Positions 1-32,944 of a DNA stretch of 32,944 bases are shown in pieces. Within the stretch, counting starts at the first letter, position 1; the number at the start of each line of letters is the position of its first letter. The stretch is from a virus. The stretch is from the IMG/VR virus record IMGVR_UViG_3300035670_000829, positions 1-32,944 of that record; one strand, written 5' to 3'. The translations under genes and the position numbers were made by a program. The notes beneath the pieces are model-generated. The model ran no database searches, was not told the DNA's origin, and was given only the letters and a program-made list of their open reading frames with translations.

Positions 1-98
1 TTTGCGAACAACTTGTTCCTCATCTTGAAAAGTGGGCACCTCATATTTGGAGGTATTATGAAGAAAAACGTCTACATAAAGCAAGGTTATCTCCATAA
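1..98 (+). CDS. 3' end of an unidentified gene (partial)
   Basis: The last 31 codons of a gene that begins before the window, read in the frame starting at base 3 and ending with TAA at 96-98. The visible peptide is rich in Trp, Arg, Lys and His and ends in KARLSP. I do not recognise the family. This frame is preferred over frame 1, which is also open here, because its composition looks protein-like and it stops five bases before the next ATG, the tight spacing seen throughout this region. Confidence 0.45.
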   Translation, partial: CEQLVPHLEKWAPHIWRYYEEKRLHKARLSP

Positions 99-103
99 AA
101 ACT

Positions 104-262
104 ATGAAATCATATTGCATAAAAGATCATTTAACTGGTCATGTTTTTAAAATTCTTCTAACAGAAGAAGAATTTCAACATTTTCTCAAAGAGAATCCAG
201 ACATGGATGAATGTATTGATTGTGTTGAATGTGAAGATGCTAGTAGTATAACATTAGAATAA
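104..262 (+). CDS. small hypothetical protein, 52 aa, with CxxCxxC
   Basis: ATG at 104 to TAA at 260-262 gives 52 residues. The N-terminal half is a short beta-like segment followed by an acidic helix. The C-terminal third is acidic and holds three cysteines spaced CxxCxxC (residues 37, 40, 43), which could bind a metal. The start lies five bases after the previous stop and no good Shine-Dalgarno sequence is visible, so translation is probably coupled. The stop codon overlaps the NATAAATA box ahead of the next gene. Family not recognised. Confidence 0.6.
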   Translation: MKSYCIKDHLTGHVFKILLTEEEFQHFLKENPDMDECIDCVECEDASSITLE

Positions 263-265
263 ATA
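258..265 (+). promoter_or_regulatory. candidate late promoter AATAAATA
   Basis: AATAAATA matches the NATAAATA form of the T4-type late -10 box used by marine T4-like phages. Transcription would start around 271, about 20 bases ahead of the TTG at 291. It overlaps the stop of the previous gene. Confidence 0.5.
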
Positions 266-290
266 ACCTTATATTTTATGGAGGTTTAAT

Positions 291-539
291 TTGGCCACAT
301 ATCCAATAATTAATAAGATCACTGGTGAACAGAAAGAAGTTACAATGAGTGTTCACGAATGGGATCAATGGAAAAAGAATAATTCTGAGTGGGATAGAGA
401 TTGGTCTGATCCTTCTACCTGTCCATCTTCATCAGAAGTGGGTGAGTGGAGGGATAAACTTGTTAAGAAAAATCCTGGATGGAATGATATTCTTTATAAG
501 GCATCAAAAGCACCAGGGTCAAGAGTAAAACCTATTTAA
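291..539 (+). CDS. conserved small phage protein, possibly FmdB-type regulator-like
   Basis: 82 residues starting with TTG at 291; a GAGGT Shine-Dalgarno core at 281-285 fixes this unusual start. The sequence is rich in Trp, Ser and Asp, with a C-terminal segment of the form NPGWND...ASKAPGSRVKPI. That ending resembles the C-terminus of small FmdB-like 'regulatory' proteins found next to phoH in T4-like cyanophages. The N-terminal zinc-binding cysteines of true FmdB proteins are absent (only one Cys, in DPSTCPSSS), so a regulatory role should not be assumed. It ends seven bases before phoH. Confidence 0.6.
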   Translation: MATYPIINKITGEQKEVTMSVHEWDQWKKNNSEWDRDWSDPSTCPSSSEVGEWRDKLVKKNPGWNDILYKASKAPGSRVKPI

Positions 540-545
540 TTTTAT

Positions 546-1310
546 ATGGCAAGAAAGAGAAGGGCACCGCAAGACAATCCAATTGGAGTAGGATTAACTG
601 CTAAGCAGATGAAACGAAGAAAACCAATCAATCTAGATTTACTTTTAGATATTGAACCTCTTACAGATAATCAATCTAAACTTTTTGATTCTTATGATGA
701 AGGAAAAAATATAGTTGCTTATGGGGCAGCAGGAACTGGAAAAACTTTTATTGTTCTTTACAATGCACTAAGGGATGTTCTTGATGAAAAAAAACCTTAT
801 GAAAAAATTTATATTATTCGTTCTCTAGTTCAAACTAGAGAAATTGGATTTCTTCCTGGAGGACACGAAGATAAAAGTGCTCTTTTTGAAATACCATATA
901 AGAATATGGTAAAATATATGTTTCAACTTCCTTCCGAAGAAGACTTTGAAATGCTCTATGGCAATTTAAAAACACAAGGAACTATAAGTTTTTGGTCTTC
1001 TTCTTTTCTAAGAGGAACTACATTTGATAATTGTATTCTGATTGTAGATGAATTCCAAAATATGAATGGGCATGAGCAAGATTCAATCATTACTCGTGTT
1101 GGTGAAAACTGTAAAATTATGTTCTGTGGGGATGCTTCCCAAAGTGATTTAGTTCGTCAGAATGAAAGAAATGGAATTCATGATTTTATAAAAATTCTTC
1201 AAATAATGCCATCATTTGATTTCATTGAATTTGGTATTGAAGATGTATGCCGTAGTGGATTGGTCAAAGAGTATCTTATTGCAAAGCACACCTTAAATAT
1301 TACTATATAA
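546..1310 (+). CDS. phoH: PhoH-like P-loop ATPase
   Basis: 254 residues of the PhoH-type NTPase family, nearly universal in marine T4-like phages and related to the helicase-like ATPase of the host phosphate-starvation regulon; its job in phages is unknown. The Walker A motif GAAGTGKT is at residues 60-67, the family signature RSLVQTREIGFLPG at about 92-105, and Walker B ILIVDEFQN at about 164-172, followed by FCGDASQSDL, the sensor-like segment. The basic N-terminal extension (about 30 residues) is typical of the phage forms. No Shine-Dalgarno sequence is obvious before the ATG. The stop codon directly abuts the ATG of the next gene, so the two are probably translated together. Confidence 0.93.
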   Translation: MARKRRAPQDNPIGVGLTAKQMKRRKPINLDLLLDIEPLTDNQSKLFDSYDEGKNIVAYGAAGTGKTFIVLYNALRDVLDEKKPYEKIYIIRSLVQTREIGFLPGGHEDKSALFEIPYKNMVKYMFQLPSEEDFEMLYGNLKTQGTISFWSSSFLRGTTFDNCILIVDEFQNMNGHEQDSIITRVGENCKIMFCGDASQSDLVRQNERNGIHDFIKILQIMPSFDFIEFGIEDVCRSGLVKEYLIAKHTLNITI

Positions 1311-1979
1311 ATGTTTACACATATTGATTTGAATCTTCCTGAACTTAAAAGGGAAATTATAGATGGAGTTCGTTATTATACTATTAACGGAGACAATAAG
1401 AAGTTAGTTTCTATTACCTCCGTTATTAGTCATTATAATAAAGAAAAGTTTTCTAAGTGGCGTGAAAAGGTTGGTGAAGAGGAAGCAAATCGAATTACAA
1501 GAAAAGCAACTAGTCGTGGTACTGATACTCATACCCTTATTGAAAATTATTTGTTGAATCAAGAACTTCCAGAAGTTCAACCAATTTCTGAGCATCTTTT
1601 TAAAATTGCGAAGTCAACTCTTAACCGCATAAATAATATTCACTGCCTTGAAACTTCTCTTTATAGTGAAGTACTAGGTGTTGCTGGATCTGTAGATACC
1701 ATTGCAGATTTTGATCAAGAACTTTCAGTCATAGACTATAAAACTTCAAAAGAACCAAAACCTAGAGAATGGATTGAAGGATATTTTGTTCAAGCCATGT
1801 TTTATGGAATGGCTCTTTATGAAATGACAGGAATTCAAATTAAGAAACTTGTAATTATTATGACTTGTGAAAATGGTGAATGTGTTGTTTATGAAGAACG
1901 AGATCTAAAGAAATATATGAAACTTGTAGTTCAGTATATTAAAAAATTTGTAAACGATAAAATAAAAGAAATTTCTTGA
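1311..1979 (+). CDS. RecB-like PD-(D/E)XK exonuclease
   Basis: 222 residues with the layout of RecB/Cas4-type nucleases: a GxxxH-type motif (RGTDTHTLIE, His74), then GSVD (Asp129) and DYK (Asp142, Lys144), which together form the metal-binding active site. It probably degrades or processes DNA during phage recombination or host DNA breakdown, but substrate and polarity cannot be read from sequence. It begins immediately after the phoH stop, and its own TGA stop is embedded in the TTGACA box of the promoter for gene 33. Homologues occupy this phoH-to-gene-33 position in cyanophage genomes. Confidence 0.82.
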   Translation: MFTHIDLNLPELKREIIDGVRYYTINGDNKKLVSITSVISHYNKEKFSKWREKVGEEEANRITRKATSRGTDTHTLIENYLLNQELPEVQPISEHLFKIAKSTLNRINNIHCLETSLYSEVLGVAGSVDTIADFDQELSVIDYKTSKEPKPREWIEGYFVQAMFYGMALYEMTGIQIKKLVIIMTCENGECVVYEERDLKKYMKLVVQYIKKFVNDKIKEIS

Positions 1980-2004
1980 CATTCAAAAGGATAACGGTTA
2001 TGAT
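1976..2004 (+). promoter_or_regulatory. sigma70-type promoter ahead of genes 33-59
   Basis: A perfect -35 TTGACA at 1976-1981 is separated by 17 bases from TATGAT at 1999-2004, five of six matches to the -10 consensus. Transcription would begin near 2011. The preceding gene's TGA stop (1977-1979) lies inside the -35 box. It would let host polymerase transcribe the gene 33 and gene 59 block before the phage late apparatus exists. Confidence 0.7.
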
Positions 2005-2031
2005 TATGACAATTGTTGAAACTTAATTATT

Positions 2032-2322
2032 GTGCCTCTTACTCTCATTCAATTAATGAATTCTGACATCAACGAAGAATTAGAAAAAGTATTAGAAGAA
2101 AAGTTTTTCTGTCCCTCAAGGTTTGCTCAAGAAATTGAGAAACTTGTTAAGCAGGAAGAATTATCTTATATTGATGCTATAATTACTTTTTGTGAAATCA
2201 ATAAAATTGATTTAGAATCAGTTCCTAAACTTCTTTCTAAACCTTTAAAGGAAAAAATTAAATTTGAAGCAATGGAACTCAATTTTCTCAAGAAAACATC
2301 TAAAGCACGATTGGTATTTTGA
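2032..2322 (+). CDS. 33: gp33 late-promoter co-activator
   Basis: 96 residues. gp33 bridges the sliding clamp and the RNA polymerase beta-flap and is needed for activated late transcription together with the gp55 sigma factor. The core matches T4-like cyanophage gp33: a segment around KFFCPSRFAQEIE, then LSYIDAIITFCE, and an ending LNFLKKTSKARL. The start is uncertain: GTG at 2032 is the first possible, ATG at 2056 in the same frame would remove eight residues, and neither has a clear Shine-Dalgarno sequence. A sigma70-like promoter ends just upstream. The stop overlaps the start region of gene 59, preserving the T4 order 33-59-32. Confidence 0.82.
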   Translation: MPLTLIQLMNSDINEELEKVLEEKFFCPSRFAQEIEKLVKQEELSYIDAIITFCEINKIDLESVPKLLSKPLKEKIKFEAMELNFLKKTSKARLVF

Positions 2323-2324
2323 AT

Positions 2325-2912
2325 GTGAATCCCTTTCAGGTCTACACTACATACTTGGCAATTAAGAATCATTTTACTAATAAGAACTATAATTACTTCA
2401 CATATAATGGAAAAATAAAGGCAAATATACAGTCTTTCTATAAACGTAAGGATAGATTTTATTTTGAAAAGATGTCTCGCCAAAAAACTGATGAAGAAAT
2501 AATTAACTTCTTTGTATCTAACTTTGCATCATGCGATGATCCACAGTCATTGTGGGTGGGTGAGGTTATTAAAGAAGGAGAAAGTAATTATAAAAATTGG
2601 ATGCGTAAAACTCAGTCACTTACATATCTTTTTAAAGAGGAAGTGAGTATCTTAAATTCAGAAAATTTTAATGAGATGTTTAAAATTGAAGGCAATAAAC
2701 ATCCTAAAATTTTAAAAGAATACTTGCAAAGTAAGTTGTCGTTAGAAACGATGATAATCCTAAATGTAATACTCGATTACAAAAAACAGTTTGATAAAAA
2801 ACTTCAAGATCCTGTATGGGAATTTGTATCAATGAAGATTGAAAAATATGCCCCATTCCTACATATTGATAATAGTAAATTTAAATTAATTTTAAAGGAG
2901 TGTGTATTGTGA
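2325..2912 (+). CDS. 59: gp59 helicase loader
   Basis: About 195 residues resembling T4 gp59, which binds forked DNA and gp32 and loads the gp41 replicative helicase. Visible family features are the N-terminal PFQVYTTYLAIKNHF helix, the basic strand around YKRKDRFYFEKMS, and FFVSNFAS followed by LWVGEV, matching FISNLVAN...WIGD of T4. I prefer GTG at 2325 (protein beginning MNPFQVY); TTG at 2319 would overlap the gene 33 stop and add two residues. Its position between genes 33 and 32 is the same as in T4, and it works physically with gp32. The stop overlaps the GTG start of the next gene. Confidence 0.85.
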   Translation: MNPFQVYTTYLAIKNHFTNKNYNYFTYNGKIKANIQSFYKRKDRFYFEKMSRQKTDEEIINFFVSNFASCDDPQSLWVGEVIKEGESNYKNWMRKTQSLTYLFKEEVSILNSENFNEMFKIEGNKHPKILKEYLQSKLSLETMIILNVILDYKKQFDKKLQDPVWEFVSMKIEKYAPFLHIDNSKFKLILKECVL

Positions 2913-3253
2913 GTTTCTTTAACTCTGATCTAGTTCGTGCAGAGATGACAGAAATCTCTATTTTGCAGGATGATATTTACCAAAATCTTTTTTATTTTCC
3001 TATAATGTCAATTGAGGAAAAAAAATTTCATGTTTCTCTTCTTGAAAAACTTTTAAATAAACAAAAGATTCTTTATACTCGTTTAAGTTTATCCGATGAT
3101 CCTGAAGCAGTTGAAATGAAAGAAAAAATCATGGAATCTGCTCAACTTATGGGAATGCCACCTAATGTTGATATGAATTTGATATTCAATAATATGTCTA
3201 AGTTAGTTGAGATGATGAAACAAGAACTTGACATTTCTGATGAATTAGGATAG
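2909..3253 (+). CDS. DUF1825-like conserved protein
   Basis: 114 residues beginning with GTG at 2909; the AAGGAG at 2895-2900 sits eight bases before it and rules in this start over an upstream GTG at 2900. The protein begins MSFFNSDLVRAEM and continues with YTRLSLSDDPEA and a Met-rich end (MPPNVDMNLIFNNMSKL). The pattern of an FF(D/N)S start, a helical middle and a Met-rich helical end resembles DUF1825 proteins of cyanobacteria, and near-identical proteins recur in T4-like cyanophages beside gene 32. Function unknown; an all-helical protein is likely. The cyanobacterial resemblance is one of the hints about the host. Confidence 0.6.
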   Translation: MSFFNSDLVRAEMTEISILQDDIYQNLFYFPIMSIEEKKFHVSLLEKLLNKQKILYTRLSLSDDPEAVEMKEKIMESAQLMGMPPNVDMNLIFNNMSKLVEMMKQELDISDELG

Positions 3254-3256
3254 TAT
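3228..3256 (+). promoter_or_regulatory. sigma70-type promoter ahead of gene 32
   Basis: Perfect TTGACA at 3228-3233, 17 bases, then TAGTAT at 3251-3256 (four of six matches); TATAAT at 3254-3259 is a better -10 but would need a 20-base spacer. It lies in the last codons of the DUF1825-like gene and would give a gene 32 leader of about 55 bases. Plausible early or middle promoter; strength unknown. Confidence 0.5.
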
Positions 3257-3317
3257 AATTATGGGCTGGATGATCCCTTAAGCTAAATCACAAAAGCCAA
3301 ATCCGTATTTAACTAAA

Positions 3318-3746
3318 ATGTCATTTGAATCTCTAAAAAAACAATCTAAACTTGGTTCTCTTACTGATAAACTGGTAAAGGAAGTAGAAAAGATGAACAC
3401 TGGTTCTGGTGGAGTAGATGAACGATTCTGGAAACCTACTATGGGTAAAGGAGACGTAGGTTCTGCAATCATTCGTTTTCTTCCTGCTCCAGAAGGTGAA
3501 GATCTTCCTTGGGTAAAAATGTATACTCATGCATTTCAAGGTCCTGGGGGGTGGCTCATAGACAATTGCGCTACTACACTGGGTCAAAAATGTGCCGTTT
3601 GTGTCAGTAACTCAGAACTCTGGAACTCTGGTAACGACCGTGATAAGGACACTGTTCGTCAGAGAAAGCGTAAGCTTTCTTACTACGCGAACATTTATGT
3701 GGTGAAAGACCCTGCTCAACCAGAAAATGAAGGTAAAGTATTCCTT
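3318..3746 (+). CDS. 32: gp32 ssDNA-binding protein, exon 1
   Basis: First 143 codons of gene 32, whose product coats single-stranded DNA during replication, recombination and repair. The zinc-binding set is present: His in YTHAF, then 12 residues to Cys, 7 to the CxxC of KCAVC, close to the T4 arrangement H-x12-C-x9-C-x2-C. Strong core matches to T4 are AIIRFLPAPEGED, SYYANIYVVKDPAQPENEGKVF. Without splicing the frame meets a TAA at 3747-3749 and would give a protein truncated in the DNA-binding core. Spliced to exon 2 the product is 322 residues (T4: 301). The leader 3254-3317 has no Shine-Dalgarno sequence and is A-rich next to the start, as expected for a gene whose own product may repress its translation. 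Confidence 0.93.
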
Positions 3747-3854
3747 TAATTTAAGAAGAGGCATATAGTAGTAATACTATATGAAAACCAAGTGAATTGC
3801 TGGAAACTCTTGTTAAGTAAACTAACTAAAACGGATTCACTGTGAAAGAAAACT

Positions 3855-3889
3855 GTTCTTTTATAAATAGATTTATAATATAAAAGAAC
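3855..3889 (+). promoter_or_regulatory. late promoter TATAAATA inside an RBS-masking hairpin
   Basis: Exact T4 late box TATAAATA at 3862-3869. Around it, an 11-bp perfect inverted repeat (3855-3865 with 3879-3889, 13-base loop) ends five bases before the endonuclease ATG at 3894. The 3' arm holds the purine-rich AAAAGA that is the only ribosome-binding candidate. A late start near 3875 would leave out the 5' arm. This is the same logic as the T4 td intron, where the I-TevI start is masked in read-through RNA and freed in late RNA. Confidence 0.65.
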
Positions 3890-3893
3890 ACAT

Positions 3894-4817
3894 ATGGTAG
3901 ATAAATTGTATTGTGATTTAGATGGAAAATACTATTCCAAAAAAGGGATAGTTAGAATAATTAAAAAGTTTGGAATAGATATCAAGACCTATTACGACAA
4001 ACATTTTAAAACTGAAAATGAGGGCATATGTCCAAATTGTGGTAAAGACACAAAATTTGCAAAATTTTCATATTCTAAATTTTGTAATTGTAAATGTGCC
4101 TCTCAATTCAATAGTAATACTTCCAATCTATGGAAAAATTCTTCAGAAGAAGAAAAAAAATCTTATATTGATAAGATGTTAAACTCTCGTTATTTAAATA
4201 ACTCAAAAGAGGATATTGAAAGAAAAAGAGTTGAAACTGTTCTTAAAAATACTGGATTTGATTCTTACTCGGAATTTGTATCGTATCATAAAAAGAAATG
4301 GTACAAATCGTTGACTGAAGAAGAGTATAATGATCTTTTTGATAAGATAACTAATTCACGAAATCAATACAAATATCATATGTATACTCTAAATGGTATA
4401 CAAGTTAGAACTCAAGGATATGAAAGATATGTTCTTGATATTCTAGTTAAGTATTTTGATAATACTAAAATTGAAGTTGATAGTAAAAAATCAATAAGAT
4501 ACATGGATAAAACTGGTAAAACTAGAAGATATTATCCGGACATTATAATTGATAAATTATTATTTGAGGTGAAATCTCCATATACTTTAAAACTTCATAG
4601 AGATAATGTATTATTAAAAATGGAAGCATCTAAAAATGCTGGTTATGTACCATTTCTAGTTGTATGGGAACCTAAAGAATCTGAAATGTGTGAAAATAGT
4701 TTAATAGAGACAATCAGCAGCCAAGACCTATCACAGGAGGTAAGGTTCAACGACTATCCGTTTATCGGAGTAGGTTATAAGCAAATGATAACCGAAGTGC
4801 TTGGAATCCATCAATAG
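3894..4817 (+). CDS. intron-encoded PD-(D/E)XK homing endonuclease
   Basis: 307 residues encoded within the gene 32 intron. It would cut intronless alleles of gene 32 so that repair copies the intron across. An N-terminal zinc-finger-like cluster has CPNC at 46-49 and CNCKC at 64-68, as in several T4-like phage homing enzymes. A nuclease domain follows with Glu177 (QGYERYV), the PD of YYPDIIID (Asp216) and EVK (Glu225, Lys227), the classic E...PD...ExK metal site. The last 35 or so codons coincide with ribozyme segments P4' to P8, and the stop codon lies in the loop after P8. No GIY-YIG, HNH or LAGLIDADG motif is present. Expression is probably late only (see the hairpin and promoter just upstream). 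Cleavage site and activity are inferred. Confidence 0.8.
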   Translation: MVDKLYCDLDGKYYSKKGIVRIIKKFGIDIKTYYDKHFKTENEGICPNCGKDTKFAKFSYSKFCNCKCASQFNSNTSNLWKNSSEEEKKSYIDKMLNSRYLNNSKEDIERKRVETVLKNTGFDSYSEFVSYHKKKWYKSLTEEEYNDLFDKITNSRNQYKYHMYTLNGIQVRTQGYERYVLDILVKYFDNTKIEVDSKKSIRYMDKTGKTRRYYPDIIIDKLLFEVKSPYTLKLHRDNVLLKMEASKNAGYVPFLVVWEPKESEMCENSLIETISSQDLSQEVRFNDYPFIGVGYKQMITEVLGIHQ

Positions 4818-4902
4818 TGGATTATGATATAGTCTGTTCTATATTGAGAAATATAGCTGAATAAAATCGGGGTTGGACTTGCGAACCAACTTGAACATAA
4901 AG

Positions 4903-5442
4903 TTTAAATTCGGTAAGAAGATCTTTGATAAGATTCTGAATGCAATGCAACCAGAATTTGAAGATGAAGCACCCATCAATCCTTTTGATTTCTGGCAAGG
5001 TGCTAACTTCCGTCTCAAGATTCGTAAGGTAGAAGGATACTGGAACTACGATAAGTCTGAGTTTGATTCTCCTGAAGCACTTCTTGATGATGACGATGCT
5101 CTAGAAGCAATTTGGAAGAAAGAATATTCACTTTCTGCCATCGTTGCTCCAGATCAATTCAAGTCTTATGATGATCTTGAGAAGCGTCTGAATTCAGTTC
5201 TTGGTATTGGTAAGGTTGCTCCTAGGTCATCTACTGCAGATGAAGAAGAGGAGTATGAATCTTATACTCCTGCGAGGAATACTGAAGAGAATGTAATGCA
5301 GGAACTTGAAGAGTCTTATCGCAAGAGTAAGTCTGCTCCTCCAGTACCTGATGATCTCAAGGCACAGTTGAATAGTCTATCATCAACCGATGATGATGAA
5401 GATGATGCTCTTTCTTATTTCCAGAAACTTGCTAGTGATTGA
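4903..5442 (+). CDS. 32: gp32 ssDNA-binding protein, exon 2
   Basis: 180 codons including the stop. In the frame joined to exon 1 it begins FKFGKKIFDKI, matching YRFGKKIWDKI of T4 gp32 directly after KVF, so nothing conserved is missing at the junction. Further matches are FWQGANFRLKIRKVEGYWNYDKS and a segment ending KSYDDLEKRLNSVLG. The C-terminal 60 residues are low-complexity and acidic (TDDDEDDALSYFQKLASD), the tail that in T4 recruits partner proteins such as gp59. An open frame also continues upstream to 4873 through the intron end, but those codons are intronic. The TGA stop abuts the stop of the convergent gene 53. Confidence 0.92.
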   Translation, partial: FKFGKKIFDKILNAMQPEFEDEAPINPFDFWQGANFRLKIRKVEGYWNYDKSEFDSPEALLDDDDALEAIWKKEYSLSAIVAPDQFKSYDDLEKRLNSVLGIGKVAPRSSTADEEEEYESYTPARNTEENVMQELEESYRKSKSAPPVPDDLKAQLNSLSSTDDDEDDALSYFQKLASD

Positions 5443-6108
5443 TCAATAATATAATCTGATATTATCAGCACGTTTTAAGGTGGGGTTCACATACTGATCC
5501 CCATCTTTTTTGTATGTCATAATATCTTCTATGTCATTAAATACTACACCTAAGTATAGTGGTTTAAGAATAAAAATTCCTCTTTTTTGATCTTCTACTG
5601 AAGATTCGTATTCATAGTTAGTGACAGGGACTACAACATCTTGTTCAAAAACTATTCCTCCATCTTCATTATATTCTACTGTGAAATCAGGATCTACCCA
5701 AATACCAGAAGGAACAATTGTAACTCCTGCTGAATTTTTTACTTCTATTGATTCATAATGATGAATTCCGTTGTAAAGATTATCATAAGATCCATATTTT
5801 TCTAACATCACTTTATCAAAAGTTCTTTGAGTCATTGGCCATTCACTGTAGATATTCAAAATATTATTTGAAAGAAGAACTACCCAATCTAAAGTTGAGT
5901 CATTATAAAATTTAAATGCTACGTTGTCTGGTCTTTCGTCACCAATAATTTGATACTTTTCAAAGAAAGAAAGATCTTGGAAAATATCTTCTCTTAATTT
6001 TCCTTTTTTAAAAAGATTTTTTACTGGGACATAATCCGATAGATTTTTTTCATCGTGATTCCTTGATACATATTCAAAATTTGGGACTTGTCTGAAGTAC
6101 GATGCCAT
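5443..6108 (-). CDS. 53: gp53 baseplate wedge subunit
   Basis: 221 residues on the minus strand. gp53 is a peripheral wedge protein that helps join the wedges into a baseplate around the hub. The recognisable core is a segment of the form RPDNVAFKFYNDSTLDWVVLLSNN followed by a Trp-containing turn (IYSEWPMTQRTFDKVMLEKYG), parallel to RPEELANAIYGNPQLYWVLLMCN...YYGWITSQ in T4 gp53. It starts one base after the gene 48 stop, so both share a transcript. The stop codon touches the gp32 stop, and no terminator separates the convergent genes. Confidence 0.85.
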   Translation of the reverse strand: MASYFRQVPNFEYVSRNHDEKNLSDYVPVKNLFKKGKLREDIFQDLSFFEKYQIIGDERPDNVAFKFYNDSTLDWVVLLSNNILNIYSEWPMTQRTFDKVMLEKYGSYDNLYNGIHHYESIEVKNSAGVTIVPSGIWVDPDFTVEYNEDGGIVFEQDVVVPVTNYEYESSVEDQKRGIFILKPLYLGVVFNDIEDIMTYKKDGDQYVNPTLKRADNIRLYY

Positions 6109-6109
6109 T

Positions 6110-7510
6110 TTAGTAACCTATTTGATATCTTGGATCATTAGGATTATCTCCATCGAGTTTAGTATAATCATCATCGTATAATGGATCAATCTCACCAAAT
6201 GATAGAGTTAAACTATATTGTGTCATAGCTCCATCTTCATAAGTAGCATAATTTCCATCAGGAGTGTAATTTACTGAACAATTTTGAAGAGCGCAGGTTT
6301 TAATTTTGTTTACATATTTGTGAGGAGCATTTCTATGGAGATATTCAATATCAAAAACATTTGGTGCTTTTAGGAAAAGATTCCCATTTGTTCTTTTTAC
6401 ACTCATACCTTGTTTGAAAAATCTTATAATTTTTCTTATTGCTTCACTTTCTTTTGGTTCTCTTGCTGACATTAAAAAAGTAAACGAAAATGATCTTAAT
6501 GATGGACCTTGGAATAGTAATTCAACATTATTATTTAAAATTGCACCAGTTGTTCTACTTAAAAAGTTTTCATTGGCTCCCACTGCTGCTCCGGCAAATT
6601 TAGCTGCCAAAGCTGCAGTTATATTTCCTTTTTGCTCTCCTATTACCTTAGATATGTCTTCCGCACTTTTTGCTAATGCCCCTCCTCCTTGAATTATTGC
6701 ACCATAAGCAGCAGCCGCTGCTGCTGCTTGTATAGCATTTATACTGTCTTCTCCCCAGGTAACAGTATTAGAATCTGAAATTTGTGGTTGAATAGGAAGA
6801 GTAACTGCTCCTAGACTTTTCCCTTTATTTTCATTTGAACCATTAAATCCCCCAAGACCAGTTCCAGATTCAAATTGTTTAGGTGCATACTCATACATTG
6901 TAAATTTAATACAATCTTGATCTGCTTTCATATTCAAAGGATATCTATTATCATATCCATAACTATTTCTAAGTTTTCCTGCTCCTATTCCTTGATTAAT
7001 AACTTCGCTTTGGTTAAATGATTCTGGACCTACTGTTCCTACTTGTTCAGAATTTGGATCTTGTTCAATTGTATTTGATAAAGATTTATAACCTTCTGTA
7101 GATGTTATTTTTGCTTTATCTTCATTCGTCGAAGTTGGATTTATTACGTTTTCTATTGTTGATTTTTTTGAGTCATTTTGTAATTTTTTTATTCCATCTG
7201 TACCAATAGATTTAACTACCTCATCATATGTTTTTTGATCAGTAACTGTCCATTTGTTGGTTGATGGAGAAAATGATGTAAAAGGTTTTCCATCCCCTCC
7301 AAAAGTTCCTGATCCTGATTTGTAAAGATCAATTGCTCCAGTTTGATTATTAGAAACTATACTTATACTTTCTTGTGTTGAAGTTCCTGAACGTCCTCCA
7401 GTTTGTGCTATTTGATCTGGTTTTTTAGATATTTGAAGTGGAGGTTTAGTGACATAAGTATTTTCTCCATTTTTTTCCCATCCTTGTCCAGGTTTTTTTT
7501 CTTCAGACAT
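6110..7510 (-). CDS. 48: gp48 baseplate tail-tube cap
   Basis: 466 residues. gp48 sits on the hub and forms the platform from which the tail tube grows with gp54. The conserved part is C-terminal: LLFQGPSLRSFSFTF, then SEAIRKIIRFFKQGM and a closing YSLTLSFGEIDPLYDDD, typical of T4-like cyanophage gp48. The first 180 residues are Ser/Thr/Asn/Gly-rich and poorly structured, and an Ala-rich stretch (AAAAAAAYGAIIQGGG) lies near residue 265. A very strong Shine-Dalgarno (GGGAGGAG on the minus strand, near 7514-7524) precedes the ATG. A minus-strand late box at 7593-7600 probably drives it. Confidence 0.85.
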   Translation of the reverse strand: MSEEKKPGQGWEKNGENTYVTKPPLQISKKPDQIAQTGGRSGTSTQESISIVSNNQTGAIDLYKSGSGTFGGDGKPFTSFSPSTNKWTVTDQKTYDEVVKSIGTDGIKKLQNDSKKSTIENVINPTSTNEDKAKITSTEGYKSLSNTIEQDPNSEQVGTVGPESFNQSEVINQGIGAGKLRNSYGYDNRYPLNMKADQDCIKFTMYEYAPKQFESGTGLGGFNGSNENKGKSLGAVTLPIQPQISDSNTVTWGEDSINAIQAAAAAAAYGAIIQGGGALAKSAEDISKVIGEQKGNITAALAAKFAGAAVGANENFLSRTTGAILNNNVELLFQGPSLRSFSFTFLMSAREPKESEAIRKIIRFFKQGMSVKRTNGNLFLKAPNVFDIEYLHRNAPHKYVNKIKTCALQNCSVNYTPDGNYATYEDGAMTQYSLTLSFGEIDPLYDDDYTKLDGDNPNDPRYQIGY

Positions 7511-7591
7511 TAGAACTCCTCCCTAACAAGGAACCAGAAAATGCAAGTTGGATTCTTTTTATGCTGCATTAGAATAGAAGTTCTTTATAAT

Positions 7592-8059
7592 TTATTTATT
7601 ACGATACTTAATCCCTAAATCATCTTCTGTAAGTATTTTAAATATCAATCCTCTATCTTTACACCATTCTTCTGCATATCTCCACTTACTTAAATTTTTT
7701 TCATAGGTAATCATTTCATTAATATAAGTTTTTTGTCTTTTTCTTGAAGTCTGTTCTGGTGGTTTTGTTTGTTTTTTTGGTTTTATTTCCACCACATAGT
7801 TTTTAATAGACCCTTGATTATCTTTTACTTTTATGAAAAGATCTGGAAAATATCTTCTGATTCTTCTTGTAGTTTCATCAAAATATGGAATAAAAAATTC
7901 TTCAGATCCATATTCTAATACATCTGGATTTCTATCACACCTTTGAAGTGCAACCAACTCCCAAGAACTTCTGTAAATTATATTGTTAATATCTCCTTTA
8001 TATTTTTCAGGATTTTGTGGTCTAAATTTACCTTGATGATATTTTTCTTCTCTTCTCAT
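7592..8059 (-). CDS. 4: gp4 head-completion protein
   Basis: 155 residues matching T4 gp4 (gp50/65), which completes the DNA-filled head before tail joining and has a nuclease-like fold. The N-terminal basic stretch (KYHQGKFRPQNPEKY) is followed by IIYRSSWELVALQRCDRNP, a PD-like YFPDLFIKV and VVEIKPKKQ, an E...PD...ExK pattern of the PD-(D/E)XK fold. The C-terminus holds WRYAEEWCKDRGLIFKILTEDDL. First gene of the minus-strand block; it diverges from gene 54 across a 31-base gap with overlapping candidate promoters. Confidence 0.88.
   Translation of the reverse strand: MRREEKYHQGKFRPQNPEKYKGDINNIIYRSSWELVALQRCDRNPDVLEYGSEEFFIPYFDETTRRIRRYFPDLFIKVKDNQGSIKNYVVEIKPKKQTKPPEQTSRKRQKTYINEMITYEKNLSKWRYAEEWCKDRGLIFKILTEDDLGIKYRNK
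7593..7600 (-). promoter_or_regulatory. candidate late promoter for genes 48-53
   Basis: Minus-strand AATAAATA (plus strand TATTTATT) overlapping the last codons of gene 4. The start would fall near 7585, giving a leader of about 75 bases before gene 48. The 7511-7591 interval otherwise contains only this leader and the strong gene 48 ribosome-binding site. Confidence 0.5.
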
Positions 8060-8067
8060 AAATACAA

Positions 8068-8088
8068 TATAAACAAAGAATATTTATT
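8068..8088. promoter_or_regulatory. candidate divergent late promoters between genes 4 and 54
   Basis: Plus strand TATAAACA at 8068-8075 (one mismatch to TATAAATA) points at gene 54. On the minus strand AATAAATA, read from 8088 to 8081, points at gene 4. The 31-base gap holds both boxes and little else, so leaders would be only about 10-15 bases. The minus box is the better match. Confidence 0.45.
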
Positions 8089-8090
8089 CG

Positions 8091-8891
8091 ATGGCATCGC
8101 CAACTCCAAGAACTAGGAAGATATTGGATATTAAGAGAATCATAATGCAACCTGCATTAACTTCTCATTATGAGGTTTATATAAAACCACCTTCTACGGC
8201 AGAATCATTCATTAAGCAAAGTGGATTTTCTGGGGAAATAACAGATATTCTTACATTAACTTGTTCTGATGCAAGTCTCCCTGGATCTACTCTTACGACT
8301 CACGAATTGAATAATGATTATACTGGGGTTACTCAAAGGCACGCATATAGAAGAATTTATGATGATAGAGCAGACTTTACTTTTTATGTAAATCAATCTT
8401 ACGATCAAATTCGTTACTTTGAATCTTGGTTAAGATGGATTTCTGGAGAACAAGTTACTGGATCAAAAGATATTAATAATTTTTATAGAGTTAGGTATCC
8501 AAATGAATATAAGTCTGAGTTTATGAGTATTACAAAATTTGAAAGAAATATTGGAACAAAAGAATCTTCAAAAACTATGGTATATGATTTTATTAATGCA
8601 TTTCCTGTATCTATAAATTCTATGCCAGTTTCATACGAGTCATCTCAGTTACTTAAAGTAACAGTTGGATTTTCTTTTGATCGTTATGTTGCAGGTAATA
8701 TAAAAGAAAATGCTGGAGTTTCTGAGCCTGGTCAAACTACATCAAAGACTGCCCCTACAAATCCATTTGATTTAACTCAAGCAGATCAATCTAGTATTAA
8801 TACAAATGCTTTTCAGCAAGGTTTTAATCTTGGAAACTTTTCCCCAGGAACTCTTACTAATACTAATTTTGCTAATGTTAGTGGTATCTAA
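8091..8891 (+). CDS. 54: gp54 tail-tube initiator
   Basis: 266 residues related to T4 gp54, which has the tail-tube fold and starts tube polymerisation on gp48. The conserved body includes HYEVYIKPPS, ITDILTLTCSDASLPGSTL, a segment around HAYRRIYDDRADFTFYVN and LKVTVGFSFDRYV, the LPG...beta hallmark shared with tube proteins. The C-terminal 50 residues are Asn/Thr/Gly/Phe-rich. After the TAA stop the same frame stays open for 17 more codons with the same composition, suggesting that the tail was once longer. Faces gene 4 divergently and precedes the hub/chaperone genes. Confidence 0.78.
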   Translation: MASPTPRTRKILDIKRIIMQPALTSHYEVYIKPPSTAESFIKQSGFSGEITDILTLTCSDASLPGSTLTTHELNNDYTGVTQRHAYRRIYDDRADFTFYVNQSYDQIRYFESWLRWISGEQVTGSKDINNFYRVRYPNEYKSEFMSITKFERNIGTKESSKTMVYDFINAFPVSINSMPVSYESSQLLKVTVGFSFDRYVAGNIKENAGVSEPGQTTSKTAPTNPFDLTQADQSSINTNAFQQGFNLGNFSPGTLTNTNFANVSGI

Positions 8892-8954
8892 TTATCCAAT
8901 CCTTTCTCTGGAAATACTAATACACTCAATACTCAATTATTCTAATAAAATCTT

Positions 8955-8962
8955 CATAAATA
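8955..8962 (+). promoter_or_regulatory. candidate late promoter CATAAATA for gene 26
   Basis: NATAAATA match 29 bases before the gene 26 ATG, with a strong AAGGAG ribosome-binding site at about 8982-8987 in between. Transcription would start near 8969. It would serve the gene 26/51, tape-measure and following hub genes. Confidence 0.6.
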
Positions 8963-8990
8963 AAATACCTGAGTTTATTGTAAGGAGATT

Positions 8991-9710
8991 ATGCCTTTAC
9001 CAAAAATTGCTACACCAACTTATGAACTTGAATTGCCTTCAACTGGACAGACAATTAAGTATAGACCTTTCTTAGTTAAAGAGGAAAAACTTTTGGTCAT
9101 TGCTTTAGAGTCTGAAGATACTAAACAAATTACTACCGCAATTAAAACAGTCATTAAAAACTGTGTTGAAACAAAAGGAATTAAAGTAGAATCTTTACCT
9201 ACTTTTGACATTGAATATTTGTTCTTAAATATTCGTGCAAAATCAGTTGGTGAAGAAATAGAATTAAATGTTATTTGTCCAGATGACGAAGAGACAAATG
9301 TGACTGTTAAAATAGATGTTGATGATATTAAAGTTAAAACTAATCCAGATCATACTAACAAAATTAAGTTAGATGATTCTTTGATGATGGAAATGAAATA
9401 TCCTTCTCTAGATCAGTTTATTAAAAATAACTTTGATATGTCTAGTAATAATGCAATGGAGCAGTCATTTGAACTTGTTGCATCTTGTGTGGATAAAATC
9501 TATAATGAAGAAGAAGTTTGGTCTGCTGCTGATGTGACTAAAAAAGAACTAATGGATTTTCTTGATCAAATGAATTCATCTCAATTTAAAGAAATTGAAA
9601 AGTTCTTTGAGACTATGCCAAAACTTTCTCATACAATTAATGTGACAAATCCTAATACTAATGTTGAAAGTGAAGTCATTCTTGAAGGGTTATCAAGTTT
9701 TTTCGCATAG
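8991..9710 (+). CDS. 26: gp26 hub-assembly protein / tail chaperone (T4_baseplate family)
   Basis: 239 residues matching the gp26-type T4_baseplate family: MPLPKIATPTYELELPSTGQ start, FLVKEEKLLVIALES, and DIEYLFLNIRAKSVGE. In T4, gp26 is needed for hub assembly; I infer a chaperone role for the tape measure by position. A strong AAGGAG ribosome-binding site precedes the ATG. The gene ends with a TTTTTTC heptamer in the exact phase required for -1 slippage, two codons before the TAG stop, and the -1 frame leads straight into the next small frame. So two products are predicted: gp26 (239 aa) and a gp26-51 fusion of about 301 aa. Confidence 0.85.
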   Translation: MPLPKIATPTYELELPSTGQTIKYRPFLVKEEKLLVIALESEDTKQITTAIKTVIKNCVETKGIKVESLPTFDIEYLFLNIRAKSVGEEIELNVICPDDEETNVTVKIDVDDIKVKTNPDHTNKIKLDDSLMMEMKYPSLDQFIKNNFDMSSNNAMEQSFELVASCVDKIYNEEEVWSAADVTKKELMDFLDQMNSSQFKEIEKFFETMPKLSHTINVTNPNTNVESEVILEGLSSFFA

Positions 9711-9728
9711 CAATGATCCATATGGATC
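9685..9728 (+). promoter_or_regulatory. programmed -1 ribosomal frameshift site at the gene 26 end
   Basis: Four elements in order: SD-like AAGGG at 9685-9689; eight bases later the heptamer T TTT TTC at 9698-9704, in the gene 26 phase agT-TTT-TTC; the gene 26 TAG at 9708-9710; and after a 10-base spacer a 5-bp GATCC/GGATC hairpin with a 4-base loop at 9715-9728. A -1 slip gives the next codon at 9704, which is in frame with the ORF that contains the ATG at 9713. No stop intervenes. SD-like and hairpin stimulators flank slippery heptamers in known bacterial and phage sites; efficiency cannot be judged here. Confidence 0.72.
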
Positions 9729-9895
9729 TTGAATCATATTTCAAACTAAACTTTTCCCTAATGCAATACCATAAATATTCATTGACGGAAATTGAAAATA
9801 TGATTCCTTGGGAAAGGGATATTTACGTTGAATTATTAAAGCAACACATAGAAGAAGAAGAATCTAAACAGAAGCAACAAAGTAATGGCTGGTAA
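9713..9895 (+). CDS. 51: gp51-like frame, likely translated as a gp26-51 fusion
   Basis: 60 residues from ATG 9713 (another ATG at 9722). The sequence around FKLNFSLMQYHKYSLTEIENMIPWERDIYVELLKQHIEEE matches the small protein called gp51 (hub-assembly catalyst) in T4-like cyanophages, much shorter than T4 gp51 (about 249 aa). The MIPWERDIYVELL motif resembles the second domain of frameshifted tail-assembly chaperones of other long-tailed phages. Neither ATG has a proper Shine-Dalgarno sequence, while the frameshift site at 9698-9704 reaches this frame directly, so the fusion may be its main form. Its end overlaps the ATG of the tape-measure-like gene by 11 bases. A CATAAATA at 9770-9777 inside it could be a promoter for that gene (weak case). 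Confidence 0.68.
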   Translation: MIHMDLESYFKLNFSLMQYHKYSLTEIENMIPWERDIYVELLKQHIEEEESKQKQQSNGW

Positions 9896-12680
9896 TCAAA
9901 AAGTTGCTACAGAAAATATCAATGAAGTAATTTTAAGATTATTGAAGATCAATTCTGGATTGGAACTTGATTACCAGACTTACTATGAAATAATAAAGAA
10001 AAAATTAGCATTTGCTAGATTGGTAGGAAAAGAACTTCCTAGAGAAGAGGATGAACTTTTAAGAAATGAATTTAAGAGAGTTAAAAATAAGAAAGGTAGA
10101 TTTAAAGTAAAGACCTCTAAGGCAAAAGTATCAGTTTCTCCTTCTTCCCCTTCATCTGGAGGAGGGGGAAATCGACCAAGAGGAGGAAAACTTGTAGTAA
10201 ATAATTCTTTTTTCCAACAATATGTTGACCCAGTAAAAGTTAGAGACATTACAGAGAAGTCCACTATAATTTCTAGATCATCATCTGATAATTCTGAATC
10301 ATTAAAAACTTCTTTAGATAATATTAATAAAACTCTTGATTCAATCGTTAATACTCTAACGGACATTAATGAACGAAATAAGAATCAATTAGAAGAGAAA
10401 AGAAAAGAAGAAGAAAATAAAAAAAGAAAATCAAAAGAGGGTGAATTAGAGTCTAAAACTTTTGATGGAATTAAGAAAGTAATATCTGTAATTACTAAAC
10501 CATTTCAATCTATTTGGGATAAGATACTTAATTTTATTGGTAGTATAATTCTTGGAAGAGTATTAATTAAACTTGTAAATTGGATTGCTGATCCTCAAAA
10601 TCAAGGAAAGATTCAAAGTATTATAAGATTTTTTGTCGATCATTGGCCAACTCTTTTAGCATTATACTTAAGATTTGGGACGGGAATAGGAAAGTTTGTT
10701 GGTACTTTAACTAGAGTATTAATAAAGGGATCTTTTAAGTTAGTAAAACTTACAGCACAACTTGCTGCTAAAGCAGGATTAAAAGGTGCTGGAAGATTTG
10801 CTAAATTTCTTGGTGGTAGAAAAGGTAGAGTATTAGCAACTGGACTTAGCATTGCTGGTGATGTTGCTATTACTGCTGGAACTGCATATGGTGCGAGTAA
10901 ACTTTTAGGAGGAGGAGATAATAAGAATCAGCAGGAAACACCTCCCACACAAGGATTTTCTGGAGGAGGATTTGTAAGAATTCCTAAGTTTGCTGGTGGG
11001 GGTTTTGCAAACTTTAATAAGATATTTGGTGGTGCTTCTATGGGGGCAATGTTTGGACCTATGGGTATGCTTGCTGGTGCTGGAATAGGTGCTGCCGCAA
11101 GTTCTGGAGTGGTTAGTGGACCAAAAGGAAGAGATAAGGTTCCTGCGATGCTTACAGATGGTGAATTTGTTATGTCGGTTGGTGCTGTCAACAAGTATGG
11201 AGTAGATACCTTAGAAGCAATGAATGCTGCAGGAGGTGGTACAAACCAACCTCAAGTAGTTGGAGGGAAAACTTATGCTGTTGGTGGGGGTTATATTGGC
11301 GAAATCCCAAGAGAAACTAAATCTTATAGGAGTAGATTTGGTGAGGATTTCACATCTAATCTATCTAATAATCAACCTCATAAAATTTCAAACCATTATA
11401 ATTCTTTACAAAATTCTGAAAATATATTATCAGATCAAATTAAAATCAATAGATCTAATTTAAGAGAATCTGGATATAGGACAGCACCAGAATCTAGAAT
11501 GCTTCCTGCTACTAGACAATCAAGTGCTAATTTAATGAGAGTAACGGCAAGAACTACAAGCGGTTCAAGAGCACCAAAGTCTTCGTTTAATAGATATCGC
11601 CCAGGTGCAACTCTTAGAGCAACGGGACCAGGAATGCAAAACTTTTCAGAATTACAAAGATTTGTTGGCCAATCTGGAACTATGAGACCTCTTGGGACTA
11701 TGAGAGATGGTCGGTTTGGAAATCTTAAATCTCTTGGAGTTGAAATGCTTGCAGATTACTTAATGGAAAGGGGATTTGATAAAATAAATGCAATGATAGT
11801 TGCGAATAAAATTAATGAGGGTAAAAAATTAACTGGGGTTGGTAGAGAAAATTATATAGAAAAGTTAAGAAATGTGGTTCAAAAAGAAGAAAGATGGCAA
11901 AGTGGAATTGGTGGATTATATGATGCTATTGTTGGAATGGGTAAACAATCAAGATCTCAAAAAATGTCTGAAAGTTCAAGAGCAATTCTTGAAGGGATTG
12001 GTTCTGGTGTATATCAAGGTGGTGGGATTAAAGGTGGTTGGGGATTGAAAAAGCAAGAGTTTAAGGATATGCCTAAAACTCAAATAATGACTGATAAGGG
12101 CAGACCTTTTGTTGGACATAAGGCAATGAGGGGCGGAAAACCAGTTTATGTAAGAGGACCACAACCTGGAACTGGAACTACAAATCCACTTGAAGCACTT
12201 GGAAGAATGTTAAATCCAAATGCATATAAAGAAAATGATGCTCGTATTGCAAGAGAAAAGCATAAAGAAGCAATGGTAAATGCATTAGAGAATATGCAAG
12301 CACAAGGTATGGCACCTGAAGCTCAAGCAAGAATGATGAAGCAAATGGGTGGCAATTTAAAAGATGCTCAAAATGATCTAAATTATAGAAAGAAAACAAA
12401 AGCAAGAATTGCAAGTGGTGAGTTAAAATCTGGTGGCAGAAAACGTACAAGTCAAGAACAAATGAGAATAAAGATATCAAAATCTCAAACAAAAAAACAA
12501 CCACCAAAACCATTACCAAAACCAAAACCAAAATATAATCCTGCTGGAGGAGGAATGGGAGGAAGAAGAGGAAGTGGATCAAATCCTTCCAGAAAAGGTA
12601 CTAATCCACCATCATTTTCTCCAACCCATAGTTCTAAGTCTACAAAAACTGCAAGAAGCACCTTGGGAGTTAAGAGATAA
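9885..12680 (+). CDS. tape-measure-like tail protein 1
   Basis: 931 residues. Order of regions: helical N-terminus with a Ser/Gly-rich linker (about 85-105), a charged coiled coil rich in Lys/Glu (about 125-195), a long hydrophobic helical block (about 200-310, FIGSIILGRVLIKLVNWI), a Gly/Ala-rich segment (about 350-405), then GPKGRDKVPAMLTDGEFV (about 412-430), a motif seen repeatedly in phage tape-measure proteins, and a basic Lys/Pro/Gly-rich C-terminus. Tape measures set tail length and pass into the host during ejection; this protein is longer than T4 gp29 (590 aa). Position right after the gp26/51 chaperone pair supports the role. Its relation to the next, similarly built gene is unclear; one of the two may be gp29 proper and the other a hub or tube-lumen protein. 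Confidence 0.6.
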   Translation: MAGNQKVATENINEVILRLLKINSGLELDYQTYYEIIKKKLAFARLVGKELPREEDELLRNEFKRVKNKKGRFKVKTSKAKVSVSPSSPSSGGGGNRPRGGKLVVNNSFFQQYVDPVKVRDITEKSTIISRSSSDNSESLKTSLDNINKTLDSIVNTLTDINERNKNQLEEKRKEEENKKRKSKEGELESKTFDGIKKVISVITKPFQSIWDKILNFIGSIILGRVLIKLVNWIADPQNQGKIQSIIRFFVDHWPTLLALYLRFGTGIGKFVGTLTRVLIKGSFKLVKLTAQLAAKAGLKGAGRFAKFLGGRKGRVLATGLSIAGDVAITAGTAYGASKLLGGGDNKNQQETPPTQGFSGGGFVRIPKFAGGGFANFNKIFGGASMGAMFGPMGMLAGAGIGAAASSGVVSGPKGRDKVPAMLTDGEFVMSVGAVNKYGVDTLEAMNAAGGGTNQPQVVGGKTYAVGGGYIGEIPRETKSYRSRFGEDFTSNLSNNQPHKISNHYNSLQNSENILSDQIKINRSNLRESGYRTAPESRMLPATRQSSANLMRVTARTTSGSRAPKSSFNRYRPGATLRATGPGMQNFSELQRFVGQSGTMRPLGTMRDGRFGNLKSLGVEMLADYLMERGFDKINAMIVANKINEGKKLTGVGRENYIEKLRNVVQKEERWQSGIGGLYDAIVGMGKQSRSQKMSESSRAILEGIGSGVYQGGGIKGGWGLKKQEFKDMPKTQIMTDKGRPFVGHKAMRGGKPVYVRGPQPGTGTTNPLEALGRMLNPNAYKENDARIAREKHKEAMVNALENMQAQGMAPEAQARMMKQMGGNLKDAQNDLNYRKKTKARIASGELKSGGRKRTSQEQMRIKISKSQTKKQPPKPLPKPKPKYNPAGGGMGGRRGSGSNPSRKGTNPPSFSPTHSSKSTKTARSTLGVKR

Positions 12681-12685
12681 GATCG

Positions 12686-15600
12686 ATGGCAAAACTACTT
12701 CCTTCATCAAAATCTTCAACATCTTCTATAGTCAAAGCAGATAAGTTTTTAAATTTTAGTAAACCTTCTGCTAAAATAGCAAAGATATCTCCTATATCTG
12801 ACACTGTAAAGCAGATTGAAAACAAGGTTATTCAGGTTGATAAATTACTAAAAGATTCTTTACTTCTTTCAAAAAAGGAAGGTAAAAAAACAAGAATTAA
12901 AAAAGAAGGAGAAGAATTTTCCGAAAGAGAAAAGGATTTAGAAAAGAAACTTCCAAAACCCGAAAAGGGAGTTAAACTGCCATCTACTCCAAAACTTGGT
13001 TTTTTTGGATGGATTAAAAACTTTATCACTCAAACTATTCTTGGATTTCTTGCAGTTAGGTTAATCGGATTTCTTCCTCAACTATTAAAAATACTTCCAG
13101 TAATTATTAATGTAAGTGATTTTATTATTGATTGGGGAGGAAAATTATTAGATGGATTAATAACCTTTGTTGATTGGGGTTACAAAGCAATTGATGGAAC
13201 CCGTGGATTTATTAAAAATATTGGTGGTGAAGGACTTGCACAAAATTTTGATAAATTTGCTGGTGCAATTGATAATTTAATTGAAGTTGCTGTAATTGCT
13301 GCACTAGTAACTGCTGGTAGTGATAGTTTTGGTGGTAGGGATAGAGTAGATCCAAAAAAAGGATTTGATGTTAAAGGTGGAAGGGTAATAGGAAAAGAAG
13401 CACAAAGAAGATATGCTCAAAGATTTGGAAGAGAGCAATTTATAGATAGATTTGGAAAAAATAATTTAGGAAACTTACAAGGTGGAGTAAGAAGAGGAGC
13501 ATTTCAAAGAGGTGCTCGTAATGCTTTTGTTGGTCTTGCTGGAAAAGGTGGTGCTAAACAAGTTCTTAACTTTGTAAGACCTCTTACAAAACGACTTCCA
13601 ATTATTGGTGGATTATTAGACTTTGGTTTGTCTGTTGCTCTTGGGGAAGATCCTGGTAGAGCAGCATTCAAAGCAATTGGAGCAACACTTTTTGGTGCGT
13701 TAGGCGCTGCTATTGGTTCTCTTGCCTTTGGCGCTGGTGCTATAGTTGGTGGTATATTAGGTGGTATTGGTGGTGATGCTTTAGGTGGAGCACTTTATGA
13801 TATTCTTTTTAGGAATAAAAAACCAACTCAAAAGCAAGCAAAAACTAATAAACTTGCTGGAGGAGGAAAACCAGTATCTACAAGAGGTGGAGGAAAAACT
13901 GTATCTTCTTCTCCAAGAAGAACATTAAAGAAAAAGAAACCAAAAAGAACTATATCTTTTATTCCTAGAAAAATAAAACCCGGTGCTAATACTGGAGGAG
14001 AAGAAAAAGTAAGAAAGGTATTTCCAAATCCCGAAAAATCTTGGTGGGATCCTTTTGGATTATTTACTGGGAAAAGTAAAGAACAACCTCAAGAGACTAA
14101 AAAACCAACACAAAAAACAACAAATCCTCAAGAATTTTTAGTCAAAAGTAATGATGATTTAGGAAGGGCAGACTTTTTTGGTCCATTCTTTACTATTGCT
14201 TTGAAGAGTGTTTTGGGACAAAAACCTGATTTATTAGATTATAGAAATGCTGGTAAAGGATTAAATTCCTGGATTCAAACTACATTTAAGTCTGGAGTTT
14301 TGGGATTTGCTGGAGGTGGTGAAGTTGATGCTCAAAAATACTTTGAAGGAGAGGATTATACAAATATAATTGCAAAAACAGTTGAAGATTCTGTATCTAA
14401 AGAAGTTGACACTACAATTAGAAATTTATCTAAAGAATTATCTTTAAGACCTGTTGGTAGAGAAGAGATGCTTGATAAAAATAATGAACCATCTGATGAA
14501 GCAACTGATGAAGATGTTGAGAGGGGAGGATTAACTTCTGGAAAATGGGGTCCATTATTAGATTTAATATCATCTGTAGAATCTGCAGGAGGTTCATATG
14601 ATAGTAGATATGGAGGAATTTATCCTGGATATTCAAAATTAACAATTGCTCAAGCTGATGCTGTTCAGAAGGCAAATTATAGAAAATGGGGATCTGCAGC
14701 ATCTGGAAAATATCAATTTATGAATATTGCAGGGCAAGCTGCTTATGCTGGATTAAAACCGAATGATCTTTTTAGTCCAGAAAATCAGGATAAAATGGCT
14801 ATAGCTCTTATTGAAAAGAAGAGATATGGTAGAGATTGGTTATCTGGAAAAATATCGGATCCAGAATTTGCGAAATATCTTTCGATGGAATGGGCAGGAT
14901 TGCCTAGAGGAAATGATAATTTATCTTATTATCACGGAGATGGTAGGAATAAGGCTCACACTACTTTTGATAAAGTTTTAAAATCATTATCAAAAGTCAA
15001 ACAAGGAGGATATTCCAAATCTGAATTATCAAAAGATCAAAATATAAAAATGGGGAAAGGTTATGGAAAAGGGGGTCAAAAAATTGCAGGAGATCTTGGT
15101 GATTTTATGAAAGCAAATAGATCCAAACTTCCTGTTACTGGGGATATTCATAGACATCCAAGACATCCTCCTTGGGAAAAAACTGGACATACTGCTGGAT
15201 CATTACATTATCAAGGAAGGGCGATTGATTTGGGTGGTTGGGCTCCATCAAATAGAAATAGTGGTGGTAGGGATGAACAAGCTCCTGTTATAAAAGCAAT
15301 ATTAGAATGGAATAAAAAAAATGGATATAGTCCAGTTGAACTTATACACCATTCTCCTAGATATAAAAATGTCGGTTCATATCGAGCAGACCATAATGAT
15401 CACGTTCACGTTGCTTATGCTAGAGGTGGTGAAACTCTAGATGGTCCTCACATTGCAATGGTCGGAGAAGAAGGAACTGAATATGTAATTGATGCAGATT
15501 CTTACAGAGAAATTGAAAAGGTTGCCCCAGGACTTCTTGATATACTAAATTATGATGTTCACGATAGAAATTCATTGAAAAAGTATATGCCTTCAATTAT

Positions 15601-15787
15601 AAATTCTTTAACTACATATATGGACTATGAACAACCATATGCTGAACCTGAAATTTTTGAAGTTCCTATTATAATAGAAGTTCCTGTTGCACTTGGAGGT
15701 GAAGGTTCAACAGGAACTTCTATTACAATGATGCGTGATATAGATAATAGTGTTCCAGGAATGGATATTTTAGACGCAATAGGTTAA
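12686..15787 (+). CDS. tape-measure-like protein 2 with muramidase and M15 peptidase domains
   Basis: 1033 residues. A charged N-terminus and coiled coil (about 35-95) are followed by a hydrophobic block (about 108-160), a Gly/Ala-rich region (about 290-365) and basic linkers. Residues about 620-780 look like a phage muramidase: catalytic Glu632 in SSVESAGG, GKYQFMN and DKMAIALIEKK. Residues about 790-915 carry an M15-type D,D-carboxypeptidase/endopeptidase signature: SLHYQGRAID (His841, Asp848) and DHVHVA (His906, His908). A tape-measure-like motif, HIAMVGEEGTEYVIDADS, lies near 921-938. It probably cuts both the glycan and the peptide bonds of host peptidoglycan while the tube passes the wall, which would replace the lysozyme domain missing from this phage's gp5. 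One base separates it from gene 27. Confidence 0.72.
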   Translation: MAKLLPSSKSSTSSIVKADKFLNFSKPSAKIAKISPISDTVKQIENKVIQVDKLLKDSLLLSKKEGKKTRIKKEGEEFSEREKDLEKKLPKPEKGVKLPSTPKLGFFGWIKNFITQTILGFLAVRLIGFLPQLLKILPVIINVSDFIIDWGGKLLDGLITFVDWGYKAIDGTRGFIKNIGGEGLAQNFDKFAGAIDNLIEVAVIAALVTAGSDSFGGRDRVDPKKGFDVKGGRVIGKEAQRRYAQRFGREQFIDRFGKNNLGNLQGGVRRGAFQRGARNAFVGLAGKGGAKQVLNFVRPLTKRLPIIGGLLDFGLSVALGEDPGRAAFKAIGATLFGALGAAIGSLAFGAGAIVGGILGGIGGDALGGALYDILFRNKKPTQKQAKTNKLAGGGKPVSTRGGGKTVSSSPRRTLKKKKPKRTISFIPRKIKPGANTGGEEKVRKVFPNPEKSWWDPFGLFTGKSKEQPQETKKPTQKTTNPQEFLVKSNDDLGRADFFGPFFTIALKSVLGQKPDLLDYRNAGKGLNSWIQTTFKSGVLGFAGGGEVDAQKYFEGEDYTNIIAKTVEDSVSKEVDTTIRNLSKELSLRPVGREEMLDKNNEPSDEATDEDVERGGLTSGKWGPLLDLISSVESAGGSYDSRYGGIYPGYSKLTIAQADAVQKANYRKWGSAASGKYQFMNIAGQAAYAGLKPNDLFSPENQDKMAIALIEKKRYGRDWLSGKISDPEFAKYLSMEWAGLPRGNDNLSYYHGDGRNKAHTTFDKVLKSLSKVKQGGYSKSELSKDQNIKMGKGYGKGGQKIAGDLGDFMKANRSKLPVTGDIHRHPRHPPWEKTGHTAGSLHYQGRAIDLGGWAPSNRNSGGRDEQAPVIKAILEWNKKNGYSPVELIHHSPRYKNVGSYRADHNDHVHVAYARGGETLDGPHIAMVGEEGTEYVIDADSYREIEKVAPGLLDILNYDVHDRNSLKKYMPSIINSLTTYMDYEQPYAEPEIFEVPIIIEVPVALGGEGSTGTSITMMRDIDNSVPGMDILDAIG

Positions 15788-15788
15788 T

Positions 15789-17087
15789 ATGACTTCTTTA
15801 GATCAATCAAAAGGTAACGTTCCAGTTTTTGATATTTACCCAAATGCGGGGGGAGAACCACTCGCATTCAATAAAGGTTTAGTTGAATTATATTATTATG
15901 AAAACATATTATCAGAAACTGTAAGAATGACGATAGCATTTGTTGATACAGGAAATGCTGCAGGAGGAAATGATGGAACTGGAGGGAAAGTTACCGCATC
16001 AAATGCCGTTAGAATTTCTAGAGGTGAAAAAGTTTATATTGAAATTGAAGATTCAAATAAGCAGAAGATACCTTTTAAGAGTGAAATAAATCCATTACAT
16101 ATTACATCAAAAAATAAAGGAAGTGATAAATTAAAAGAATTTGAAATTATAGAATTAGTTTCAAAAGAATATTTAAAAAATGAAAGTGTAAGAGTGGTAA
16201 AAAGATATGATGGAAAAATATCAGATTCTGTAGTTAGAATATTACTAGAAGATTTAAAAACATCAAAAGATTTTGATATAGAACCCACAAAAAATGAAAG
16301 GTCTTTTATCGGAACTACTAAGAAACCCTTTTGGTTTATAATGTGGTTAGCATCACAAGCAATCAAAGAAGGAACAAGTGCTCTTGGATTACTTGCTGGA
16401 TACTTCTTTTTTGAAACAAAAAGTGGATATAAATTTAAGTCTGTAGATGGATTGTTTGAACAAGAATATACTAAGAAGTTTATTTACAATAATACAGTAT
16501 CAGTTCCTCCCCCAGGATATACAGGAAAAATATTGAACTTTGAAGTTGTAAGTGATAATGATCTCAAAGATCAATTACAAATGGGGACTTATAACTCATC
16601 AGTAAACTTGTTTAATTCTCAAGAAAGTGTATACAACTGCAATCCATTAAGCATTACTCAACAAGCACCAGTGACAAGTTCTCAGGCTACTGAGTTTGGA
16701 ACAAATATGAATACTGAATTCATTGATAGCCCTTCTCGATTTTTTACAAGTCTTGAATCTGTTGGAAACTTAAAACCTATAGAACAATCAAAAGAATTAG
16801 ATACTGAAAAGAAAGATTATCTTTCTGCTGCATCTTCTAGATATAATCAAGCATTTACATTAAGAATACAGATAACAATTTATGGTGATTTTAGTCTAGA
16901 AGCAGGGCAATTAATATTTTGTGATTTTCCGGAACAGTCAACAAAACCAAATCCAACATATGATCCAAGAATGAGTGGGGTGTATCTTATATCAAGTTTG
17001 TGTCATAGAATAGATCCTAGTAGTCAATGTTATACTTCTTTGGAATTAATTCGTGAAACATACGGAAGAAAACCAATGAAAATCTAA
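15789..17087 (+). CDS. 27: gp27-like baseplate hub
   Basis: 432 residues (T4 gp27: 391). gp27 is the trimeric hub ring that holds the gp5 spike under the tube. The parallel to T4 is in layout: an early strand pair (LVELYYYENILSETVRMTIAFVD; T4 [20 protein letters not shown]), a helix with DSVVRILLEDL, an interior W...YFFFETKSGYKF segment, and a close with YGDFSLEAGQLIFCDFP, GVYLISSLCHRI and SLELIRETYG, matching IGNFNLTPGVKIIF...FYVDEVIHEL in T4. Name is by layout and position between tape-measure and gene 5, not by strong identity. A late box overlaps its stop. Confidence 0.65.
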   Translation: MTSLDQSKGNVPVFDIYPNAGGEPLAFNKGLVELYYYENILSETVRMTIAFVDTGNAAGGNDGTGGKVTASNAVRISRGEKVYIEIEDSNKQKIPFKSEINPLHITSKNKGSDKLKEFEIIELVSKEYLKNESVRVVKRYDGKISDSVVRILLEDLKTSKDFDIEPTKNERSFIGTTKKPFWFIMWLASQAIKEGTSALGLLAGYFFFETKSGYKFKSVDGLFEQEYTKKFIYNNTVSVPPPGYTGKILNFEVVSDNDLKDQLQMGTYNSSVNLFNSQESVYNCNPLSITQQAPVTSSQATEFGTNMNTEFIDSPSRFFTSLESVGNLKPIEQSKELDTEKKDYLSAASSRYNQAFTLRIQITIYGDFSLEAGQLIFCDFPEQSTKPNPTYDPRMSGVYLISSLCHRIDPSSQCYTSLELIRETYGRKPMKI

Positions 17088-17093
17088 TAAATA
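17086..17093 (+). promoter_or_regulatory. candidate late promoter AATAAATA for the CP12-like gene and gene 5
   Basis: NATAAATA match straddling the gene 27 stop. A start near 17099 would give a leader of about 17 bases to the ATG at 17116. Lets the CP12-like gene and gene 5 be transcribed separately from the hub operon. Confidence 0.55.
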
Positions 17094-17115
17094 AATTAAG
17101 TATATTTTTCGTTCT

Positions 17116-17328
17116 ATGAATAGAACACTCCAACAACACATTGAGGATGATCGAAATGAATTGGATAATCCTAATGTCAGCAGTCAAAGACGAAGACATC
17201 TAAACGATGAATTACAAAATCTTGAAAAATATCAAGAGAATCATCCAGGGGATAGTTATGATCCAACCCCACTTGAAGTTTACTGTGACTTAAATCCAGA
17301 AGCCTTAGAGTGTAGAATTTATGAATAA
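17116..17328 (+). CDS. small protein with a CP12-like C-terminus
   Basis: 70 residues. The last 22, beginning DPTPLEVYC and ending ECRIYE (Cys57 and Cys66), fit the C-terminal motif of CP12, DPLExFCxxNPxAxECRxY, in which the two cysteines form a redox loop that enters the active site of glyceraldehyde-3-phosphate dehydrogenase. The N-terminal part is a charged helix (LQQHIEDDRNELD...RRRHLNDELQNLEKYQ), comparable in position to CP12's helix, but the AWD-VEEL core and first cysteine pair are absent. It could be a phage inhibitor of the host Calvin cycle or a structural or chaperone protein that only shares the motif. It lies between the hub genes 27 and 5, six bases before gene 5. Confidence 0.6.
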   Translation: MNRTLQQHIEDDRNELDNPNVSSQRRRHLNDELQNLEKYQENHPGDSYDPTPLEVYCDLNPEALECRIYE

Positions 17329-17333
17329 TAATT

Positions 17334-20069
17334 ATGTCTGATGTAACTACTGGTTCTACTTTTAATCCTCAATTTTTTATGAATCCCCCCTGGTGGTTAG
17401 GGAGAGTAGAAACAAAAGAATCTTGGAAAGACAATATTGAAGCAGAAACATTTACAAACATTGCTTCCATTGAAGGATGGGGGCATAGATATAAGGTAAG
17501 AGTTTTTAATTGGCACACTGGAGAGTTAGATAAACTCCCCCCAGAACAAATGGCATTCTGTCAGGTTATAATGCCTGTCACTGCTGGTTCTGGGCATGGT
17601 GGAGCGTCAGTAACTCCATCCATAGAACCAGGATCTGTGGTCTTTGGATTCTTTATGGATGGAATGGCAGGTCAGGAAGGATATATTGTTGGTGTTTTAG
17701 GAAATTCAAATAATAATGTTCCAAAAGAAAGAGGTGCTGCACTTCCAAGTCCACCACCACCACCTAATGGTCCTGGAAGTTTATCTAACACTGCTCTACC
17801 TCCAGATGTTGATAATTTAAGTATTCCTCAACTATCAAGACTTCTTAATCCCGCAAGAACTCCAACTAGAGAAGAATTTGATTCTGCTTCAAAAGCAAGA
17901 ATTGAAGCAAGAGCAAAAGGTCTTCCTCCACAAGAAGTAGAAAGACAAGTACTTCTTGCTACTGTAAAATCTTCAAGACAATCGCCAACACAACTTCCTG
18001 GAAATTGTAATACAGGATATCAACAGTTTAATAATACTTTTAGTGATTCAAATAAAGCACCAGCATATGTTCCTGATAATTTAAATGTTTATAATTTACC
18101 CCTTCAAATAACTGAAGGACTTCATGTTACTACATTAGCTTGGAATACACAAGATCAAGACAAAAAAGTAAAAAGACCTTTAAGAAATGCTTGTAAAAAA
18201 GATGATTCTGATGTTCAAGGAATTGCAAAAGTTCTTAATAATCTAATATTACAAGCAGACCAAATCAAAAGAACTGCCGGGGAAGTTTCTTTAGCGGAAT
18301 CTTCTATACAGTCACAATTGAATACTATTATTCAAACTGCATCTAGTTTTATTTCTTCATATATGACCAATTTACTTGGTCTCATTTTGGAGAAATTGGA
18401 AGTCGAAATTACAAATCTTTTACAAAAAGAAGTAATTCCATTTCTTTTTCCAAGTGAAAGACCAACATATAATAACATTGTATCTGAAGCACTTGAAATT
18501 CTTTCTTGTTTATTTAAAAAAATAATTTCATCTCTTGTCCCTACATTCATAAAGTTACTTACTGATTCAATTGAAAAATTAGTTAGTTCCCCAGTTTGTG
18601 CAGTTCAGCAATTAATTTCTGATTTTTTAAATCCAATTTTAGGAGAAATAACTTCTACTCTTTCTGGAGTTCTTGGTACTATTGGTAATATTTCTTCTAT
18701 AGTTTCTTCTGCTTTTGATATTTTATCTGGTATATTGAAGTTCTTTCTTTGCGACGAAGATCAAAGTTGTCCAGATTATGATGAAATTGATTTGGCAGGA
18801 CCAGCAACTCCTGGAATACAAGTCGGAGATTTTTCCTCTGAAATTGGTAAGACTCTTGCTCCTCCAGGAAAGACTTCTACTGGAGTAGTAAATTGTGAAG
18901 TTGGTCCAATTCTTTGTGGTCCACCTACAGTTAACTTCTTAGGGGGTGGGGATTCTGGAGCAATTGCAAATCCAATTGTAAGTTCAAATTCTTCGATTAT
19001 TGGATTTGATATTATTAATCCTGGATCATTTACATCAACACCTACGGTTAGTCTTCAGGATCCTTGTGGTAATGGTTCAGGAGGTTCTTTTAAAGCAATT
19101 ATGGAACCTGATGAAGAAAATCCTGGAAAACTAAAATTAAAAAATATTGTAGTAGAATCTCCTGGAACAGGATATTTAAAGACTCCTGATGGTAGTATGG
19201 GTGGAGATGGATTTATTTGGAAAGAACCTGATGAAGGATATATTAGAACCAGTGATGGTAGATATAGAATTGTTGGTATTAATAAACCAACAGTTTTAAC
19301 CCCAGGTGATGTTTATTATCCTCCTATTGGATCCCCAGAGACTGTTCCTCTTAAGTTTAATGAGTTTGAAGTAAATATAGAACAAACAGTGGCATCTGAA
19401 GAAGAACCAATTCAGATGACTGTAACTAATCTTGAAGGACAATCTAAAAAATATTATGGATTTATTTCTAATAATCAACTATTTTTGAATACTATTCCAA
19501 ATACAATTGCTAGAGGAGGATCTACAGTTGTTGGTGAAAATGTTGTCGAAGGAACGATTATAGTTTTAAATCAAAGTATAGGTATATCAACTAATACTTC
19601 AGTTATAGGAACTGACATGAAAATTATTGATCTTCCACTCCTCCCAGTAAAACCACCAAATATATCAGTTGTAAATGACTTTGCACTAACAGATTCTTCT
19701 GGAGAAGGTGGGGGAAGAGTTTCTTATAATGTAGTATTGGGTATAGAAGAAATCGAAGTTCTTCAAAGTGGTTATGGATACAGGCCAGAAGATGAACTCA
19801 TAATTACACCTAGTAATGGGGTGGTTGCAAAACCAATAATTAATGAGTATGGACAAATCACTGGAGTTAGAGTGTTAAATAGTGGATATGGGTTTGATGA
19901 TATTCCAGAAATTAAAACAAATTCATCTACTGGATTTAATGCTTTACTTGCTCCAATACTTACAGTGAAGAGATTGTCTAAGGATGAAGAGTTTGATATT
20001 CCAAAAGATTCAAAAGTTATCAATGTGGTTGATTGCACTGGATGTATAAAATGTTTAGGAGGTAAATGA
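17334..20069 (+). CDS. 5: gp5-like baseplate hub/spike base without lysozyme domain
   Basis: 911 residues. The N-terminal 130 match the gp5 OB-fold: FMNPPWWLGRVE, then YKVRVFNWHTGELDKLP, MAFCQVIMPVTAGSGHGGASV and PGSVVFGFFMDG...YIVGVLG, parallel to T4 gp5 up to its lysozyme domain. No lysozyme catalytic region follows. Instead residues about 300-480 are long amphipathic helices (for example LGLILEKLEVEITNLLQKE), then Gly/Pro-rich beta repeats with SGYGY-type turns (about 555-690 and 800-890). It ends with a DCTGCIKC cysteine cluster that could hold a metal. The beta-helix of T4 gp5 is encoded by the next gene. Function as hub plug and spike base is inferred from the OB-fold and neighbours. 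Confidence 0.78.
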   Translation: MSDVTTGSTFNPQFFMNPPWWLGRVETKESWKDNIEAETFTNIASIEGWGHRYKVRVFNWHTGELDKLPPEQMAFCQVIMPVTAGSGHGGASVTPSIEPGSVVFGFFMDGMAGQEGYIVGVLGNSNNNVPKERGAALPSPPPPPNGPGSLSNTALPPDVDNLSIPQLSRLLNPARTPTREEFDSASKARIEARAKGLPPQEVERQVLLATVKSSRQSPTQLPGNCNTGYQQFNNTFSDSNKAPAYVPDNLNVYNLPLQITEGLHVTTLAWNTQDQDKKVKRPLRNACKKDDSDVQGIAKVLNNLILQADQIKRTAGEVSLAESSIQSQLNTIIQTASSFISSYMTNLLGLILEKLEVEITNLLQKEVIPFLFPSERPTYNNIVSEALEILSCLFKKIISSLVPTFIKLLTDSIEKLVSSPVCAVQQLISDFLNPILGEITSTLSGVLGTIGNISSIVSSAFDILSGILKFFLCDEDQSCPDYDEIDLAGPATPGIQVGDFSSEIGKTLAPPGKTSTGVVNCEVGPILCGPPTVNFLGGGDSGAIANPIVSSNSSIIGFDIINPGSFTSTPTVSLQDPCGNGSGGSFKAIMEPDEENPGKLKLKNIVVESPGTGYLKTPDGSMGGDGFIWKEPDEGYIRTSDGRYRIVGINKPTVLTPGDVYYPPIGSPETVPLKFNEFEVNIEQTVASEEEPIQMTVTNLEGQSKKYYGFISNNQLFLNTIPNTIARGGSTVVGENVVEGTIIVLNQSIGISTNTSVIGTDMKIIDLPLLPVKPPNISVVNDFALTDSSGEGGGRVSYNVVLGIEEIEVLQSGYGYRPEDELIITPSNGVVAKPIINEYGQITGVRVLNSGYGFDDIPEIKTNSSTGFNALLAPILTVKRLSKDEEFDIPKDSKVINVVDCTGCIKCLGGK

Positions 20070-20076
20070 TAAAAAA

Positions 20077-20655
20077 ATGACATCAAAAAATTATGAAACT
20101 AAGGATATAAGAACTAAAGATGGTGCTTTAAGATTTGGTCATATACATAAAGACCAAGTTAAATCATCAATTCTTCTTCAGGGTCAAGGAGGTCTTGAGT
20201 ACATTACTATAGATCAAACTGACCCAAGATCTGGATGGATTACAAATAGATGTAGGGGAAGATATAATATTAAGTGTGGAGACAATATTGAAAAAGGTCA
20301 ACCTGCATTTTGGTTAGAAGCTGCGAATGGTGATATTGTAATTTCTACTCGTGGTAGAATTAGAATGGAAGCAGAAAACATTGACATAATTGCATATGGA
20401 CCTGATAATAATAATGGAAATGTGAATATAGTTGCGTCTCAAAAAATAAATATGGAGGGTAAACAAGTAGAACTTAATGGGAAGCAATCTTTAAGTTTAT
20501 ATACAAATGGATCTATGCAAATTACTGCCACCAATATATTAAAAATGTATGCTGGAGATATGCAAAGTGTCACTTCAGCAAGTGCAATTAAACCTCCAAT
20601 TGAGTTTGATGATAATATTTGGAAGAGAGCATTACCATCGTTTAATTTATTTTAA
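20077..20655 (+). CDS. beta-helical spike protein (gp5 C-terminal-like)
   Basis: 192 residues. After about 75 residues with QGQGGLEYITIDQTD and GWITNRCRGRYNIKCGDN, the rest is a regular ladder of short beta strands (NGDIVISTRGRIRMEAENID, then NVNIVASQKINMEGKQVEL and SMQITATNILKMYAGDM). Such alternation of hydrophobic and small residues is what the triple-stranded beta-helix of T4 gp5 and VgrG spikes shows. It probably trimerises and forms the membrane-piercing needle under the hub. Starts eight bases after gene 5; a GGAGGT about 12 bases before its ATG is the likely binding site. Confidence 0.68.
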   Translation: MTSKNYETKDIRTKDGALRFGHIHKDQVKSSILLQGQGGLEYITIDQTDPRSGWITNRCRGRYNIKCGDNIEKGQPAFWLEAANGDIVISTRGRIRMEAENIDIIAYGPDNNNGNVNIVASQKINMEGKQVELNGKQSLSLYTNGSMQITATNILKMYAGDMQSVTSASAIKPPIEFDDNIWKRALPSFNLF

Positions 20656-20670
20656 CAAAGAGGAAATTTT

Positions 20671-21465
20671 ATGGCAAGTTTTGATGATGTTTATGTAAAG
20701 GGACAATTTTTTAATGTTAAAGATCCAGTAGGACCTGAAATATTAGGAAGAGGTCCACTAAGAATACAAGGATCTTCATATACTCAAGGCCCAGCAATTA
20801 TTGGAAACCATGCAACATTTCCAAATGTTTGGGCATCATGTATGATTGCCCCTTTAACAAATAGTGATTCTCCTCCCCCAGTTATTCCTGGTGCTATACA
20901 GGCAGGATGTACACCTATAAATAATTCTCCATATTCACTTGCAGTAATTGGAAATGCTGTAGTTTTTGATAACTTAGATGTTAATTTAAATGTAAGTGCT
21001 GGATTGTTAGTTAGATCTGGTGGACTAATTATTTCTTCTGGTGATGTTTTGGGATTTTGTGGCGCTGATAGATTGTCTGCAAAGAAGAATTTTGATATTC
21101 CTCACCCTACAAAAGAAGGGTGGAGATTAAGACATACCTGCCCAGAAGCACCTTATAATGATGTATATGTGCGTGGAAGAATTACAAATAAGAATGTTAT
21201 TCAACTTCCAGAATATTGGAAAACATTTGTAGATACTCAATCAATTACAGTAACTTTAACTCCTGTTGGTGCTCACCAGGATGTGATTGTAAAAAGAATT
21301 GATAAGACTCAAATATACCTTCAAGCAAAAGGTGGAATGCCTATTGATTGTTTTTATCATGTTTATGGAACAAGAACTGATGGGGAAGACCTTATCCCTG
21401 AGTATCAAGGCTTGACACCAGACGACTATCCAGGTGATAATAGTGAGTATAGCATAAACACATAG
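20671..21465 (+). CDS. virion structural protein, unknown role
   Basis: 264 residues beginning MASFDDVYVKGQFFNVKDP. The N-terminal 140 residues are Gly/Pro/Asn-rich beta sequence; the C-terminal 120 residues hold WRLRHTCPEAPYNDVYVRG, EYWKTFVDTQSITVTLTP and IDCFYHVYGTRTDGEDLIPEY, a block I associate with structural proteins of T4-like cyanophages. DVYVKG and DVYVRG recur at the two ends, hinting at an internal repeat. A purine-rich ribosome-binding site (AGAGGA) precedes the ATG. It lies directly after the spike, so a tip or baseplate-periphery role is possible, but I cannot assign one. Confidence 0.65.
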   Translation: MASFDDVYVKGQFFNVKDPVGPEILGRGPLRIQGSSYTQGPAIIGNHATFPNVWASCMIAPLTNSDSPPPVIPGAIQAGCTPINNSPYSLAVIGNAVVFDNLDVNLNVSAGLLVRSGGLIISSGDVLGFCGADRLSAKKNFDIPHPTKEGWRLRHTCPEAPYNDVYVRGRITNKNVIQLPEYWKTFVDTQSITVTLTPVGAHQDVIVKRIDKTQIYLQAKGGMPIDCFYHVYGTRTDGEDLIPEYQGLTPDDYPGDNSEYSINT

Positions 21466-21466
21466 T

Positions 21467-22135
21467 ATGAAGGTTCATGAGGTCTTTCCGACATTAGTTG
21501 TCCAAGATAAAGTAAAAACGCATCGAGAATTTAAATCCCAATACTTTGAAGAACTAAAAACATTATGGTTTAATGGTTATGAAAATGAAACACCAGAAAA
21601 TTCTGGTAGATGTTCTTTACATTTGAACCCTAATTATCATATTCTTTTCAAATCTTTAAAAGAAAGTGTATGTAACTACTTAGACTTATTGGAAGTAGAT
21701 CATAATAAATTAAATATTAATTTTATAAAATCTTGGGTTGGATATCACAATAAAGATATTCCTCAATTAAAACCACACATACATAATGGTTCAGATATTT
21801 CTTTCTGCTATTATTTGTCTTCTGATAGTACTTCAGATAAGTTTTGTGTTCATAGTTCAAATAATTTAAATGAAGTATCTGGAAATATCTTTGAACCAAG
21901 TAACAAATATAATTTAATTAAAAAGTTTAACAAGTATAACTGCGGAAACTATACAATAACACCTCACGAAGGAACAGTTGTTATATTTCCAAGTAATCTA
22001 TCACATTCTACTTTAAAGAAAGAGAATCTAAATGATAGATATGTAATTGCTGGTGATGTTAAATTATGTTTAAAACCAGAATATAATTTACATCATCAGT
22101 CTATGCCCCATCCAAGTCTTTGGTTATCATTATAG
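21467..22135 (+). CDS. 2OG-Fe(II) oxygenase (TIGR02466/PF13759-like)
   Basis: 222 residues. The iron and 2-oxoglutarate site of this family is visible: His104 and His106 in PHIHNGSDISFCYYLS with Asp110, the distal His180 in GTVVIFPSNLSHST, and an Arg in NDRYVIAGDV that would bind 2-oxoglutarate. Proteins of this type are frequent in T4-like cyanophages and often lie among tail genes; they may hydroxylate a virion or host protein, but no substrate is established. Starts one base after the preceding stop, so it is co-transcribed with structural genes. The first Fe ligand (His104 or His106) cannot be settled by reading. Confidence 0.8.
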   Translation: MKVHEVFPTLVVQDKVKTHREFKSQYFEELKTLWFNGYENETPENSGRCSLHLNPNYHILFKSLKESVCNYLDLLEVDHNKLNINFIKSWVGYHNKDIPQLKPHIHNGSDISFCYYLSSDSTSDKFCVHSSNNLNEVSGNIFEPSNKYNLIKKFNKYNCGNYTITPHEGTVVIFPSNLSHSTLKKENLNDRYVIAGDVKLCLKPEYNLHHQSMPHPSLWLSL

Positions 22136-22145
22136 GAGAGTTAAA

Positions 22146-22442
22146 ATGACTGTAAGTATTGCATCAACTGAAATTATTGGTCCTGAGTTTACTCCTCAGG
22201 AACCTCCAGAAAGACCTGAATCTAATGATCCATTTTTTATTAATGGAGATGGAAGTATAGATTTAGATATTAGTGGTAAATTAGATGTTACGAAAAGTGC
22301 AAAATTTGACGATAATGTTACAATTGATGGTACTTTAATTGTTCAAGAAGTAGATATTTTACAAGAAATTGAAGATCTAAATGCATCTATTGGTCAATTG
22401 CAAGGTGATGTTCAAGCAATTTTATTAAGTTTACAATCTTGA
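22146..22442 (+). CDS. small structural protein with coiled-coil end
   Basis: 98 residues. A Pro/Glu-rich start (FTPQEPPERPESNDP) leads into DISGKLDVTKSAKFDDNVTIDGTLIV, a short beta ladder of the kind found in fibre stems, and a C-terminal heptad-like helix (VDILQEIEDLNASIGQLQGDVQAI). The ladder resembles the N-terminal part of the partial fibre-like gene at 30178, so it may be a small trimeric fibre or collar element. AGGAGA precedes the ATG. Function not known. Confidence 0.6.
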   Translation: MTVSIASTEIIGPEFTPQEPPERPESNDPFFINGDGSIDLDISGKLDVTKSAKFDDNVTIDGTLIVQEVDILQEIEDLNASIGQLQGDVQAILLSLQS

Positions 22443-22469
22443 CAATCAAACTAAAATCTGCTAAGATCT

Positions 22470-22688
22470 ATGAATCCATACAAAATAACATACAACGATT
22501 TGAAATTAGAAAGAGTAAAAACAACACCAGAAAATGTAAAAGAAGCAAATGAAGGTTTGTTTCATTCAAAGATGAATCTACCTCAAGCAGCAAAACATTG
22601 TGGAATGACGCAAAAAGAAATGAAACTTACTTTTTATGAGTATCTCAAATATAATTCACCAACATATAAGAATCAAATAAATACTTAA
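22470..22688 (+). CDS. hypothetical protein with helix-turn-helix-like segment
   Basis: 72 residues. The middle, SKMNLPQAAKHCGMTQKEMKLTFYEYLKY, has the spacing of a small helix-turn-helix (NLPQAAKHCGMTQKEMK), so DNA binding is possible but unproven. Net basic. No clear ribosome-binding site. First of a run of four very short genes between the oxygenase and the giant fibre gene. Family not recognised. Confidence 0.55.
   Translation: MNPYKITYNDLKLERVKTTPENVKEANEGLFHSKMNLPQAAKHCGMTQKEMKLTFYEYLKYNSPTYKNQINT
22676..22683 (+). promoter_or_regulatory. candidate late promoter AATAAATA
   Basis: NATAAATA match overlapping the end of the preceding gene; a start near 22689 lies 17 bases before the ATG at 22706. 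Confidence 0.5.
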
Positions 22689-22705
22689 TCTAAATCTCAA
22701 GTCAA

Positions 22706-22984
22706 ATGAAGTATAAGATTACTACATCTTATAATTGGTATAAAACCTTACAAGAAAAGTATATTATAAAAACTTATTATATAAACAATATACCTTTTAC
22801 TTTTAATGAAATTCCAGAAATTGCTCAAGATGATCCTGAGATAATTCAAAAAGCAAATGAACAACTTACGATGACTCCTGAGATATTCTATCATAAATCA
22901 TTTTATTTAATTGATGAAGAGGTTCATCCTTGTTTGTTTGAAGTTGAGTTGGAAAATCCAGAGGTTCTTGACGAAATTCTTTAA
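22706..22984 (+). CDS. hypothetical protein, 92 aa
   Basis: 92 residues, aromatic-rich at the N-terminus (YKITTSYNWYKTLQEKYIIKTYYI) and acidic at the C-terminus (FEVELENPEVLDEIL). No signal peptide, membrane segment or known motif. A late box lies just upstream. No family recognised. Confidence 0.55.
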   Translation: MKYKITTSYNWYKTLQEKYIIKTYYINNIPFTFNEIPEIAQDDPEIIQKANEQLTMTPEIFYHKSFYLIDEEVHPCLFEVELENPEVLDEIL

Positions 22985-23007
22985 ATGCTCTATGCTTATT
23001 ATTTTAA

Positions 23008-23163
23008 ATGTCATTAATTTCCCAATCAGATAGAGATCTTGCAATCGAATCAATTGATTTTTATCTATTCAATAAAAAATTTGATTTAACTGAAGAAAAA
23101 AGAATGCAATTAAATGCACTTTTAAATTGGATTAAATTGGAAAAATATAAAAATGAAAATTAA
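23008..23163 (+). CDS. hypothetical protein, 51 aa
   Basis: ATG at 23008 to TAA at 23161-23163. A helical, charged peptide (SDRDLAIESIDFYLF and KKFDLTEEKRMQLNALLNW). It overlaps the start of the next small gene by 11 bases in the ATGA-style manner common in phage operons, which supports both being real. No Shine-Dalgarno sequence is obvious. Function unknown. Confidence 0.5.
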   Translation: MSLISQSDRDLAIESIDFYLFNKKFDLTEEKRMQLNALLNWIKLEKYKNEN

Positions 23164-23317
23164 TCTTTGGTGGTGTGAGTCCATGAAGCAATGGAGATGG
23201 ACTCTCACAGACGATCACCGACCAATAATAAAACAAGAGTCAGGACAAAGACCTGAACTTAGAGATGCAATGAATGACATTGCAAATACAGTTGAATATC
23301 TTGTAGGGAAGAAGTAG
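23153..23317 (+). CDS. conserved small cyanophage-type protein, 54 aa
   Basis: ATG at 23153 to TAG at 23315-23317. The sequence opens MKINLWWCESMKQWRWTLTD, Trp-rich, and continues with DHRPIIKQESGQRPELRDAMNDI and TVEYLVG. I recall closely similar short proteins from T4-like cyanophages, so it is probably a real conserved gene. Function unknown. It precedes the late promoter of the giant fibre gene. Confidence 0.6.
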   Translation: MKINLWWCESMKQWRWTLTDDHRPIIKQESGQRPELRDAMNDIANTVEYLVGKK

Positions 23318-23328
23318 ATTTCATCTAT

Positions 23329-23336
23329 GATAAATA
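23329..23336 (+). promoter_or_regulatory. candidate late promoter GATAAATA for the giant fibre gene
   Basis: NATAAATA match 31 bases before the ATG at 23367; start expected near 23342. It is the only promoter-like signal ahead of the 6.75-kb gene. No strong Shine-Dalgarno sequence is visible before that ATG. Confidence 0.6.
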
Positions 23337-23366
23337 ATCATTAACGGAAATCTATAAAATAATAAA

Positions 23367-26300
23367 ATGGGTCTTTCAAGATTAGAAGCATTTTTGAAAT
23401 CTGTTCGTGGTAATTTACTTCACGTAGATCCAAATGCTCTAGATTCTACAGATAGCATAGAAAATGACGGAAGCAGTCAAATGGTTCCGTTTAAAACATT
23501 AAATAGAGCACTCGCAGAAGCAGCAAGATTTTCATATCAGGCAGGATTGGATAATGATAGATTTGGAAGAACCACAATATTAATTTACCCAGGACAGCAT
23601 ATAGTAGATAATCGTCCTGGAGCAGTAATAGAAGATGATGGTAATATTAAACTTAGAAGCGGAGTTGATTCATCAATAAATCAGTGGTCTTTAGAAACAA
23701 TTTATGATTTAACATTAACAAATAATGATCTTTATAAATTAAATTCAGTTCACGGAGGATTAATTCTTCCTCGCGGTGTAAGTATTGTTGCAAAAGATCT
23801 TAGAAAAACTGTTATAAGACCTTTATATGTTCCCGATCCTCTTAACAATAATATAGAAAGATCTGCTATATTCAGACTTACTGGCGCATCATTTTTATAT
23901 GGATTTTCTGTTCTTGATGCAGATCCAAATGGAATTGCTTATAAAGATTATACATCATTAAGAGAAACTCCAACTTTTTCGCATCATAAATTAACTTGTT
24001 TTGAGTATGCTGATGGTGTTAATAATGTTGTAATTGATGATGTCTTCAATAATATAACGACTTCAAGAACTGATCTTGAAATGTATTATGAAAAGATCTC
24101 ATTAGTATATGGAGATTCATCTGGTAGACCAATTGATGACCCAGTTTACTCAACTGGAGTTTCAATTGATATTCAACCAATTGTAGATGAATTTAGAATT
24201 GTAGGTTCTAGAGGAAAAGATTTCCAAATATCTGAAATCATAGCAGGAAATGGATTTACTCCTACAACTACAATTACAGTCACAACCACAGAACCTCTTG
24301 AGGGAGTCAGTGTTGATACTCCAATACAAGTTTCTGGAGTTGATGTAGAAGGATATGATGGACAGTTTGTAGTCTTTAAAGTATTAGGAACCAATCAGTT
24401 ACAATATAAGTCAAAAATTTTACCGCAACAACCTTCTCCAACTATTTTTGGAGCAAACTTTAGTATTGTAACTGATACTGTATCTTCTGCTTCACCATAT
24501 GTCTTTAATGTATCCTTGAGATCTGTTTATGGAATGTGTGGTCTTCATGCAGATGGAAGTAAGGCAGATGGTTTTAAGAGTATGGTTGTTGCTCAATTCA
24601 CTGGAATTGGACTTCAAAAAGATGATAATGCATTTGTAGTATACGATAATAATATTGGCGCGTATCAAGATTCCATTGCTGTTCCTAATTTATACAAAAA
24701 TTCAAGAGCAAGATTTAAACCAGAATATGAAAACTATCACATAAAAGTATCTGAAGGTGGTTTCTGTCAACTTGTAAGTATTTTCGCAATTGGATTTGCA
24801 AATCAATTCCTTGCAGAAAGTGGTGGTGATTATTCAATTACTAACTCAAACTCAAACTTTGGTGCTAAAGCATTAGTATCTGAAGGATTTAGTCGAGAAG
24901 CATTTCCTAGAGATGATGTAGGATTTATCACTAAGATAATACCTCCAAGAGACATTGAATCTGATAAAGTATCAATCGAATTCAATTCTATTGATGTTGC
25001 TTTAACGATTGCTGGTGCAGCAGGAGCAGCAACAACAGATAAACTTTATTTATATGATGAAAATGACATTAATCATCCTCCAAGAATATTACTAGATGGA
25101 TATAGAATCGGTGCTGCAAAGAACGAAATTCTTTACCTTGAAGATACAACAGCAGGAGTTTTAATACCAAATACTAATAATTCTTATGAAAAATCTTTTA
25201 ATGTAGGAAGAATAAATGGAGATACTGAAAATGATATTTCTTCTTCAATTATAAACTTCACTCAAACTGATAATTTTGAGACTGGAGAAAAAATCAGAAT
25301 CATTTCTGATAATGGTTATTTGCCAGATGGAATTGAAGATAAAGTTTATTATGCGATTGATGTAACAACAGGTGGAAATAATCAAATTAAAGTTGCAGAT
25401 ACTTTTGATTCTGCCTTAAATGATCTTTCTATTGATATAAACACAAAAGGAGGAAGACTAAGAGTTGTTAGTAGAGTTTCTGATAAAAATGCTGGAGAGA
25501 TAGGGCACCCTGTTCAATGGGATTCTGTTAGATCTAATTGGTATATAACAGTTGCTCCAAATAGCACTTTATATACTTATGTTTTATCTAAAGATGGTGT
25601 TCCAACAACCAATAGAACTTATATTCAAAGAACACCAGATAGAAGAAATGCTAATGATACTGTATATAAGTTTGAATATATCATTCCTAAAGACTCTTCC
25701 ATTGTTGCAAGACCTCCTCTTGATGGATATGTATTACAAAAAAGTAATAAAACACTATTAGGTGAAAATGAAATTGATACTTATTTTGGATTTGATGATG
25801 ATTCCTTAGAAAACATAAATGATCTAAGAAATCCAAAATATATTTCAGGAATTACTTGGTCATTGCAAGAATCTACTGTTACTTGTGAATTAGATCACAA
25901 TTTAAACATTGGTGAAAAAGTAAGAATAAGAAATGTAATTCCTAATGAGTATAATGGAACTTATTCTGTAAAGAGAGTTATTAATTCAAAACAATTTGTA
26001 TATGATTTAGCAAATAATCCAGGACTGTTTGCTAATGATACTTCAATTCGTGATTTGAATCTTCCTTATTTTCAACCTAAAGAAACTGTAAACACTTATA
26101 AACTTTATGAAATAGAAACAGTTCAAGACTATATTCCAGAAAAGCAAGATGGAATTTATGAATTAACTATTTTAAATAATTCAGTTTCTCCTATTGCAGC
26201 ACCTTTTACTAACGTTAAACTATCTCAACCAATTAAAAATCTTTATCCTCAAATTGATAGAGATAATCCAATATCAGATCCTAAGGAAGCAGTATCTTTT

Positions 26301-29300
26301 GCAAAGTTGGATAATATTGGAGAAGTTACTATTGATAATCCAGAAAATAGTATTACAAAAGAAACTTTAAACAAATTTATTGATGATTTTAATATTGGAT
26401 TTGGAGTAACATCAATTATCTCTAATTCAGTTGGAACTTCTCATACAATCTATACTACTATAGATCACGGTCTTTCTGAAATTACTTCACTTTCAATTGT
26501 AAGTGCCGGAACAAGTTATGTTCCTGGAACATATTATGGAGTAAGTTTACAAGGAACTACTACTGGAGTAAATGCTAGAGTAGCAATTGATGTAAATTCA
26601 ACTGGCAATGTTGCTTCCGTTCAAATTATGGATGGAGGAAGTGTGTATAGTGTTGGTAATACTTTATCACTAATACCTCCTGTTGGAATTGGAACTACTA
26701 CTGGATTTGTTCCTGCCACAGTATCTGTAACTTCTATTAGCAATAATGTTGATGATGTAATTACTCTTTCTGGATATACTGGAATTTATACTGGATATAA
26801 TAATCTTTATAGAATTACATCCATTCCAGCAAACAACAGAATAATCGTTGCTTCTGCAGGAATAGTTACTAACTTTAGCATAACATTAGTAACTCAAAAT
26901 TCAACCGCTTCTATAACAAGTAAGTCAATTAGTATCTCTGGATTTACTTATGATAGATTCATTGGAATTGCAACTGTCACTACATCAACTGCTCACGATT
27001 TAAACTTTAATCAGAAGATTAGATTTGATGGATTTACTCAATCCTTTTATAATAAAGATGTTTCAGTAAGTAAAATCATTTCATCAACTTCATTTGAAGT
27101 GGTTGGAATTGGAACTTCAACTACAACACCAGTAACTACGGGAACAAGAATTATATATCCTTATGGGTATAATAATTCTCAAAGAGGGGTTGATAGAGGT
27201 AGATACATTTATGATAGACTTGTTCTATCAAATAGTACTCAATACTTATCTACTGCAAATGATGCAAGTGTTCCAATCGTCATTACTAATGCTGCAAATA
27301 GCGGACTTAAGATAGGAGATTACTTTATCGTAAATGGGGAAGTGATGAGAGTCAGATCTCCTGTCATAAATGATAATGTTGAGGTTTATAGGGCACAGTT
27401 TGCAACAATTAGAAAAACTCATCCAGTTGGTTCTGTAATTCAAAGAATCAAACCAATTCCAGTTGAATTTAGAAGAAATACAATCATTCGTGCTTCTGGA
27501 CATACTTTTGAATATGTTGGATTTGGTCCAGGTAATTATTCTACTGCTTTCCCAGAAAAACAAGATAGAAAACTATCAGAGTCTGAAAAGATTCTTTCAC
27601 AAGCATCAAAATATAATGGTGGTGTTGTTTACTATTCTGGAACTGATGATTCTGGTGATTTTTATGCAGGAAATAAAAAGACTACTTCCGCCACAGGAAA
27701 AGAAGAAATCTTTGATACTCCAATTCAAACATTCACTGGTGAGGAAAACATTACCAATGAAATTGTAAAGACAAATGATGTAATTATTGATAGGTCAATT
27801 AGAGTTGGGGGAGGAAAAAATAATGATGTAACATCCGAATTTAATGGTCCAGTTATTTTTAATGAAAAAATAACTTCTTATTCTTCGGAAGGAATTGAAG
27901 CACCATCCATATTCTTACAAGGTGATCTAGAAATTTCTAGAAGATATTCAATTTCTTCTGATATTCCTACTGTCGCAGGGAACTATGGTGATATAATCTA
28001 TCGTGCTTCTCCAAATGAAGGAGAAAATATTGGATGGGTTTATACTACAAGTGATCGTTGGAAAACTTGGGGTTATGTTGGAGATTTGGGAACATTAGTT
28101 TATCTTTATTCTGGAACTGAAAATGGTCCAAATGTTCTTGAAGGTATTGTAGATAAAATAAAATTTGTAGGAGATCCTGATGGATTTGGTATTGATGTTG
28201 ATATTGAAGTAGATGCAACTGTTGGATTTGGAACTATTATTCTTCGAAATCCAATTGATGTTATTAATTTTAGAAATGAATTAGGAAAGAATACTCCAAC
28301 ATTTACAACCCGAAGTGTTGGTTCTAGATTTGTTTATGAAGAAACTTTGAATGCATCCAATGTAGATTATGCTACTGGAGTTACTGATAATTCTCTATGG
28401 AATTCTATTCCAAGAAATGTAAATACATTTTATTTCAAGTGGTATGCTGGTCAAAATGAAATTGCTTCTTTAGACGGAACTGGAAATTTAATTTTATCTG
28501 GATCTATAACTTCTTCTGGGGGATTTGATGGCAATTTAACTGGAAATGTAACTGGAAATGTAACTGGAAATGTAACTGGAAATGTAACTGGAAATGCAAC
28601 AAGTGCAGATTCAATTAAAACTCAATCAAGATCCAGTGATTCTTCACATTTCTTAACCTTTGTAGATTCTAATAATGGTACAGCATCTAATGAAATTCTT
28701 TATACTGATGCTGGAATAACATATAATCCAAGTACCAATATTCTAACTGCAAATTTAGATGGTAATGCAACAAGTGCAGATTCAATTAAAACTCAATCAA
28801 GATCTTCCAATTCCACTCATTTCTTAACTTTTGTAGATTCTAATAATGGTACAGCAGCTAATGAAAGTCTTTATACTGATGCTGGAATAACATATAATCC
28901 AAGCACCAATATTTTAACTGCAAATTTAGATGGTAATTCTGGTACAGCAACTACTGCTTCTAATTTAAACAGAAGAGTAATTGCCGGATCTGGATTAACT
29001 GCAACAAGTAATATAGATTCATTAAATGGACAGGATATTACTTTAAATGTTCAACCGGGCACTGGTATTCAAATTTCCAATGATTCAGTTTCTGTTGATT
29101 CTACTGTTGTAAGAACTGTAGGTGATCAAAATATTGGAGGGACAAAAACTTTTACCAGCAATATTAATACTATTTCTATTAATAATGGACAATTAGCTGG
29201 ATTCCGTAATGTTATTCTTAATGGAAATTTTGATATTTGGGAGAGAGGTACTAATTTTACAGGAGTTGAATATGGTCCAGACCGATGGTTTTTGGGTCAT

Positions 29301-30116
29301 ACTGGGACCGCAAGAACAACCACTCAGGAATCGTTTACTCTAGGTCAGACTGAGGTGCCTGGGGAGCCAACTTACTTTGTTCGCCATGATGTAACAAGTG
29401 TTGCAGGATTTTCTAATTTTGCTGTAATGACACAGAGAATTGAAAATGTCAGAACATTTGCCGGTCAACAGGTGACACTCAGTTTCTGGGCAAAAGCTGA
29501 TTCAATAAAACCCATTTCTATTGAGTTTGCTCAAAACTTTGGAACAGGTGGATCTCCAAGCCCAGAGGTTAATACACTGGGCGTCACGAAGGTTAATCTT
29601 AGTTCCATTTGGCAGAAGATTATAGTGACGGTTACGCTACCTAGTATTTTAGGTAAAATCTTAGGAACTGATGGAAATAGCTACCTGGCTGTAGGAATTT
29701 GGATGGATGCTGGAAGTGATTTGAATTCTAGAACTGACTCTCTTGGTCAACAATCTGGAATATTTGAGTTTTCTAGGTTTCAATTAGAGCCAGGTCCTAT
29801 TGATACTCCATTTGAAATGAGACCTATTGGACTTGAACGTTCTATGTGCCAGAGTTACTATCAAGTTGGAACTGCAGTTAATTGGGGATATGCCCCCAGT
29901 TCAAACTTTTCTGTAGGCAACTCCTATGAGTTTGTAGTTACCATGAGATCTACCCCAACTGTTACCCTTTCGGCAGGTAGTGAAGAAAATATCAGTCAGG
30001 TCAGTGTAATCTCGATATTTAGTAATGGAAATGGATTCAGTGCTAGAGGCATCTCAGAAGGACCTGGATCTACTTTCTGGAGGCGATCATTTTCTGCAGA
30101 GGCTGAACTATACTGA
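23367..30116 (+). CDS. giant fibre-like virion structural protein, 2249 aa
   Basis: 2249 residues. It opens MGLSRLEAFLKSVRGNLLHVDP, followed by FKTLNRALAEAARFS and TTILIYPGQHIVDNRPGAVI, a start typical of very large structural or tail-fibre proteins of T4-like cyanophages; the first 500 residues look like a right-handed beta-helix. Beta-domains with GTSYVPGTYYG-type repeats follow (about 1040-1115), then YTTSDRWKTWGYVG (about 1555). A slender stem has tandem GNVT repeats and a 57-residue duplication (about 1725-1856). The C-terminal 300 residues (from NVILNGNFDIWERG) resemble receptor-binding tips of unrelated phage fibres, with QRIEN, VTLSFWAKA and FQLEPG motifs and a base composition clearly richer in G+C. 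Probable host-binding fibre; attachment site on the virion is inferred only from the neighbourhood. Confidence 0.72.
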   Translation: MGLSRLEAFLKSVRGNLLHVDPNALDSTDSIENDGSSQMVPFKTLNRALAEAARFSYQAGLDNDRFGRTTILIYPGQHIVDNRPGAVIEDDGNIKLRSGVDSSINQWSLETIYDLTLTNNDLYKLNSVHGGLILPRGVSIVAKDLRKTVIRPLYVPDPLNNNIERSAIFRLTGASFLYGFSVLDADPNGIAYKDYTSLRETPTFSHHKLTCFEYADGVNNVVIDDVFNNITTSRTDLEMYYEKISLVYGDSSGRPIDDPVYSTGVSIDIQPIVDEFRIVGSRGKDFQISEIIAGNGFTPTTTITVTTTEPLEGVSVDTPIQVSGVDVEGYDGQFVVFKVLGTNQLQYKSKILPQQPSPTIFGANFSIVTDTVSSASPYVFNVSLRSVYGMCGLHADGSKADGFKSMVVAQFTGIGLQKDDNAFVVYDNNIGAYQDSIAVPNLYKNSRARFKPEYENYHIKVSEGGFCQLVSIFAIGFANQFLAESGGDYSITNSNSNFGAKALVSEGFSREAFPRDDVGFITKIIPPRDIESDKVSIEFNSIDVALTIAGAAGAATTDKLYLYDENDINHPPRILLDGYRIGAAKNEILYLEDTTAGVLIPNTNNSYEKSFNVGRINGDTENDISSSIINFTQTDNFETGEKIRIISDNGYLPDGIEDKVYYAIDVTTGGNNQIKVADTFDSALNDLSIDINTKGGRLRVVSRVSDKNAGEIGHPVQWDSVRSNWYITVAPNSTLYTYVLSKDGVPTTNRTYIQRTPDRRNANDTVYKFEYIIPKDSSIVARPPLDGYVLQKSNKTLLGENEIDTYFGFDDDSLENINDLRNPKYISGITWSLQESTVTCELDHNLNIGEKVRIRNVIPNEYNGTYSVKRVINSKQFVYDLANNPGLFANDTSIRDLNLPYFQPKETVNTYKLYEIETVQDYIPEKQDGIYELTILNNSVSPIAAPFTNVKLSQPIKNLYPQIDRDNPISDPKEAVSFAKLDNIGEVTIDNPENSITKETLNKFIDDFNIGFGVTSIISNSVGTSHTIYTTIDHGLSEITSLSIVSAGTSYVPGTYYGVSLQGTTTGVNARVAIDVNSTGNVASVQIMDGGSVYSVGNTLSLIPPVGIGTTTGFVPATVSVTSISNNVDDVITLSGYTGIYTGYNNLYRITSIPANNRIIVASAGIVTNFSITLVTQNSTASITSKSISISGFTYDRFIGIATVTTSTAHDLNFNQKIRFDGFTQSFYNKDVSVSKIISSTSFEVVGIGTSTTTPVTTGTRIIYPYGYNNSQRGVDRGRYIYDRLVLSNSTQYLSTANDASVPIVITNAANSGLKIGDYFIVNGEVMRVRSPVINDNVEVYRAQFATIRKTHPVGSVIQRIKPIPVEFRRNTIIRASGHTFEYVGFGPGNYSTAFPEKQDRKLSESEKILSQASKYNGGVVYYSGTDDSGDFYAGNKKTTSATGKEEIFDTPIQTFTGEENITNEIVKTNDVIIDRSIRVGGGKNNDVTSEFNGPVIFNEKITSYSSEGIEAPSIFLQGDLEISRRYSISSDIPTVAGNYGDIIYRASPNEGENIGWVYTTSDRWKTWGYVGDLGTLVYLYSGTENGPNVLEGIVDKIKFVGDPDGFGIDVDIEVDATVGFGTIILRNPIDVINFRNELGKNTPTFTTRSVGSRFVYEETLNASNVDYATGVTDNSLWNSIPRNVNTFYFKWYAGQNEIASLDGTGNLILSGSITSSGGFDGNLTGNVTGNVTGNVTGNVTGNATSADSIKTQSRSSDSSHFLTFVDSNNGTASNEILYTDAGITYNPSTNILTANLDGNATSADSIKTQSRSSNSTHFLTFVDSNNGTAANESLYTDAGITYNPSTNILTANLDGNSGTATTASNLNRRVIAGSGLTATSNIDSLNGQDITLNVQPGTGIQISNDSVSVDSTVVRTVGDQNIGGTKTFTSNINTISINNGQLAGFRNVILNGNFDIWERGTNFTGVEYGPDRWFLGHTGTARTTTQESFTLGQTEVPGEPTYFVRHDVTSVAGFSNFAVMTQRIENVRTFAGQQVTLSFWAKADSIKPISIEFAQNFGTGGSPSPEVNTLGVTKVNLSSIWQKIIVTVTLPSILGKILGTDGNSYLAVGIWMDAGSDLNSRTDSLGQQSGIFEFSRFQLEPGPIDTPFEMRPIGLERSMCQSYYQVGTAVNWGYAPSSNFSVGNSYEFVVTMRSTPTVTLSAGSEENISQVSVISIFSNGNGFSARGISEGPGSTFWRRSFSAEAELY
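28542..28589 (+). repeat. four perfect 12-bp repeats (GNVT) in the fibre stem
   Basis: GGAAATGTAACT four times head to tail, flanked by one diverged copy on each side (GNLT before, GNAT after). The copies are identical at DNA level although the protein could tolerate synonymous changes, so they are recent or kept by slippage. The 12-base unit preserves frame. Confidence 0.85.
28593..28934 (+). repeat. 171-bp tandem duplication in the fibre stem
   Basis: Two copies, 28593-28763 and 28764-28934, each 57 codons and beginning NATSADSIKTQSRSS. They differ mainly by scattered synonymous and a few missense changes. The unit contains HFLTFVDSNNGTA and LYTDAGITYNPSTNILTANLDGN, a repeat typical of T4-like fibre stems. 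Confidence 0.85.
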
Positions 30117-30177
30117 ACTATAAATTATAAAAATATCTAAATAATAAAAAAGGGGATAGTGAACCTTTAGGAGAAAT

Positions 30178-32944
30178 ATGGGCATAAACAAAAACTTCGT
30201 AGTAAAAAATGGACTTGAAGTTGATGGAAATCTAATTTATGCTGATGGTATTGCAGATGTTGTAGGTATAGGTACAACTGACCCAACCGCATCACTTGAT
30301 GTTGTTGGAGACTTGAGAGTAAGAACTAATCTTAATGTTGATGGTCCATTTATACTCGATTCAACTCTAAATGTAACTGGTGTAACTACATTTGAATCTT
30401 CTTTAGAAGTTGATGAAAATGCTTTATTTAATTCTTCTGTAATAGTTCAAGAAGATGTAACTGCAGTTAAATATTTTGGTGACGCTATAAATTTAGTAGG
30501 AATTGTAACCCAAATTGTTCCTGGAATTGGAGTTACAATTGATTCTACTCAAATTCCAGGAAAAGGTATAGTCACTATTGATGCTTATAAACCAACCGGG
30601 AAAACAATATTTGTTAATCAAAATGGTAATGATGAAAATACTGGACTTTCTGAGAATCATGCCAAAAGAACTATAAAAGGTGCCGCTTCCGCTGCTATAT
30701 TCGGGGATACTATTAAAGTTTATCCAGGAGTTTATGTCGAGGAAAACCCAATTATATTAAAGAAAACCGTTTCAGTTGAAGGAACCGAATTAAGGAATTG
30801 CGTTGTTACTCCAAAATATCCATATCTTGATTTGTTTCATGTAAATAATGGATGTCATATAACTGATTTAAGCTTTATCGGTCCAGACATGACTGACGGT
30901 GCATCGGTGGTTGCTTTGCAACCATTGAAAGGAGTTGCAGTAGATAGATATTTTGACGCTGCAAGAATGATAAGATTAAATCTTGATTATATTGCAAATG
31001 AAACTGTTGGATTTTTAACCAGTGGGTTTAGTGGATTTGCTGGAAATCACAGGGAACAAGATGCCGCAAGATTAATTGATTTAAATCTTAACTATATTGC
31101 GTCAGAAACTGTTGGATTTTTAACAACTTCCTCTCCAACTGGTTATGGTTTTACTCTTTCTGGTGGAAACTATACAAATTGTAAAGAGGACATTGTAAGT
31201 GTTTTTTCTGCTGTATCTTATGACCTAAAGGCGAATAGCAATAAAAAATCAGTTGGTGCTGCTCTCTCTTATTTTAACAGTTCAGGTGGTCTAATTCATA
31301 TCACGGGTATATCCACTCAACAGGCAACAATTGCGGCATTTAATTATGCTGTGGGAATTGCAAAATCCGTAATTAATAATGTCTCTCCACCGATTTCTTA
31401 TCAATCGGGTGTCGGTAGTGTTTCTCAGGTTATTGATCCATCCGTTATTGCTACTCCAGGAGGATGTGTTGCTGTTGGAACAACAATTGCTCAACTCGTT
31501 GGTATTGTTACTTCTGCTATTGGAGCGGGGACTACTTCTGGACTTCCACCTATTAGATTTGGTGTAACTCTTGAAAGTAAAGACTGTGCTGACGATATTA
31601 AAGATATTTGGAAGTGTGTCATTCATGATATTACTAGAGGTGGAAATTCAAGATGTATTGATGCAGGTAAGGCATATTACGATGAAAATTGGAATCTGAT
31701 TCCACAAATTCTAAAAAATCCAGGAGAAGTTGAGCAGACAGTTGCCTCGGTTGATTATTCATTAGATGTTGCAAGAGCAGTTGTCAATAATGTAACCTGG
31801 GGTGGTTATCCGGTAGGACTTTCAACTGTTGTTACTAATGCAACCTATAATAAAAATACTGGTATTACCACAATTACAGCAAATAATCATAATCTTGCAA
31901 AAAATGATGCGGTTAAAATTGTTGGATTAGCATTTACATGTCCATCTGGTCCAGGAATTGTAACATATCCTTCCGGCACATTTGGTTATATTTTTAACGT
32001 CCTTAATGTATTAGATACTAACAATTTTGAAGTTGTTGTTGGACAATCGACTCTTCCTCATACTTATGTTTCTGGTGGAACAATTCAAAAATACGGAAAC
32101 TTTGGGCATAGTTATTTTCAAGTAAAAGATGTCTCAATTCAGTCCGATCCATTAACAGGGTTTAATAACGCAATTAATGGTTGTGCAAATGTAACATCTG
32201 CGATGCATTCTTGCGTTGGAATTGTAACAAATATTGTTGGTCTTGGTTCTATTGCATTTAGTTCTGTAGGAATTAAAACAACCTATCCTGGAAATTCTGG
32301 TATAGGATTTACTTCAACTCTTACTCTCACTAATGTAGTTTATGATGAAGAAACAGGTAAGACAACCGTTACTGCTCCTGGATTAAATGTTGTTGAAGGA
32401 GATCAAATTGAATTAAGAGACCTTAAGTTTTCATGTAATTCTGGTGGTGGAATATCAACCCAACGTTTCCCATCAGGTAAGTATGGTTATGATTTCTTTG
32501 TTGATAAAGTAAATCTTGACGGATCCTTTGATGTATATGTTGGACCATCAACCTTACCACATACTTATGAAGGTGGTGGATCTTTAGTTAATAGAACAGT
32601 AGCAGTATCTACCGCAGTCTATAATAACCTAACAGGTGTAACTACAATTACTGCTCCTGGGGCATTTGTAAGGCAAGGAGATTTTGTAACTATCAGAGAC
32701 TTGGAATTTTCTTGCCCATCAGGTCCAACAATTCTCAAATACCCATCAGGAAAAGAAGGTTATCAATTTAGAGTAGATTCCGTAATTGGAACTGGAACCA
32801 CATTTACTATAACAGTAGGAGTTTCCACTTTACCTCACACTTATGTTTCTGGTGGAATTGTGATTCCTCCATTTTCAAGAGGAGTTGGTCCTATTACTCA
32901 AGGACCTTATGTTAGAAACTGCACAAACTTTATTCCTAAATCAA
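30178..32944 (+). CDS. large fibre-like virion protein (partial, continues past the window)
   Basis: ATG at 30178 after AGGAG (30169-30173), open to the last base: 922 codons visible. The first 115 residues are a fibre-stem ladder (FVVKNGLEVDGNLIYADG, GIGTTDPTASLDVVGDLRV). Residues about 135-250 are a DUF1565-type beta-helix start (IFVNQNGNDENTGLSENHAKRTIKGAA, then IKVYPGVYVEE). Two copies of a DAARxIxLNLxYIAxETVGFLT block follow (about 260-325). The visible end has three repeats of an 85-residue domain ending STLPHTYVSGG. A weak late-like TATAAATT at 30119-30126 lies in the 61-base gap before it; that gap has no clear terminator. Probably a second long fibre or adhesin. Confidence 0.75.
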   Translation, partial: MGINKNFVVKNGLEVDGNLIYADGIADVVGIGTTDPTASLDVVGDLRVRTNLNVDGPFILDSTLNVTGVTTFESSLEVDENALFNSSVIVQEDVTAVKYFGDAINLVGIVTQIVPGIGVTIDSTQIPGKGIVTIDAYKPTGKTIFVNQNGNDENTGLSENHAKRTIKGAASAAIFGDTIKVYPGVYVEENPIILKKTVSVEGTELRNCVVTPKYPYLDLFHVNNGCHITDLSFIGPDMTDGASVVALQPLKGVAVDRYFDAARMIRLNLDYIANETVGFLTSGFSGFAGNHREQDAARLIDLNLNYIASETVGFLTTSSPTGYGFTLSGGNYTNCKEDIVSVFSAVSYDLKANSNKKSVGAALSYFNSSGGLIHITGISTQQATIAAFNYAVGIAKSVINNVSPPISYQSGVGSVSQVIDPSVIATPGGCVAVGTTIAQLVGIVTSAIGAGTTSGLPPIRFGVTLESKDCADDIKDIWKCVIHDITRGGNSRCIDAGKAYYDENWNLIPQILKNPGEVEQTVASVDYSLDVARAVVNNVTWGGYPVGLSTVVTNATYNKNTGITTITANNHNLAKNDAVKIVGLAFTCPSGPGIVTYPSGTFGYIFNVLNVLDTNNFEVVVGQSTLPHTYVSGGTIQKYGNFGHSYFQVKDVSIQSDPLTGFNNAINGCANVTSAMHSCVGIVTNIVGLGSIAFSSVGIKTTYPGNSGIGFTSTLTLTNVVYDEETGKTTVTAPGLNVVEGDQIELRDLKFSCNSGGGISTQRFPSGKYGYDFFVDKVNLDGSFDVYVGPSTLPHTYEGGGSLVNRTVAVSTAVYNNLTGVTTITAPGAFVRQGDFVTIRDLEFSCPSGPTILKYPSGKEGYQFRVDSVIGTGTTFTITVGVSTLPHTYVSGGIVIPPFSRGVGPITQGPYVRNCTNFIPKS
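31831..32856 (+). repeat. three copies of an 85-residue domain in the partial fibre gene
   Basis: Copies near 31831-32079, 32326-32580 and 32605-32856. Each runs from a YN..TG.TT.TA strand through a GD.V.IRDL.FSC strand and YPSG..GY.F.V to VG.STLPHTYVSGG. A diverged stretch separates copies 1 and 2; copies 2 and 3 are adjacent. Confidence 0.75.

Follow-up and report, generated by a model that had tools for sequence, protein, structure and literature searches.

Genes 26 and 51 of a marine T4-like phage as one tail-assembly-chaperone gene probably decoded by programmed −1 ribosomal frameshifting

The gene 26/51 locus was analyzed in IMGVR_UViG_3300035670_000829, a record that is a genome fragment of a marine T4-like phage. 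"The window" denotes the whole stretch of DNA that was analyzed, 32,944 nt. The features of the locus are as follows.

8991–9710, plus strand: gene 26, with the 0-frame product gp26 (239 aa), the predicted TAC-N; Pfam PF12322, phrog_150.
9685–9689, plus strand: Shine-Dalgarno (SD)-like AAGGG, in conserved Glu-Gly codons, 8 bases ahead of the heptamer.
9698–9704, plus strand: slippery heptamer T TTT TTC, in −1 frameshift phase and kept in relatives.
9708–9710, plus strand: gene 26 stop TAG, one codon past the heptamer.
9704–9895, plus strand: −1 frame encoding the gp51-like C-terminal domain, the predicted TAC-C; 63 aa after the slip, the stop TAA being included in the coordinates.
9715–9728, plus strand: 5-bp stem-loop GATCC-ATAT-GGATC (GATCC at 9715–9719, ATAT, GGATC at 9724–9728), with covariation.
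8991–9895, plus strand: predicted gp26-51 fusion (TAC-NC) of 301 residues, deduced from the cassette elements, with a −1 slip at 9698–9704.
9885–12680, plus strand: 931-aa ORF, a probable tape-measure protein by its position and weak PHROG matches.

The product of gene 26 matched Pfam PF12322 (T4_baseplate) over residues 9–239 (E = 1.6e-76) and phrog_150 (E = 2.8e-82), and the gene start exhibited an SD-like pairing of −7.0 kcal/mol. The 3' end of the gene reads agT-TTT-TTC-gca-TAG. In the −1 frame, no stop interrupts reading between 9704 and the TAA at 9893–9895, and the translation matched phrog_634, the "baseplate hub assembly catalyst" (gp51), with an E-value of 4.7e-30. The same frame also matched positions 241–280 of phrog_150, the last 40 of the gp26 family (E = 1.8e-5), indicating that this family includes proteins in which both parts are joined. 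A −1 slip at the heptamer would join 238 residues of gp26 to the 63 residues of the −1 frame, giving 301 residues with the junction S-F-F-R-I-A. A preliminary description of this DNA had listed the AAGGG, the eight bases that follow it, the heptamer and its phase, the TAG, a 10-base spacer and the GATCC/GGATC hairpin, together with an open −1 frame leading to a predicted fusion of roughly 301 residues with this junction, and all of these sequence features were confirmed.

The 931-aa ORF directly after the gp26/51 locus weakly matched a number of PHROGs annotated as "tail length tape measure protein" (E about 1e-3 to 7e-3), and the equivalent ORF of the Vibrio phage XZ1 matched the tape-measure family phrog_58 with an E-value of 1.4e-6. 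These matches and the position of the ORF suggest that it is probably the tape-measure gene.

We consider it highly probable (about 0.92) that gene 26 and the gp51-like frame are a single gene for tail-assembly chaperones, decoded with a programmed −1 ribosomal frameshift. The majority of ribosomes would terminate at the TAG at 9708–9710 and yield gp26 (TAC-N), and a minority would be paused by the pairing of the SD-like stretch with 16S rRNA and by the downstream mRNA hairpin. In the paused ribosomes, the two Phe tRNAs would slip from TTT-TTC to TTT-TTT, and reading would continue to 9895 to yield the gp26-51 fusion (TAC-NC). If the two proteins act like lambda G and GT, the N-domain would coat the tape measure and the C-domain would recruit tail-tube subunits, and both would be absent from the virion. 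We infer the slip itself, its efficiency and the chaperone action from features that can be read directly in the DNA, namely the heptamer, its phase, the open frame, the selected flanks, the loss of starts in relatives and the homology to T4 gp26 and gp51.

The motif TTTTTTC is by itself unremarkable, because its count in the window (21 copies) does not exceed the 29.9 expected by chance, whereas its conservation in phase does exceed chance. Another T TTT TTC, also in slip phase, lies at 10208–10214, within the tape-measure ORF; it was rejected as a frameshift site and is probably due to chance, as the −1 frame closes there after four codons.

The conservation of the heptamer at the junction was assessed in loci gathered by gp26 similarity alone, using six productive viral-contig scans with divergent gp26 proteins and the records of named phages. 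Among the 266 T4-like loci with a readable gene end, in which the heptamer was sought in the last 12 codons, T-TTT-TT(C/T/G) was found in the same phase in 265. All of these 265 loci connect to the same C-terminal domain, with a −1 frame that is open and homologous, and the alignment of this domain, made from 41 members, indicates that the downstream frame encodes a conserved protein. In relatives, the gene 26 stop lies 0, 3, 6 or 24 bases past the heptamer, and the −1 frame is still open. When the loci were reduced to representatives at 80% protein identity, the heptamer was present in 82 of 82, compared to about 33 expected from codon usage (the product of the probabilities, 10^-32, is inflated by relatedness), and it was present in all 16 clusters at 50% identity. 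The preliminary description had named the loss of the heptamer in close relatives that keep both frames as evidence against a frameshift, and this pattern was not seen across the T4-like gene 26/51 junctions.

The set with the heptamer spans Kyanoviridae (P-SSM2, S-CAM7 and MA01), Straboviridae outside Tevenvirinae (PX29 and XZ1), Pootjesviridae (phiM9 and RL38J1), Menderavirus, Chakrabartyvirus and Polybotosvirus, and its members include Stenotrophomonas phage Ps15, Pseudomonas phage pf16 and Agrobacterium phage Atu_ph07. In the window group, 72 of the 73 distinct junctions have an Arg codon directly after the heptamer in the −1 frame; read in the 0 frame, the residue there varies among A, G, V, E and S. 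The canonical heptamer is absent from Vibrio phage D495, the sole exception in the 266, and from its relative K452, which was fetched later. In both, the −1 domain is present, preceded by CTT TTC or CTT TTT, and there is a TAATG overlap; reinitiation, or slipping at a weaker site, may operate in these two phages. A contig scan with the D495 protein as the query found no relatives.

The gp51-like domain might instead be a separate small gene, expressed by termination-reinitiation from the ATG at 9713 (or that at 9722), with the T-run incidental. Such an arrangement would be in accord with the annotation of gp51 as its own gene in database records, with the location of ATG 9713, 2 bases past the TAG, a spacing suited to termination-reinitiation, and with the finding that in 133 of 265 loci the earliest start is an ATG at the equivalent codon. 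However, 64 of the 265 loci retain the heptamer and lack any ATG, GTG or TTG among the 12 codons that follow the slip, so that separate initiation cannot yield the whole domain there, and six of the 265 have no start within 25 codons or before the contig ends. Among the 64 is the closest relative fetched (87% gp26 identity), in which there is no start before codon 14. In addition, the −1 frame is conserved at the residues that precede the ATG, and the −1 starts lack SD pairing (mean, +0.64 kcal/mol) compared to random sites (−0.95 kcal/mol) and gene 26 starts (−3.28 kcal/mol). In the window, the corresponding values are +1.9 kcal/mol for 9713 and +0.6 kcal/mol for 9722. The preliminary description had stated that the gp51-like frame has no good ribosome-binding site of its own, which holds for SD pairing at 9713 and 9722, but the spacing of ATG 9713 after the TAG still suits reinitiation. 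The start-less loci rule out independent initiation as the general mechanism, and we regard a separate small gene with an incidental T-run as very improbable.

It is also conceivable, though unlikely, that the frameshift is real and that phages retaining the ATG also produce the gp51 domain on its own by reinitiation, resulting in three products. Of the distinct junctions, 43 of 73 in the window group and 25 of 25 in the P-SSM2 group retain the ATG 2 bases past the stop. Against this, codon 3 in the window group is Met or Leu, as protein constraint alone would give, and the ATG that is kept lacks SD pairing.

For the stretch upstream of the heptamer, the anti-SD pairing in the six codons before the heptamer, averaged over the 82 representatives, was −6.42 kcal/mol, compared to −5.02 ± 0.15 kcal/mol for a null of synonymous codon redraws, none of which (0/100) was as low as the observed value. 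GAG was used in 54 of the 66 Glu codons before the heptamer (GAG:GAA = 54:12), although GAA is used twice as often in the gene body (617:1261). These results indicate that the SD-like stretch upstream of the heptamer is selected beyond the protein requirement.

Downstream of the heptamer, the stem-loop in the window is reached after a spacer of 10 bases (9705–9714). Among 73 relatives in the window group, compensatory changes were observed at all five pairs of the stem (GATCC/GGATC, GGTCC/GGACC and GGTTC/GAACC), and the double-change cells numbered 42, compared to 10.3 ± 3.1 in shuffles (0/500 reached this) and far fewer when the stem was slid along the sequence, although relatedness can inflate this count. 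Full stems were present in 59%, compared to 40% (maximum 50%) under codon permutation that keeps the peptide. Folding of the 48 bases starting 5 bases past the heptamer was compared with synonymous redraws, yielding z values of −2.87 for the window group, −5.06 for the P-SSM2 group and −1.89 for the rest, whereas controls elsewhere in both frames mostly gave 0.6 to −1.3; the window's own downstream fold gave −1.53 against shuffles. Selection on the downstream structure in general is evident in all three groups.

The structures themselves differ. The P-SSM2 group has its own 11-bp stem, of the AGUAUGGCUCA/UGAGUCAUACU type, 5 bases past the heptamer, and covariation was not significant for this 11-bp hairpin. 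The 5-bp hairpin of the window was rejected as a universal element, since full stems were found only in the P0001-matched set and in 0/31 of the P-SSM2 set.

The selected flanks bear on another origin of the fusion, in which the RNA polymerase, not the ribosome, slips on the T-run. In favor of this, a homopolymer of at least 6 T/A is present at the site. However, six Ts is short for transcriptional slippage, and slipping by the ribosome fits the selection seen on the SD-like element upstream, on the hairpin downstream and on the exact codon phase. The chance that polymerase slippage accounts for the fusion seems to us very small.

The preliminary description had proposed gp26 and gp26-51 as the counterparts of lambda G and GT; this interpretation, with the two as TAC-N and TAC-NC, is supported by the conservation, the selected flanks, the start-less relatives and the architecture of T4 gp51. 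Two marks of a tail-assembly-chaperone pair are found at the locus: the sequence architecture would provide a short form and, as a minor product, a C-terminally extended one, and the gene lies directly before the probable tape-measure gene (the 931-aa ORF at 9885). The AlphaFold model of gp26 is a confident alpha/beta structure (pLDDT 85.8), and that of the C-domain consists of three helices (pLDDT 85.9). A PDB fold search with the two models gave no significant match and, for the C-domain, none at all; the highest-probability match of the gp26 model was the HK97 tail assembly chaperone 2ob9 (probability 0.44), which is not significant (E = 1.5). In T4, both gp26 and gp51 have been classed as hub assembly chaperones; gp51 is needed for assembly and absent from the virion (PMC3004832).

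In T4, gp26 and gp51 are encoded by separate genes on opposite strands without the heptamer, in contrast to the one locus, with a predicted frameshift, of this phage; G-T frameshifting has been described as widespread and conserved "except T4" (Atkins et al., 2016, PMC5009743). The 3' end of T4 gene 26 reads GAG TTC TTT GAG TTA CTA TAA, and in its −1 frame a stop was found at the junction, with no C-domain. T4 gp26 matches the TAC-N domain and also Pfam PF12322. T4 gp51 (249 aa) resembles TAC-N plus the same C-domain: it matches Pfam PF12322 (T4_baseplate) over residues 1–201 (3.9e-52), phrog_150 over residues 3–248 and phrog_634 over 147–246, and its alignment to the profile built from the predicted fusions is colinear through the junction. 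Since T4 gp51 is a gp26-like part plus the same C-domain, T4 would have as two genes what this phage has as one frameshifted gene, and this architecture supports the assignment of gp26 as TAC-N and gp26-51 as TAC-NC. A T4-type separate, full-length gene for the long form was not found in the 32.9-kb record, a genome fragment with a single gp26 match, and gp51 here is the C-domain only.

In a tree of the N-domain, with weak support and long branches, T4 gp26 and gp51 fall next to the Straboviridae with the predicted frameshift, suggesting that T4's arrangement in two genes is derived. A wider scenario, to which we give even odds, is that the heptamer and the SD-like element are fixed across the T4 superfamily and the hairpin is swapped between lineages, so that the frameshift efficiency and the TAC-N:TAC-NC ratio are possibly tuned by lineage, with the frameshift ancestral and the two genes of T4 derived.

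The counterpart frameshift pair is lambda G/GT, and the heptamer in the window is T TTT TTC. Xu, Hendrix and Duda are said to have described the lambda G/GT frameshift and its relatives in 2004. Bacterial −1 sites of the dnaX type consist of an upstream SD-like element, a slippery heptamer and a downstream stem-loop. The cassette in the window has the same three-part layout, whereas its heptamer is different and its hairpin is short and lineage-specific. This compact cassette could be tested in cyanobacteria.

The abstract of the 2022 study by Vladimirov and colleagues reportedly names genes 26 and 51 and states that frameshifting is kept in several T4-like groups. According to two later papers (PMC10885494 and PMC12846349), Vladimirov, Gautam & Davidson (2022, Virology 566:9-15) assigned the tail assembly chaperone genes in T4-like phages, so that the remark in the preliminary description that no report was known for this phage group is out of date. 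As cited there, in some T4-like phages two genes, one short and one long, take the place of the frameshift (PMC10885494), and the finding of poly-T slippery sequences in the TAC-N genes of T4-like phages is attributed to the same study (PMC12846349). The genes 26 and 51 and the TAC-N/TAC-NC reading of that study are the same as ours; its title stresses the two-gene solution of T4, which is not the one seen in this phage. The concept of a frameshifted chaperone in T4-like phages is already published, whereas new detail may lie in the selection on the SD-like element, the replacement of hairpins from one lineage to another, the gp51 frames that have no start codon and the breadth of the set.

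On the reading preferred here, that of one frameshifted chaperone gene, the two genes that annotations of marine T4-like phages list as 26 and 51 would be a single gene. Compared to T4 gp51, the gp51 of cyanophages and vibriophages was described as lacking about the first 200 residues (Sullivan et al., 2010, PMC3037559); the cyanophage protein would be shorter by this much because the residues it lacks are those of gp26. Sullivan et al. also listed gp51 as missing in Aeh1, and at a locus putatively from this Aeromonas phage (L267) we found the gp51 domain in the −1 frame, with no start before codon 18. Neither Sullivan et al. (2010) nor the pf16 paper mentions a frameshift at the gene 26/51 locus. 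In Synechococcus phage ACG-2014e, a conserved −1 domain follows gene 26, likewise with no start before codon 18. Where the start codon is lacking, as here, automatic annotation overlooks the −1 domain, and the ACG-2014e record has no annotation from gene 26 to the next gene.

Elsewhere in the window, gene 32 (3318–5442), which encodes the ssDNA-binding protein (phrog_224), is interrupted by a group I intron. Residues 1–144 are encoded at 3318–3749 and residues 144–317 at about 4900–5442. Between the two halves lie a 307-aa ORF (3894–4817; Pfam DUF7487), possibly a homing endonuclease, and a match to the Rfam group I intron family RF00028 (54.6 bits, 4634–4856).
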